IMG/VR virus record: IMGVR_UViG_3300021168_000041
Coordinates: 1 to 50,025 of that record
From: a virus
Strand: one strand, 5' to 3'
DNA: 50,025 nucleotides
Shown: piece by piece, positions 1 to 50,025 of the stretch
Layout: each line of letters starts with the position of its first letter
Position numbering within the stretch: position 1 is the stretch's first letter
Notes under the pieces: model-generated
What the model was told of the DNA's origin: nothing
Seen by the model: only the letters and a program-made list of their open reading frames with translations
Databases searched by the model: none
Position numbers and translations under genes: made by a program

Positions 1-990
1 CGGGATCGTCTCGGTGCCGGATCCTGGCGTTGTGTAGACGTGGATAACGGTACCAGCGTTGACACTGAGCGACACCGTACCGCTCCCGAGCACGGGCGTG
101 CCACTTGAGCTATTCGAGATCTGGTACGTTCCGTTGACGGTTACTGTGCCGACGTCACCAGTGAACCCGGACATGCCGATGGTGAGGCCAGCGTTCGTGA
201 TATTCGTCCATGAGCCCTGTGCCGCAGAGAAGTTCACGCCGGTCACACCACTCGTGCGCGTGATATTTATCCAGTAGCCAGAGCCCGCGTTGGCGGTATT
301 CGGTGAGTACCAGCTACTGGTGGCGACACCGTTCAACGTAGCGGCACCGTTGCCGGCGAGTACGAGCGGCGTCGTGCCGCTCCAGTTGGGCGACTGTACG
401 TTTGATCCGCCGGTCAACGTTATCGCGCCAGTAGCGAGTACCTGCAGCCCAGCTGAGTCGCTCGATATCGAGTATGTCCCGTTAACGGTAATCGCGCCGG
501 CTGGGCCGGTCACGCCGATGCTCAAGCCCCCGTTTGTGATGTTCGTGACGCCAGATAAACCGGTGAAACTGGCGCCGGGCGTACCGCCGCCAGCCGGTGC
601 GACGCTGATCCAGAACCCCGAGCCGATGTTAGGTGTCGTGGGCGCGAACCAGTTGAAGCCTGTAGAAACACCATTAAATGTCGAGGTGCCGTTCCCCGCC
701 AATACAAACGGCGCCGCCCCATTGATGAATCCTGGACTTTGGACGCCGTTATTATTCGACAACGTTATGGTGCCGTTCGCCACAACTGGCGAGCCAGTGA
801 CGCTGGTCGACAGCTGATACGTCCCGTTGATAGCCGCCTGGGCGTTACTGCTGATAGTCAGGCCGCCCGCCCCGATGTTCGTCCATGCACCCTGCGCCGC
901 GCTGAAGGCGAGTCCGGATAACCCGCCGGTCTTCGTGATGTTGATCCAAAATCCTGCACCAATACCGGTCGACACAGGAGAGAACCAGTT
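1..990 (-). repeat. Three tandem repeats of about 338 bp inside the fibre gene
   Basis: Three diverged units lie at about 990-652, 651-314 and 313 to the window edge. Each begins with a codon run for (N/S)W(F/Y) and contains a conserved block for GFWI or GYWI (near 938, 601 and 261 on the plus strand). Unit length is about 112-115 codons. The copies differ at many positions, so they are old or diversifying duplications. More units may lie outside the window. Confidence 0.7.
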
Positions 991-1737
991 GCCGGGCGTG
1001 GCCGTGCCGCCGGTAGCGGTCGTCAAACCGCTGCCGCCGAACAATACAGACTGAGCGTTGATCATTTCACCGAGCGCGGATGGTGCCGCGACGTACGGAG
1101 AGAACGGATTACCGTGCCAGATAGGCGTGTAATACTGCACGCCGTCACAGGTGATAGGTAACCATCCAGCCGGTGAAGATGTTGCAGTTCCTGGCTTATT
1201 GGCCGCGGTGAAGGTCGCGGTCTGTGCGCCGGTCGTCGCTGAGTTGTTCACGATCAGCGCGGAGTTGCCGGGCAGTGTCGAGGAGATCTGTAGGGGCGTC
1301 GTGCCTAGCGCCCCGGCCTTTAAGGTGAGCGTGATGCCCGATCCGCCGGAGTTTGGCGCGGGCATGACCGCCTCGCCGGTCGGCGCGATCTGGAAGCCAA
1401 ACGCACTCAATGCGGAGGTGCCGACCGTCGACAACTGCGAGACGTACGGATCCACCTGCCACTTTTGTACGTTGGCGCTGTTGAAGAACTGCACGCGGTA
1501 GATGACCGACGGATCAAGATAGATCGCGGGGAATCTACCGAAGTTGTCTGAGGTGACGAAGCCAGTTATCGGGAACGGTACAGTGAGCGCGCCATCTTGG
1601 TAAACGTTTGCTGGCGTCGATGCGCCACTTAAGAAAAACTTGTAGGTGGAATTAGCGAATATTTTTCCGAGAGTACTCTGCGCCTCACGAAACGGCGTAC
1701 CCTCTACTGCACGGCCTCTGATAGTCGGATAGCTCAC
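1..1737 (-). CDS. Tail fibre / receptor-binding protein with tandem repeats (partial)
   Basis: The frame is open from a GTG at 1737 to the left edge, so the C-terminus is missing. The start lies one base after the TAA of the upstream gene, and no strong ribosome site is visible, so coupled translation is likely. The first 200 or so residues match the neighbouring 206-aa protein (shared GxSTPAxVYQD, IYRVQ, VDPYV and WLPxTCDGxQY motifs). After this N-terminal domain come three tandem repeats of about 113 aa, each with a (G/S)GFWI or (G/S)GYWI start, a TNI..(G/A)GL(T/S)I core and an NGTY strand. The composition is rich in Gly, Thr, Ser, Asn and Val, as in beta-structured phage fibres. An adhesin role is inferred from composition, repeats and position after the ejection proteins. 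No enzymatic motif is seen. Confidence 0.7.
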   Translation of the reverse strand, partial: MSYPTIRGRAVEGTPFREAQSTLGKIFANSTYKFFLSGASTPANVYQDGALTVPFPITGFVTSDNFGRFPAIYLDPSVIYRVQFFNSANVQKWQVDPYVSQLSTVGTSALSAFGFQIAPTGEAVMPAPNSGGSGITLTLKAGALGTTPLQISSTLPGNSALIVNNSATTGAQTATFTAANKPGTATSSPAGWLPITCDGVQYYTPIWHGNPFSPYVAAPSALGEMINAQSVLFGGSGLTTATGGTATPGNWFSPVSTGIGAGFWINITKTGGLSGLAFSAAQGAWTNIGAGGLTISSNAQAAINGTYQLSTSVTGSPVVANGTITLSNNNGVQSPGFINGAAPFVLAGNGTSTFNGVSTGFNWFAPTTPNIGSGFWISVAPAGGGTPGASFTGLSGVTNITNGGLSIGVTGPAGAITVNGTYSISSDSAGLQVLATGAITLTGGSNVQSPNWSGTTPLVLAGNGAATLNGVATSSWYSPNTANAGSGYWINITRTSGVTGVNFSAAQGSWTNITNAGLTIGMSGFTGDVGTVTVNGTYQISNSSSGTPVLGSGTVSLSVNAGTVIHVYTTPGSGTETIP

Positions 1738-1738
1738 G

Positions 1739-2359
1739 TTACTGCCACAGGGGTAGGAAGTACTGTGCCCCGTCGCAAGTGAGCGGCAACCATTTCGTGG
1801 GTGCGGTCGTACCCGATCCGGGTTTGTTGGTGGCGGCGAACGTAGCGGTCTGCGATCCCACTACGACGGTCGAGTTTGCAATCAGCGCCGATGCGCCTGC
1901 GCCAGATCCTACCAGCTCCAGAGCGGTACCACCCGCGCGCGAGTTCAACGTCAGCGTGATGCCGGTTCCGCCAGGCGTCGGTGCGTTTATCGTCAGCTCA
2001 CCCTGCGCATTTAGCACAAACTGCCCGTTACCAGTGACCGGCATCGACGGCACGTACGGGTCCACATCTTCGATAAGTGAGAAGGTGGAATTGTAGAGTT
2101 GCACCCGATATATCGTCACCGGGTTCAAGAAGATCGGGGGCATCGCTCCCGTACCATCCGCCTGGACGATGGAGAATAGCGGCGCGGAACCGTTTAGCGA
2201 CGCAGCAGGGTACGGCAGCGAGAGCGCGGCGTCCTGGTATACTATCGCGGGTGTCGAGGTACCGGATACATAAAAATTATAAAACCCGTTCGGTAACGCG
2301 ACGCCCAGCGAAGACAGCGGTCGCGCTACCGGATCATAAAACAGTTGACCTGTTGCCAT
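1739..2359 (-). CDS. Short tail-fibre paralogue (N-terminal domain only)
   Basis: This 206-aa protein is nearly coextensive with the N-terminal domain of the next gene (1737-1). Both have a YxFYxSG(T/A)STPA start, an xVYQD segment, an IYRVQ(L/F) strand, VDPYV, and a C-terminal WLPxTCDGxQY. It stops just where the neighbour continues into its repeats. The pair therefore looks like a tandem duplication in which one copy kept only the attachment-type domain. Its ATG follows the TAA of the 1651-aa gene directly (TAAATG). A likely role is a fibre base or short fibre subunit, by inference. Confidence 0.6.
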   Translation of the reverse strand: MATGQLFYDPVARPLSSLGVALPNGFYNFYVSGTSTPAIVYQDAALSLPYPAASLNGSAPLFSIVQADGTGAMPPIFLNPVTIYRVQLYNSTFSLIEDVDPYVPSMPVTGNGQFVLNAQGELTINAPTPGGTGITLTLNSRAGGTALELVGSGAGASALIANSTVVVGSQTATFAATNKPGSGTTAPTKWLPLTCDGAQYFLPLWQ

Positions 2360-5300
2360 TTACTCTTCGTCCTTTGGTGCGCTTTTACCAGCCGCGCGTC
2401 TATCTTGTCGCACTGACTCTAAGCGCTCGGCCGCTGAAATGAGGGCAGGTCGGAGAGCTTTTGCAGCAGCCTCGCGCGCTTTGCTTGAACCGGCTGTGTC
2501 GGTGCCTTGGCTCTGCCACTTAGCCAACCCGTCAGCATTTCCTGCAAAGCTTGAGGACTGGAGGAGTCCGCGGTGTTCGCTGGTGCTAAAGAGTTGGTGG
2601 AAGTCTGGGGTGCTGCGGATAAGCTCATCGGTGATCGCTCCTTTCTTGACTAAATCTGGTATGCTGACGTTGCTGCCCATCTCTTCAGCGTGCTCATAAG
2701 CTGTCTTCGCCCAGGACCACACGGTCTCCTGCACTTCGGCCGGCGTCCACGTTTCACCCGTTAGGTGAGATAAAGTTTTCGCCGCGTCGCGCACCTTCGC
2801 GCTCATCGCAAGGTACGTCGGAGACTTGCCTGGACCGGCGGCATTTAGACTACCGCTCATTTTTGAACCCTTGGCGGACGGATCTATCTTGGCGAACGAC
2901 GCCATCCATGCATCGTTAGTCACCTCATGCACGTTGTCAGTGAGGTTGTTGTAGAAGCTGTGCACCTTAGGTCCAGACAGCTTGATGTTGGTCGGATCAT
3001 CTGCAGTGAGCGCACGCACCGCGTTGTTCACCCACGCGTCGAGCACGTTCGAAGATCCTGGCGCTGCCTTCGCACTCTTCTGCGAACTTTGCTCCATGAT
3101 GGCGCGAATCTCTGACGGATCTTCTGGCCGGCCAGCCTTGTCCCAGTTGACGAAGGTCTTCAACGCGTTCGCGAAGTTGGTCTGTACACTCACCTGCGGT
3201 GACATGGCGGATAGCAAGCCAGCGAAGCGCGGCGCATCGGGACCGAACTGGTTCACGATGGCCTGCGCGCTGTTCTTGTACCAGCCACGTTTGGCGGCGC
3301 CCGCGAGCGCGGCCGCGGCGTACTCTTTGGTAGCCGGCGCTCTGTTGAACGCGTCGACCAATCGTTTGGTTGTGTCGGTGCGCAGTTGCGCGCGTTCCTT
3401 GTAGGTCAGCTGGTTCGTGATGTGATGCTCGTCCGCGCCGACTCCTTCCTCAGCAGACTTCACGACGTCCCGCGGCAGCAGACCTGCTTTCTGATCCGCG
3501 TAGATCGTGTCCGCACCCGAGGCACCTTTGTTGAGCGCGCCCGCCGGACCTGAGTTCACCCAGGAATTTTGTCCGAGGGTTTCCGAATCCATCGCGCCAC
3601 GAGCTTCGGGTGAGTACATCTGACGATGGGCACGCCAAGCATTGTACTCGCCGTTGGCACGGAAGCCATTACCTTCCGCTGCATGTCCATAATAGTCATG
3701 GACGGCCCTGAAGAGATCATTATACGTCGCATCTTTCCCTCCCATCTGGATCGGCGCTTTCTCCATCAACGGATGATCGTCCGCAGCAGCATCAGATGAA
3801 CCGAAGCCAGCCTCAGTCGGATAGATGCTCATGTGATTGTTGTCGCGCACGTCGGCATGCATCTCGCGCGGGTTCTTGTACGGGTAGCTCGGGTCGAGAT
3901 CGACCTTCACGCCAGCCTTCACCATCTGCTTGTACTGCGCCAGCGTCTCAGCTTTGAACGCGTCGTACGACTTTGCGACTTTTGGGTTGGTCGGATCGTG
4001 CTTCATTTCCTCATAGGCATCGGCTACGTTCTTCGCGACCTTCGGATCGATGAAACGGTAGTCTTTGAGCGGCGGTGTGTCGATGCCGGCTGAGCGTTTG
4101 TATGCGGCGGCCGCGCCGCGCGCTTTGCCATTGGGTTTGTCCCCATCAGGAGCGCCGGCCAGTGGCTTCTCGTTCATAACGCGAACGGAGCCGCGCTGAC
4201 CGGAAGGTACGTTTATTTTCCCTTCATGGTCGCGGAAATAGTCAGGATTGAATTTGTCCCAACCCTGCTCCTTCGCTATCTCTTCGTGACCGGGCGCGAC
4301 GTGCATGGATTCAACACCGGCATCCGTGCGCTGCGGGATCGCTGACTGTTTGGTCTTGGCGAGCACCTTCTGCATCTCAGGTTCAGCCAGCGGACGGTTG
4401 GTGCTGAGCACCGCCGTCGGCTCAGGCACGCCGTGCGCTTCTGGCGTGAGCACCGAATTCTTAGTTACCTTGGCGCCGGTAGATTCTACAGCACCTTGTG
4501 CTTCCTGCTTGCTCATCTGTCGAAAGCCAGGCTGACCTTCTTGTCCCTGGTGCAAGCCGACGTTGAGCGTCGAGCCTTTACCTTTCGGCGGACGCACCTC
4601 GAAGACGTGATCACCCACAGCGTGCCGAGCACCGCCGCGAACGTCGTTGTCTTTCATCTTAACGTCGTAGCCGAGCTGCGCCAGATTCTTGTAGGCGCCC
4701 GCCTGACCTTCAGAAACTTGCTGGTCGCTGTGCCACACCTGTCCGCGCGCATGCGCGTCGTCAACGGCTCGCTGTAGCATACGTGTGCCCCAGCCCTTAC
4801 CTTTCTGAGCATCGTCAACGTGCGCCAGCATACCTTGTGTCACACCGCGCTCTGGGTACTCACGCGCGATCATGCTGCCGCCTTTCCCTGGCCGCATCTT
4901 CGAGTTGCCCGGGAACGTATACATGCGGTCAGTGGTGCCGTCACCGTTCGGTGTGCTCTTGCTTTCTACCTGATCGCGTTGACTCAGATCGCCAACCGCG
5001 CCGCGCTGTTTGCCCGTGCGGTCAACGATGCGCTTCGCCACCGCTTTGTCGCGAGACGATTCGGATATCTTGCCGCCGAGACCTTCGACGCCGCGCTCCA
5101 TTGCTCGTCCGATCAGGCGGCCGACGACCGGGATGTCGTGAGCGAGACCTGAGGCAATGTTGCCGCCGGCTTCGAGGATGTGACCCACCGTTCCGGTGCG
5201 CTCGGTTTGAGCCGCGGCACCGGGGTAGTGCTTGTCCATGTGCAGCGTGTTGCCGGCATCGTTGATCGTCTTCAGATTGTTGAGGACGTCTGGCCTATCC

Positions 5301-7315
5301 TTGAAAGTTGCCGGCGCGTTGCGCGCGTACCGGTCCGCAGAGTTATAGAACTTACGAGCGTTCCAGCTGCCATCCGCATTCGTCGCAGCATTGTGCATGC
5401 GGCTGATGACGTGTGCCTGGATCTCGCGCAGCGCCGCCGCGCTCGATTCTGCCAGCTCACCACCGCCAAGGTGCGCGCCAGCCCGTAGTACGTTCAGGAC
5501 GTGCTCGTGCTGCTCACGCGGCAGGTCGGCAATATAATCCATCACCTTGTGCTCAGGGATCGCGTGGTTGATCCCCTGGCTGTCGCTCGGCGTCAGCAAT
5601 TTCTTTATGCCGGTGGGCTCTTCGAGCATCTGCGCGCTGTGGCGGCGCATTGCTCGGGCGGCCGCGAACAGTCCCGGGCCGCCGTGCTCCGCCACGTCCA
5701 TGTCGACATGATTCTTCAGATCTTTCGCTACACCCATTGCGTTTGGGTTGCGGCCCTTCTCATTCAAAAACTCGCGGAACCGCTCGGCCGCGTTAACGCT
5801 GCCCGGCGGCACCCCCTTGTCCGGATCACCGGTCGTCCACAGACGCTCAAGGCGCTGCTTCGCGGCGCGCTGCAGGCCGATCTCGGCGTCATTGGTAAAG
5901 TTCGAGTCATCGTCCAGGTACGCCTTGACGCGCTGGAGCGCGGGTATTCCGCGGCCCTGATTTTGCGCGCGGGCGGTGTCGTAGATCTGGTTGGTAGCCT
6001 TGTCGAACCAGCCCTCGATCCCTTGTATCGCACCGCGCGTCACGCGCCCGCGATCGCCCAAGGTCTGGCTGTCTACGCTATTCTCGAATTCCGAACCGAT
6101 GCTGCTGTGCACATTCTCGGTAGCAGCGTGCATCGCGGCGTTCTCGCTCGCGATCTGCTGCCGCATCTGCTCGTTGCCGACTTCCTTCATCTGGAAGTCG
6201 TCGCCGGTAGCGTTGTAGTCGCCGGTCAGCGCCGAGGTACGGCGGGTGGGAAGCTGGCCGCCGGATAGGCGGTCGATAGCGTCCAGGTGGCCCTGGCGCG
6301 CGGCTTGCTGGTCGGGTTGCGGGGTCTCCTTCGGACCCTCTTCGGCAGGTGAGTTGAAGAGCCGCACGGAGCCGCGCTGGGCATCGCCCGGGGACGGGGT
6401 TCCTTCAGCCGCAGGGGCTGGCGCTGCGGCCGCCGGTTCCTGGGCAGGGGCTTGGGTCTCCTGTGCTGGAGACCGCGCAGCGGGCTCCTTCGGGGCTAGG
6501 GCGGCCGGGTGCACCTCGTTGTGGATGGTGCCATCCGGCGCCGGTATAGGATTAGGCTGGGCGCGTAGCGTGTCGCCCGTGATCGGTGCGCCTACCGGCG
6601 GCACCTGAGCTGTCGCCGCGTCTGGCGCGGTTGCGGTGGATGCCTCATTGGCAGCGAAGCGCTTGGCGGCGCCCGCGCCGGCCTTCACGCCCTTGGTCAC
6701 AGCACGCACTGCACCGGGCGCGCCGAGCGCCGGCAGGTCGGTGCCGATGTCCTGGGCCACGTCTCCTACAGCCTGGTAGGCGTTGTCCGGCAACACTTTA
6801 CCAAGAGTTGAGTCGGACACTTCCTTAATGATGCCGCCGGGAGCGCTAGCCATATCGGCGGCAAACTTATCACCCAGCGGACTGCCAGTAGGCACGTAGT
6901 TCGCTAGGTTATTGACTTTAGACGACCACTCACGTCCACGATCACGGCCTGCTGATAGGTGTTCTACGGCATTGGTGGGGTCTAATGCGGCGCCCAATGC
7001 GCCCACTCCCTGGCCGGCGATACTAGCGACACCTGCGGGCACCGCCGCCGCGTAGCTTGCCGCCGCCCGCGGTAAGCCGGCGAGTCGCTGAGCGGTTTCC
7101 TTCAGCGTCGGAGCTTTCCAGTTCGGGTCCGGCGGATTCTTCATGAATTCCGCCAGCTCGCCAGGAGCGACAGGATCGGTCGGCCTCATGCCGCGATACT
7201 TTCGAAACAGATCCTCTGGCGCAGGCATGCCGGCCGTCGGATCAGTCTGTGCCGCCGGACTCAACCCGATAGTAGTCGGGTCGGGCATGCCGCTGATGTC
7301 AACGGTGTCCGCCAT
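2360..7315 (-). CDS. Giant internal virion (polyvalent, probably ejected) protein
   Basis: A multi-domain protein of 1651 aa, the last of three large proteins between the lysis and fibre genes, which is where P22-type phages carry their ejection proteins. In order: an Ala/Gly-rich helical N-terminus (about 60-220), a Pro/Ala-rich linker (about 235-330), helical regions, a GNAT-acetyltransferase-like segment (about 805-885, with QKGKGWGTRML), a conserved phage block around 1195-1260 (LFRAVHDYYGHA then SETLGQNSWVN), and a helical C-terminal domain (about 1340-1560, FAGLLSAMSPQ, NDAWMA). RGSVR occurs twice, at domain borders. Such mosaics are typical of large polyvalent proteins that enter the cell with the DNA. 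Each activity is inference. The TAATG overlap with the upstream gene suggests coupling. Confidence 0.7.
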   Translation of the reverse strand: MADTVDISGMPDPTTIGLSPAAQTDPTAGMPAPEDLFRKYRGMRPTDPVAPGELAEFMKNPPDPNWKAPTLKETAQRLAGLPRAAASYAAAVPAGVASIAGQGVGALGAALDPTNAVEHLSAGRDRGREWSSKVNNLANYVPTGSPLGDKFAADMASAPGGIIKEVSDSTLGKVLPDNAYQAVGDVAQDIGTDLPALGAPGAVRAVTKGVKAGAGAAKRFAANEASTATAPDAATAQVPPVGAPITGDTLRAQPNPIPAPDGTIHNEVHPAALAPKEPAARSPAQETQAPAQEPAAAAPAPAAEGTPSPGDAQRGSVRLFNSPAEEGPKETPQPDQQAARQGHLDAIDRLSGGQLPTRRTSALTGDYNATGDDFQMKEVGNEQMRQQIASENAAMHAATENVHSSIGSEFENSVDSQTLGDRGRVTRGAIQGIEGWFDKATNQIYDTARAQNQGRGIPALQRVKAYLDDDSNFTNDAEIGLQRAAKQRLERLWTTGDPDKGVPPGSVNAAERFREFLNEKGRNPNAMGVAKDLKNHVDMDVAEHGGPGLFAAARAMRRHSAQMLEEPTGIKKLLTPSDSQGINHAIPEHKVMDYIADLPREQHEHVLNVLRAGAHLGGGELAESSAAALREIQAHVISRMHNAATNADGSWNARKFYNSADRYARNAPATFKDRPDVLNNLKTINDAGNTLHMDKHYPGAAAQTERTGTVGHILEAGGNIASGLAHDIPVVGRLIGRAMERGVEGLGGKISESSRDKAVAKRIVDRTGKQRGAVGDLSQRDQVESKSTPNGDGTTDRMYTFPGNSKMRPGKGGSMIAREYPERGVTQGMLAHVDDAQKGKGWGTRMLQRAVDDAHARGQVWHSDQQVSEGQAGAYKNLAQLGYDVKMKDNDVRGGARHAVGDHVFEVRPPKGKGSTLNVGLHQGQEGQPGFRQMSKQEAQGAVESTGAKVTKNSVLTPEAHGVPEPTAVLSTNRPLAEPEMQKVLAKTKQSAIPQRTDAGVESMHVAPGHEEIAKEQGWDKFNPDYFRDHEGKINVPSGQRGSVRVMNEKPLAGAPDGDKPNGKARGAAAAYKRSAGIDTPPLKDYRFIDPKVAKNVADAYEEMKHDPTNPKVAKSYDAFKAETLAQYKQMVKAGVKVDLDPSYPYKNPREMHADVRDNNHMSIYPTEAGFGSSDAAADDHPLMEKAPIQMGGKDATYNDLFRAVHDYYGHAAEGNGFRANGEYNAWRAHRQMYSPEARGAMDSETLGQNSWVNSGPAGALNKGASGADTIYADQKAGLLPRDVVKSAEEGVGADEHHITNQLTYKERAQLRTDTTKRLVDAFNRAPATKEYAAAALAGAAKRGWYKNSAQAIVNQFGPDAPRFAGLLSAMSPQVSVQTNFANALKTFVNWDKAGRPEDPSEIRAIMEQSSQKSAKAAPGSSNVLDAWVNNAVRALTADDPTNIKLSGPKVHSFYNNLTDNVHEVTNDAWMASFAKIDPSAKGSKMSGSLNAAGPGKSPTYLAMSAKVRDAAKTLSHLTGETWTPAEVQETVWSWAKTAYEHAEEMGSNVSIPDLVKKGAITDELIRSTPDFHQLFSTSEHRGLLQSSSFAGNADGLAKWQSQGTDTAGSSKAREAAAKALRPALISAAERLESVRQDRRAAGKSAPKDEE

Positions 7316-9204
7316 TACTGAAGTCCCAGCGCTTTGCGCGTCGCCTGCTCGTCCTGAAGTCCGTGTTTCTGCATGTACGCTCTCACCTGTGCATCGTTGT
7401 ATTTAGGGGCGGTGACGCCCGCGTTGGGTTTCGCCGGAGTCGGAACAGTTTCCGTCTCCATCGGGAAGTGCGTCTGGTTCCATGTCGCGAACTGGTTCGC
7501 ATCTTTACTCTTGCTCAAGTACGCCGGCACCCGCTTCGAGGAGTCAATAGAATACTGTGCGATCTTCGAACCCTTCGCGATCATGTCGCGCAGCGCGTTC
7601 GGATCCATACCGGGTGATGGACTCAGCTCGTTCTTCAACCAGTTCGCTTCCTGCTGCGTCATCTTCGCAAAGATCCCCTTACCGGACTGCAGCGCAGCGG
7701 TGCCGAGGTACTTCGCGATCTCTTGGTAGTCGCCGGTCATGTGGTTCTGCCAGCCAGCCGGCAGCCACTTCGAATACTTCGCCAGCTCCTGGTTCCACGC
7801 GCCGCCGTCGTAGTTACCTTTCGCGAGTACGTCCTGCGCAGCCTTGTACATCGTGAGCGCCGCGGACGCTGCGCCGATGCCTTGACTGGAATCTTTAGCG
7901 AGAGAGTTGCGCGCGTCCGTCTGCTTCTTCATGTCGTCCATCACGGACGGTGGCGGCGTGTGACCGATCTGCGGTACGTACGGCACGCCGTTGTTCGTCG
8001 GCTTGTAGTCAAAGTCCTTGTCGTTCAAAGCGTCCGTCAATTTCGGATCGACGTTACCTTGCGCGTTGCGTGCAACGCCGATACCGTCAGAGGCTGATGG
8101 GGGCGTACCGTCGACCGGAGCGGGCGCGGCAGCACGCTGCGCTTGCGCTTTATCAAGTGCGGACTGCGCGACCTTGCGCGCCTCTTGCTTCGGTGCGCTG
8201 TTCGGACTGAGGGTTGCAGCGGCGCCTGGCAATCCGTTCTTCGATGCGTTCACCATGATCCAGTCGCCTGGGCCGTTTATGCCTTGCGCTCCGGACAGCT
8301 TCGCCGCCTTCCAGGCCGGCACCGTAATGGTGCCCCCGCTGCCGTCGTCTATCTTGGTAGGCGCGATAGCTTCGTGTGCAAGCTTGAGATACTGATAAGT
8401 AGAGAGTCCAACCTTTTCCACTCCGGGGATCGGCAGCTGCGTGATCTCGTCGCGGTAGACGCCGGCCTTGTCTTCTACAGCCTTGCGGCCGGTGTACTGG
8501 TGTACGGCGCCCGCAGCGTGCGAGGCGAACATGCGCGCGGCAGCGTCCTCGTCCTGCGCCGCCTCAGAGTCTGGCTCCTTCGCAAACTGGCGACGGATAG
8601 CGGCGACAGTATCGGGGTGCGAGGCTTCAAGTATACTCATCGCTAGACCCGGATCGGCATCAGTTACAGCGTGCATCTTGTCAAACTCGTTGTTCGCTCC
8701 GAGCTGGCTCTGTTGTGTCTGCTGCGCAATACGAAAATCACGCTGCGCCATCACGCTCTGCGGACCCACACCATACTTGTTGGTAGGGTCTGCCGCGAAC
8801 GCTTTACTAAGCCCATCACTCTCTTGTGGCGTTACCGCCGGTACGAAGAAGTGTGCGCGATAGCCGGCATCTATCTTGTCCGGCTGATAAAAATTCTGGT
8901 CTGGAGCGACGGCGGATTTATTCTGTGACGCAACGCCTTTAGGTTCAGCGCCGCCAGCCGATTCGTCATCGACACCAGACTGATCACCCGCGCCCGTAGT
9001 CTCACCATGCAGTCGTGAGAGTATCAGCGGCAGGCGCGCCTTCAGGATCTGATTTTCCATGGCGGCAGCTTGTGTCTGCTGCTGTACGTTTTGCGTCTGC
9101 GCGCCAGCGAGACCTTGATTGGTGGTCGCGGTAGGGCCGTAGTTCTGCGACGCAATGTTTGCGAGGCCGAGATTGAATGAACCGCTATCAGGTATGTCGC
9201 TCAC
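7315..9204 (-). CDS. Internal virion protein (probable ejection protein)
   Basis: This 629-aa protein starts with GTG directly after the TAA of the 570-aa gene (TAAGTG). It is rich in Gln, Ala and Asp, with a Gln-rich helical stretch at residues 25-60 and a more ordered helical C-terminal part (about 440-629: KYSKWLP, YLGTAALQ, KMTQQEANWLKNELSPSPG). No signal peptide or membrane segment is seen. Its place between the 570-aa and 1651-aa proteins matches the P22 ejection-protein cluster. The family is not recognised; the assignment rests on position and composition. Confidence 0.55.
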   Translation of the reverse strand: MSDIPDSGSFNLGLANIASQNYGPTATTNQGLAGAQTQNVQQQTQAAAMENQILKARLPLILSRLHGETTGAGDQSGVDDESAGGAEPKGVASQNKSAVAPDQNFYQPDKIDAGYRAHFFVPAVTPQESDGLSKAFAADPTNKYGVGPQSVMAQRDFRIAQQTQQSQLGANNEFDKMHAVTDADPGLAMSILEASHPDTVAAIRRQFAKEPDSEAAQDEDAAARMFASHAAGAVHQYTGRKAVEDKAGVYRDEITQLPIPGVEKVGLSTYQYLKLAHEAIAPTKIDDGSGGTITVPAWKAAKLSGAQGINGPGDWIMVNASKNGLPGAAATLSPNSAPKQEARKVAQSALDKAQAQRAAAPAPVDGTPPSASDGIGVARNAQGNVDPKLTDALNDKDFDYKPTNNGVPYVPQIGHTPPPSVMDDMKKQTDARNSLAKDSSQGIGAASAALTMYKAAQDVLAKGNYDGGAWNQELAKYSKWLPAGWQNHMTGDYQEIAKYLGTAALQSGKGIFAKMTQQEANWLKNELSPSPGMDPNALRDMIAKGSKIAQYSIDSSKRVPAYLSKSKDANQFATWNQTHFPMETETVPTPAKPNAGVTAPKYNDAQVRAYMQKHGLQDEQATRKALGLQ

Positions 9205-10917
9205 TTATGATCCCCAGTCCGTTACGTCGCTGCCAAATGATATGTTGTTCGGATCAAACGCGCCGCCACTTGTATCGAGCGGCGGAGCGCTGAACGAGGT
9301 GTTATTAGGATCAAACACGCCAGACGATGTGGGGGCGCCTTGCGGCGAGATGTAGTTGGGGATGCCAGAACTATTTACTCCACCGTTCACATCGCCGCCC
9401 GCGGGCGCGCCGTAGGTGTAGCCTCCGCCCTGATAAGGCGCAGAAGTTCCGACACCTCCGGGAGCGCTTCCGCCGGGAGCGCTTCCGCCGCCGAGCGCCC
9501 TACCGGCCGCACCGATCAGGCTGGTGCCGGCGCCGTTGACGCCGAAGATACCGCCGACCGCGTTCGCCGAACCGGATACACCGGACGCCTGTGCGTAGCC
9601 CTGGTTCTGTTGCAGCGTGCTGATGTTCGCGCCGGTCTGATAGGTCGGGTTCGCGATGCCTGTGTTCGCTGTGCTGCCGAGGCCAGCCGCACCCATCAAC
9701 TGATTTATGTACGTATTGTAGTCTTGCGCGGCGGTGCCGGTCACGTACTGGCCGACAGCTTCCGCAGTGTTCGGCGTGTACGCGTTACCCATCGCAGCGG
9801 CTTGGCGTTGAATAGCTTGTGTGCCCTGCTGCACGGCGAACTGATAGCCGGGCATGTTCAAAAAGTTCGATGGGTCGGCCTTTTGGCCGTTAAGTCCCAA
9901 AGAAGATTGCAGCGCGGTGTTGGCGCCCTGACCAGTTTGTTGCTGGGTGGCCCAAATGTTGTTGATGTTGCCGAGCGTCGACTGTTGCGTGTTGATCGCG
10001 TTCGTGTCCGCGTTCGTCAGCGCCTGCGCAGCGTTCTGTGATCCGTAGACACCCGCGGCACCTTGCAATAGGCCGGGCAGTGCGCCAGTGATGGTGCCGG
10101 CCAGCGTTGTATCTGTGCTTTGCGGCGCAAGCGCCGAACCTCCAGACATGCCGTACGTCTGCGGATTAACTGATGCCATTATATTACCTGCTTGATTGCC
10201 TGACGCGTTGCTGCCGCTGAGGAGGGGCGAGAGCGCCATCCCACCTACACCCGACGCTATTTTTCCGAGCGTGCCGCTACCTGTCGCGTTACCTACCGCA
10301 CCGTTCAAGAACCCGCCAACGCCGCCGGAGATCGCTGAGTTCGCGATGTTACCGCCGCTCATAGCTGACCCTAGCGCGTTCGTTCCGGCACTGATGCCGC
10401 CCTTGACGATGCCGGAGGCGAGTGGCGTCGGCAAACCGGCGTCAGTAAGCGCGTTGGTCGCCGGAGCAGCGGCGTAACCTAATGCGCCGCCTACTGCACC
10501 CATCGCTGCACCCTTACCGACACCGCCCAGCGTGACCGGTTTGTTTCCGATCTTGTCGCCGAGCGTTGTGCCGGCGGCGCCACTGATAGCGCCGGCCGTC
10601 GCCGCGCCACCTAGTCCGCCTATCGCTCCGCCTATCTCTGGTGCGGCTACCAGCGCACCCATCAGACCGACACCAGCGACTACTCGGCCAGCGCCCGTAA
10701 GAAATTCAGACCAGCTGCCCTGATCAGCCTTCGCGTGCTGTTCTAACTGCGCGTAGTACCCACCATTGTTAGATTCCTCCGGCGTGACCAGCGTGCCGTC
10801 CCAGTTGTGCAGCGGGCCGCCATAGTTGCTGTTCCCCGGCTTGATCGCACCGGGGTTAATGGCTAGGTCAGACTGTCCGCTACTGGTATCGCGACGGTAG
10901 GGGTTCGACTTAGCCAT
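9205..10917 (-). CDS. Gly/Ala-rich internal virion protein (probable membrane-active ejection protein)
   Basis: A 570-aa protein whose ATG overlaps the holin stop codon (TAATG). After a polar N-terminus there is a long hydrophobic Gly/Ala region (about 70-270) with glycine-zipper-like runs, then a Gln/Asn-rich helical region (about 285-430) and a Gly/Pro/Ser-rich tail. Similar glycine-zipper proteins insert into membranes when podoviruses deliver their DNA. The tail has a short direct repeat encoding APGGS. The internal-protein role is inferred from composition and position. Confidence 0.55.
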   Translation of the reverse strand: MAKSNPYRRDTSSGQSDLAINPGAIKPGNSNYGGPLHNWDGTLVTPEESNNGGYYAQLEQHAKADQGSWSEFLTGAGRVVAGVGLMGALVAAPEIGGAIGGLGGAATAGAISGAAGTTLGDKIGNKPVTLGGVGKGAAMGAVGGALGYAAAPATNALTDAGLPTPLASGIVKGGISAGTNALGSAMSGGNIANSAISGGVGGFLNGAVGNATGSGTLGKIASGVGGMALSPLLSGSNASGNQAGNIMASVNPQTYGMSGGSALAPQSTDTTLAGTITGALPGLLQGAAGVYGSQNAAQALTNADTNAINTQQSTLGNINNIWATQQQTGQGANTALQSSLGLNGQKADPSNFLNMPGYQFAVQQGTQAIQRQAAAMGNAYTPNTAEAVGQYVTGTAAQDYNTYINQLMGAAGLGSTANTGIANPTYQTGANISTLQQNQGYAQASGVSGSANAVGGIFGVNGAGTSLIGAAGRALGGGSAPGGSAPGGVGTSAPYQGGGYTYGAPAGGDVNGGVNSSGIPNYISPQGAPTSSGVFDPNNTSFSAPPLDTSGGAFDPNNISFGSDVTDWGS

Positions 10918-11360
10918 TAATGCTGCGCAACGACGCCCTTGATCTTCTCAACTGTGCGTGTGATGTGACCTAAACCTAGCATGCCAGCGAGCGTGCTCTG
11001 TAAGAGTGGATCGTTAGGGATCGGAAATGGTGTGGGGTGCCCGGCAAGCGCGGTGAGCCAAGTGAACAGCGGACCGATGATGGCGCTACACGCGAGCCCT
11101 GTACCGCAAACCCATCCAACGAACGGCCGCCAGCCCGCGATAAATAAGCTGGTGCTCGCCGCCTCCACCTTATTGACATCGGTCTGCGCGCTCGTCACCG
11201 CCTGCAGCTGTAGCAACTCCTCCTGCAATTGCCCGGCGGCTTGCAGCTGATTGAGCTGCGCCACCGCGGCGTTAGCTGCTGCCTTGTCCGGAACTACTTT
11301 CAGTATAATATCGCTTATAGGCTTCAGGATGCCAGCGATGCCGTCGGCAAGAAAACTCAT
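10917..11360 (-). CDS. Holin, 3-TM type
   Basis: The 147-aa protein has an amphipathic helical N-terminus with a Gln-rich helix (about 30-60), then a conserved block VNKVEAAS..LFIAGWRPFVGWVC followed by hydrophobic segments (about 70-105 and 115-130). The block is characteristic of the GTA_holin_3TM family of phage and gene-transfer-agent holins. It would form inner-membrane holes that release the endolysin. It overlaps the endolysin gene by four bases (ATGA at 11357-11360), forming a lysis cassette. Confidence 0.85.
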   Translation of the reverse strand: MSFLADGIAGILKPISDIILKVVPDKAAANAAVAQLNQLQAAGQLQEELLQLQAVTSAQTDVNKVEAASTSLFIAGWRPFVGWVCGTGLACSAIIGPLFTWLTALAGHPTPFPIPNDPLLQSTLAGMLGLGHITRTVEKIKGVVAQH

Positions 11361-11857
11361 GTCGGATACTCCCCACTCAGAAAATAGTTAGCGATGCGCG
11401 TGGCGCGACCCGGCTTATCTAAACCGTGTGGTTGCACTTCTTTAGCCCATAGGCTCGCGAGTAGATGATCGTGCACTCCCTGCCAGTCTTTTGCCGTGAT
11501 CAGCGCGCGGGTCGGCCCCCATTTTTCCCACTTGTGTGCCATGTTGAACGCCAGCTCGTAGAGCGCGTTCTTGCGGCAGTCGGTGTCACACGATGAGAAC
11601 TCGGGCCACTTCTGCGCTAGGCTCATCGCGTTCATGATGTCGGTGCTGAACCAGCGGTCGCTCGTCGACTGGATTACCGTGAAGCCTTCCCATGAACGGC
11701 CCGGAGCCGGGCGCGGCATCAGGTGTCCGCGGCCGCATGTCCAGTTGCCTTCCGTGTCTAGATACGCGACAAGCTTATCGTTCTCCGAAGCGTCCAGGTC
11801 AATCGCCAGACGCCGATCAATCGATGGATCTAGAACCGTATCATTTGTGATTGTCAT
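11357..11857 (-). CDS. Endolysin, T4-type lysozyme (glycoside hydrolase 24)
   Basis: The 166-aa protein carries the T4 lysozyme catalytic triad with exact spacing: Glu25, Asp34 and Thr40, within AYLDTEGNWTCGRGH. It should cleave the beta-1,4 bond between MurNAc and GlcNAc in peptidoglycan. No signal sequence or transmembrane segment is seen, so it should depend on the neighbouring holin. Its start overlaps the end of the membrane-anchored gene by 17 bases, with an AGGTGAGG site upstream. Length is close to that of T4 lysozyme (164 aa). Confidence 0.93.
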   Translation of the reverse strand: MTITNDTVLDPSIDRRLAIDLDASENDKLVAYLDTEGNWTCGRGHLMPRPAPGRSWEGFTVIQSTSDRWFSTDIMNAMSLAQKWPEFSSCDTDCRKNALYELAFNMAHKWEKWGPTRALITAKDWQGVHDHLLASLWAKEVQPHGLDKPGRATRIANYFLSGEYPT

Positions 11858-12134
11858 GTTGGGGTTTCCTCACCTGATCTTGAATATCGTGGACCGTGTC
11901 TTTGATATCCGTCAGCGACTGCTGCATCGCTGAGTTCTGCTGTTGAATGGCGCTGAGTTGGTCATCGTGCTTCGCTACGTGCACTTCTGTTTGCGCGTTC
12001 TGAGCCTTCAGATCGGTAATCTGCTGATCAACAATGCCACCGTGGTGGACGGTCGTATATATGCTGCCGGCTGTGGTGATTATCACAGCGACAGCAGCCC
12101 AGGCTGACTCCATCGTCCATTTCAACATAGACAT
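11841..12134 (-). CDS. Membrane-anchored coiled-coil protein, possible inner-membrane spanin
   Basis: A 97-aa protein with one N-terminal transmembrane segment (about 10-30) followed by a charged, Gln-rich periplasmic-type coiled coil (about 35-90). This is the layout of Rz-like spanin subunits, and it sits next to the endolysin. No Rz1-like lipoprotein with a lipobox was identified in the other frames, so an antiholin or other accessory lysis role is possible. Confidence 0.5.
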   Translation of the reverse strand: MSMLKWTMESAWAAVAVIITTAGSIYTTVHHGGIVDQQITDLKAQNAQTEVHVAKHDDQLSAIQQQNSAMQQSLTDIKDTVHDIQDQVRKPQHDNHK

Positions 12135-12140
12135 CTCATC

Positions 12141-12419
12141 TCACTTCGGAGGTAGTCCGCCAAACGGCACGCCTGGTTGCGGCTGTTGCTGGGGTGCGTG
12201 CTGCTGCACGTACTGATATGCTTCCACCCACGCTACGGCTTCCATGCCGGTTGACTGAACACGCCGCAAAAACTCAAGTAAGTTTCCGGCGATGTGTGGC
12301 GGGATCGGCGCCTGTACGTTAGGATTCACGCGCACTTCGGCGTGTCCGGGATGATCCTTCAATACGTCGGCGATGTGTTTCGCCAATGCTTGTCCTGTAT
12401 CTACTTCATTCTCACTCAT
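12141..12419 (-). CDS. Small unknown protein
   Basis: Codes for 92 aa, acidic at the N-terminus, with a central helical part and a Pro/Gln-rich tail ending in GGLPPK. The start has a GAGGTGAGAC ribosome site just upstream. No signal peptide or membrane segment is seen. Not recognised; it sits between the gp10-like gene and the lysis cassette in the same orientation. Confidence 0.6.
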   Translation of the reverse strand: MSENEVDTGQALAKHIADVLKDHPGHAEVRVNPNVQAPIPPHIAGNLLEFLRRVQSTGMEAVAWVEAYQYVQQHAPQQQPQPGVPFGGLPPK

Positions 12420-12430
12420 GTCTCACCTCG

Positions 12431-12748
12431 TTAATAAAAAGCAACTTTCCGCGCCACGCCGGCCACCGTGATGGTCACGTATCCGGCTGGCGTCGCCGGT
12501 AACGCCGCTGCGCCACCAGCCGGCGGAGCTGTCAGCGTAGTCGTCGATGGATTGAAACTAATCGTAGCGTATGGACTGGATATGTTACCGGTAACCGCCA
12601 CGCCGTTGATTCCTTGCGCGTTGCGTACGTCGGCGCCTTTCAGCAGATTATTGATAAAGCTGCGAAACCACGCCGCGTCCCAGTCCTTCGGGATCGAGAG
12701 TGCGCTAGCTCCGGTCAGGCCCGGCTTCGAAACTAGTGCGAGAGCCAT
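12431..12748 (-). CDS. Small virion-associated protein of unknown role
   Basis: A 105-aa protein with a polar N-terminal half (KDWDAAWFRSFINNLLKGAD) and a beta-rich, Pro/Ala-rich C-terminal half. It directly follows the gp10-like tail factor. In P22 this place is held by the tail needle, but this protein is too short and has no long coiled coil, so that identity is not claimed. A small tail or needle-substitute protein is possible. Confidence 0.55.
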   Translation of the reverse strand: MALALVSKPGLTGASALSIPKDWDAAWFRSFINNLLKGADVRNAQGINGVAVTGNISSPYATISFNPSTTTLTAPPAGGAAALPATPAGYVTITVAGVARKVAFY

Positions 12749-12749
12749 G

Positions 12750-14297
12750 CTACCACTTGCAGTATTCGACTTCGGCGGTTACGTCTACCGCGAACGTCGG
12801 TGACGGATCCGTTATACGGAACTGCATCACCAGTGCGTAGTATTGTCCGATGTTCCACCAGATCGCGCGGTTCGCCGTGTCGCCTGGCAGCCCGAGCGTT
12901 TGAGAATCGTCCGCCGCTGCGTCAAACGTCTCGCCCCAGTTATCCGATACCAGCAAACTTATGCGCGGCGCGACGCCGGGCGTCGGGCCTTGTCCGGCAG
13001 TCACCACCGCCTCAACGCGGCGCACTATCTGGCGGTTGTTGTTCTTGTAGAGCGGCTGCATCGTGAACGCACACACGACCGGCGCATTCGCGTTGCCAAA
13101 CTCTGTCTGCACCGTATCATCAAGAAAGCCGATGGTACCACTCTCCGAGTCGCCGACTAGCTGCTTGCCGAACGCATTCAGATAAGACAAGCCGCGATAC
13201 TGCACCTCTTGGCCGTTGACAACTGATACCAGATCAAACCACTGTTGCGTCACGCAGTCATATACCAGCGTGCGCTCCGCGAGTGGTATTGTGAGAATAT
13301 AGAACGGATGTCCGTTCCAGGTCGGGCCGCCGGCCGGCGAGGACAGCGCATACACGCCAACTAACAGGCCGTTCTTGTTTGCGGTCGACAGCACAGCTTC
13401 CACGGCCGCCGTCGAGATGCGTACCGGCGTCTGGCCGTTGCGTCTACGTACGGTGAGATCGTTCGCGATCCACATCACCGAGTTGTCCTGCAGCGCGATG
13501 CTGAACGCCCCCTGCGGGTGCACGCCATACGGCATATACGTGTCTGAGGCCGCGCTGAACGGTGTGCCGGTCGGGTTGCCGGTGTTCACAAACCCTTCAG
13601 ACGAACGCGAGCCGAACATCAAGATCTCGCGGTGGTCGACGCACATCCCATAGAACGGATCGGTGCCGAACTGCCGATTGAACGATGCGGCAGTGGTGAA
13701 GGTTATCTGCGTGTTGCCAGACACCTGTCTACCGTCGTCGTTGAAAAATGTGAACGAGCCATTGCCGCCATTGTTATTCGCCAGGAACACAATGAAGGTG
13801 TCGACGTACCAAACGTCAATCGCACCACCCAGCGCCAGAAAGAACGCACTGGTCAGCTGCTGCAACCCGCCACCGCCAGCGAACGGCGTGTAGGTGAAGC
13901 AGGTGTCGGTGCCGGGAACGAGTATCACCAGGCACGCCTGGTTGTCCGTCATCCGCACGAAGCCGTTGCCGATGATCCCGCCCACGGACCCCGGCACGAG
14001 CGTGAATATGCCTGCGCTGCTAACCGTGAAGAGATCGAAGCCTACCACCGCGTAGACGGTGCCCGCCATCTCCCACATGCCGCGCAGCGGGTTGGTCATC
14101 CCGCTCGGCGTGAACGGCGCGATGCCGGGCCAGCGACGTAAAATCGCCGGCTGGCTATCGTAGACGTCGTCCGGCTGCGTCTGCTGCGCGGGCTCCGCAT
14201 AGCAGCCTACCAGCCGCTTCGATCCCGAACGCAGGTCAGAAGTGAACTGATACGATGCCAGCGGCAGCGGTACGGTGGTCGGCTGAGTCTGCCCCAT
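12750..14297 (-). CDS. Tail accessory / DNA-stabilisation protein, P22 gp10-like
   Basis: The 515-aa protein (starting MGQTQPTTV) is beta-rich, with repeated blade-like segments such as GMWEMAGTVYAVVG, DVWYVDTFIVFL and DNSVMWIANDLTVRRR. This is the pattern of the P22 gp10 head-closure family (beta-propeller-like). It would plug the portal channel after packaging. An in-frame ATG exists 24 codons upstream at 14369, but it lies inside the HNH gene; the ATG at 14297, one base after the HNH TAG, fits better. Its distance from the gp4-like gene is explained by the HNH insertion. Confidence 0.75.
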   Translation of the reverse strand: MGQTQPTTVPLPLASYQFTSDLRSGSKRLVGCYAEPAQQTQPDDVYDSQPAILRRWPGIAPFTPSGMTNPLRGMWEMAGTVYAVVGFDLFTVSSAGIFTLVPGSVGGIIGNGFVRMTDNQACLVILVPGTDTCFTYTPFAGGGGLQQLTSAFFLALGGAIDVWYVDTFIVFLANNNGGNGSFTFFNDDGRQVSGNTQITFTTAASFNRQFGTDPFYGMCVDHREILMFGSRSSEGFVNTGNPTGTPFSAASDTYMPYGVHPQGAFSIALQDNSVMWIANDLTVRRRNGQTPVRISTAAVEAVLSTANKNGLLVGVYALSSPAGGPTWNGHPFYILTIPLAERTLVYDCVTQQWFDLVSVVNGQEVQYRGLSYLNAFGKQLVGDSESGTIGFLDDTVQTEFGNANAPVVCAFTMQPLYKNNNRQIVRRVEAVVTAGQGPTPGVAPRISLLVSDNWGETFDAAADDSQTLGLPGDTANRAIWWNIGQYYALVMQFRITDPSPTFAVDVTAEVEYCKW

Positions 14298-14298
14298 T

Positions 14299-14817
14299 CT
14301 AAGGTATGAACTTAGAGCCTTTCGATAGGTTTTCTGGACCTGGTAACACTCTAAGATTCTCCGCAACATGCAGCCCGCTTACGAGTTTACCTCGCATCGG
14401 GATAATGTGATCTACGTGATGCTCCAGCCCGGTCGCCTTTGTGATCCGGTGCGCTTCATCGTAAAGCTTCCTGATTGCCTGTAGGTCCGCCCACGGCGGA
14501 GTTCGCTGCAATCTGTCAGCAAACCATTTAGCCCACTCGGCGTTCTTTTTGCCGCGGTTCCGTTTCCGGTAGCCTACGTTCGACGCGGCGCGCTGTTTGC
14601 GACGGTGCTTGGCAAATATCGCATCTGATTCACGCCTTGCCTTACGTTTCTCTTCAGCCTGCTGTCGCTGCATTTTACCGCACTCGACACACGTCTGGTT
14701 CGCTATATGACGCGGACCGACGTGACCGCGGCTACACGGTTTTCCTGAAATATAAAATTTCTCGCCTCGCGCTCTCGCGTCGTCGCGAGCCTTTTTACCG
14801 GTGTGAGATAAGCTCAT
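14299..14817 (-). CDS. Free-standing HNH homing-type endonuclease
   Basis: The 172-aa protein has an N-terminal zinc module (Cys28, His32, Cys43, Cys46), a very basic middle (about 50-95) and a C-terminal HNH core: HVDHII at 134-139, then ENL at 153-155 and ENLSKG at 162-167. Such enzymes nick or cut DNA at target sites and spread by homing. It interrupts the gp4-gp10 gene pair that is adjacent in P22-type genomes. It has its own promoter (14824-14852), with a start codon too close for a normal leader. The codons are more AT-rich than those of neighbouring genes, consistent with a mobile gene. Confidence 0.88.
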   Translation of the reverse strand: MSLSHTGKKARDDARARGEKFYISGKPCSRGHVGPRHIANQTCVECGKMQRQQAEEKRKARRESDAIFAKHRRKQRAASNVGYRKRNRGKKNAEWAKWFADRLQRTPPWADLQAIRKLYDEAHRITKATGLEHHVDHIIPMRGKLVSGLHVAENLRVLPGPENLSKGSKFIP

Positions 14818-14823
14818 ACCGTC

Positions 14824-14852
14824 AGAATAATCGAAAAGTGTACTAGTGTCAA
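14824..14852 (-). promoter_or_regulatory. Sigma-70-type promoter of the HNH gene
   Basis: On the minus strand TTGACA (14852-14847) is followed after exactly 17 bases by TATTCT (14829-14824). The -10 and its flank (TTATTCTGAC) resemble the right-arm early promoters (TTACTCTGA). The HNH ATG begins seven bases after the -10 hexamer, so the transcript would be leaderless or nearly so. It lets this gene be expressed independently of the late operon. Confidence 0.7.
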
Positions 14853-14874
14853 GGTCCGTGGGGTGGTTATAAGT

Positions 14875-14889
14875 CTTTGATTATCAAAG
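14875..14889. repeat. 15-bp perfect palindrome at the gp4-like gene end
   Basis: CTTTGAT and ATCAAAG flank one central base and overlap the stop codon of the gp4-like gene (TGA at 14886-14884). The stem is AT-rich with no following T-run, so it is a poor terminator. It could mark the HNH insertion junction or bind a protein. Confidence 0.4.
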
Positions 14890-15315
14890 CCAATTTGGTC
14901 CTCCCCAAGGACCGCCCTGACTTCTTGAAAGTTCTCCGAGGTCGCATTCCGTGTACTTCAGGTATCGCTTCGTCAGCCGGCGCATCGCGCCCTTGATCAA
15001 GCTACCCAAATCAAAATCGCTATCGCCCATAGACGGCGGAATTGTCACGCCGTACCGTGCGGATAACCAACCGGCCAGAACGTACTTGACGTCGGCGATG
15101 TCTTCGTCTTTGAGAGGCGCTAAGCTGTTCAGCTGCGCAATCGTCTGCGGGTACCAGCCAATATTCCTCCAACCGTCGCGCATCTGCGTGAGCAAGTTGT
15201 CGTTGAGGATGGTCATCCCGTTGGCGGACTGCGTGGGCGTAGGTTGCCGCCCCTCGCGTACGACGCCAAGAATCTGGAAAGCTTCGGTGATGATCTGCTG
15301 GTTGGTCTGAGCCAT
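14884..15315 (-). CDS. Head-completion protein, P22 gp4-like (tail accessory factor)
   Basis: From the ATG at 15315 (MAQTNQQIITEAF) it encodes 143 aa. The frame is open 16 codons further upstream to 15363. The pattern ITEAFQILG, then a helix with LNDNLLTQMRDGW, then DEDIADVKYVLAGWLSARYG matches the P22 gp4 family that extends the portal ring after packaging. It lies downstream of portal, scaffold and coat, as in P22. The family is recognised from the residue pattern only. Confidence 0.7.
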   Translation of the reverse strand: MAQTNQQIITEAFQILGVVREGRQPTPTQSANGMTILNDNLLTQMRDGWRNIGWYPQTIAQLNSLAPLKDEDIADVKYVLAGWLSARYGVTIPPSMGDSDFDLGSLIKGAMRRLTKRYLKYTECDLGELSRSQGGPWGGPNWL

Positions 15316-15439
15316 TGTTCCTCTGTTAAATTCGGTGCGTCCGTTGCTCTGAACGGTTTGCAAAAGTCACGTCTTCTTAAATGGGTGGACGTTCACCACA
15401 AGCGCCTACTGGGTGAGGGCAGCGGCGCTATTTCTTCTT

Positions 15440-15865
15440 TTATTGCACGCGGAACCAAGTACGCGGAGAGACCGCAGCGCCCGAGGCCGGCTGGAAGCCG
15501 TTCAAGGTGTACTTGTACTTGATGGTGTTGATCGCGCTGCCGCCCGTGGTGGAGGCCACCACAGTGATAGAGGCCGGGACGCCGAGTCCGGCCGTCGCAA
15601 TCGTGTCACCCGTGTTAGCGTTGACCGCGGTCAAGGTGATGACCGAGCCTACAACCGCCGCCACGTTGCTGATCTCAGCACAGGCACCATCCACCGGATT
15701 CAGTGGAAGGTTGACCGTGAGAGAGACAGCAGCCGTAGGCTGCAGAAGCAGTTGGTTCGTCTGCATGGTGATAGTCGACCCTGTCACCAGGGTAGCTCCA
15801 CCGTAGAAGTCAAACGGAACGCCAACCACGTCGCCATGCCCATATCCAACTTGATAATTAGCCAT
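15440..15865 (-). CDS. Possible capsid decoration protein
   Basis: A 141-aa Thr/Val/Ala-rich, beta-type protein directly after the coat gene, separated by 21 bases. Its N-terminus (YGHGDVVGVPFDFYGGATL) is followed by repeated beta strands. There is no signal peptide, membrane helix or catalytic motif. The position next to the coat gene and the composition suggest a head-decoration or minor head protein; the family is not recognised. Confidence 0.5.
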   Translation of the reverse strand: MANYQVGYGHGDVVGVPFDFYGGATLVTGSTITMQTNQLLLQPTAAVSLTVNLPLNPVDGACAEISNVAAVVGSVITLTAVNANTGDTIATAGLGVPASITVVASTTGGSAINTIKYKYTLNGFQPASGAAVSPRTWFRVQ

Positions 15866-15886
15866 TTTCTATTCCTCTAAGTTAGA

Positions 15887-17170
15887 TTAAGCCGCCGACG
15901 CGACTTCGATGTTCCGCACGGCCAGCTCGGGGTAAGCGAGCACGGCGCCGACAATCGAGTCGAGACGAGCCGGGAGTACGTCGTTAGACGGATCCCACTG
16001 TTGCGCGAAGCGGATGTTGTACCCTTCGAACGCTTCCGCAGCCGTCATCTTGACGAGGGGGCTGAGGTCGAGCATCGGGGGGTTCGCAAACACAATCGCG
16101 TCCCGGTACCAGCCGAGGGACTGCTTGATCAACGCGCCGTTCAAGGCCGCGATGGGGGCGGCGCCGCTCTGACCGAAGACACTGATGACAGCGCCCGCGG
16201 CCGGAACGTTGTCCACGTTCTGGTACGCACCGCCAGTGATGATGCCCGGGGCGATGGGAATCGAGATCGCGCCCGCGGTGTCACTGATGGTCGCAGTCAC
16301 TACGAACTGCTTGGGTCGGCCCAAGGACGCCTTCGTCTCGGGGTCGACTTCATTCACGCCAGCGATGGAAATCACATCGCCCGCGTTCAGGGTGGTGCCA
16401 CCCGAGGTCCAGCCGTTGGTGTTCAACGTGAACGTCGAGACGAACGCGTTGCCGGCACCGGGGTTGGATTGACCGGCGCCGTTCACAACGGGAGCTGCGG
16501 TCGCGCCGAAAGTTCCGATGACGTGCGTCGGCAGCTTCGTGTTACGGAAGCAGACGTAGCCAGCGGCCTTGTCGGAGATCACGCCTTCCAACCACTGGTC
16601 GGAAATCGTGGACTCGGGGCTGAAGAGACCCTTGTTGTCACGGACGAAGTACCGCGAGGTTTGCGGAGTCGCCGTGAAAGTGCGCCGGTCGTCTTCGGGG
16701 GCCAGGGCTTCCGTCAGATACTGCTCGTTCTGCAGCAATTGATCGTAGGTTGCCGTGGTGTTGAAGGCGCCCGTGAACTTCGGCACGTTGTTGACTTGTC
16801 CCGTGGTGAAGTTCTCGATGCCGGCCGCCAGACGCGCCATTGCAGGTTCGAGCACTTGTTCCTGGAAGTTGTTCAGCAACATCGCGCGCTCCACCGAAGT
16901 GAAGTTGATGTCGACGCCGAGCTGCTGGTTGACCAACAGGGTAGCGAAGCGCTGTACCGAGTTCTGTGCATTCATCTGCGGGCCGGTACGAAGTGTGTAC
17001 TGGAACGGCAGACGGATCGAGAGCTGTTGACCCAAGATGACCCCGTTGATGGGGCCGGGCAGCAAGCTCTGATAGTCACGGTTCGTGCGACCCGTGAAGT
17101 TGCTCTTGGCGTGCAGCAAGACGAGAGCCTTGCGAGCGACCCATTGAGCGGTGATGAGTGAATTTGCCAT
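15887..17170 (-). CDS. Major capsid (coat) protein, P22 gp5-like
   Basis: The 427-aa length is near that of P22 coat protein (430 aa). P22-like features are a helical N-terminal part with repeated aromatic and Gln residues, DKAAGYVCFRNTKLPTHVIG in the middle, an inserted beta domain (GDVISIAGVNEVDPET, then KQFVVTA) and a C-terminal GWYRDAIVFANPP segment. Hundreds of copies would form the HK97-fold shell. The gene directly follows scaffold, with an AAAGGATC ribosome site about nine bases before the ATG. Confidence 0.9.
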   Translation of the reverse strand: MANSLITAQWVARKALVLLHAKSNFTGRTNRDYQSLLPGPINGVILGQQLSIRLPFQYTLRTGPQMNAQNSVQRFATLLVNQQLGVDINFTSVERAMLLNNFQEQVLEPAMARLAAGIENFTTGQVNNVPKFTGAFNTTATYDQLLQNEQYLTEALAPEDDRRTFTATPQTSRYFVRDNKGLFSPESTISDQWLEGVISDKAAGYVCFRNTKLPTHVIGTFGATAAPVVNGAGQSNPGAGNAFVSTFTLNTNGWTSGGTTLNAGDVISIAGVNEVDPETKASLGRPKQFVVTATISDTAGAISIPIAPGIITGGAYQNVDNVPAAGAVISVFGQSGAAPIAALNGALIKQSLGWYRDAIVFANPPMLDLSPLVKMTAAEAFEGYNIRFAQQWDPSNDVLPARLDSIVGAVLAYPELAVRNIEVASAA

Positions 17171-17189
17171 TGATCCTTTCCGATTTGTT

Positions 17190-18401
17190 TTAGTTCAGTC
17201 CGCGCATCTTCCGAGCCTGTTCGCGGGCTGACTGTTTGCTTCCTCTGTGCTGACGCGCGAATTCTTCCATCGACATGTTTGGGTCGAGTGGGTCGCGTGT
17301 CTGCGCACGTCCGCCACCCTTCGTCGGGGTGGGGGGAGGAGGCGCCGTGGTGATGGACTTCTTTTGCCCTGGTTTCGCATCGGGCTTAGAGCCGTTCTGC
17401 TTTGATCCTGAAGCGGGTGCCGCTTCTGCCTCTATCTTCGCGATCATCTTCCCGATGGTGATGCACTGTTGGGCAGGTGACTGCTTAGCGGTGCGAACCG
17501 CCAGCGCAGGATCCTTTCCAAATTCGTACAACAGTCGGGCAGTGTGCTCCGATTGAGCGACAGCAATGCCGGCGTCCGGTGACAGCTGGTTTTGAGCCAA
17601 CACCGGATTCTCAGTCACGACCTTCTTGTAATCGGGATGCGCTTTCGCAAACACCTCGATCTTCTCTTCGACCGCCTTACGTCGCTTCACAGCTTCGTCC
17701 TGGCCGGTCATCTCGCGAACTGCTTCACGAGTTCCGATCCTGATCTGATTTTTTGTCCACTTCTGCATCTTGACGCGATACTTGTCGTTGTCGAAGGCGA
17801 CGTCCTCGTCGGATAGGTCCGGCATGGGCTCGTCTTCGTCAGCGTGAGGTGCAGCTGCAGCGGCGGTCTGTTCGGCCGTGGGTTTACCACCGCCCTTCAA
17901 CCGTTCTAGCTCGGACAATGCGTCTTTGAGCTGGCTCTGCATGTGCTTGCCAAATATCTTCGTGCCTTCGAGCAGATCGTTCAGCTCTACTATGCGTTCC
18001 TCAGCAGATCCTTTCTTGGGAGCCGGCCGAGCGGGTGACGCCTCTACGTCATCTGCATCGCCAGTCAAATCCCCGTTGGGGTCTGTTTCATCGCTGAGTT
18101 CGACGGCTGCGGTGGACGATTCCGCGTCTTCGTCCGAAGTCCCCGCACCAGAATCGGTCTGGTCGCCGAGTGTTCCGTCTTCGTCAACGATGGGGGCATC
18201 TTCGTCGACCAACGGATCCGAGGCTGCGGCTGCAGCACTGCCTCCCGGAGTGGCATCAACTTGGCCCGCGGCGACCGCAGCTACTGCGGCGGCATCGGCG
18301 ACACGGGCGGGTGTAGCACCGCGAAACGGGTTCAACTTGTCGTCGACCTGTTTCTGCGGTTGCTTTTCGTAATTCTCCAAATCCTCTCTCGAAAAGGCCA
18401 T
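17190..18401 (-). CDS. Scaffolding protein
   Basis: A 403-aa, highly charged protein between portal and coat. It has a short amphipathic N-terminus, an acidic low-complexity region (about 60-125, rich in Asp, Glu, Ser and Thr), coiled-coil helices (about 130-170 and 205-260) and a basic Lys/Pro/Gly-rich C-terminus ending in a helix with QHRGSKQSAREQARK. A basic C-terminal helix that binds coat is the hallmark of P22-type scaffolds. Long overlapping frames on the other strand are shadows of its biased composition. Confidence 0.8.
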   Translation of the reverse strand: MAFSREDLENYEKQPQKQVDDKLNPFRGATPARVADAAAVAAVAAGQVDATPGGSAAAAASDPLVDEDAPIVDEDGTLGDQTDSGAGTSDEDAESSTAAVELSDETDPNGDLTGDADDVEASPARPAPKKGSAEERIVELNDLLEGTKIFGKHMQSQLKDALSELERLKGGGKPTAEQTAAAAAPHADEDEPMPDLSDEDVAFDNDKYRVKMQKWTKNQIRIGTREAVREMTGQDEAVKRRKAVEEKIEVFAKAHPDYKKVVTENPVLAQNQLSPDAGIAVAQSEHTARLLYEFGKDPALAVRTAKQSPAQQCITIGKMIAKIEAEAAPASGSKQNGSKPDAKPGQKKSITTAPPPPTPTKGGGRAQTRDPLDPNMSMEEFARQHRGSKQSAREQARKMRGLN

Positions 18402-18459
18402 GATTGTCTCCTAATTACACGGCATGCGCTGCCGCGAGGCGGTCTCACCAGACGTTTAT

Positions 18460-19068
18460 CTACTCGTAATCGTCGTCATCATCCTCGTCTTCGTCATCCT
18501 CATCCTCATCGTCGTCCTCTTCACCGACGACGGGCGCGCCATTAAGCGCGCAGCAGGCGGTGCCGAAGGTGCGAAAATCTCCCTTACCACAATACAACTC
18601 ACGTCCTCGACTGTCGGGCGCGACCGCCGCGGAAGCGTAGGGACAGCGGTGACAGCCAAAACCTTTGCCGTTCTCGGCTACGCCATAACCCGCGACTTCT
18701 GGACTCTTCTCGCGTAGAACCATCTCCGGGTCGCCAGCGCAAGTAATCTCCCAGTCGCCGCAGCTGCCTGCGTCGCGGTCAATAGTAGGGATCTTCACCA
18801 GCAGGCACTTGACGCCAACCGCCTGGTTGCATCGGCCGCAGTTGTAGTCGCCGCGATCATCGTAGGTTCGCGTGTTGCCGGTGAACATATCAGCGAACTT
18901 AAAGTGACCAGCAAACCTGTCACGGTTGTGCTGTTCGATCACCTCTCGCGCTGCGCTGGTATCTTTTGGCTGAATAAACAGCCCGTCTTTCCCGCGCTCT
19001 GGATTCGTCACCTCCCGAGTCGGCGGTTTCTTAACCGTCACGACCGGGATGCCAAGAAACTTGATCAT
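18460..19068 (-). CDS. Cys-rich protein with acidic tail, possible metal or Fe-S protein
   Basis: The 202-aa protein has ten cysteines (77, 80, 88, 103, 110, 139, 142, 160, 172, 173), including CxxC at 77-80 and 139-142, and a strongly acidic Asp/Glu tail from about 183 to the end. The cysteine layout suggests zinc or an iron-sulphur cluster. It overlaps the portal gene by four bases (ATGA at 19065-19068) and comes before scaffold, so it is made with head proteins. Its function is not known. The repetitive GAC/GAG/GAT tail is prone to slippage and length change. Confidence 0.65.
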   Translation of the reverse strand: MIKFLGIPVVTVKKPPTREVTNPERGKDGLFIQPKDTSAAREVIEQHNRDRFAGHFKFADMFTGNTRTYDDRGDYNCGRCNQAVGVKCLLVKIPTIDRDAGSCGDWEITCAGDPEMVLREKSPEVAGYGVAENGKGFGCHRCPYASAAVAPDSRGRELYCGKGDFRTFGTACCALNGAPVVGEEDDDEDEDDEDEDDDDDYE

Positions 19069-21524
19069 GCCGCCTTTTTCGCCTTCTTAGGCTTCGCGGC
19101 GGCTAGCGCCTTCGCAGCGGCGACCTTGGCGGCATTCAGCTCCTGCTGATGCTTGAGAGCCAGCGCGTGCTTCTGCTGCATACGCTGCATCTCGGCCTCA
19201 TGCGCGGAGGCGGCGCGCTGTTGTTCGGCCTCATGTTGCTGCTGGGCGCGCTGATGTTCAGCTTCGTAGGTACGCGAGGCGACAGCTTGATCCGCCAGAT
19301 GCTGGCGGGCGGCGTGCACAACGCCTTGAGTATGTTGCTGATCAGCGTGCGTCAGATCCTGTAGATTGCCGACATGCTTGGCAGCCAGGTCCATCTGCGC
19401 CGATTTCGCTTCAGTCTGACGGTCCTGCGCGTCGGCGCCAATCTCGTGCGCTAGTTTGATATTTGCTAGGTGCTTACCGGCAGTCTCAAACTGGACTTTC
19501 TGCTGCTCCGTTGAGCTTACCTGAGCGCGAGACTGAGCAATGGCTGCGTCCGCCGTCATCTTATCTGTCTTACCTTTCAGCAGAGACATCTCCAACTGCT
19601 GTTGCTGCTCCTGCATCTGTTGCGCCTGATTCTTCTGCGTGCCGACGCCGGCCGCTTTTTCCTTCTCAGTAGGCTGGATGATGCCCTGCTGTATCAGCGG
19701 GATCCGCAACCGGTTCGCCATCTCTTGCGCGTCAGGCGAGTCGATGTTCTTCGCGATCAGGTCGCTGATCATCGGCGCGTTCTGCGGCATCGCTTCAGCG
19801 AACGATATCAACGTATCGAGCGCTTCTTGGCGCGCGGACTGGAAGCTTGGGCCGATGGTGACTTCAACGTCATACGAACCCTGCGACAGATCGTTCATCA
19901 CGTCGCCGGTCAGGTCGTTCTCTTTGTTGATCTCGACCATCTTCTCGACGCCGTCGTGACCAATTATGCGCTCGACACGCGCCGAGTCATAGACGGATGG
20001 GATCATGTCGACAAACATTTCCCAAGTGAGCTGCAGCGCCGAGCTGAAGCCGTCAATGAATTCGAAGCTGCCCAGGTCCGAGCGCTTCGTGTGTTGCACG
20101 AGCGCTTTGCCTGAGACGCGGTTCATATCCTCAGCGTTGCCGAGAGCCGGATCAAAGTATCCAATGGTGGCCTGGATGTCTTGTATAGACATTTGGGCGA
20201 GGGCCATCGCACCCTGCGGCAGGTCGAGTGGCTGCGTGCGGAACGGCATGCCGCCTTCCGCGTTCTTGTCGACGTTGTACGGCAAGTACGGGCGCGAGGC
20301 GACGTTCGCCTGGTTCCACTCGTTCTCGTAGCCCTTGATCATCGCCTCAGTGACGAGGTACGGCGCCTTCGGCAGGAGCGCACTGCGCTCGATCATGTCC
20401 GAGGCGCGGGAGTTGTAGCTGCGCTGCGCGTCTTTGGAATGACGAATCAGCGACTGGAATTTCTTGCGGCCTTCGATGTTGATGTAACGACCGGGGCAGC
20501 GCACGACCGGAATTCTCTTCCAGTCATAATAGTACGGGCCTTCGAGCACGGTGGAGCCGTCGATCTTGGCCCACATGACCTGCCACTTCGTGGTCTTACG
20601 GATCATCGGTTTGCCGGTCTTCTTGTTCGTCGCGATGCGCGTGACACCACTCTTCTCGAACGTCAGACCGTGATCTTCGAGATGTTGTTCGGTGGCCTTG
20701 AGATCGGCGTCGTACTCGCGCACGGTGCCGTCGGTCATCTTCGCGATCCACTTCTCACGCGGCACGCGCTCGAAGTATTCGGCGATGCGAACTTCTTTGT
20801 CAGTGAACCAGCCGTAGCTGTCACGCGAGACATCGAAGCTGTTCATATTTCCGTCCGGGTACAGCGACTCGTAGATCTCGTCGGAGATGCGCTCCGCCAC
20901 GATGCAGCGGTTGGCGTCGGCCGCGCACGCGTCGGCGCACTGCGGATCCCACACGACGGTCTGCGGGTTCGAGATGTTGAGGACGCGCAGCACTTGGTCG
21001 AAGGCGCCTTCGCCGTCGTCTTGCATGTAGGTCGGCATGATGCGCCACGCACCAAAGCCGCCAGCGACGGCGAACTTGAATTGTTCTTTGTAGATCTGAT
21101 CAGCGCGACTGCACTGCTCGATGGAGCGGCACAGGCCGGCAAACACGTCTGAGATTGCCTCAGACGCGCCATCGGACGCGGGCCGCACCTTGCCGGCGGG
21201 GCGAGTCTGACGCATGTCGGCCACCACCATGTTCACTGGCTGCAAGCAGCGATTGAACGTGTAGCACGGCTTGCCGCGGCGATTTTGGAGCACGACGGGA
21301 TCCCACTGCCCCATCGCTTCGGCGTTGTAGATGAAGTTCAGATCTTCGGAGTGCATGCGACGATTCTCTTCCCACGCACCGACACCTTCGTCATAGAAGT
21401 TGCGGATGCGCGAGAGGAGACCTTCGTTGTCCTTGATCTGGAACCCAGGCGAGTCGGGGAGCGTGCCGCGTTGTCCCGGCACGTCCCCGATCAGATCCCA
21501 GTTATCGCCTGCGTTGCCGCTCAT
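19065..21524 (-). CDS. Portal protein, P22 gp1-like
   Basis: The 819-aa length is typical of the large P22-type portals (725 aa or more). It starts with an acidic N-terminus and contains LLSRIRNFYDEG, FIYNAEAMGQWDP, a core with RIPVVRCPGRYINIEG and RSYNSRASDMIERS, and a C-terminal run of nearly 150 residues of Gln/Ala-rich coiled coil (from about 640), matching the P22 portal barrel. Twelve copies would form the DNA entry ring. Its start overlaps the TAA of the upstream gene (TAATG). Confidence 0.88.
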   Translation of the reverse strand: MSGNAGDNWDLIGDVPGQRGTLPDSPGFQIKDNEGLLSRIRNFYDEGVGAWEENRRMHSEDLNFIYNAEAMGQWDPVVLQNRRGKPCYTFNRCLQPVNMVVADMRQTRPAGKVRPASDGASEAISDVFAGLCRSIEQCSRADQIYKEQFKFAVAGGFGAWRIMPTYMQDDGEGAFDQVLRVLNISNPQTVVWDPQCADACAADANRCIVAERISDEIYESLYPDGNMNSFDVSRDSYGWFTDKEVRIAEYFERVPREKWIAKMTDGTVREYDADLKATEQHLEDHGLTFEKSGVTRIATNKKTGKPMIRKTTKWQVMWAKIDGSTVLEGPYYYDWKRIPVVRCPGRYINIEGRKKFQSLIRHSKDAQRSYNSRASDMIERSALLPKAPYLVTEAMIKGYENEWNQANVASRPYLPYNVDKNAEGGMPFRTQPLDLPQGAMALAQMSIQDIQATIGYFDPALGNAEDMNRVSGKALVQHTKRSDLGSFEFIDGFSSALQLTWEMFVDMIPSVYDSARVERIIGHDGVEKMVEINKENDLTGDVMNDLSQGSYDVEVTIGPSFQSARQEALDTLISFAEAMPQNAPMISDLIAKNIDSPDAQEMANRLRIPLIQQGIIQPTEKEKAAGVGTQKNQAQQMQEQQQQLEMSLLKGKTDKMTADAAIAQSRAQVSSTEQQKVQFETAGKHLANIKLAHEIGADAQDRQTEAKSAQMDLAAKHVGNLQDLTHADQQHTQGVVHAARQHLADQAVASRTYEAEHQRAQQQHEAEQQRAASAHEAEMQRMQQKHALALKHQQELNAAKVAAAKALAAAKPKKAKKAA

Positions 21525-22018
21525 TACGTGGGCATCTCGTCGATGATAGCGCGCTGGCCGTCGCCAACGAAGACGCCGTCAAACGTGTTGGACGGGATGT
21601 ACTTCGGCGGTCCGTAGTTCTTCCACTCGTGCACGGGTTTCTTATCCTGTGTTTTTCGGCCGCTGTCGACCAATCGTTGGTACTGGACGCGGACCTGGTT
21701 GCGAATCGAGTTGTTCTTGAAGTTGAACGGAGCGACTTTGCCCTTGCGTTCGACGACCAGATTGTTCGCGCCGGAGGTGACGTGTATGGTGTACGTCCCC
21801 AGCTTCATCTTGCGGCCGTTGTTGTCGACGCGCCGCGGATCTTCATCCTGCTGACACTCTTCGACGATCTTGCCATCCGATGCCGGACGTTTCGTGAAAC
21901 GCCAATCTACGGTCTGCGTCACCGCACCCGTCTTCTCGTCTTTGTGCTCGATCTTGTGGGCCGCTTGCTGTCGCAGGCGGATGCCCTCTTCGTGCACCAG
22001 CTTCAATGTAACGCTCAT
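21524..22018 (-). CDS. Unknown protein between terminase and portal
   Basis: A 164-aa, basic and mostly polar protein (KIEHKDEKTGAV, KRPASDGKIVEE, FVGDGQRAIIDEMPT). A GGTGAGACC ribosome site precedes the ATG, and the stop overlaps the portal start. No membrane segment or known motif is seen. The position suggests a packaging or head-assembly accessory. Confidence 0.6.
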   Translation of the reverse strand: MSVTLKLVHEEGIRLRQQAAHKIEHKDEKTGAVTQTVDWRFTKRPASDGKIVEECQQDEDPRRVDNNGRKMKLGTYTIHVTSGANNLVVERKGKVAPFNFKNNSIRNQVRVQYQRLVDSGRKTQDKKPVHEWKNYGPPKYIPSNTFDGVFVGDGQRAIIDEMPT

Positions 22019-22042
22019 TTGGTCTCACCCTCTGTTGAAAAA

Positions 22043-22819
22043 TTAACCACTCCACACTCCGCCTTGCGTCGCCATCTCAGGCACCCAGCTGAACCACGGC
22101 AAACCGCCATCGCTCGCGGGCGGCGCTTTCGCCACATCAAAACCGCTCATCACGTTGTAGCGCGAGGCGTCCATGAGGTGATCGTTTTTCTTGATTATGT
22201 TGCCTTTCTCATCGCGACGATATAGACGCACCTCTTTGAACCAATTCACGCAGGTGCTGAAGATGCGCAGCTGCTGCGTCGAAAGCATGTCCCAGGTCTG
22301 CACCAACCCGGTCACAACAGTGTTGTCGGCCTTGCTGACCTTTAGCCCGAGGTTGCAGTACGTGTCGATCAGCAATTCGCCATCGGTGCCGCGCGCTTTC
22401 TGCGCCGCAGGGTCTATCACGCCGTGAATCCACGGACCGCGCCGATTGATCGCTGCGACATGTACTGCAGGGTCGGCTTGACCGCGATAGTACTCGTCAT
22501 ACATCACCGCCGGGTACCGTTGGTTGCCGGCGGCGTCTTTGAATCCGTTGTCGATGTCCCAAGCGAACCAGCACACCGCGGTGCAGTTCCAGCCCGGGTC
22601 CATTCCGTACGAGCGCGGCCAGTGGGCCGGGATGTCGAACGGTTGAATCATCATCACGTTCTCGGGGATCGGGTAGATCGCGCCGACGCCGTGCCCGGGT
22701 ATGCCGGACTTACGTGCTTGGAGCTGCCACGCCGGCACGCTCGACAAGATTTTCTTTTTCTCCGATTCGGTCAAATGAGCGACATCGTCCATGTCTAAAA
22801 AAACGCATGATTTAGACAT
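22043..22819 (-). CDS. terL: Terminase large subunit, nuclease domain (separate ORF)
   Basis: The 258-aa ORF holds the RNase H-like nuclease half of a large terminase: DxG at Asp74 (YGMDPGWNCTA), VIDPAA with Asp136, and NDHLMD with Asp213 and Asp217, the usual metal ligands. Its N-terminus (LDMDDVAHLTESEKKKIL, GIPGHGVGAIYPIPE) matches the linker that joins ATPase and nuclease in intact terminases. It has its own ATG, an in-frame TAA directly upstream and a weak GGTGG ribosome site. With the 298-aa ATPase ORF the total of 556 aa equals one normal TerL, so this is a split or frameshifted terminase. Confidence 0.88.
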   Translation of the reverse strand: MSKSCVFLDMDDVAHLTESEKKKILSSVPAWQLQARKSGIPGHGVGAIYPIPENVMMIQPFDIPAHWPRSYGMDPGWNCTAVCWFAWDIDNGFKDAAGNQRYPAVMYDEYYRGQADPAVHVAAINRRGPWIHGVIDPAAQKARGTDGELLIDTYCNLGLKVSKADNTVVTGLVQTWDMLSTQQLRIFSTCVNWFKEVRLYRRDEKGNIIKKNDHLMDASRYNVMSGFDVAKAPPASDGGLPWFSWVPEMATQGGVWSG

Positions 22820-22859
22820 TTACGCCACCGCGAAGCTGTGTTTCTTTTACCTCACTCAT
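22812..22859 (-). CDS. 15-codon linking frame between the terminase halves
   Basis: An ATG at 22859 opens 15 codons (MSEVKETQ...) in the third frame and ends with TAA at 22814-22812. It has a strong GGAAGAGGAG site upstream. Its ATG lies five bases before the ATPase stop, and its own stop lies just after the nuclease ATG, with matching ATGAGTGA and ATGTCTAA arrangements. It may carry ribosomes from one half to the other, or it may be the remnant of the original interdomain linker. Confidence 0.35.
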   Translation of the reverse strand: MSEVKETQLRGGVNV

Positions 22860-23748
22860 CGACGACCGTCTCCTCTTCCAGCTCCCACTGCTCAGTCGGC
22901 ATCGCGTCTGGCTCGGGCGACAGCTCGGGCATGAACGTGATCATCAGGTCCGATACGCCCAACAGCGGCGTCTCTGTCAGCACCAGCGTGCCGTTCACTT
23001 CGCCGGGCACCGTGCTCATGAGCCGCATGCCGCACTCGGCGTAAATTTCCAGCTTCGGCTCTTCGTCGAGGTGGATCCTGTCCTGGCGCGTGCCTTGGAA
23101 GGCTTCGCGGCCCTGATCGTACGACTTAAACTGCAGCGTAGAGATGCCGCCGGACACGTGACGCACAAAAACCGACTCGAACGCATCGGCGAGACCGTGT
23201 TTCACCGTCCGCCGCACCAAAAGGTCGCCAGGAATCATCCCGGTGCCGTACGCGGACTCAACGCCGGGCTTACCGCACATCTTTTCTTGTAAAATGTCGC
23301 GCGTGTTCTTCGCGGTATCGGTCGCCAACCACATATCGATGGGTCGGTCGTATCTTCGTCCCGGCCACCAGTCAGGGTACAGCCCGGTAAGGTGCAGCGC
23401 GTCCGCAAAACAGCCGCAGTGCGTCTTACCCGTTCTGTTTCCACCGAAAAGTGCAATTTCATCGTCCTTCGCTTCTGAGGCGAAGAACTGCATCTGCTTC
23501 GGATAGTGCGCCCGACCGAGCGGGCAGTTCTTTAGCGCCGGGTGGTCAATCGGATCCTGAAACCAGGTCACTATTTGGGTCTGATCCTGGATTTTCGCTC
23601 GCTGGCTCAGGATCTGGATCAGTTTCGTGGTCTCTGCCAGACTCAACGAGCTGATATTCTGCTTCGATAACAGACTCGTCAGCTGTGTCGGCAGCGGCGA
23701 GTAAACCCTGTCGATTAAATCTCGATAGGATTGTGGAAAGTTGCGCAT
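22852..23748 (-). CDS. terL: Terminase large subunit, ATPase domain (separate ORF)
   Basis: The 298-aa ORF carries the packaging ATPase: a glutamine-type adenine motif (HYPKQMQFF at 82-90), Walker A GGNRTGKT at 102-109, Walker B RIHLDEEP at 224-231 (Asp228, Glu229) and coupling motif TLVLTETPLLG (about 254-264). It ends in an acidic tail instead of running into the nuclease domain. The ATG at 23748 overlaps the small terminase by 203 bases. A shorter start (a TTG near residue 35 or GTG at 23571) would reduce the overlap, but the helix at 36-60 looks like a genuine TerL N-terminus. Confidence 0.88.
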   Translation of the reverse strand: MRNFPQSYRDLIDRVYSPLPTQLTSLLSKQNISSLSLAETTKLIQILSQRAKIQDQTQIVTWFQDPIDHPALKNCPLGRAHYPKQMQFFASEAKDDEIALFGGNRTGKTHCGCFADALHLTGLYPDWWPGRRYDRPIDMWLATDTAKNTRDILQEKMCGKPGVESAYGTGMIPGDLLVRRTVKHGLADAFESVFVRHVSGGISTLQFKSYDQGREAFQGTRQDRIHLDEEPKLEIYAECGMRLMSTVPGEVNGTLVLTETPLLGVSDLMITFMPELSPEPDAMPTEQWELEEETVVDE

Positions 23749-24586
23749 GGGCCTGGTCCAACGTTAGGTTTTGCTTCACGTTGAGATCCATTTTTAGGTT
23801 CTCACCGAATTTTTCAGGAAAAAGGTTCGCAGCGATGCGCCCGAGCATCTTGGCATCGCCCTTTACAGCTGACGCGGAGGCTGCGTGGTCAAAAACGCTG
23901 CGCGCGATCTGATGCGCGTCATCAAACCCTCTCTGAAAATCCGAATTTGCCGACAGCTCCTTGTGGAACTGTACGTTCGTGGCGCCGACTGAGCGTAGCG
24001 CCTGCTTCACGTCGGCGGTGTTCGCGTACGTGATCAGGAAAACTCGCTGCTTATCATCCGTCCAATCGAATTCGTCCGTCACCTGCTGCGTGCGGGCAAT
24101 GCCCATACTCTCTTCGAGCCGGTTCACCGCCTCGCGGAACGTCGTGTTCCAACTGAGTATCGCCAAAAACTCTGACTCGGTGCGCCCGAGCGCTTCGGCA
24201 GCGAGCGTGAAGTCTTTCAGCTCCGCGTACTTCTCAAGAAATTTCTTCTCGGCGGTGCTCGGCTGCGCCGGACCTGCCGGCGCGGTGTTTTTCTGCGTGT
24301 AGTTGCGCCTGCGCGCTTCTTCCAGCTCCGGTACGCCTTTACCGTACACCGGAACCAAACCTTTCTCGACGCGTTGGCAGTCGACGCAGATGCTGCTGTT
24401 CGCTACGTAGCGAGCGGCGCGGTGACCGGTGACGCATACGGCACCGGTCCAAAAGTGTTTCCAGCCGCGCGCCTTCGCCTCTTCAAGAGAGACGAAGCGC
24501 GTCGGCTGGTAATTGTACATGTCCGGCCGGCCGTCACGCAGTGGCGCAACGGTCTCGGGCCGGATCTTCGGCCACTTGTCACTCAT
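23546..24586 (-). CDS. terS: Terminase small subunit candidate with N-terminal zinc module
   Basis: From the ATG at 24586, which overlaps the upstream stop as ATGA, it encodes 346 aa; the frame is open to 24664. Residues 45-75 form a Cys/His module (Cys51, His55, Cys67, Cys70) very like that of the HNH enzyme at 14299-14817. The middle (about 105-285) is helical with LAAEALGRTESEFLAIL and LKMDLNVKQNLTLDQ, as in small terminases that bind pac or cos DNA. The C-terminus is an acidic Asp/Pro/Ser tail. The small-terminase call rests on position and helical pattern. Confidence 0.65.
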   Translation of the reverse strand: MSDKWPKIRPETVAPLRDGRPDMYNYQPTRFVSLEEAKARGWKHFWTGAVCVTGHRAARYVANSSICVDCQRVEKGLVPVYGKGVPELEEARRRNYTQKNTAPAGPAQPSTAEKKFLEKYAELKDFTLAAEALGRTESEFLAILSWNTTFREAVNRLEESMGIARTQQVTDEFDWTDDKQRVFLITYANTADVKQALRSVGATNVQFHKELSANSDFQRGFDDAHQIARSVFDHAASASAVKGDAKMLGRIAANLFPEKFGENLKMDLNVKQNLTLDQAHAQLSTILSRFNRQGLLAAADTADESVIEAEYQLVESGRDHETDPDPEPASENPGSDPNSDLVSGSD

Positions 24587-25125
24587 GCGCGGTGCCAATC
24601 CTCCGAACCGCTCATGAAATTTCCCTTCCTGTCGTAGCCGGCGCTCTGCTGCCACATCAGGCACTCGTTCAGTGACTCGTCGGGGTCTACGGAGTAGATC
24701 GCTTTCTGCCAGACGAACGCGAGATCGCCGATGCCAGGAAATCCTACGCGGTCGAAGTCAACGAGCGTGGTGTTGCGGAAACTGAATTCCACCACATCGC
24801 CAGGCTTTACCTGCATCGGAATAATTTGTCCGGTCTCAGCACCATCCTCGAACCACAGCGTGCGACCCGAGAGTTTACTGGGCGCGAACTGCATGATCTT
24901 GCCGTCCGGCCCGAGCACAGGTGGCCCATCGCTGATGGATTGCTGAAACGCCACTTTGCGCCGCTGGCGGCGGCCGTAGCCAACACCAACAACCACCCCT
25001 TTATGAATTTCCACCCCCGGCGTGAGTAAAGTAGGATGGACGTACGGTAAAACCTTCACCAAAACCCGGTCGCGTAACACGCGCACGCGCTTGCCGATTT
25101 CTTCCAGCTCTTCTGTGAGCATCAT
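24583..25125 (-). CDS. GroES-like co-chaperonin homologue (long form)
   Basis: The 180-aa protein contains a GroES-type pattern: VRVLRDRVLVKVLP at 14-27, a loop with GVEIHKGVVVGVG, then VKPGDVVEFSF and a terminal beta strand before WQKAIYSVDPDE. A central insertion and a C-terminal extension (about 150-180) lengthen it beyond the usual 95-100 aa. GroES-like phage proteins (T4 gp31 is the classic case) cap host GroEL and help coat folding. It overlaps the second GroES-like gene by four bases and the small terminase by four. Confidence 0.72.
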   Translation of the reverse strand: MMLTEELEEIGKRVRVLRDRVLVKVLPYVHPTLLTPGVEIHKGVVVGVGYGRRQRRKVAFQQSISDGPPVLGPDGKIMQFAPSKLSGRTLWFEDGAETGQIIPMQVKPGDVVEFSFRNTTLVDFDRVGFPGIGDLAFVWQKAIYSVDPDESLNECLMWQQSAGYDRKGNFMSGSEDWHRA

Positions 25126-25421
25126 GCGACTTCTCCGACGATAGCGTCGACGTCGGTGTCGCGCATGAGGCGTATCTTTCTGCCTACGCCATAGTCAGAA
25201 TCCATGCCAGCGGTGGCGGCGAAAGTGACTACGTCGCCAACTTTCGTCTCCATAGGTGTGCGTTCGCCGAGCGGGAGCATTCGTCCAGGCCCGACCGCGA
25301 CCACCTCTCCTCGTAGCGTTCTTTGCCAATCAGGGAGTTTTATTACTCCCTCCGCTTTATCCAGGAGCGCCACCGCCACCAGATCGTCAAGCAATCGCTG
25401 ACTGAAATCTATCTTCGCCAT
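25122..25421 (-). CDS. GroES-like co-chaperonin homologue (short form)
   Basis: The 99-aa length is that of GroES. The pattern LLDDLVAVALLDKAEGVIKLPDW, GEVVAVGPGR, KVGDVVTF and a C-terminal DVDAIVG strand follows the GroES barrel, including the mobile loop around 24-32. It would form the heptameric lid for GroEL. A GGTGAGAGG site lies upstream of the ATG. It is followed directly by a longer GroES-like gene, so the phage has two adjacent, unequal co-chaperonins and no GroEL in the window. Confidence 0.82.
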   Translation of the reverse strand: MAKIDFSQRLLDDLVAVALLDKAEGVIKLPDWQRTLRGEVVAVGPGRMLPLGERTPMETKVGDVVTFAATAGMDSDYGVGRKIRLMRDTDVDAIVGEVA

Positions 25422-25454
25422 GTTCTGTACCTCTCACCTTACAGAATGAAAAAT

Positions 25455-25907
25455 TTAATACGCGAGGCCACTCACCGTTGCGAGGGCGCACAATTCAATG
25501 ACTGCAACCACGGCGGTCGACGTGAACGGCTGGCCCGTGACGGAGTCAACGGCCGTGAACTGCATGCCGACCTGGCACAGCTGCGAGCCGATGTACGGGA
25601 ACGTCATCTGCCACGCGGAAGCCAAAACCTGCAGATACATGGTCGCAGCGAACGCAGGATACGTAAACGGCGAGCCAGCCGAGCCTACAGCGCCGGCCGG
25701 GTTCAATGTGATCGGGCCGCAGTTGGGCAGCACGACACTGTTCGTGATGTCATCGATCTCGATGCTGATCGAAGTCGGAATGACGGGCGTGTTCGTGTGA
25801 TCCACGAACTGCAGATCCATGAAGATGTCCGTGTTCGGGTACGCCTTCACGTTGGCGTACGGCAGAATCGGAGACCCTTGCAGGTATCTGTTGCCTATGA
25901 CGGCCAT
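25455..25907 (-). CDS. Probable structural protein
   Basis: A 150-aa beta-rich protein (PILPYANVKAYPNTDIFMDLQFVD, SISIEIDDITNSVVLP) with a hydrophobic C-terminal end. Pro, Thr and Val are abundant. It has no signal peptide. Its place among small virion genes suggests a minor head or tail protein; it is not recognised. Confidence 0.55.
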   Translation of the reverse strand: MAVIGNRYLQGSPILPYANVKAYPNTDIFMDLQFVDHTNTPVIPTSISIEIDDITNSVVLPNCGPITLNPAGAVGSAGSPFTYPAFAATMYLQVLASAWQMTFPYIGSQLCQVGMQFTAVDSVTGQPFTSTAVVAVIELCALATVSGLAY

Positions 25908-25913
25908 GTCAGT

Positions 25914-25985
25914 TTACCGCCAAGAGCGGTCGAGTCGGATGCCGCAGTAGCAGACACCCAAACGAATTTGAGTGAGGATGATCAT
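25914..25985 (-). CDS. 23-aa micro-ORF
   Basis: An ATG at 25985 overlaps the TGA of the upstream gene (ATGA) and opens 23 codons, starting MIILTQIRLG and containing CYC, ending with TAA at 25916-25914. It fills the whole gap between two genes. The overlap is the only support, so a chance ORF is possible. Confidence 0.35.
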   Translation of the reverse strand: MIILTQIRLGVCYCGIRLDRSWR

Positions 25986-26329
25986 CGCAACCCTTTCATC
26001 TTGCGTTCGCCGCTCTTGCCTTTGAATTCACGCACCGGCCGAGCCGATAGAACGTGCTTCGCGCGAGCGTGGACGGCAGTGTGCTCCGCCGTGGTAATGT
26101 GACCCGAGACCCAGCTGTCTGTCGCGTTGCGCATCGTGCGCTTCGTGTCTTCCTTCACGCGCTGCTTCTCGGTCGGCTCTTTGTAGGACGCCAGCTCTCC
26201 GTGCTGTTGGCCCTGCTCGGTCACTGATTTCTCGCCCTTCGATTTCTTGGCGCGCTTTTTGTCTTGCCCTTTCGGGGTTCTGCTGACGCCGAGGATGGCG
26301 CCGAGCATGGGTGCGATCTCAGCCACCAC
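25982..26329 (-). CDS. Basic unknown protein
   Basis: A 115-aa protein starting at GTG (26329 or 26326), very rich in Lys, Arg and Glu (KKRAKKSKGEKS, KEDTKRTMRN). It ends with GERKMKGLR. It overlaps the upstream frame by 11 bases. The composition suits nucleic acid or acidic-protein binding, but no fold is recognised. Confidence 0.5.
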   Translation of the reverse strand: MVAEIAPMLGAILGVSRTPKGQDKKRAKKSKGEKSVTEQGQQHGELASYKEPTEKQRVKEDTKRTMRNATDSWVSGHITTAEHTAVHARAKHVLSARPVREFKGKSGERKMKGLR

Positions 26330-26678
26330 AGCCTCCTTGTCCTCCAGTCACTTCGAACGCGCTGGTAGCAATCGCAGCGTTGCCGATGAACTGCAGCCAC
26401 GCACCGATTCCTTCGATGTACAGCGTCTGTCCAGCATTCACGCCCAACTGGTTTTGGACTGGCGTGCCTAGCACTTGGGCTGCCGGCGCGGATGGGGCGG
26501 CGGCGTTGCCTGCAGCCCACTTGATGAAACCAGAAACGCCCGCGGCCGCTCCAGCGGCTCCAAGCGCACGAATGCGCCAAGACGTAACGCCTGGTTGACG
26601 GCCGTCGATGACGACCGCGGCCGAGCTATCCACCACGTAGGTGGCGGTCTTCGGTTGGAACGTTGTATCTACACCCAT
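26319..26678 (-). CDS. Ala/Gly-rich probable structural protein
   Basis: A 119-aa protein with a beta-type N-terminus (TATYVVDSSAAVVIDGRQPG) and a Gly/Ala-rich middle, ending in GGQGGCGG. No membrane anchor or catalytic motif. Same style as other small virion proteins nearby; function unknown. Confidence 0.5.
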   Translation of the reverse strand: MGVDTTFQPKTATYVVDSSAAVVIDGRQPGVTSWRIRALGAAGAAAGVSGFIKWAAGNAAAPSAPAAQVLGTPVQNQLGVNAGQTLYIEGIGAWLQFIGNAAIATSAFEVTGGQGGCGG

Positions 26679-26679
26679 C

Positions 26680-26910
26680 TTAAGTCTCCGGGGCTACGTA
26701 CGTGTTTCGTTGACCGTGCGCCCACTTATCCAGCTCTCGCTTGCGATCTTCTCGACCCTCTCGAGTTTTATGCGCGCGTTTGTGAGCGCGTTCATCGGCG
26801 TGCATGAATTCTTTAGCGACCGCAACTGAGGGGCCGTGACCCGAGGATGGTTTAAATCCATGAGCCACAGCCCGCATCAGTTTCGCTTGAGCAGGGGACT
26901 TGCTTGGCAC
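26680..26910 (-). CDS. Small basic conserved phage protein
   Basis: A 76-aa protein from a GTG directly after the upstream TAA (TAAGTG). The N-terminus MPSKSPAQAKLMRAVAHGFKP followed by VAVAKEF and HADE matches a widespread small phage protein type of unknown function. The C-terminal half is highly charged. It could bind nucleic acid or act as an internal protein. Confidence 0.65.
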   Translation of the reverse strand: MPSKSPAQAKLMRAVAHGFKPSSGHGPSVAVAKEFMHADERAHKRAHKTREGREDRKRELDKWAHGQRNTYVAPET

Positions 26911-27153
26911 TTACCGCTCGGTGAGCGCTTTGTCGCCGTGCTTGTCGCCGCGACCGCTCACGGCATCTTTGTAGATGCTGCGCGCGACGCCATTCAACTC
27001 GCTCTCGCCGCCCGAGTCACAAGTGTCGGAGTGCGGAAGTGCGGTCTTCTCGGCAACACCCTTGCGGCTCGCGCCGTGAGTGCCTTCAACGCCGGCTCGA
27101 CGGCCCTTCAAATACTCTTCGCCCTTCATCTTGGCGCTTTCGGATTTACCCAT
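26911..27153 (-). CDS. Small charged unknown protein
   Basis: An 80-aa, Gly/Lys/Glu-rich protein (MGKSESAKMKGEEYLKGRRAG) with an AAGAGGA ribosome site upstream of the ATG. It is predicted to be disordered or helical. Not recognised; it runs directly into the next gene. Confidence 0.5.
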   Translation of the reverse strand: MGKSESAKMKGEEYLKGRRAGVEGTHGASRKGVAEKTALPHSDTCDSGGESELNGVARSIYKDAVSGRGDKHGDKALTER

Positions 27154-27187
27154 GTGAAAAAATTCCTCTTGATTGAATCGAAAGTTA

Positions 27188-27679
27188 TTACGCGGCCGTG
27201 ATGGTGCCAGCGTAGATACTCTGCATGGTGACGGTCGTCGGAGATGTGACGGTCACAATGAACGCGCGCTCGGTGTTGATCGCAAGCGTGTTGGTGCCGG
27301 TGATCGTGACTCCAGTTCCGCCCGTGAGCGTGATCGCGCCCGCGGTGTTGTTGAAGTTCAGGATCGTCAACGTGTAGACCACGTTAAACAGGTTCGGCAC
27401 GCCGGCCGGTGGATTGACGCCCGCGGCAAATGCACCGAGACCTTGCTTGTACGCCGTCGCCACCGCCTGTTGAATCTGCGCGATGATGTTGACTGCGGTG
27501 TCTGTCGTCAGCGCTTGCGCGCCGGCTTGACCACTGAAGCTCGCGTACACATCGCCGGCACCTGCAAGCAGTGTCGCGGAGATCGTGCCACCGTTCTGCG
27601 TGGAGCTGTTGATCTGCGACTGCGGCAACACGGAGACCGCGTTGTAAAAATCGTCTCGAAAGACGCCTAATGCTGTCAT
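27188..27679 (-). CDS. Probable structural protein
   Basis: A 163-aa protein with a helical N-terminal half (DDFYNAVSVLPQSQIN, VNIIAQIQQAVATAYKQGLG) and a beta-rich, Thr/Gly-rich C-terminal half. A GAGGAAATTTC site precedes the ATG. Not recognised; a virion role is likely from the neighbourhood. Confidence 0.55.
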   Translation of the reverse strand: MTALGVFRDDFYNAVSVLPQSQINSSTQNGGTISATLLAGAGDVYASFSGQAGAQALTTDTAVNIIAQIQQAVATAYKQGLGAFAAGVNPPAGVPNLFNVVYTLTILNFNNTAGAITLTGGTGVTITGTNTLAINTERAFIVTVTSPTTVTMQSIYAGTITAA

Positions 27680-27780
27680 GAAATTTCCTCGCGCCTGCGC
27701 GCAATCGAATCGACGCCGCCAATTTTAATTAGCGGATAAGCAGCAGAAAGTGGTTTAACTATCTGCATGAAATCTGGTTT

Positions 27781-27828
27781 CTAACAATCCGCCCCGCTGC
27801 CGTCTTCGGTGAGGTAGTGGAAGATCAT
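27781..27828 (-). CDS. 15-aa micro-ORF after the tailspike
   Basis: ATG at 27828 overlaps the tailspike TGA (ATGA) and opens 15 codons (MIFHYLTEDG...) to a TAG at 27783-27781. The remaining 100 bases to the next gene show no longer frame. The overlap suggests coupled translation, but the peptide is very short. Confidence 0.3.
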   Translation of the reverse strand: MIFHYLTEDGSGADC

Positions 27829-29501
27829 GGCGTGGTCAACGCGGTCCAAGTAGTGCCGCTGCCTGCTGATGTGTTGACGTAAAGACGCGCGCCAGCAGCA
27901 CCAGTGGTGTTGCTGTAGATCGAACCTTCTGCGGCTGATAACGTCGGCGGTCCGGTCCCGAAGAACACACCAAGATTTGCCGTGGAACTGACGAGTGTTC
28001 CGCACGCCACATTACCGCCAGCAGAAAGCGCGCTTCCCGTGGCCGAGGTGAACTGTGCAGTAGATCCCCCTGGGCCGTTTAAACTGAATGTTCCAGCGCC
28101 CGCGGGATGAGTTAGACGGAAATTACCGGAGCCGTCGATATTCAGGCCCCAAATATTCGTGTTGTCGGTCAGAACAGCGTGCGCGCTGTTAGCATTCATC
28201 AGCACCAGAGAGCGAGTGCCGACGTTAGCAACTTGACCCAGCGCCGCTGATTCCTGACTTGCTTGGCCAATGACCATGCCAAGTGCTACGGGAAGTTGCA
28301 TCGCGCCGTTCGTGTCATGCCAGAAGCATCGACAGCCAGCGTCCATCGTCGGGAAGGCTATGCCGTTGTTAGAATCAGCAGAGAAGAAGACGTTCTGCGT
28401 CGGATTGTAGCCAGTACCAAGTGTCGCATTACCTTGGATAACGATAGCGTTAGTAATCGTTGTATCGCTGAAATGGTCAATGATATTGCCGTCGCAGGAA
28501 GCCTTATAGCCACGGAAAAGCATCGAGGCTGCGGTGGTACCATTGGCCCTATAGTTGATGCAATTCATCACGCGATTGTTGTCTGCGTCGTCCAGTAGGT
28601 AGCCGATGCCAGAGCTATTTGAAGTTGTTCCATCGGTTAGACCGACGCAGTTGATGAGCATGTTGAACGACGAGTTTCCCTGCGGAGTAGTCTGCGGACC
28701 GAAGCTCGTAAACCAGAATCCATGCGCCTTCTTCGCTGCGACACTATCGAAACAACGGTAGTAGCACTGCGTGAAGATGTTGTGCTGCGTGTCAACGACC
28801 TGCAACTGTCCTTGCTGAAGTGTCGTCGTCAGATAGGCAGCCGTGATCGGATTGAGAACGTAAAGCTGGCTGAACTGGCTGGACTTAACCGAAGTAACCC
28901 TTAAGCCAAAGCCTGCGCCATTGTTGGCTTGCAGGAACATTCTCGATACGCCAACGCTAGATATGCCGTTGAGTAATGCGCCGGCCGGGGAGATGACATC
29001 GATCATCGCCGCGGTAGGTGCAGACCCGCCTGCCCACGTTAGAGTCGTAGCAGCTTTTTGCGCCGTACCGCCAAATTCAATGTATGTTCCACCTGCCCCA
29101 ACTAGCGTCACATTGGAACTATTGATGACTAAGCCGACACCGCCTGTGCCGATCCTATAGTTTCCTGCCGGGACCTGTACTTCTGTCGATCCACCTGCTG
29201 TAGCGTTGACAGAATTAATTGCCGCATTGATAGCCGCCTGAAGGCCAGCAGTTGAATCAGTCGTGTTAGTCGGATCAACCCCTGCGAAGTCGAGCACGCT
29301 CACCGTTTGCGCGAGCTTCGCTGCTACTGTCTCCGGGATAGAGCCAGCAAATGGGGGGTTATAAATTATCGAAGCTGCTCCGCCGCTACCGGCGCTGCCG
29401 TACAGGTCGTTGAAATTGTTTTCACACTTATCGAATGCAGATTTCGAAGAATCTCCGCGTCCGCTATTCGCTGGCGTCGTAACGAGATGCTGCTGTGTCA
29501 C
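27825..29501 (-). CDS. Tailspike with beta-helix (pectate-lyase-like) domain
   Basis: The 558-aa protein starts with GTG overlapping the upstream TGA (GTGA). After a short N-terminus comes a typical tailspike entry: VSVLDFAGVDPTNTTDSTAGLQAAINAA at about 67-94, then VQVPAGNYRIG. These are signatures of right-handed beta-helix spikes that bind or cleave surface polysaccharide. The body (about 110-420) is a run of short beta turns with many Asn, Gly and Ser, and the C-terminus is Gly/Thr-rich. It lies far from the fibre pair at the left end, so the phage seems to have two receptor-binding sets. Confidence 0.82.
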   Translation of the reverse strand: MTQQHLVTTPANSGRGDSSKSAFDKCENNFNDLYGSAGSGGAASIIYNPPFAGSIPETVAAKLAQTVSVLDFAGVDPTNTTDSTAGLQAAINAAINSVNATAGGSTEVQVPAGNYRIGTGGVGLVINSSNVTLVGAGGTYIEFGGTAQKAATTLTWAGGSAPTAAMIDVISPAGALLNGISSVGVSRMFLQANNGAGFGLRVTSVKSSQFSQLYVLNPITAAYLTTTLQQGQLQVVDTQHNIFTQCYYRCFDSVAAKKAHGFWFTSFGPQTTPQGNSSFNMLINCVGLTDGTTSNSSGIGYLLDDADNNRVMNCINYRANGTTAASMLFRGYKASCDGNIIDHFSDTTITNAIVIQGNATLGTGYNPTQNVFFSADSNNGIAFPTMDAGCRCFWHDTNGAMQLPVALGMVIGQASQESAALGQVANVGTRSLVLMNANSAHAVLTDNTNIWGLNIDGSGNFRLTHPAGAGTFSLNGPGGSTAQFTSATGSALSAGGNVACGTLVSSTANLGVFFGTGPPTLSAAEGSIYSNTTGAAGARLYVNTSAGSGTTWTALTTP

Positions 29502-29827
29502 AGCTGACTATCCGCCACGTTCGGAGATTCCTGGTCCGCGGTCCACACCTGCGACGTGTTATCATCGGCGTAGACTTGATCAGCAGTGCGTGCGCTGACT
29601 GCGGCGTTCGAGAGTCCCGCCTTGATAGTCCGGCCGTTCTTCGCGTCGAATACGTCCGTGCCGTCGCGCGACGCGTTTGAAAGATTCACGAGCGGCGACT
29701 TCGGCTGAGCGACGGGTACGGCGCCGCCGCCGTTCGCGCCCCAGGTGTCGCCACCCATCTGGACCAACGCGAATACGTCAGGGTTCGGTGTCAGCGTCTG
29801 ACCGCCGTTCGCTACTGTGCGGGCCAC
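29498..29827 (-). CDS. Low-complexity virion-type protein, cluster member 5
   Basis: A 109-aa protein starting at GTG directly after the TAA of the upstream gene. It has GGDTWGANGGG, then NASRDGTDVFDAKNG and a polar C-terminus. The composition (Gly, Asn, Ala, Thr) resembles the four preceding proteins. Not recognised. Confidence 0.5.
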   Translation of the reverse strand: MARTVANGGQTLTPNPDVFALVQMGGDTWGANGGGAVPVAQPKSPLVNLSNASRDGTDVFDAKNGRTIKAGLSNAAVSARTADQVYADDNTSQVWTADQESPNVADSQL

Positions 29828-30307
29828 TTACATCCCTGAGAGGTTGGGTGCGTTCGCCGGATACGTGACAACGTTCGCGACACGCGCCGTAGCCGACTGC
29901 GTGATGCTCGCGGCGGGTGACGGCACCTGCGGGCTCGCGCCGCCGTTCGACGGAATGAATCCGCCCTGGCCGTAAGTCGAATCGCACATGAGCACCTGAC
30001 CGCGAGACATCTTCGCCATCAGCGAGTCGCCGCCCGCGTTGCCGCCCTGATTCGCCGGACCCGCCCCCTGCAGCGTGGTTGTGTCCTGCAGGTTGGTCGG
30101 AATAAGACCGGACGAGATTTGCGTGTGCGTCAATTGCTGTACCGGGTTCTGTGGCGTGCCCGGCTCGGTGCCGAAGCAGTTATCCTGCAGGCCGCCAGGG
30201 TTCGGGTTGCCTTGCATCTGCGCGCCAAGCGGCGCCGCGCCTGGCATGCCTACGGATGTGGCGAAGGAGTCGGGGTTTGCGGTCGGTGTCCAGAACGTGT
30301 TTGCCAT
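29828..30307 (-). CDS. Low-complexity virion-type protein, cluster member 4
   Basis: A 159-aa protein rich in Gly, Asn, Pro, Gln and Thr, with a central GGDSLMAKMSRGQVLMCDS block that resembles GGDT and SRGE motifs of its neighbours. No membrane segment or enzyme motif. Probably structural, but not recognised. Confidence 0.5.
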   Translation of the reverse strand: MANTFWTPTANPDSFATSVGMPGAAPLGAQMQGNPNPGGLQDNCFGTEPGTPQNPVQQLTHTQISSGLIPTNLQDTTTLQGAGPANQGGNAGGDSLMAKMSRGQVLMCDSTYGQGGFIPSNGGASPQVPSPAASITQSATARVANVVTYPANAPNLSGM

Positions 30308-30308
30308 C

Positions 30309-30782
30309 TCAGCCCCCGTATACCGTCGCAGCGGTCGGCTGCGTGAACGTGTTCATTGGCTGCTGCGTCGAAGCCTGGCTGGCCTCGCCGGATGTCGGTC
30401 CTTCGGTTTGGTTCGCGCCGCCGGCACCAAAACTCTGTCCGCCGTTCGCATCGCTGTTGAGTGTGTCGCCGCCGACTTGCGTACCGGAACCGTTACGATC
30501 ACCGGACGACAACGCGTCCGCCACCGTGCGACCGCCTGGGCCAGTGCCGGCGCCCGCCTGAGACGTCACACCGTAGCCCGACCCTTGCAAGTTAAGCGGC
30601 AGCGTGGCGCGCGACGCGGACGCGAGAACGGTGTCACCGCTCGCGTTGTTCGAGTTGGGCGGGAAGAGACCCACGCCAGGATTCACTGGTTGCAGTGTGG
30701 CGCCTATGGCGTTGCCGGGCTGCGTGCCTTGGAAGGGGGTGGTGTTGAGCGGCGTGCCGCCCGGAGTTCCGAATATGGTCAT
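30309..30782 (-). CDS. Low-complexity virion-type protein, cluster member 3
   Basis: A 157-aa protein of Gly, Thr, Asn, Ser and Ala with NNASGDTVLASASRATLPLNL and GGDTLNSDANGG segments. The start lies inside the end of the upstream gene (overlap of four bases). It is predicted to be extended or beta; not recognised. Confidence 0.5.
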   Translation of the reverse strand: MTIFGTPGGTPLNTTPFQGTQPGNAIGATLQPVNPGVGLFPPNSNNASGDTVLASASRATLPLNLQGSGYGVTSQAGAGTGPGGRTVADALSSGDRNGSGTQVGGDTLNSDANGGQSFGAGGANQTEGPTSGEASQASTQQPMNTFTQPTAATVYGG

Positions 30783-31309
30783 CCCTGAAAAATTCCTGTA
30801 AGTAACGTCACGTTCGCTGTCGTGGTCGAGCCGGAGAGCGGCGCACTGACTACCGATTCGTTGTTAAACGGTGTCGGGCCGGTCGAGAGACTGTCGTTCG
30901 CGTTCGCGATACCGTCAACGAACACTTGGTTGTTGACACCCATCGTAGTCGTGACGACGTTGTTGTTTGCATTCGGCGGCACGGCGACGCCGAGGTTCAC
31001 CTGCATACCGTTGCCGGATGTCAGCGCCTCGTCCAACGTCACGCCGTCACCTTGGAGCGCGCTGACGCCAACGCTAACGGCCTGACCCGCGATGGTCGCG
31101 AGCTGCGCGTTACGCGGGATGATACCGCGCGCCATTGCCTCAAGCACTGGCATCTGTACGCCTGTCGCTTGCATACCGCCAGCGGTAGGCTGCGTGGTGG
31201 GCTGCTGAATGAAGCCTGCGCTGGGCGCCTGCGCACCGTTTGCCGCGCCAAAGTTCGGGTTCAGCGGTTGACCAACAACGATGCCGTCGGTCTGGCCGTA
31301 GATTGCCAT
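30779..31309 (-). CDS. Low-complexity virion-type protein, cluster member 2
   Basis: A 176-aa protein with MPVLEAMARGIIPRNAQLATIAG in the middle (compare MAAVSRGEISLNQTYRVAG in the upstream protein) and long Asn/Thr/Val-rich beta stretches. The shared (M/A)A.(S/A)RG motif suggests distant paralogy within the cluster. Confidence 0.5.
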   Translation of the reverse strand: MAIYGQTDGIVVGQPLNPNFGAANGAQAPSAGFIQQPTTQPTAGGMQATGVQMPVLEAMARGIIPRNAQLATIAGQAVSVGVSALQGDGVTLDEALTSGNGMQVNLGVAVPPNANNNVVTTTMGVNNQVFVDGIANANDSLSTGPTPFNNESVVSAPLSGSTTTANVTLLTGIFQG

Positions 31310-31311
31310 TC

Positions 31312-31800
31312 TTAATTGCCGCCGTATTGGATCGGGTTCGCGAGCGCAGCCGACGGGTCGGACGCCATCTGCTTGGGATCCAGGAGCTGTGAGCCGCCGA
31401 AGTTGGTCGAGGAGTTGCCCGAGCCCGTCGACACCGCCGCGCCGAGGCCGCCGGTCCCCGACACCACGGCCGAGATACCGACGCCGTTGCCGGCGCCGAC
31501 GCCGGGCCCTGAGACCACGCCGATACCGTTCGTTGCGTTCTGCGGCACGCCCTGGCTTATGGCTTGCAGCAGCGTGGGGTTGCCGTTCGCGTTGCCGACT
31601 CCGCCTAGCCCTGCGACACGGTAGGTCTGGTTCAGCGAGATCTCGCCGCGCGATACCGCGGCCATGATCGACTCGAAGCTCGCGTTGTAGAACGCGGGAT
31701 ACGCGACGCCTTGCTGCCCGACCATCGGGCTGTTCACGCTGGTGGGCGGACCAATCGGCGGAACGCCGAGCGGGCCGGCGCCGTTATTACCCCATGTCAT
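31312..31800 (-). CDS. Low-complexity virion-type protein, cluster member 1
   Basis: A 162-aa protein, the first of five similar small genes. A TAGGAG site lies about seven bases before the ATG. The sequence is Gly/Asn/Ser/Val-rich, with FESIMAAVSRGEISLNQTYRVAG as its most ordered block. No known family. Because the five are adjacent and overlapping, they are probably made in a fixed ratio as parts of one assembly. Confidence 0.5.
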   Translation of the reverse strand: MTWGNNGAGPLGVPPIGPPTSVNSPMVGQQGVAYPAFYNASFESIMAAVSRGEISLNQTYRVAGLGGVGNANGNPTLLQAISQGVPQNATNGIGVVSGPGVGAGNGVGISAVVSGTGGLGAAVSTGSGNSSTNFGGSQLLDPKQMASDPSAALANPIQYGGN

Positions 31801-31820
31801 GAGAGACTCCTATGCGTCAT

Positions 31821-31839
31821 AAAACAGGCGCTAAGCCTG
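31821..31839 (-). terminator. Weak terminator-like hairpin
   Basis: On the minus strand CAGGC, a five-base loop and GCCTG are followed by TTTTAT. The stem is only 5 bp. It lies between the micro-gene chain and the five-gene cluster, so partial termination or processing is possible. A second small stem (GTACC/GGTAC) is next to it, and the 100 bases here contain no convincing gene. Confidence 0.3.
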
Positions 31840-31935
31840 ATAAGGTACCTTTTACGGTACACTCGGGTCTCTCACCACCCGTTCAAAATTCATCCCCAGT
31901 ATTGACGCGCCCTGGAGGACCGGCTACCGGTTCAG

Positions 31936-32088
31936 TTACGAGACGCCGCCGCCAATCGCTTTGAATAACATCGAGCCGATGGCAAACAGCAACTGATTCG
32001 TGCGGGCTAGTTCCGCCGCGACGATCAGCAACAAAGCCAGCGCAGAAACGCGGTACACCGCGGTGCATGCGTGACGTAAAAAATTCAT
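31936..32088 (-). CDS. 50-aa membrane micro-protein
   Basis: ATG at 32088 overlaps the TGA of the upstream gene (ATGA), and the frame ends with TAA at 31938-31936. After a basic N-terminus (MNFLRHA...) comes a hydrophobic stretch (SALALLLIVAAEL) and a second weaker one (LLFAIGSMLF). It is likely to be a small inner-membrane protein. The function is unknown; a lysis-control or exclusion role is one possibility. Confidence 0.5.
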   Translation of the reverse strand: MNFLRHACTAVYRVSALALLLIVAAELARTNQLLFAIGSMLFKAIGGGVS

Positions 32089-32351
32089 ACTCGTTGCTCC
32101 AGCACGGCCTGCGCCCTGCGTTTATCACCCGCTACCGCTGCGACGCAGTGGCCGCGCCACGTCGGAAATTGGCCGACAAGGTGCATGAGCACGTCGATCA
32201 TCGGTGCGAAGATCTTGCCGCGCAATTTACCTTCGAGAAGCGCGGAGCCGGCGCGTCCGGACATTGATTCGCCGGGCTGGCCGCCAGTTATAGCGGACCC
32301 GAGGATGTCGAACGCGAACACAAGATTGAAAACGTAGCCGCTCATCGACAT
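32085..32351 (-). CDS. Small conserved phage protein
   Basis: The 88-aa product starts MSMSGY after an AGGGAG site (spacing five). It has a semi-hydrophobic helix (VFNLVFAFDILGSAITGG), then GQPGESMSGRAG, a pattern I associate with small uncharacterised phage proteins. A longer in-frame opening upstream belongs to the neighbouring genes. It overlaps the micro-gene before it by ten bases. Confidence 0.6.
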   Translation of the reverse strand: MSMSGYVFNLVFAFDILGSAITGGQPGESMSGRAGSALLEGKLRGKIFAPMIDVLMHLVGQFPTWRGHCVAAVAGDKRRAQAVLEQRV

Positions 32352-32488
32352 TGGCTCCCTACGCGCACCTTGAAGCCGTGCGCCTTCATCATGATCAAAT
32401 TCTCGTGGAGCATCGTGATCAGACAGTACGCTGTTTTCCAGCGCTGCTGCACATCGCTCCACACCTGGAACTTCAGGCGGCCGTTCAT
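32342..32488 (-). CDS. 48-aa unknown protein
   Basis: ATG at 32488 overlaps the TGA of the 62-aa gene (ATGA); TGA ends the frame at 32344-32342. The sequence (MNGRLKFQVWSDVQQ...) is balanced in charge and looks like real coding, with a helix containing LITMLHENLIMMKAHGF. Not recognised. Confidence 0.5.
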   Translation of the reverse strand: MNGRLKFQVWSDVQQRWKTAYCLITMLHENLIMMKAHGFKVRVGSQCR

Positions 32489-32673
32489 AGCGCGTCCAGC
32501 TCGTCGCGAATCTCTTCGCTGTCCTGGCCGAGGCGCCGCAGCTTGTCGCCCGTGTAGGTGCCGCCACCCTTGTCGTTGACGGCGCCGCCGAGTGTCGCGA
32601 AATCTTTGACCGCGTCGACTGGCAGTGTCGCCACATCAAACGCGGTCTTCAGGAGTTTGCCGAAGACGCTCAT
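32485..32673 (-). CDS. 62-aa conserved phage protein
   Basis: Starts MSVFGKLLKTAFDVATLP at 32673, overlapping the previous stop as ATGA. The pattern TLPVDAVKDFATLGGAVND, then KLRRLGQDSEEIRDELD is one I recognise as a common small uncharacterised phage protein. The hydrophobic helix and acidic tail suggest a membrane-surface or assembly role. The frame is open 18 codons upstream, but the ATGA start fits better. Confidence 0.62.
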   Translation of the reverse strand: MSVFGKLLKTAFDVATLPVDAVKDFATLGGAVNDKGGGTYTGDKLRRLGQDSEEIRDELDAL

Positions 32674-32741
32674 AGCAGCGCCAGTAGTCGAGCGAGCAGC
32701 CGGCGCTTGGCCGCGCGGCGCCGCCATCTCTTGCGGTTCAT
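32670..32741 (-). CDS. 23-aa arginine-rich micro-protein
   Basis: ATG at 32741 overlaps the upstream TGA (ATGA), and its own TGA overlaps the next ATG (ATGA). The peptide begins MNRKRWRRRAAKRRLL and ends in a Leu/Ala stretch. It is strongly basic and amphipathic. The two-sided overlaps are the main support. Confidence 0.4.
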   Translation of the reverse strand: MNRKRWRRRAAKRRLLARLLALL

Positions 32742-32824
32742 AGCCTACTCCACAGATACATACCGTTCAGCGTGCCGAGCACGAAGCCGACGAAGAACGT
32801 GATGAATATCACCGCGAGGATCAT
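32738..32824 (-). CDS. 28-aa single-span membrane micro-protein
   Basis: ATG at 32824 overlaps the HTH gene TGA (ATGA). The product is one hydrophobic helix (MILAVIFITFFVGFVLGTL...) with a short polar end. The next micro-gene overlaps its stop. It resembles the tiny membrane proteins that modulate holins or host membrane proteins, but no function can be assigned. Confidence 0.45.
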   Translation of the reverse strand: MILAVIFITFFVGFVLGTLNGMYLWSRL

Positions 32825-33132
32825 CGGCGCTTCTTCCATCGCTCCAGCGTGCGTTGCACGGTGGCCGTAGCGTTTTGGACTTCGTCTATGTACCACAGAA
32901 TGCAGCCGTCTATGCGCACGGGCAGCGGCGCCATCTTGCGCGCGAGGAGTCGGCCCAGCTCGCCGTGGCTGCACTTGAAGAGCACCGTCAGGTTCTCTCG
33001 GGTGTACATGGCCGGCGGCTCTTTGCGAGGTGCCGGCGGTAGCGTGTACGGTACGAAGGGCTTCTGCGGAGTCTTTGCGTCTGCCCATGCCGCTTCGAGC
33101 GCGTCAGCCGCTGATGCCGGAATCTCTGTCAT
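32821..33132 (-). CDS. Helix-turn-helix protein, first gene of the left arm
   Basis: The 103-aa product starts MTEIPASAADALEAAWADA. Residues 43-85 (YTRENLTVLFKCSHGELGRLL, then MAPLPVRIDGCILWYIDEV) resemble the AlpA/excisionase-type winged helix-turn-helix that binds DNA. The frame is open to 33366, but the upstream part lies in the palindrome-rich region. Being first in the leftward operon and next to the divergent control region, it may regulate transcription of one or both arms. The ribosome site is weak. Confidence 0.5.
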   Translation of the reverse strand: MTEIPASAADALEAAWADAKTPQKPFVPYTLPPAPRKEPPAMYTRENLTVLFKCSHGELGRLLARKMAPLPVRIDGCILWYIDEVQNATATVQRTLERWKKRR

Positions 33133-33429
33133 TGGTTTCACCAGGGGCGAAGTTGAAGTCCCCTCCACCCCAGTTAGTGCAAAAAAGGGGTGTGCTGTGA
33201 GAATTATGGAATATGACGATGCTGACGATGGTTCCTGCTCTTGGCCGCTGGACCTAACCAATTTCCAACCCCGGCGCGACGATGCGGAGGTAACCGAGAC
33301 TTCCGATCCCTTAGGGGGTTTCGCGATATCCCCAAGCATTATGACAGCATGGGGGTACCCCCGCACCCGACGGCCAGCAGCCAGGCAGCGGGCAGCGGCC
33401 CAGGTCGACCACGATATGGGCGTATCGTG

Positions 33430-33477
33430 CTCGATGATGGTGCATTCTGCACTCGCACATGAATACTATTCATCGAG
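33430..33477. repeat. Nested palindrome cluster
   Basis: CTCGATGA (33430-33437) pairs with TCATCGAG (33470-33477). Between them lie a hairpin GTGCA-TTC-TGCAC (33440-33452) and a perfect 15-bp palindrome ATGAATACTATTCAT (33459-33473) that shares bases with the right arm. Such nesting suggests operators or a small structured RNA. Confidence 0.5.
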
Positions 33478-33556
33478 AGATGGCATAGGATGAATCTAAC
33501 CACCGTATCTTTATCGCACCGCACCATACGTCGCGAGGTGGGGGCAGTCCGTGGTC

Positions 33557-33616
33557 AGAGTGGGGTAGGGCGCAGCCTCATGCGGCACACCCCCAGCGGC
33601 TAAGAGTGGGGATAGG
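33557..33616. repeat. Direct repeat AGAGTGGGG(A)TAGG
   Basis: Two near-identical copies lie at 33557-33569 and 33603-33616, about 46 bases apart, just left of the large inverted repeat. They may be binding sites (iteron-like) for a replication or regulatory protein. Confidence 0.4.
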
Positions 33617-33618
33617 CC

Positions 33619-33744
33619 ATGACGATGAATATGATAATGTTGAAGTCTACACTACCAGGCATAGGGCCTATTACACAACTATAGTGTTAATCTCTTCCAA
33701 ATTTCTTGGGGTTAAAACTGAGTCATTATCATAGTCATCGTCAT
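33619..33744. repeat. 126-bp palindromic element with 21-bp arms
   Basis: The arms at 33619-33639 (starts ATGACGATGA) and 33724-33744 (ends TCATCGTCAT) are inverted copies with 20 of 21 positions paired. The centre of the two arms falls at 33681.5, which is also the exact centre of the palindrome ACTATAGT at 33678-33685. The spacer shows further partial pairing. The element ends only about 25 bases before the first early promoter. It could be an origin, an operator or a large RNA stem. Confidence 0.65.
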
Positions 33745-33769
33745 ATTGTTGTTGTTGAGGTCTGACTTG

Positions 33770-33778
33770 TGTTACTCT
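33770..33778 (+). promoter_or_regulatory. Early promoter P1, extended -10
   Basis: TGTTACTCT (TG at 33770, hexamer TACTCT at 33773-33778) followed by GA. The -35 is weak (TTGTTG at 33752-33757), so the extended -10 must carry most of the contact. A start about 10 bases before the AGGAGGG ribosome site of the first right-arm gene is expected. It shares its core with promoters at 34297, 37214 and 46346. Confidence 0.65.
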
Positions 33779-33800
33779 GAAGGTATACATAGGAGGGTAG

Positions 33801-34268
33801 ATGGGTAGATCCAACATCATCGGCGGCCGGCCCGCAAGATATAACATAGAGGGGCGGTTCGCTCGGTACAACCTCGAAGGGCCGGGAGCGAAGTCCAACA
33901 CCACGCCAGCGCAAAAGGTCGCCATGCAGCGGCAGAGCCGCGCGTACGCTAGGATACGAGCGGTAGCAGAAGAGCGCGGCCTTGATGTCACGCTACCGCG
34001 TCGGCTGAGCAGCTGGAAGGCGCAGCATAATACGCAGTTGCGGGTGGCCAGCCCCGAGCTAGCTGACGCCGTGCAGCAGCTGCTATGCGAGCGCAAGCAG
34101 ACCAAGGCGGGCATTATAGCTCACAGCACGTACAAGCGCACCCCTCTGCCAACTGAGCCAGCGGCACGCGAGGCGGAGAGGCTGCGCCGAGCGGTTGCCA
34201 GCATGCGCGCACTGCGGCAAAGGCGGCGTGCTGACAAAGCCAACCGCGACCTGGTCCAAGAACTGTGA
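33801..34268 (+). CDS. First early gene, basic unknown protein
   Basis: The 155-aa protein has a strong AGGAGGG ribosome site and its own promoter. The N-terminus contains two copies of a nine-residue motif (GRPARYNIE and GRFARYNLE). The rest is helical and rich in Arg, Lys, Ala and Glu, with a basic C-terminus (RALRQRRRADKANRD). Such small basic first-early proteins often act on host RNA polymerase or DNA, but no match is recognised. Confidence 0.65.
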   Translation: MGRSNIIGGRPARYNIEGRFARYNLEGPGAKSNTTPAQKVAMQRQSRAYARIRAVAEERGLDVTLPRRLSSWKAQHNTQLRVASPELADAVQQLLCERKQTKAGIIAHSTYKRTPLPTEPAAREAERLRRAVASMRALRQRRRADKANRDLVQEL

Positions 34269-34296
34269 CACACCTCTAGTATCCAGCATCCAGCCG

Positions 34297-34305
34297 TGTT
34301 ACTCT
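34297..34305 (+). promoter_or_regulatory. Early promoter P2, extended -10
   Basis: TGTTACTCT at 34297-34305, then GACC and TTGTACC, as in the 37214 promoter. No good -35 is present 16 bases upstream (AGTATC). It lies between the first and second right-arm genes. Confidence 0.6.
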
Positions 34306-34337
34306 GACCTTGTACCCCATAGCTAGGAGCGCGAGAC

Positions 34338-35168
34338 ATGAAGACCAAAGGCCAACACCGCGGACACTGCCAGAAATGTGGCGCCATCCAGGTCGTGCTG
34401 CCCACGGGCAAGCTGGCCGATCACGGCTACACTGTCCCCAACGGCTACTTCAAAGGCACATGCCAGGGCAGCAACCAACTCCCGCTCCAGGTCTCGCGCG
34501 TCATCACCGACGCCATCATCCGCGCGATGAATGACCTGGCCGCACGCAACGAGGTGCACGCCATTGCACTAGGCGCGGGCCAACTCAAGCCCGAGCAGGT
34601 GCAGCAGCTCACCGCATGGGGCAGCCGCGAATACACCTACGTTGATCGCAAGCAAGTGCCGATCATGAAGCCCTGGAGCGAGGGCACGGGCGCAGAGCGC
34701 ACCGAACAACTCAAGCTTGAGATCGGCCAGGCCGAGAGCGATGCCCGCTTCTTCCGCTCGCACGCCAAGAGCATGAGCGAGCTGGCGCAGGCCGTGCACG
34801 GCACCGCACTGATCGACCGCGACGCTGAGGAGCTGGCACGCAAGGTTGAGCGCGCTGCGAAGACCGCACCGATTGCCGGCGCGTACCGCACGAAGATCGA
34901 GCAGAAACGTGCGCTCGAAGCGCTCGGTGTTGAGTACAGCAAGGCGCGGCGCGTCATCATGGACCGCTACCTGAGCACAGCGCACAGCGAGCGCACCGAT
35001 GCCGGCAGCAACGTCTACAACAGCACGCCGTTCGACCTGCACTGCTGGAGAGCGAAGCACACCGCGCTGGTGCTAGACACATATCCCGAGCTGGCGTCCA
35101 CCGTTGAAGCCATCGAGATCCTCGTCATCAATCGCAACGAGATCAAGGCACGGCCGGTGATCAGGTGA
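34338..35168 (+). CDS. Zinc-finger protein of unknown role
   Basis: A 276-aa protein with an N-terminal zinc-ribbon-like start (GHCQKCG at 9-15, later GTCQGS near 40-45), then a helical, charged body with coiled-coil potential (about 115-190) and a mixed C-terminus. AGGAGCG precedes the ATG. It has no enzyme motif that I recognise. Its early position and zinc-type start suggest nucleic-acid or protein binding. Confidence 0.6.
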   Translation: MKTKGQHRGHCQKCGAIQVVLPTGKLADHGYTVPNGYFKGTCQGSNQLPLQVSRVITDAIIRAMNDLAARNEVHAIALGAGQLKPEQVQQLTAWGSREYTYVDRKQVPIMKPWSEGTGAERTEQLKLEIGQAESDARFFRSHAKSMSELAQAVHGTALIDRDAEELARKVERAAKTAPIAGAYRTKIEQKRALEALGVEYSKARRVIMDRYLSTAHSERTDAGSNVYNSTPFDLHCWRAKHTALVLDTYPELASTVEAIEILVINRNEIKARPVIR

Positions 35169-35422
35169 GCACCTTTCTGCTACTCGTGCTCGGCATCGCG
35201 TGCACGATCTGGTACACCAGGCAACCGACGGCCAAGGACAAGATCAATATTGTGCCGCGCTCACCAGGCTTCAAGCCGCTGCCCATGCAGCGCGCAGCTA
35301 TCGATGAGATACTGCGCCGCGAACACGACCGTATTGACGCCTACCAAACCCAGTGCTACCGTGAGCACCTCGCGAGCTGCGCGCGAAAGTCGCAGCACCA
35401 CTTTTCTGTAGACCGAGGATGA
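35165..35422 (+). CDS. Small membrane-anchored protein
   Basis: GTG at 35165 overlaps the upstream TGA (GTGA). The 85-aa product has an N-terminal transmembrane helix (FLLLVLGIACTIWY), then a polar, positively charged cytoplasmic-type tail. Function unknown. Confidence 0.55.
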   Translation: MSTFLLLVLGIACTIWYTRQPTAKDKINIVPRSPGFKPLPMQRAAIDEILRREHDRIDAYQTQCYREHLASCARKSQHHFSVDRG

Positions 35423-35423
35423 A

Positions 35424-35522
35424 ATGAGAAAGTTTGCGTATCTGATAGAGGACACGTTTCTTGCCATCACCATCGGCGGCCTGTTGCTGCTGGCGAGCAA
35501 TCACGCTCTGGCGGGTATATGA
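35424..35522 (+). CDS. 32-aa membrane micro-protein
   Basis: ATG at 35424 with a GAGG site six bases upstream; TGA at 35520-35522. The product begins MRKFAYLIEDTF and has a hydrophobic helix (AITIGGLLLLAS). The next micro-gene overlaps its stop (ATGA). Function unknown. Confidence 0.45.
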   Translation: MRKFAYLIEDTFLAITIGGLLLLASNHALAGI

Positions 35523-35590
35523 ACGAAGAGCGCAGAATCGGCCTAATAGTAGGCATCTGTATAATGGTGGCGTTCGGAACCAAAAACTAG
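35519..35590 (+). CDS. 23-aa membrane micro-protein
   Basis: ATG at 35519 overlaps the upstream stop (ATGA), TAG at 35588-35590. It starts MNEERRIG and then forms a short hydrophobic helix (LIVGICIMVAFG). The region also carries TATAAT at 35560-35565, so a minor promoter could overlap. Confidence 0.4.
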   Translation: MNEERRIGLIVGICIMVAFGTKN

Positions 35591-35599
35591 GAGATTGAA

Positions 35600-35962
35600 A
35601 TGGCGAACAAATTTGACGGCGATATCCGCCCGCTCTCGAACGATCAGCGCTATATGGGCGTGGTCTTCACTGGCTCGATGAAGAACGCGATCAAGCAGGC
35701 AAAGGCCGCGCCTGATCACGGCCTGGCGCCGCGCAATCCGGCGGCAGCTCACGGCATCAGCCGCAACCGTGCAGCTCTCCTGGAGCACCTGAATCTGTTG
35801 TCGAAGCCGGCCATCGGTCACGACGTGTACATGCACGGCGTGCAAGGCCCGACTATTCGACGCGGCAGCGACGTACCGGCCGGCTTCTATACGGTCGACT
35901 ACGCGATTAAACACGGCTTCATCAAGCCGGTAACACAGGCTAATACATGGAGCCGAGCATGA
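35600..35962 (+). CDS. Unknown early protein
   Basis: A 120-aa protein after a TAGGAG site. It is mixed alpha/beta in pattern (YMGVVFTGSMKNAIKQAK, then GFYTVDYAIKHGFIKP). No signal sequence or catalytic motif is recognised. Confidence 0.6.
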   Translation: MANKFDGDIRPLSNDQRYMGVVFTGSMKNAIKQAKAAPDHGLAPRNPAAAHGISRNRAALLEHLNLLSKPAIGHDVYMHGVQGPTIRRGSDVPAGFYTVDYAIKHGFIKPVTQANTWSRA

Positions 35963-36159
35963 ATGACTTGCCGCTACCGCTTGGCACCAAAGTCCGTCCA
36001 TGGGGAACGATAGGCGCTATCAGCTATCGAGATGGCGAGCGCTATTACATGTTCACCAACGGACCGAATGACGTTGCACTGATGGACGCCCACACTGTGG
36101 AAACGCAGTATCTTTGCGGCGGCTCACAGTCCGATGGATCAGGAGACGCAAATGGATAG
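35959..36159 (+). CDS. Unknown small protein
   Basis: ATG at 35959 overlaps the previous TGA (ATGA); another in-frame ATG lies four codons upstream. The 66-aa product (MNDLPLPLGTKVRPWGTIG, then GERYYMFTNGPND) looks like a small beta-rich (possibly SH3-like) domain. Function unknown. Confidence 0.5.
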   Translation: MNDLPLPLGTKVRPWGTIGAISYRDGERYYMFTNGPNDVALMDAHTVETQYLCGGSQSDGSGDANG

Positions 36160-36412
36160 ACAAACACTAATGGATAGGCTTGACGCTGACGGCGCTACAG
36201 GCGCTGACCTGTCCCCAGGTGATCCGGTGGCCGCAGCCGCAGCACGATACATTCGCGATCTTGAGAAGGTATTGGAAATAGTTCAGTTTGAACTTTCCCC
36301 AGGTCTTGACGCCGCTCGACAGCTTGCGCCGCGTGTTCGTGCAGCTAGGAGGGCGTTGAATCTTCTGCCGCTCATTGGCTCTCCTGCCAGCGGAGGAACT
36401 GACGGTGGCTGA
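36152..36412 (+). CDS. Unknown helical protein
   Basis: The ATG at 36152 has AGGAG six bases upstream, and the frame overlaps the previous stop by eight bases. It encodes 86 aa, acidic at the start and helical (VAAAAARYIRDLEKVLEIV). A further in-frame ATG lies upstream at 36134 but lacks a site. Confidence 0.5.
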   Translation: MDRQTLMDRLDADGATGADLSPGDPVAAAAARYIRDLEKVLEIVQFELSPGLDAARQLAPRVRAARRALNLLPLIGSPASGGTDGG

Positions 36413-36656
36413 AACGAACCGCGAGAAGGTGCTGCGCGGTGAAGTCGTTCGCGTGTCCGATGGGCGTCTGGTTGAGATGCAAATCCAAGCTATCGAGTGC
36501 GAAGGGGTTACGCCGAACCCGGTCTACCACTGGCACTGGGCTGCTGTTTTGAATGAGTTGGTCGCGCTCCGCAAGATCGTGGCCAAGGTTGCCGAAGCCA
36601 GGGGCATTGACCTTGGATACTCACAGTCTGATGCCAGTTCCGAGCCACGATTGTGA
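36405..36656 (+). CDS. Unknown small protein
   Basis: GTG at 36405 with GGAGG eight bases upstream, overlapping the previous stop. The 83-aa product begins MAETNREKVLRGEVVRVSDG and contains VYHWHWAAVLNELVALRKIV. Not recognised. Confidence 0.5.
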   Translation: MAETNREKVLRGEVVRVSDGRLVEMQIQAIECEGVTPNPVYHWHWAAVLNELVALRKIVAKVAEARGIDLGYSQSDASSEPRL

Positions 36657-36820
36657 GCCAACAACATACCGAAACGTGCGGCTGTGTCGTGACCACCGAG
36701 CCTGGTCACGTCTACACGAAGATGTGCGAGCGACACCGGCACGAGGCGTTCTGCACGCGCGAACATGCGAGCAACCAACCGATTCAACCCAACGACAACT
36801 GTGATCTAATAGGAGGATAA
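36653..36820 (+). CDS. Cys/His-rich micro-protein, possible zinc binder
   Basis: GTG at 36653 overlaps the previous TGA (GTGA). The 55-aa product has Cys9, Cys11, Cys25, His28, His30, Cys34 and later Cys50, a pattern able to bind zinc. Its stop directly precedes the AGGAGG-led gene. It begins MSQQHTETCGC. Confidence 0.45.
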   Translation: MSQQHTETCGCVVTTEPGHVYTKMCERHRHEAFCTREHASNQPIQPNDNCDLIGG

Positions 36821-36821
36821 T

Positions 36822-37190
36822 ATGTGCTTAGACATCGATCCAGAAATCAAGACGCTGAAAAATCGCGTCGTGTGGAAAGTGTTCGACAAGGAAGCCGGCA
36901 AGATCGCATCGCTGTACAAGGGCGCGGTTTATCCGAAAGGTAAACTGGTCGAGCGCTCTCCCGGCCCAACCACCACGATCATGTACGACGGGAAAGTCTT
37001 CGGCACGCGCGGCCTGCATTTCTTTCGCAGCAAAGCGCTGGCCCTGGCTGAAGCACGTACCTGGCACGGCACATACATCGCAAAGTTTGCGGTGAACCCG
37101 GCGGATTTCATGTTCGCCAACAAAGAAGAGGCGATGTACGAGCGCGCCACGCGCATCGGCAACTTCATCAAGGTCGGCTACGGCGATTGA
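36822..37190 (+). CDS. Unknown early protein
   Basis: A 122-aa protein after a clear AGGAGG site (spacing five). It starts MCLDIDPEIKTLKNRVVWKVF and has a beta-type core (TTTIMYDGKVFGTRGLHFF, then YIAKFAVNPADFMF). No known family. Confidence 0.6.
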   Translation: MCLDIDPEIKTLKNRVVWKVFDKEAGKIASLYKGAVYPKGKLVERSPGPTTTIMYDGKVFGTRGLHFFRSKALALAEARTWHGTYIAKFAVNPADFMFANKEEAMYERATRIGNFIKVGYGD

Positions 37191-37213
37191 CCATCAGCGC
37201 ACCTGGTCGGCTG

Positions 37214-37241
37214 TTGACGGCCGGCCAGGCTGTGTTACTCT
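37214..37241 (+). promoter_or_regulatory. Early promoter P3
   Basis: TTGACG (37214-37219), exactly 16 bases, TACTCT (37236-37241), with TGT just before the -10 (extended -10). It is followed by GGATTTGTACC. It drives the gene at 37269 and the primase-helicase operon. Confidence 0.8.
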
Positions 37242-37268
37242 GGATTTGTACCTACGAGGTAAATCTCC

Positions 37269-37601
37269 ATGACGTTCAACGAGGAGAAATTTGTGCGAAG
37301 TCGCCACTGGTTTTGGGCCGCAGTGATCCTGATGTTAGGTGGGATCCTCTACATGGGACTCGCTCCCGCTGCTGAGGCGGCTACTCCGCGTGTGAGCACC
37401 CAACCCACTGTTGAAGTCGACGTCGTGCTGAAGACGGACAAAGCCTGGACGCATCGCAAGGCTACGGTAGACGCGTTCAGCGACGCTAAAATAGCTTTGT
37501 GCGAAGAATTCAAAGATAACGTGGTAGCCCAGTGCATTGTGCTGGTAGATGACGGCGATGTTCTGATGCTGCCTGTCCGATTGTTAGAGGATAAAATATG
37601 A
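37269..37601 (+). CDS. Exported or membrane-anchored small protein
   Basis: The 110-aa product has a hydrophobic N-terminal helix (about 15-35, WFWAAVILMLGGILYMG) ending in AEAA, which could be cleaved, then a soluble mixed domain with two cysteines (CEEFKDNVVAQC). The ATG has a weak ribosome site; a GTG eight codons later (37293) has a better GAGGAG site and could be the true start. Function unknown. Confidence 0.55.
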   Translation: MTFNEEKFVRSRHWFWAAVILMLGGILYMGLAPAAEAATPRVSTQPTVEVDVVLKTDKAWTHRKATVDAFSDAKIALCEEFKDNVVAQCIVLVDDGDVLMLPVRLLEDKI

Positions 37602-40195
37602 GTCTCGGCGCATCGGCCGAAGACTGGGCACACTTCGATCTAATACTCGGACTAGGCACCAACCTATTACCCTGCGTGCCGGCATCGCCGGACATAAAAG
37701 TGGCGGAAGGCTCCGCGCTGGCCGGGAAGGTGGGGAAGATTCCGTCGATGATTAATGGCCGTGGTGAAGCTCATGGCCTATTAGCCTGGCAGAAACGCGA
37801 CATCACGCCTAGTGAAGTGGCGGAGTGGTCGAAGGATCGCAGATTGAACCTCTGCGTTCGAACCGGCCCTATCAGTGGCGTGTACGCACTCGATATTGAT
37901 ATCGATGACGTGCGCGCTAGCCACGTCCGCATGAGTATCGCGCTCGCGCTCGGTGATCTACCATGCCGCGCACGCGAGAACAGTTTCAAGTCGCTGCTCG
38001 TATTTAGAATGGGGGAGCCGTGCAAGAAGCGCAAAATCAAACTAGACGACAACCCAAAAGGTCCGGCAATAGAATGCCTGGCAGATGGTCAGCAATTCGT
38101 GGCGTGTGGCACGCACTCTTCTGGCTCTCGCTACCAATGGTTGCCCGAGCTGCCTTCGAGCATTCCGACGATAACTCTGGCTCAGCTGGACTCGCTTTGG
38201 TCGATACTGACTACCAAATATGCGAAGAGCGCGCCGATGCCCGCGGCTCCGTTTGTGACGGCTCAGGCGAATTCGATGACGAGCGAGGCGTACGCGACGG
38301 AGGTGGTGACGAAGATAAGCGACACCGACTGGCAAGAATTAATCACCGCGCTACGGTTCCTCTTAGATAAGTGCTCCGATAACGATATTTGGAGTTCCAT
38401 TGGGTATGGATTGCTCTCGCTGCCAGGCTCGCGACCGGCTGAACAGCTTTGGCTTGATTTTTCGCGCAAGGCTGTGGGATACGAACCAGGCGCGGCGGAA
38501 CAGTGGTGGTCAGCGCATCGCAGCCAGCAGCCTCGTTCAGATTGGCGCCATATTCTGAATCTTGCGCGACAGCGCGGCATGCAGCGCGTCGCCGATGTCG
38601 CGGCGTTTGAGCCAATTCCAGAAACTAAACCTGAGCCGCACAGCGATCTAATCGACGTCGTGCCACCGGAGGTACTTCCGGCAGGTGAGAAGCGCATGAT
38701 CCGGCTGACCGAGGCAGATTTCTCCAGCATCTTGGACGAGCTGGAAGATGTGCTCAACCCGTACGTGTACACGCAAGGCTCCCACCTGGTACGCACGAGC
38801 GAGGCACACAACGACGCCGCCATCCAGCGCAGCGCAGACGCGTTGATGTTACTGCCCGCTACCAGGGATTGGGCGCGTAAGCGATTCGGACAGCTGTGCG
38901 ACTTCAAGAAATATATATCATCGCGCGATGAGTGGGCATCAGTCTCCCCGAGCGCCGAGCATATCAATGCCATGCTGGGGCTGAGTGGTTGGAATATACT
39001 GCGCCCGATTGATGCACTAGCACGTGCACCGTTTCTTCGCCCCGATGGCAGTATATGCGACATCGAAGGTTACGACGCCACCAGTCGAACGCTTTACATA
39101 CCATCCATAGTTTATCCTCCTATCCCTAAAGCGCCGACGCGAGACGACGCACTAGCGGCGTTAGTTCGCATGCGCGAACCTTTTAACGAGTTTCCTTGGA
39201 AAGAGGCGGCGTCAGAGAGCGCATTCCTGTCGCACATCCTCGCTGAGGCCGCGCGCCTCGCGATGGAGCGCTGCCCGATGTACTTCTACGACGCGCCGAT
39301 GGCCGGCACCGGCAAGAGCACGTTGCAAGAAATGGCGGCCAGAATAGTCCACGGCACGGAGCCGGCGCTGCGGCCGTGGGTGGCCGACGAGGACGAGCTA
39401 CGCAAGTCTCTCTACGCGTGCCTGATGGCGGGCGACCGCTCCATCTGGTTCGACAACGTGCCCGACGGTGTGAAGGTGCGCTCCTCTGTGCTCGAAGCAT
39501 TCCTCACCAGCGCGGTGTGGAAGGATCGCAAGCTAGGCGAGAGTATGACCACGGCGATACCGAACAAAACGGTGCTGGTGGCCTCAGGCAACAACCTTAC
39601 GCCAGTCTCTGCGCTTGCGCGGCGCAGCCTGGTGATCCGCCTCGATGCCAACACCGAGCACCTACGTGAGCGTGTGTTCAAGATCGCGAACCCGCGCCGG
39701 CACGTCATGGAGCGACGCGGCCAAATGCTGGTGGATGCGCTCACGATCATCAAGGCGTATCTCTTGACCGGCGGTAAGGAACAGATGCCGGTCGCGCTGC
39801 CCAGCTTCGAGGATTGGTCACGCCTCGCGCGTGATCCGTTGATCTGGCTTGGCCTCGCGGATCCTGTTGTCACACAGCTGAACGAAACGGATGACGAGTC
39901 TCAGCCGCTCGGTCCGATATTCGAGAAGCTGGCAGCCAACTTCGGTGAGCGCACGTTCACCGCTGGCGACATGGCGCGCGTCGTCGGCAGTCTCTCCGAT
40001 GAGAAGAACGAGCTGAGCGACGCGCTGATGCAGATGGGCTGCATGGAACCCAACAACCCCATCAAGATCGGCTACTGGCTCCGCGCCTCGAAAGATAAAA
40101 TCGGCAGCGGCTTGAAACTCGTGCACGACGGGCATAGCATGCACGGTGTGAGATGGCGGTTACGAAACACGAACGGAGATCTGACCAATGGCTGA
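37598..40195 (+). CDS. Primase-polymerase / SF3-type helicase fusion
   Basis: The 865-aa protein has an N-terminal primase-polymerase domain (about 1-220) with the metal motif DIDIDD (Asp99, Asp101) and IECLADGQQFVACG further on, a PriCT-2-like linker (about 240-335, WSSIGYGLLSLPG, GYEPGAAEQWW) and a C-terminal NTPase. Walker A is AGTGKS (569-574), the Walker B-type segment IWFDN is near 617-621, and ASGNN near 662-667 looks like sensor 1. Together these make primers and unwind DNA at phage forks. It overlaps the preceding gene as ATGA and the next by eight bases. Confidence 0.88.
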   Translation: MSLGASAEDWAHFDLILGLGTNLLPCVPASPDIKVAEGSALAGKVGKIPSMINGRGEAHGLLAWQKRDITPSEVAEWSKDRRLNLCVRTGPISGVYALDIDIDDVRASHVRMSIALALGDLPCRARENSFKSLLVFRMGEPCKKRKIKLDDNPKGPAIECLADGQQFVACGTHSSGSRYQWLPELPSSIPTITLAQLDSLWSILTTKYAKSAPMPAAPFVTAQANSMTSEAYATEVVTKISDTDWQELITALRFLLDKCSDNDIWSSIGYGLLSLPGSRPAEQLWLDFSRKAVGYEPGAAEQWWSAHRSQQPRSDWRHILNLARQRGMQRVADVAAFEPIPETKPEPHSDLIDVVPPEVLPAGEKRMIRLTEADFSSILDELEDVLNPYVYTQGSHLVRTSEAHNDAAIQRSADALMLLPATRDWARKRFGQLCDFKKYISSRDEWASVSPSAEHINAMLGLSGWNILRPIDALARAPFLRPDGSICDIEGYDATSRTLYIPSIVYPPIPKAPTRDDALAALVRMREPFNEFPWKEAASESAFLSHILAEAARLAMERCPMYFYDAPMAGTGKSTLQEMAARIVHGTEPALRPWVADEDELRKSLYACLMAGDRSIWFDNVPDGVKVRSSVLEAFLTSAVWKDRKLGESMTTAIPNKTVLVASGNNLTPVSALARRSLVIRLDANTEHLRERVFKIANPRRHVMERRGQMLVDALTIIKAYLLTGGKEQMPVALPSFEDWSRLARDPLIWLGLADPVVTQLNETDDESQPLGPIFEKLAANFGERTFTAGDMARVVGSLSDEKNELSDALMQMGCMEPNNPIKIGYWLRASKDKIGSGLKLVHDGHSMHGVRWRLRNTNGDLTNG

Positions 40196-40526
40196 GCAGA
40201 TGATTACGAACACGCAGGGCGACGCACTGTCCCGATTGATTCAATTGCAGGCCGGACGGCACGACATCCGTCAGACCTGGTCGGGCAACGGTGTCACGGA
40301 TCTGATAGCGCTGTGCAATGCGCACGCTGTCAAGGCGCGATTGTCCAAGCACCTGTGGACCGGCATGCGTGAGCTGATGCAGATGCCCGAGCTGAAGACA
40401 CTGCCCGAACCTATCCAGGCACAGATCATGTCCATCGTCTTGTCGGCGCAGGCGCTGGTGGAATTGGACAACGAGAGTCACGCGAAGAAACTCGCGCAGC
40501 TGGACAGGCCGAAGGGGCCGCTATGA
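40188..40526 (+). CDS. Unknown protein of the replication operon
   Basis: A 112-aa, helical protein (LSRLIQLQAGRHDIRQ, LPEPIQAQIMSIVLSAQALVELDN) between the primase-helicase and the sigma-like gene; overlaps on both sides. No motif recognised. A helicase-loader or scaffold role is possible from its place. Confidence 0.55.
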   Translation: MAEQMITNTQGDALSRLIQLQAGRHDIRQTWSGNGVTDLIALCNAHAVKARLSKHLWTGMRELMQMPELKTLPEPIQAQIMSIVLSAQALVELDNESHAKKLAQLDRPKGPL

Positions 40527-41278
40527 CGCACAGCGCATCGGAGGTCTTCACCATGCAGCTCGCACGCGCGGCTGCCAAGCAGGCCAACAAATTCTTGAGC
40601 GCTCGTGGCCTGCAGAAGTCTGACCGCGACGATGTGATCGCGGCCGCGATGTTGTGGTGCTGGGAGAATCGCGACAACTACAGCCTGACCACCACGCTGG
40701 AAACTTGGTTCATGAACGCCGTGCGCAACGCTTACCAGGATCTACAGCGCGAGAAGCTGCCGACGTCTGACCAATCGATGGAGCAGATGGGCGGTGGCGA
40801 CGAAACGTATAGCACCGCCGCTGCTGAGTCCGCCGCGATGGCGCTGATAGGCGCGCTCAATCAGACCGGCAAGATGGTGGCGGTCATGACTATGGGGGGC
40901 TACACACGCGCCGAGATGATCGAGCGGGGTATTTCAGAATGGTCTATACGCGAGTCGAAAGATCGCATCAAACAGCTGCGCCGGCTGGTGCCGGACGCTG
41001 ACGGCGTGCGCCTCATTGCCAGGACGATGCCCGCTGTATCGTCAGACGATACGGACGATCAATTATCGGAGATCGACATGGCTTTGGAACAATTGGATTT
41101 CGCACCGCCCGCCGGCAAGGATTGCCCGCCGTGCTTTAGGTGCATGTGGTATTACGGATTCCTGCCAGACGGTAAGCGCGGCACGCGGCTGGAGATCGAA
41201 GATCAAGACGTGCGCGAAGCGGTGAAGAACACTGAAGCGCGCAAGATAGAAATTGCACATCAGGTAAGAGGAGAGTGA
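40523..41278 (+). CDS. Phage sigma-factor-like protein with zinc-type tail
   Basis: The 251-aa protein resembles extracytoplasmic-function sigma factors. Residues 14-78 follow region 2: a helix before SARGLQKSDRDDVIAAAMLW, then TTLETWFMNAVRNAYQDLQRE, which is the core-binding and -10 reading helix pattern. Residues 107-156 look like region 4 (ALIGALNQTGKMVAVM, YTRAEMIERGISEWSIRESKDRIKQLR), a helix-turn-helix. A C-terminal extension has CPPCFRC (Cys201, Cys204, Cys207) and is not part of usual sigma factors. It would redirect host RNA polymerase. ATGA start overlap. Identification is by pattern only. Confidence 0.68.
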   Translation: MTHSASEVFTMQLARAAAKQANKFLSARGLQKSDRDDVIAAAMLWCWENRDNYSLTTTLETWFMNAVRNAYQDLQREKLPTSDQSMEQMGGGDETYSTAAAESAAMALIGALNQTGKMVAVMTMGGYTRAEMIERGISEWSIRESKDRIKQLRRLVPDADGVRLIARTMPAVSSDDTDDQLSEIDMALEQLDFAPPAGKDCPPCFRCMWYYGFLPDGKRGTRLEIEDQDVREAVKNTEARKIEIAHQVRGE

Positions 41279-41279
41279 A

Positions 41280-41564
41280 ATGTCTGTAGATGCAAAGTTG
41301 ATGACGGTGGTGGGCGCGATCAAGCAGTCCATCGAGCAATCAGGCAGCCCGGGCGTGAGCGTGAACAGTCACCCTAACCCGTTCTTCCTCAACGTGAACG
41401 GCGCGTTGGATTTGAAGGCCGCCGCCACGCTGATCGTGCAGCGGCTCGAAGAGTACGAGGCAGCGCTCAAGGCGCGAATCGAGAAGTCGATCAAGGAAGC
41501 TGAAGCGAAGGTCGCAGCCGAAGCGGCCAACGTGGCAGCGAACGATACGTCGGCGCCAGTTTAA
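41280..41564 (+). CDS. Unknown helical protein
   Basis: A 94-aa protein after a GAGGAG site. N-terminal part (MTVVGAIKQSIEQSGSPGVSVN) and a helical acidic C-terminus (LEEYEAALKARIEKSIKEAE). No motif recognised. Confidence 0.55.
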   Translation: MSVDAKLMTVVGAIKQSIEQSGSPGVSVNSHPNPFFLNVNGALDLKAAATLIVQRLEEYEAALKARIEKSIKEAEAKVAAEAANVAANDTSAPV

Positions 41565-41591
41565 TTTTTCAAACCAACAGGAGTAAGGACA

Positions 41592-41801
41592 ATGGGTTTA
41601 TTCAAGAACACCGTCGACAGCATCATCGCGGACATCTCCGCGAAGATCGAGAAGCTGTCCGTCGTGGCTGAGGCGCACGCCCTGGCCGCGCAACTGCATC
41701 GCGACGTGATCGACGAGCGGCAGAAACTCGTCAACTTCGCGAACCAGGAAGAGGCGCGAGCCAGGAGCATCGCCGCCAAGTTCAAGGCGCTGATTTCGTA
41801 G
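41592..41801 (+). CDS. Coiled-coil small protein
   Basis: A 69-aa helical protein (IADISAKIEKLSVVAEAHAL, HRDVIDERQKLVNFANQ) with a AGGAGTAAGGAC site. Similar in composition to the previous gene. Function unknown; it ends just before a terminator. Confidence 0.55.
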   Translation: MGLFKNTVDSIIADISAKIEKLSVVAEAHALAAQLHRDVIDERQKLVNFANQEEARARSIAAKFKALIS

Positions 41802-41821
41802 GGTTCATTATTGTCAAATGG

Positions 41822-41843
41822 GGCCGGGAGTTGCGTCCCGGCC
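41822..41843 (+). terminator. GC-rich hairpin terminator
   Basis: GGCCGGGA, a six-base loop GTTGCG and TCCCGGCC form an 8-bp perfect stem, followed by TGTTTCC. The T-run is short, so it may be partial. It closes the operon of the sigma-like gene, and its loop overlaps the -35 of the next promoter. Confidence 0.6.
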
Positions 41844-41858
41844 TGTTTCCTGTATACT
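41831..41858 (+). promoter_or_regulatory. Promoter of the SF1 helicase operon
   Basis: TTGCGT (41831-41836), 16 bases, TATACT (41853-41858), followed by GGCC. The -35 is inside the terminator loop, so transcripts stopping here and starting here overlap. It lies 32 bases before the UvrD-like start. Confidence 0.65.
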
Positions 41859-41889
41859 GGCCGCACGTAACTTGAACCTGGAGCTGCAG

Positions 41890-43356
41890 ATGGAATTTTC
41901 GACCTACCAGAACGCGATCTTCGCCTTCCTCGTCAACACCCTCCGTAACCTGGTCGTACGCGCGGGCGCCGGCTCGGGCAAATCCACCACGCTGATCGAG
42001 ATCGTCAAGCGCCTCGTCGGCAACACCATTTTCCTCGCGTTCGGCAAAGACATTGCCGAGTCTCTGAAGGCGCGCGGCGTCAACGCCCGCACCTTCCACA
42101 GCCTCACGTACATTCCGGTGACCCGCTTCTACTCGACGATGGTCCGCGCTACCGTCGATGGCAGCAAGATTCGCAACATGATCCGCGAGCGCTACAGCGA
42201 AGCTGATCAGCGCACGTACGGCAACTTCGTCAACAAGCTGGTGGGTCTCGCGAAGAATTCCGGCATGGGTTTTTTGATCGATGACACCGAGCAGAACTGG
42301 GACGATCTGGCCGCGAAGCATGACCTTGAGATCGAAGACGGCAAGGGTGACCATCGCACCGCGCTGGAGCTGGCCCGCGCGATGCTGATCAGCTCGAACA
42401 ACGCCGCCACCCAGCAGGGCCTGCTCGACTTCGATGATCTGCTCTTCCTCGCCGTCAAGGAAGGCATCACACTGCCGACGTTCGACAACGTCCTGGTCGA
42501 TGAGGCGCAGGACACCAACGCGATCCAGCGCGCCATCATCCGCAAGATCATGAAACCCACCTCGCGCCTGGTAGCGGTCGGCGATCCGAGCCAAGCCATC
42601 TACGGTTTCCGCGGCGCCGACAGCGACGCGATGGACCTTATCAAGTCAGAGTTCGATGCCGACGAGCTGCCCCTGACGGTTAGCTACCGCTGCGCGAAGT
42701 CCATCGTCGAGTACGCGTCCCAGTTCGGCGTCATCGAGGCCGCCCCGGGCGCCATCGACGGCGAAGTAAAGATTCTTAAGCGCACCGACAAGTATGTGGA
42801 CCTGATGGGTGCCGCTGATCTGGTGGTGTGTCGCCTCACGAAGCCGCTGATCGAGCTGGCGTACGACCTGATGATGGCGCGCAAGCCGGCGTACATGATG
42901 GGCCGCGAGATCGGCGAAGGTCTCGTGAACCTGATCAAGAAGCAGCAGGCCAAGGGTATCGAGCAGCTGATCGTCAAGCTGGAAGCCAGCACCGCCCGCG
43001 AAGTCGAGCGCGCCAAGGCGAAGAACGACGACGCCAAAGCCGAGCGCGCCGAAGACCGCCGCGACTGCATCCTGTTCCTGGTCAACACGCTGGAAGAGAA
43101 CGACCGCACGATCCCCGAGCTGATCCGCGTCATAGAGAACCTGTTCCGCAACAAAGCGGACGCGGTGGTCCTGGCGACGGTGCACAAGGCCAAGGGTCTC
43201 GAAGCGGCCCGCGTGTTCTGGCTGAACCACGACTACGTCAGCAAGTGGGCGCGTCAGCCCTGGCAGAAGCAGCAGGAAGTGAACCTGCGCTACGTCGCGG
43301 CGACCCGCGCGAAGTCTGAATTGGTCCTGATCCCTTCACCACCGAAAGGAAAGTAA
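41890..43356 (+). CDS. UvrD/Rep-type SF1 DNA helicase
   Basis: The 488-aa protein (starting MEFSTYQNAIF) carries SF1A motifs: Walker A GAGSGKST, motif Ia-like FHSLTY, motif II VDEAQD, motif III GDPSQAIYGFRGA, motif IV-like SYRC, motif V ATVHKAKGLEA and motif VI YVAATRAK. These use ATP to move along DNA 3' to 5'. It is shorter than UvrD or PcrA, with smaller accessory domains. It starts a new transcription unit and is followed by genes that overlap it or nearly so. An in-frame opening upstream (from 41818) lies over the promoter and is not used. Confidence 0.9.
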   Translation: MEFSTYQNAIFAFLVNTLRNLVVRAGAGSGKSTTLIEIVKRLVGNTIFLAFGKDIAESLKARGVNARTFHSLTYIPVTRFYSTMVRATVDGSKIRNMIRERYSEADQRTYGNFVNKLVGLAKNSGMGFLIDDTEQNWDDLAAKHDLEIEDGKGDHRTALELARAMLISSNNAATQQGLLDFDDLLFLAVKEGITLPTFDNVLVDEAQDTNAIQRAIIRKIMKPTSRLVAVGDPSQAIYGFRGADSDAMDLIKSEFDADELPLTVSYRCAKSIVEYASQFGVIEAAPGAIDGEVKILKRTDKYVDLMGAADLVVCRLTKPLIELAYDLMMARKPAYMMGREIGEGLVNLIKKQQAKGIEQLIVKLEASTAREVERAKAKNDDAKAERAEDRRDCILFLVNTLEENDRTIPELIRVIENLFRNKADAVVLATVHKAKGLEAARVFWLNHDYVSKWARQPWQKQQEVNLRYVAATRAKSELVLIPSPPKGK

Positions 43357-43593
43357 ATGCGATACATATACGTCAGCAAGCCAGGCGGCAAGCCGATGAA
43401 CATCGGCATCAACAAGGCGAAGCGCATCGCGCACGACGCCGACCGGCGCGATCAGCTCATCGTGCTCGCGAAGCTTGGCCCAGGACTGCCGCGAGAGCAC
43501 AGTCACCATCAGCAGCTGGTGCGCTCGCGGCACCGGTACTACCACGAGCAGCACGAGGAATTCGTTCGTGAGCGATCAAAAGCAGCTGCGTAA
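43357..43593 (+). CDS. Basic unknown protein
   Basis: A 78-aa protein with AAGGAAAGTAA before the ATG. Rich in Arg, Lys and His (HHQQLVRSRHRYYHEQH). Not recognised; overlaps the next gene by 26 bases. Confidence 0.5.
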   Translation: MRYIYVSKPGGKPMNIGINKAKRIAHDADRRDQLIVLAKLGPGLPREHSHHQQLVRSRHRYYHEQHEEFVRERSKAAA

Positions 43594-43777
43594 GAACACG
43601 GTGGAAACGCTCGGCCTACTGGTCGAGCGTTACCCCAACCTGACTATCGGGCAGATAATCTGCAACGCTGTCGGGCCGTTGGATATTTTCGTCACGGATG
43701 ACGTCGCGTTCGCGCGGGCGTTGAACATGCTGTTTATTCACTATACTCAGTTCGAAGCCGCGGGGATCAAGCCATGA
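43568..43777 (+). CDS. Unknown protein
   Basis: GTG at 43568 after GAGGAATTC. The 69-aa product (MSDQKQLRKNTVETLGLLVE, then AVGPLDIFVTDDVAFARALN) is mixed and not basic. The frame is open upstream, but that part is in the previous gene. Not recognised. Confidence 0.5.
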   Translation: MSDQKQLRKNTVETLGLLVERYPNLTIGQIICNAVGPLDIFVTDDVAFARALNMLFIHYTQFEAAGIKP

Positions 43778-43905
43778 CACGGAAGATGGTCGAGGCAGAT
43801 TTGTACGCTGGCCTACTGGTGAAGTGCCAGCGCTGTGAGCGCGAGGGTGCGTGGGTAACCGCTGGTGCCGGTTCGAGCCGGGCCGCTTCCGGTACGAGTC
43901 CCTGA
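43774..43905 (+). CDS. Short zinc-type ORF, possibly frameshifted
   Basis: ATG at 43774 overlaps the upstream TGA (ATGA). The 43-aa product starts MTRKMVEADLY and contains VKCQRCEREG, a CxxC knuckle. After it the sequence loses character. A second frame, 43851-43937, continues with a protein-like stretch including CRFEPGRF and ends on the next ATG, so the original gene may have been one zinc protein broken by a frameshift. Confidence 0.4.
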   Translation: MTRKMVEADLYAGLLVKCQRCEREGAWVTAGAGSSRAASGTSP

Positions 43906-43937
43906 GAGTGCACGCCGCCTGGAGGGTGGCCGCATGA
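43851..43937 (+). CDS. Second short frame, probable remainder of the zinc protein
   Basis: GTG at 43851 with GAGGG upstream; TGA at 43935-43937 overlaps the HNH ATG (ATGA). The 28-aa product contains GNRWCRFEPGRFRYESL, which is more protein-like than the same bases in the other frame. Either an independent coupled micro-gene or the C-terminus of a disrupted gene. Confidence 0.35.
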   Translation: MGNRWCRFEPGRFRYESLRVHAAWRVAA

Positions 43938-44443
43938 TAGTCATCATGAAATATTGCGGTAAGTGTCATGAGCACACGCCGCGCGGGCATCGAGGTAGCT
44001 GTAAGCCGTGCAAGAACGCCAGAGCCAGGGTACGTCGTAGTACGCCAGAAGGTAAAGCTGCGGCATGTAAATCCTCGACCGATTGGCGACTGAAACACCT
44101 GGATCGCGCCAACGCTACGCAGACCGCACGAAGGTCGACTCCGCAAGGTGTAGCAGTCGTGTTGCTTCAACGCGCCCGCCGTCGCGCCAAGAGCGCAGGT
44201 TTACCATTTTCTCTTAGTCTAGATTCGTTGCGACAGAAACTTGAGCGTGGCGTATGCGAGGTATCTGGACTTCCTTTTGTTTTGACGCCATTTGGCAATC
44301 CGCGTCGTCCGTCAATCGACCAGATACGGGCCGGTGAGGGATACACACCACAGAACACCCGCGTAGTGCTTTGGGGGATCAACGTCGCTTGCCATACCTG
44401 GGGACTTGAAGCTATAACTGAAATTTTTAGGAGCGTCCCATGA
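43934..44443 (+). CDS. HNH-like endonuclease with zinc ribbon
   Basis: From the ATG at 43934 (GGAGG eight bases upstream) it encodes 169 aa. An N-terminal zinc ribbon (Cys8, Cys11, Cys23, Cys26), a basic middle, and a core GVCEVSGLPF, PSIDQIRAGEGYTPQNTRVV, then N150 that follows the pattern of a divergent HNH family. It should cut or nick DNA. It is coupled by ATGA to the serine recombinase, so the two may move or work together. The larger opening from 43865 has no ribosome site. Confidence 0.72.
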   Translation: MIVIMKYCGKCHEHTPRGHRGSCKPCKNARARVRRSTPEGKAAACKSSTDWRLKHLDRANATQTARRSTPQGVAVVLLQRARRRAKSAGLPFSLSLDSLRQKLERGVCEVSGLPFVLTPFGNPRRPSIDQIRAGEGYTPQNTRVVLWGINVACHTWGLEAITEIFRSVP

Positions 44444-44976
44444 AAGCTGTCGGATATGTCCGCGTTTCCACAGTGGAACAGGCACAGAGCGGTTTAGGGC
44501 TGGAGGCGCAGCGCGCCGCTATCACCCGGTGGGCCGCCGAGCGCGGTCTGGAGCTGACCATCTACGAGGACGCCGGCATTACTGGCACCTCTATGGCGAA
44601 GCGACCGGCTCTGGAGCAGGCGTTGTGCGATGCAAAAAAAGGCTCCGTACTGGTAGCCTACTCCTTGTCTCGCTTCGCAAGGTCCACCAGGGACATGCTA
44701 ATCATCGCTGAGCGGCTCAAGCGGCAGGGGGCCGACCTTGTAAGCCTGACGGAAAGCATCGACACCACGACTGCCACAGGGCGTCTAGTGTTCACCTTAC
44801 TGTCCGCCCTGAGCCAGTTTGAACGAGATCTTACGTCTGAAAGAACCCGTGCGGCATTATATGCCCTGAAGGCGCGCGGCGTGAAGCTGGGCCCGAAGCG
44901 GCCGAACCCCACCGCCGGCAACGAAGCGAACCGATTGAAGTGGGAACGGATCCGTGCTAACATGGCATCCGCCTGA
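44440..44976 (+). CDS. Small serine recombinase (resolvase/invertase family)
   Basis: The 178-aa protein has the catalytic start MKAVGYVRVST with Ser10 and Arg8, LEAQRAAITRWA, and a LSRFARSTRDM block (Arg78, Arg81) as in gamma-delta resolvase. ALSQFERDLTSERTRAAL forms the E-helix region. The C-terminus is short and lacks a clear helix-turn-helix, so DNA recognition is uncertain. It could resolve genome multimers or invert DNA. It overlaps the HNH-like gene as ATGA. Confidence 0.85.
   Translation: MKAVGYVRVSTVEQAQSGLGLEAQRAAITRWAAERGLELTIYEDAGITGTSMAKRPALEQALCDAKKGSVLVAYSLSRFARSTRDMLIIAERLKRQGADLVSLTESIDTTTATGRLVFTLLSALSQFERDLTSERTRAALYALKARGVKLGPKRPNPTAGNEANRLKWERIRANMASA
44935..44963 (+). 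promoter_or_regulatory. Promoter inside the recombinase end
   Basis: TTGAAG (44935-44940), 17 bases, TAACAT (44958-44963), with TGC before the -10 (extended). It would drive the genes from 44999 on. It lies within the last codons of the recombinase gene. Confidence 0.5.
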
Positions 44977-44998
44977 AACTTGACACTAGGAGATCGAT

Positions 44999-45274
44999 AT
45001 GGAATCAATTAAGTACGCCATCACCCCGTCTGAGGCGGAAGCCTTTATACGAAAGGCCCGCGGTAAAACTCTATTCATAGCGGTAGGCCAGCGCGCGCCA
45101 ATCGCTCACCAGCCTGGCTACGAGTTCCCGGTGATGGCTCACATCAAGGTAACTCGCAAAGCCGCCATCCGATTCATCTGCGAAGCATACTCCGCAGTCA
45201 TGCAGAACAAAGGCGCCCTCTGCGTCATCTCCGAGCTGGAGAACTGCGTATTCATCGGGAGGGCTGCCCGATGA
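44999..45274 (+). CDS. Unknown early protein
   Basis: A 91-aa protein with AGGAGATCGAT before the ATG. N-terminal SEAEAFIRKARGKTLFIAVGQ and a second part with SELENCVFIGR. Mixed fold; not recognised. Confidence 0.55.
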   Translation: MESIKYAITPSEAEAFIRKARGKTLFIAVGQRAPIAHQPGYEFPVMAHIKVTRKAAIRFICEAYSAVMQNKGALCVISELENCVFIGRAAR

Positions 45275-45447
45275 TCTACGCCTACCGATGCAATCCGTGC
45301 GACCGCGAGAAGCTGGAGCAGCGCGCGGTCAAGCACATGCTGACGAAGCTTCCCAAGTGCGATCAGTGCGGGCGACGAATGAAGTTCTTCATCTCTAGCC
45401 CGCCGCTTGGCGTCGTCAAGAATCCAGCAGCGGGGTACCGATCATGA
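45271..45447 (+). CDS. Zinc-ribbon micro-protein
   Basis: ATG at 45271 overlaps the previous TGA (ATGA); TGA at 45445-45447 overlaps the next ATG. The 58-aa product has CNPCD and CDQCG knuckles (Cys7, Cys10, Cys31, Cys34), a two-knuckle zinc ribbon. It may bind nucleic acid or polymerase. Confidence 0.6.
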   Translation: MIYAYRCNPCDREKLEQRAVKHMLTKLPKCDQCGRRMKFFISSPPLGVVKNPAAGYRS

Positions 45448-45959
45448 ACGAGCCTGTAGTCACCGTCCCTCTGAATCCGCCGGCAGTGGTCGGCAGTCGC
45501 CACGGACAGCAGTACAGCGACTGGGCGTACAACGATCCCGCCGGCATCGTCACAGCAGCGTACCGCAACCTGCAGGGCGTCGAGTTCGACACCTTTGTGG
45601 CCCGCGGACTGTCTGGCATCCTCGTGGCACCGCTCTTGGCCCGCGCGATGTCGCGTAACTTTCTGATCGTGCGCAAACCCGACGAGAACAGTCACTCGTC
45701 ATGCAAGGTCGAAGGCACCTTCGGACGCAAGTGGGTCTTCCTTGATGACTTCATCGCGGGCGGCGGTACATTCTGCGCGTGCCGCGAAGCCGTCGCGCAA
45801 CATGCCCGCGTGCCGCACGAGCTGATCGGCGCCTACTGCTACCAGACTCCGCCGTGGGAGTACACTGAGGAAAAACCGCCACCGCCAAGATGCGCAGCAA
45901 ACTGGGGGCGGTTTCGTTACTGGGATTTGAACACCAACGGGTGGCTGGACAGCATATGA
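45444..45959 (+). CDS. Phosphoribosyltransferase-like protein
   Basis: The 171-aa protein has the PRPP-binding loop WVFLDDFIAGGGT at 97-109, the signature of type I phosphoribosyltransferases. Before it are FDTFVARGLSGILVAPLLARAM and NFLIVRKPDE as in the family core. Substrate unknown; it could act in nucleotide salvage or modify a small molecule. It is coupled to the zinc ribbon by ATGA. Confidence 0.72.
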   Translation: MNEPVVTVPLNPPAVVGSRHGQQYSDWAYNDPAGIVTAAYRNLQGVEFDTFVARGLSGILVAPLLARAMSRNFLIVRKPDENSHSSCKVEGTFGRKWVFLDDFIAGGGTFCACREAVAQHARVPHELIGAYCYQTPPWEYTEEKPPPPRCAANWGRFRYWDLNTNGWLDSI

Positions 45960-46090
45960 GTGTCACTATTCGCATCATCGATTACAAAAATCTTCGCCGC
46001 AGCTACGTGCTGTGGCGGAACGCTCACCCAGCCATCCTGGACTGGTACAAGCGGTGGATGGACAACTGGAGAGCAACAACAAATGCGTAG
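45956..46090 (+). CDS. Small unknown protein
   Basis: ATG at 45956 overlaps the previous TGA (ATGA), 44 aa, starts MSVTIRIIDYKNLRRSYVLW and is rich in Trp, Arg and Tyr. Overlaps the next gene by eight bases. Not recognised. Confidence 0.45.
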   Translation: MSVTIRIIDYKNLRRSYVLWRNAHPAILDWYKRWMDNWRATTNA

Positions 46091-46349
46091 CAATCATCCC
46101 TGGCGTGAAGCCAGTCCCGGCGTGAAGACCATCGACCCGGTGGTCATCACCCGCAGCGCATCGTTCGCCGCATATCTATACGCGCTGCCGCGCGAGGAGC
46201 GCCGGCAGATCGAGGCGGCGGAGCGCGCGTTCGTGCTGAAGGCAAACACCTTCACCAGTCCGCAGCAATCTGCGGCCAGGGAGCATGCCGGCGGCATGCT
46301 TGGCGTAAAGGAAAACGAGCCGGCGGACTACCGCGGGTTCGTTGTTTGA
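46083..46349 (+). CDS. Unknown protein
   Basis: ATG at 46083 with GGAGAG upstream. The 88-aa product (RSASFAAYLYALPREERRQIEAAERAFVL as its main helix) ends just before the promoter. Not recognised. Confidence 0.5.
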   Translation: MRSNHPWREASPGVKTIDPVVITRSASFAAYLYALPREERRQIEAAERAFVLKANTFTSPQQSAAREHAGGMLGVKENEPADYRGFVV

Positions 46350-46373
46350 CAGGGGGCAGATTTCTGTTACTCT
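46346..46373 (+). promoter_or_regulatory. Early promoter P4
   Basis: TTGACA (46346-46351), exactly 16 bases, TACTCT (46368-46373), extended -10 TGT. It is the best member of the family found at 33770, 34297 and 37214. It precedes the AAGGAG-led gene at 46418. Confidence 0.85.
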
Positions 46374-46417
46374 GAAAATGTAGCTGCTATTTTTCAACCT
46401 TAAGGAGATAGAAACCG

Positions 46418-46813
46418 ATGAATCACGCAAAAATTGCGGCTGCGCTCCACGCGCTCGCCGACGCCTTCCTCGAAGGCGTAGAAGAAGTCAAAGACATCGC
46501 GACCGGCAAAGGAAAGAAGGCCAAAGTCGCCGAGCAACCCGCAGCGCCCGCTGCCGTAGCTCAGACTGCCGCCCCGGCGCCCGCGCCGGCACCCGTTGTT
46601 CCGACCATCACCAAAGCGCAGCTGAACGCGGCCGTGCTCAAGGTGGCCGCGAAGAGCCGGGACACGGCGGAGGCGATTCTCGGTCGCTTCGGACACAAGA
46701 ACACCGTGACGCTGCCTGCTGAGCAGTGGCAGGCGGTGTTCGACGCGTTCGAAGAAGAGATCGCGAAGCAGGACGCTGCCGCCGTGCAGGTCCAGCAGGC
46801 GTCACTGGTCTAA
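46418..46813 (+). CDS. Ala/Pro-linker protein
   Basis: The 131-aa protein has a helical N-terminal part (ALHALADAFLEGVEEVKDIATG), an Ala/Pro-rich linker (about 40-64) and a helical C-terminal domain (LNAAVLKVAAKSRDTAEAILGRFG). The two-domain-with-linker design suggests a tether. It has a strong AAGGAG site and the best promoter of the arm. Not recognised. Confidence 0.6.
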   Translation: MNHAKIAAALHALADAFLEGVEEVKDIATGKGKKAKVAEQPAAPAAVAQTAAPAPAPAPVVPTITKAQLNAAVLKVAAKSRDTAEAILGRFGHKNTVTLPAEQWQAVFDAFEEEIAKQDAAAVQVQQASLV

Positions 46814-46825
46814 GACGGAGTCCCG

Positions 46826-46904
46826 CCCTCACGCGCCGTGCAGAAACGTTCGCAGCCCAGGAAGCACCCCCAGTTTATGGGGACATACGAGCGGCGCGTG
46901 AGGG
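46826..46904 (+). ncRNA. Possible structured RNA with 13-bp perfect stem
   Basis: CCCTCACGCGCCG (46826-46838) pairs with CGGCGCGTGAGGG (46892-46904), a perfect GC-rich 13-bp stem. In the 53-base loop CCCC (46867-46870 region) and GGGG flank AGTTTAT as a second hairpin. It sits in the 110-base gap between two genes. A 27-codon GTG frame also spans it but lacks a ribosome site. The sequence could be a regulatory leader for the HEXXH gene or an RNA. Confidence 0.45.
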
Positions 46905-46925
46905 AGATGGGCAGGAGCTGAAACT

Positions 46926-47333
46926 GTGATTATTCACGACCGGCCACCGAACTTCGAGGTGATCCAAGCCGCGTTCCCCAAGGCAGTGGAACCTGGTGTG
47001 ATGTTCGCCTACGACGGAAACATCTATAACCCGAGCGGCAAGATCATTCCGCCGGCACTGATCGCGCATGAAGAAGTGCACCTGAAGCGCCAGATCATGC
47101 ACGGTGCCGACATCTGGTGGGACCACTATCTGCGTGACTCCGCGTTCCGCTACCACGAGGAGCTGTTGGCGCACGTCGCCGAGTTCAATGCGCAGCGCGG
47201 CCCTGACCGTAATCAGGGTGCGCGATTGCTGATATCGACGGCGCTGAGGCTGGTGGCGCCTTTATATAACTATCAGCCGCCACGAAACTTGCAGGAAGCG
47301 ATTCGCGATCTGCGTCAGGAGATTGAAAAATGA
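46926..47333 (+). CDS. HEXXH zinc-peptidase-like protein
   Basis: GTG at 46926 with AGGAG eight bases upstream. The 135-aa protein has AHEEVHLKRQ with His48, Glu49 and His52 (HEXXH), then HEELLAHVAEF that may give the third zinc ligand (Glu78 or Glu79). This resembles small zinc metallopeptidase-like phage proteins. The motif alone does not prove activity. It is coupled to the next gene as ATGA. Confidence 0.6.
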   Translation: MIIHDRPPNFEVIQAAFPKAVEPGVMFAYDGNIYNPSGKIIPPALIAHEEVHLKRQIMHGADIWWDHYLRDSAFRYHEELLAHVAEFNAQRGPDRNQGARLLISTALRLVAPLYNYQPPRNLQEAIRDLRQEIEK

Positions 47334-47662
47334 GTAACTTACGTCCGTACATGGCTCCGGCTTTTGGTTCGGAGCGGCTGCTTCTGCCGCGAGGAGAAAT
47401 GCTGAAGCTGCTTTACAAGTCTGTGGCCCGACGGCGCACCTTAATCAAGGGTAAGTTGAAAGATGATGACGGTCATTTTTGTGCTATCGGCGCATTGGCT
47501 AGCGACTGCGACACTGGTAAGACACAAAAGCTGATTGCCAGCAAAGAGTTTATCGACGAAGTGGCCGCGATCAACGATAAACTTGGCGACACGGTCTCGT
47601 CAAAACAGCGGTGGGGATTCGTCATGAAGTGGCTGCGTGAGGAAATTGCGAAACTAAAATGA
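47330..47662 (+). CDS. Unknown basic protein
   Basis: A 110-aa protein with ATGA overlap on both sides. It has a basic N-terminal half (LYKSVARRRTLIKGKLK), DGHFCAIGALASDC and a helical C-terminus. Not recognised. Confidence 0.5.
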   Translation: MSNLRPYMAPAFGSERLLLPRGEMLKLLYKSVARRRTLIKGKLKDDDGHFCAIGALASDCDTGKTQKLIASKEFIDEVAAINDKLGDTVSSKQRWGFVMKWLREEIAKLK

Positions 47663-48867
47663 GCGGCACGCACTCCATCCTCGCACCTTCTGACTCAAGC
47701 CGCTGGCTGCGATGCGTCGGCGCGCTCTACCTGTCGCGCGGGCTGCCGGACATCGACAAGGAATACAACGCGAGCGGTACGTGTAGCCACTGGCTCCTGC
47801 AGTGGCAGCTGGATAACCCGACGCTCGATCTCGACAGCTGGCTCGGCAAAGAGATGGAGTTCGGCGAGAACCCTCCGTTCAAATTCAAGATCGATGAGGA
47901 GCGCTTGGATCGCGTCCGGTCGTGCGTGCGCGTGATCAACCGCGAGCCTGGCGAAATGTTGGTTGAGCACCGGCTCGACACGACGCCGGTCTTAGGGGTG
48001 CCGGACCAGGAAGGTCACAGCGACATCATCAAGCTGTACCCGGAGGGCGGCGCGGTCATCGGCGAGACACTGCACAAGGGCGTACTCTCCGTGCACGATT
48101 ACAAGGACGGGTATCTGATAGTGCACGCGAAAGACAACACTCAGGGGCTGATCTATCTGTGCGCCGCGATGATCGAGTTCAGCCTGATTGGTGAGTTCAA
48201 CGCGTTCCGATTCTGCATCCACCAGCCGAAGCTGAACCACTATGACGAATGGACCTACACCCGAGCAGAACTTGAAGCATTCATGCAGCTGGTGCGCCCC
48301 GTGGCCGCTCTCGCGTATGGAATTTATCACGAGACCGTACAGTTCGACCCCGAGCAGCACCTCAACGCAGGCGAAGAGCAGTGCACCTACTGCCCGGTCC
48401 GAGGCCGCTGCGTTGCGCGTGCGAAGCGCGTCATGAGCATGTTCGAGCCGCTGGTGAAGCGGCACGAGCTGGACGACAAGTCGCTCGGCATCGTATACGC
48501 GCAGCTCGATGAGATCGAGGCCGCGATCACAGACTTCCGCGCCGAGGCGTTGCGCCGCGCGAAGATCGGCGTCATACTCGAAGGTCAGAAACTGATCTAC
48601 GGCAACAAGGGCAAGCGCGTGTGGGTCGACAAGGCCAAAGCGGAGTTTGCGCTCTCGATGCTGATGGAGCCGGAGAAAATGTACGAGCCGCGCGAGATCA
48701 TCAGCCCTACTACGGCCGAAAAAATTCTGAAAAAGGACTACGCAGTCCTAAAGGATGATCTGGTGACACAGTCGGACCCTCAGCTCCGTCTCGTGCCGCT
48801 GGATCACAAGGGAGAGGCGGTGACGCCTGTCCAATTTATCCCGACGCAAGAGCCGGGACTGATCTAA
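47659..48867 (+). CDS. DUF2800-type (PD-(D/E)XK) nuclease
   Basis: The 402-aa protein matches the phage DUF2800 family, related to RecB/Cas4 nucleases: GHSDIIKL (Asp122) and VHDYKDG (Asp147, Lys149) form the PD-(D/E)XK core, then QGLIYLCAA. A cysteine cluster CTYCPVRGRC in the C-terminal half, as in iron-sulphur nucleases of this type, may hold a 4Fe-4S centre. It is paired with the DUF2815 gene next door, as in many phages, and probably works in recombination. Confidence 0.85.
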   Translation: MSGTHSILAPSDSSRWLRCVGALYLSRGLPDIDKEYNASGTCSHWLLQWQLDNPTLDLDSWLGKEMEFGENPPFKFKIDEERLDRVRSCVRVINREPGEMLVEHRLDTTPVLGVPDQEGHSDIIKLYPEGGAVIGETLHKGVLSVHDYKDGYLIVHAKDNTQGLIYLCAAMIEFSLIGEFNAFRFCIHQPKLNHYDEWTYTRAELEAFMQLVRPVAALAYGIYHETVQFDPEQHLNAGEEQCTYCPVRGRCVARAKRVMSMFEPLVKRHELDDKSLGIVYAQLDEIEAAITDFRAEALRRAKIGVILEGQKLIYGNKGKRVWVDKAKAEFALSMLMEPEKMYEPREIISPTTAEKILKKDYAVLKDDLVTQSDPQLRLVPLDHKGEAVTPVQFIPTQEPGLI

Positions 48868-48885
48868 AGCAACAGGAGATTGAAA

Positions 48886-49551
48886 ATGTCGAATGAAAAT
48901 GTACCCCGTCAGATAAAGATGGACAACGTGCGGCTTCTGCGCGTGTCGCTTACCAAACAGTACATCGGTAAGGACGCGAAAATCGATCCGACCACGGGCA
49001 AGCAGGAAGGCAAACACCACATCGATGCGGTGTTCGCCCCGTCCCATCCGCAGTTCCCCGAGCTGCAGAACCTGATCCGCGGCGTCGCGACGGCGAAGTG
49101 GAAAGAGCAGACGCAGCAGACGCTGGACATGATCAAGGGAAACAACCAGCGCTTCCCGCTGCAGCGTGGCGATCAGTACCGACCGGGCAAGCCGGCGTAC
49201 GCGGGCATGCTGTACGTCAGCGCCGGCAACAAGGATCAGCCCACGATCCTCGTGACCGAGAACGGTGTGAACATCGCGAACCGGAACACGCCCGTGATCC
49301 TGACGCCGAGTCACCCGTGCTACCCGTACGAAGGCTGCTACGCCAACGTGCTGCTGGAGTTCTACACGTACTTGTACGGCAACAGCCCCGGCCTGGGGTG
49401 CAGCGTGCTCGGCGTGCAGTTCAACAAGCACGGTGAGCGGTTGCGCGGAAGCTCGGTGGCGAGCGGCAGCGAGTTCGGATTGGTCCCCGCCGACGCGGAC
49501 GGCGCGCCGGCAGGCGCCGTCGCTCCGAGCGGCGGCCAGGGTCTGATCTAA
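48886..49551 (+). CDS. DUF2815-type single-strand DNA-binding protein
   Basis: The 221-aa protein (from the ATG at 48886, AGGAG upstream; an in-frame TTG lies two codons earlier) matches DUF2815, a family related to phage T7 gp2.5-type SSBs. Features are VRLLRVSLTKQYIG, HIDAVFAPSHPQF, an aromatic-rich beta core, and a flexible Gly/Ala/Pro tail. It would coat single-strand DNA in replication and recombination. Confidence 0.82.
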   Translation: MSNENVPRQIKMDNVRLLRVSLTKQYIGKDAKIDPTTGKQEGKHHIDAVFAPSHPQFPELQNLIRGVATAKWKEQTQQTLDMIKGNNQRFPLQRGDQYRPGKPAYAGMLYVSAGNKDQPTILVTENGVNIANRNTPVILTPSHPCYPYEGCYANVLLEFYTYLYGNSPGLGCSVLGVQFNKHGERLRGSSVASGSEFGLVPADADGAPAGAVAPSGGQGLI

Positions 49552-49736
49552 TGGGTTCAGGGCCGAGTCACGGGTGTGGCGGGCAGGGGAAGAAAACTTC
49601 CGAAGCCTCTTCGTTCGAGTCGAAGTTGCGCGCAGAGGCCCTGATTTTTGAAGAGATGTTTAATCGTCGTATCATTGACCCATACTATGCGCGTATGGCC
49701 GAACAACTCGATGCTGAATTGAGGAATTTAAAATGA
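49551..49736 (+). CDS. Unknown small protein
   Basis: ATG at 49551 overlaps the previous TAA (TAATG). The 61-aa product has a Gly/Ser-rich start (GSGPSHGCGGQGKKTSEAS) and a helical, acidic C-terminus. Not recognised. Confidence 0.5.
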   Translation: MGSGPSHGCGGQGKKTSEASSFESKLRAEALIFEEMFNRRIIDPYYARMAEQLDAELRNLK

Positions 49737-50025
49737 CTGAAGCAACGAAACCTTGGGCCAGCTTTGGCTACGAACCGGTTGGTGCGATTGTCAATCGCCT
49801 GCTCGCGCGGTACCTTCGCGCGCAGCGAAAGAATATGCGCCGCTTCTTCCAGGAGCGCGGCATGTACGTTCTCGCCGACCGGATGAATCAGATACGCAAA
49901 TCTCGACAAGGGATGCTCGCAAAAAACCGGATGTTCCAAGAGGTTTTAAGCTCTTATGCAAAACTCACTACTCCCACCGCCGTCCCCAGCATTACTGGAA
50001 GCCCGTTACAAGATACGCCGCTTAT
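49733..50025 (+). CDS. Unknown protein (partial)
   Basis: ATG at 49733 overlaps the previous TGA (ATGA). The frame is open to the right edge (over 97 codons). It starts MTEATKPWASFGYEPVG and is basic and helical with Arg-rich blocks. Its identity cannot be judged from this part. Confidence 0.55.
   Translation, partial: MTEATKPWASFGYEPVGAIVNRLLARYLRAQRKNMRRFFQERGMYVLADRMNQIRKSRQGMLAKNRMFQEVLSSYAKLTTPTAVPSITGSPLQDTPL

What the first reader, a model, noticed from the sequence alone, without database searches (positions are those of the whole stretch)
22043..23748. Large terminase split into two ORFs through a 15-codon linking frame
The ATPase half (298 aa) and nuclease half (258 aa) together equal one normal TerL, but they lie in different frames and are joined by a third frame of 15 codons. 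The arrangement of starts and stops is the same at both junctions, with a strong ribosome site only at the first. This is either a genuine split motor, programmed re-initiation, or a double frameshift from sequencing or mutation.
Basis: partly seen in the sequence, partly recalled or inferred. Interest (0 to 1): 0.78.

Follow-up and report, generated by a model that had tools for sequence, protein, structure and literature searches.

The report
Phage packaging motor encoded in two
The motor protein that pumps DNA into this phage's capsid is made as two separate proteins instead of one, many relatives share the same split, and the tiny gene between the two halves here is the leftover of a selfish DNA-cutting gene that recurs at that spot.

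Summary
The split is genuine, not an error or a frameshift. All 56 close contigs examined, from many metagenomes, are split at the same loop, with spacing from a 32-nt overlap to 518 nt and all three frame relations. Both halves are under purifying selection (median dN/dS 0.13 and 0.10), and no portal gene in split loci is broken. The 15-codon ORF is a deletion scar: relative L001 has a 166-codon HNH endonuclease ORF there, and the window lacks 461 internal bases across a 2-nt microhomology. HNH and endonuclease VII genes have entered and decayed at this junction, with a homing-like identity gradient. The same split occurs in 45-70% relatives and in prophages of cultured bacteria, interspersed with intact TerLs (10 state changes on the tree; a single origin is not rejected, AU p = 0.23). 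AlphaFold suggests that the first segment of the nuclease half orders only with the ATPase half. Best reading: a stable genes-in-pieces terminase translated by coupled re-initiation. Its function as a two-chain motor is inferred, not shown.

The parts
22852..23748 (-). terL-N: ATPase half, 298 aa, ends ...EEETVVDE*
   Evidence: Pfam Terminase_6N E 1.5e-8; PHROG terminase; median dN/dS 0.133 in clade
23422..23445 (-). Walker A GGNRTGKT (residues 102-109); interrupted by an intein in relatives L026 and L032
   Evidence: sequence; near-invariant N104 R105 G107 K108 in A4; intein
22870..22874 (-). AGGAG ribosome-binding-like site inside the acidic-tail codons of the ATPase half, 10 nt before the next ATG
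   Evidence: sequence; AGGAG-like stretches in the same place in most relatives
22852..22859 (-). junction 1: ATGAGTGA, start of linking ORF overlaps stop of ATPase half
22812..22859 (-). 15-codon linking ORF MSEVKETQLRGGVNV* = deletion scar of an HNH endonuclease ORF
   Evidence: first 15 nt and last 38 nt (through nuclease start) identical to the ends of the L001 HNH ORF; 461 nt missing, 2-nt microhomology
22845..22846 (-). deletion junction (2-nt microhomology AA)
22812..22819 (-). junction 2: ATGTCTAA, start of nuclease half overlaps stop of linking ORF
22043..22819 (-). terL-C: nuclease half, 258 aa, begins MSKSCVFLDMDDVAHL
   Evidence: Pfam Terminase_6C E 8e-7; PDB 4dkw P22 TerL nuclease domain E 3e-36 by family profile; median dN/dS 0.099
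22796..22813 (-). codons for residues 3-8 of the nuclease half (KSCVFL): strand in the joined model of L096, disordered when the window nuclease half is modelled alone
   Evidence: AlphaFold models
23546..24664 (-). upstream ORF, terminase-small-subunit position; overlaps terL-N by 203 nt
   Evidence: overlap of 200-212 nt in 35 relatives' loci; function by position only
19065..21524 (-). portal gene (P22-like), intact; used as control
   Evidence: Pfam P22_portal E 1.4e-146; control

Best explanation
The large terminase of this phage is encoded as two genes. terL-N makes the ATPase core up to motif III and ends in an acidic tail. terL-C makes the next beta-strand, the linker helices and the RNase H-like nuclease. 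The split lies in an unconserved loop of intact TerLs. The halves are probably translated from one message by termination/re-initiation at overlapping stop and start codons, and probably assemble non-covalently into a working TerL, with the first segment of terL-C pairing with the ATPase domain. The junction is a repeated target of free-standing homing-type endonuclease genes (HNH, endonuclease VII), which sit between the halves and decay by deletion. The window's 15-codon ORF is such a scar: its two ends match the two ends of a 166-codon HNH gene in a close relative. SHOWN by sequence: the split, its conservation, purifying selection, the scar, the endonuclease alleles and the identity gradient around them. 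INFERRED: re-initiation, non-covalent assembly, packaging activity, and that an endonuclease caused the original split.
For: Same split in all 56 close contigs, all three frame relations, spacing -32 to +518 nt. Exact scar; other scars L026, L031 (HNH) and L029, L047/L048, L100 (endonuclease VII). HNH of L017 and L095 99.2% identical while flanks fall to 78-81%. dN/dS about 0.1 in both halves. No Rfam intron in window or L001, while a real terL group I intron is detected in Proteus phage 3H10_20. Same split in ct2G2228 with a 46-codon linking ORF and in prophages of cultured bacteria. Joined chain modelled as a TerL (pLDDT 85.4; Foldseek 5oeb E 1e-17); the segment is ordered in the joined model (pLDDT about 88) and disordered in the nuclease half alone (block mean 38).
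Against: No protein, RNA or packaging data. The joined model is a tethered pseudo-fusion and its alignment includes intact TerLs, so it may copy their internal contacts; strand pairing was not inspected in coordinates. The two models are of different proteins (L096 joined, window half). HNH type A matches Pfam only weakly (E 0.015). Most split loci have no endonuclease remnant, so the cause of the original split is not demonstrated. Number of origins unresolved (AU p 0.23).
Confidence: 0.82

Rival explanations
1. Sequencing or assembly indels, or a broken gene in one isolate.
For: Metagenomic contig; two frame changes within 50 bases.
Against: 56 close contigs from many metagenomes are split at the same loop with different spacers; also cultured-host assemblies. 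dN/dS about 0.1. No portal gene in the split loci is broken.
Confidence: 0.02
2. Programmed frameshifting or ribosome hopping makes one fused TerL.
For: Overlapping stop/start codons; T4 gene 60 is a known hop near a mobile-element scar (own knowledge).
Against: All three frame relations occur (30/28/7 of 65) and spacing runs from -32 to 1801 nt; whole endonuclease genes sit between the halves. No single mechanism gives one product from all of these.
Confidence: 0.04
3. A self-splicing intron or an intein joins the halves at RNA or protein level.
For: terL introns and inteins are known (PMC3322345, PMC5618024, PMC11878797); a mini-intein sits at Walker A in L026/L032.
Against: No Rfam intron at the junction in window or L001, although the method finds the group I intron in Proteus phage 3H10_20. 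Insert-free alleles have overlapping ORFs. No intein features at the junction.
Confidence: 0.03
4. The junction is an old natural gene boundary (fission by ordinary mutation, long ago), and endonucleases only later used it as a landing site.
For: Most split loci carry no endonuclease; the split spans deep clades; one origin is not rejected; some spacers hold other cargo such as Tad2-like or beta-helix proteins.
Against: Several endonuclease types sit exactly at the junction in different lineages, and many junctions without one could be fully decayed. Compatible with the best explanation except for the original cause.
Confidence: 0.4
5. The HNH between the halves is a packaging accessory like the HNH of HK97 rather than a selfish gene.
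For: HNH next to terminase acts in packaging in HK97 (discussed in PMC10448857).
Against: Most relatives, the window included, lack a whole endonuclease ORF; two unrelated families interchange; homing-like identity gradient.
Confidence: 0.08

Closest known systems
Genes-in-pieces NrdA of Aeromonas phage Aeh1 (mobE insertion) and T4 topoisomerase genes 60/39 (mobA)
   Same: An essential enzyme is split into two ORFs around an HNH homing endonuclease gene, without splicing; the two chains must reassemble (PMC2988022, citing Friedrich 2007)
   Different: Different enzyme (DNA packaging motor); here the split is shared by a deep, diverse set of phages and prophages, most have no endonuclease, and several endonuclease families and scars occur at one site
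Split DNA polymerase 43A/43B of Aeromonas phage 25 and split DNAP of OM43 phages MEP401/402
   Same: Two ORFs for one polymerase; in phages 25 and 44RR it is unclear whether the endonuclease made the split or entered it later (PMC2988022); small ORF between halves in MEP401/402 (PMC10580990)
   Different: Polymerase, not terminase
terL genes with group I introns or inteins (Twort-like, ICP1, IBB_35, Bastillevirinae, Mic1; Proteus phage 3H10_20 found here)
   Same: terL interrupted by endonuclease-bearing elements
   Different: Those are spliced back to one protein (splicing shown for ICP1 and SIOphi, predicted for others); no intron or intein here and a different site (3H10_20 is interrupted at Walker B)
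P22/Sf6-type TerL (Pfam Terminase_6N/6C; PDB 4dkw, 5oe8, 3cpe)
   Same: Sequence motifs, domain order, neighbouring P22-type portal
   Different: One polypeptide in those; two here

Membership tests
TerL, Terminase_6 type | ATPase domain with Walker A/B and motif III | tested here: met
   Terminase_6N E 1.5e-8; GGNRTGKT, LDEEP, TETP present and near-invariant
TerL, Terminase_6 type | RNase H-like nuclease domain with conserved acids | tested here: met
   Terminase_6C E 8e-7; D74, D136, D213, D217 invariant in 34 nuclease halves; 4dkw E 3e-36 by profile
TerL, Terminase_6 type | ATPase and nuclease on one polypeptide | tested here: not met
Genes-in-pieces by homing endonuclease (Aeh1 NrdA type) | gene continuous in relatives | tested here: met
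   continuous TerL in L038-L043, L067, L068, L070-L072 and others at about 45% identity
Genes-in-pieces by homing endonuclease (Aeh1 NrdA type) | endonuclease ORF between the halves | tested here: inconclusive
   window: only a scar; whole ORF in L001, L017, L025, L095 (HNH) and L002, L003, L004, L012 (endonuclease VII)
Genes-in-pieces by homing endonuclease (Aeh1 NrdA type) | no splicing element | tested here: met
   no Rfam match in window, L001 or 19 other loci; positive control detected
Genes-in-pieces by homing endonuclease (Aeh1 NrdA type) | endonuclease is mobile | tested here: inconclusive
   identity gradient centred on the insert, L017 vs L095; activity not tested
Genes-in-pieces by homing endonuclease (Aeh1 NrdA type) | halves assemble into an active enzyme | not testable with these tools
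   AlphaFold models are suggestive only
Group I intron-interrupted terL | group I intron at the junction | tested here: not met
Programmed frameshift gene | constant frame relation and overlap at the junction | tested here: not met
   frames 30/28/7 and distances -32 to 1801 in 65 loci

The most novel reading that the evidence does not exclude
In a large part of the P22-like TerL family the DNA-packaging motor is permanently a two-chain machine: ATPase and nuclease are separate gene products held together by strand pairing, arising more than once at one permissive loop through invasion by homing endonucleases, and the gap then serves as a landing site for further genes, including an anti-defence gene.
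Probability: 0.45. Interest if true: 0.85.

Novelty: new variant of a known kind. Interest (0 to 1): 0.72.

Why it matters
How the packaging ATPase and the cutting nuclease are coordinated within TerL is a central question for viral DNA motors. A natural system in which the two are separate proteins would allow mixing, omission and titration of each, and prophages in culturable bacteria (Sphingomonas, Azospirillum, Kushneria and others) offer experimental entry. It also extends genes-in-pieces from phage NrdA, topoisomerase and DNA polymerase to the packaging motor, and shows gain and decay of endonucleases at one site with alleles side by side. Practically, annotation and TerL-based trees that expect one ORF will mis-call these genes. 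Ten searches of a 5.4-million-paper open library found no report of a non-spliced split TerL; subscription papers are not covered.

Tried and rejected
Sequencing error, frameshift, intron and intein were each tested and rejected (see rivals). A strong common ribosome site for the second half was not found: only 28% of 65 nuclease starts have 5 or more bases matching the anti-SD in -20..-4, against 7% at random positions, which fits coupling rather than independent initiation but does not prove it. A test that all split TerLs form one clade gave AU p 0.23, so several independent origins could not be shown although the tree needs 10 changes and starred branches force 4. NCBIfam gave no useful names. 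An early reading of the PDB match 5oe8 as a Thermus phage TerL was wrong; it is phage D6E. The frequency of split TerLs was not estimated, because loci were collected by similarity to the split query and some contigs appear more than once.

Full report
What is there. The finding lies on the minus strand. The ATPase ORF runs 23748..22852 (298 aa, Pfam Terminase_6N) and the nuclease ORF 22819..22043 (258 aa, Terminase_6C). Between them lies a 15-codon ORF, 22859..22812, MSEVKETQLRGGVNV*, in the third frame. Its start overlaps the ATPase stop (ATGAGTGA) and its stop overlaps the nuclease start (ATGTCTAA). An AGGAG stretch sits 10 nt before the first ATG, inside the codons of the acidic tail of the ATPase half; only GGTGG precedes the second. 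The neighbours are a P22-like portal, scaffold and major head protein, so this is the packaging module of a tailed, probably podovirus-like phage. The window is itself an IMG/VR record of 50,025 bases.

The split is real and conserved. Two scans of IMG/VR with the two halves returned loci at 78-100% identity. In every close relative where the junction could be read, the ATPase half ends after an acidic tail and the nuclease half begins with a short start segment followed by [AC][VI]FLDM.DV (L007 alone departs slightly from this motif). One search lists 56 such contigs at 81-100% nuclease identity, some of them near-identical. The distance from stop to start runs from -32 to +518 nt in this clade, and the frame relation takes all three values. 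In 65 non-redundant split loci of the wider family the distances run from -32 to 1801 nt with frames 30/28/7, and -1 (ATGA) is the commonest value. Median dN/dS is 0.133 for the ATPase half, 0.248 for its tail alone, and 0.099 for the nuclease half. Of 95 split loci with a portal match, 81 have a single ORF of at least 500 aa and none of the rest is short without being cut by the end of the locus. Sequencing error, a defective isolate and a frameshift site are therefore excluded as general explanations.

What the 15 codons are. The relative L001 (ATPase half 99.7%, nuclease half 98.5% identical) has a 166-codon ORF in the gap that begins MSEVK, with the same first 15 bases, and ends with the same last bases before the same nuclease start. 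The window differs by a 461-base deletion inside that ORF, at 22845/22846, with two bases of microhomology. The ORF has an HNH-like C-terminus (VDHIIPLQG...VPENLRLLSKSEN; Pfam HNH E 0.015, below its cut-off), and its relatives in other phages include an annotated HNH endonuclease. L017, L025 and L095 carry versions of the same ORF. L002, L003, L004 and L012 carry a different gene at the same place, matching Pfam Endonuclease_7 at E 6e-13 and 8.5e-13 in the two tested. L026 and L031 look like other scars of the HNH type, and L029, L047/L048 and L100 of the endonuclease VII type. L017 and L095 share an HNH region that is 99.2% identical, while the flanking ATPase and nuclease DNA falls from 94% next to it to 78-81% farther away. 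The scar L031 shows the same gradient against L025. This is the pattern expected from homing with co-conversion; it is not proof of endonuclease activity.

How far the split extends. A profile scan of IMG/VR, a scan of GTDB genomes and GenBank phages were classified by whether ATPase and nuclease share one open frame. Among all loci fetched (with some contigs repeated) 148 are split, 64 intact and 12 undetermined. Split loci include prophage-like regions in assemblies of Azospirillum, Sphingomonas, Phenylobacterium, Kushneria, Chromohalobacter, Acetobacter, Sphingopyxis, Novosphingobium, Aminobacter, Fulvimarina, Metarhizobium and Roseomonas. The circular metagenomic phage ct2G2228 (MW202785.1) has the same plan: ATPase ORF, a 46-codon linking ORF, nuclease ORF, with overlaps at both ends; GenBank calls both outer ORFs large terminase protein. 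Its linking ORF resembles the AP2-like tail of HNH homing endonucleases by eye; Pfam gave no match. Other spacers contain an HNH_3+AP2 gene (L142), HNH genes (L185, L207), an HNH-like gene recognised by eye only (L129), a Tad2-like gene (L165) and a beta-helix protein (L166). In intact TerLs the split point corresponds to an unconserved loop between the motif III strand (TFTP) and the next strand (VVMATWDDVPHL).

Origins. On a tree of 122 non-redundant TerLs (66 split, 56 intact) the label changes 10 times and starred branches force at least 4; all 26 rows of the window's deep clade are split (98*). A test that forces all split TerLs into one clade is not rejected (p-AU 0.232). Several splits, or one split with re-fusions, both remain possible. 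The sample was drawn by similarity to a split query, so the proportion of split loci is not a frequency estimate.

Splicing. Rfam finds nothing in the window, in L001 around the junction at a permissive threshold, or in 19 other split loci at gathering thresholds. As a positive control, the search for HNH relatives uncovered Proteus phage 3H10_20, whose annotated terL is in two pieces around an HNH; there Rfam finds a group I intron (E 3.6e-18) and the break is at Walker B, a different site. In L026 and L032 the ATPase half itself carries an in-frame mini-intein at Walker A.

Likely working. The window's two halves lie in different frames, so the relative L096, whose halves are in one frame with a single TAA between them, was read with that codon as Gly, for folding only. 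With 44 rows the joined chain models at mean pLDDT 85.4. Residues 283-306 (acidic tail) are disordered, and residues 310-315, the first residues of the nuclease half, form a confident strand. Foldseek places the model with TerLs of phage D6E, T4 and HK97 and with the P22 nuclease domain. The window's nuclease half modelled alone has its first nine residues disordered (block mean 38) and no strand there. The simplest reading is that this segment completes the ATPase domain of the partner chain. The caveats are serious: the joined chain is tethered, the alignment includes intact TerLs, the two models are of different proteins, and contacts were not inspected. Profile alignment to D6E TerL begins at the same strand (residue 194), placing the split before the last part of the ATPase domain rather than at the domain boundary. 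Translation of the second half by re-initiation is inferred from the start/stop overlaps; only 28% of starts have a clear SD-like site against 7% by chance.

Comparison with the known. Splitting of an essential phage gene by a free-standing homing endonuclease is known for NrdA of Aeh1 (mobE) and the T4 topoisomerase (mobA), and the polymerase of phage 25 is a similar case in which cause and effect are uncertain; the Aeh1 enzyme is fully active and the polymerase halves co-purify with activity (PMC2988022). terL genes interrupted by introns or inteins are known (PMC3322345, PMC5618024, PMC11878797, PMC10448857, PMC7156551) but are spliced, or predicted to be spliced, back to one protein. I found no report of a TerL that stays in two pieces; the library lacks most subscription papers. 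The case is therefore filed as a new variant of a known kind.

Verdict. Observation confirmed. The interpretation 'genuine split motor' is supported at sequence level and functionally plausible but unproven; the 15-codon frame is explained as an endonuclease scar. Interest 0.72.

Noticed in passing
23546-23748 (minus strand): The ORF in the small-terminase position overlaps the ATPase ORF by 203 nt in another frame; an overlap of 200-212 nt is kept in 35 relatives' loci, so both frames appear to be coding.
   Followed up: partly
L026:3273-4946, L032:1552-3267: In-frame mini-intein inserted in Walker A (GGNR|C...HHN|TGKT) of the ATPase half.
   Followed up: partly
L165, between the TerL halves: A Tad2-like (Thoeris anti-defence) gene lies between the two TerL genes of an Azospirillum agricola prophage (Pfam E 4.6e-23).
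   Followed up: no
L225:1-2212 (Proteus phage 3H10_20; also vB_PMG_YP1, L227): terL annotated in two pieces around an HNH gene; in 3H10_20 a group I intron is detected (Rfam E 3.6e-18) at the Walker B site.
   Followed up: yes
L004:1359-1911: After an endonuclease VII gene the start of the nuclease gene and the end of the ATPase tail are repeated before the full nuclease gene, as if an inserted and an insert-free allele had recombined.
   Followed up: no
L157: A contig of the window's split clade (87% nuclease identity) is binned in a Solirubrobacterales MAG from a bog; weak hint at a host.
   Followed up: no
L069:2864-3004: 46-codon linking ORF of ct2G2228 resembles the AP2-like tail of HNH homing endonucleases by eye; no Pfam match.
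   Followed up: partly
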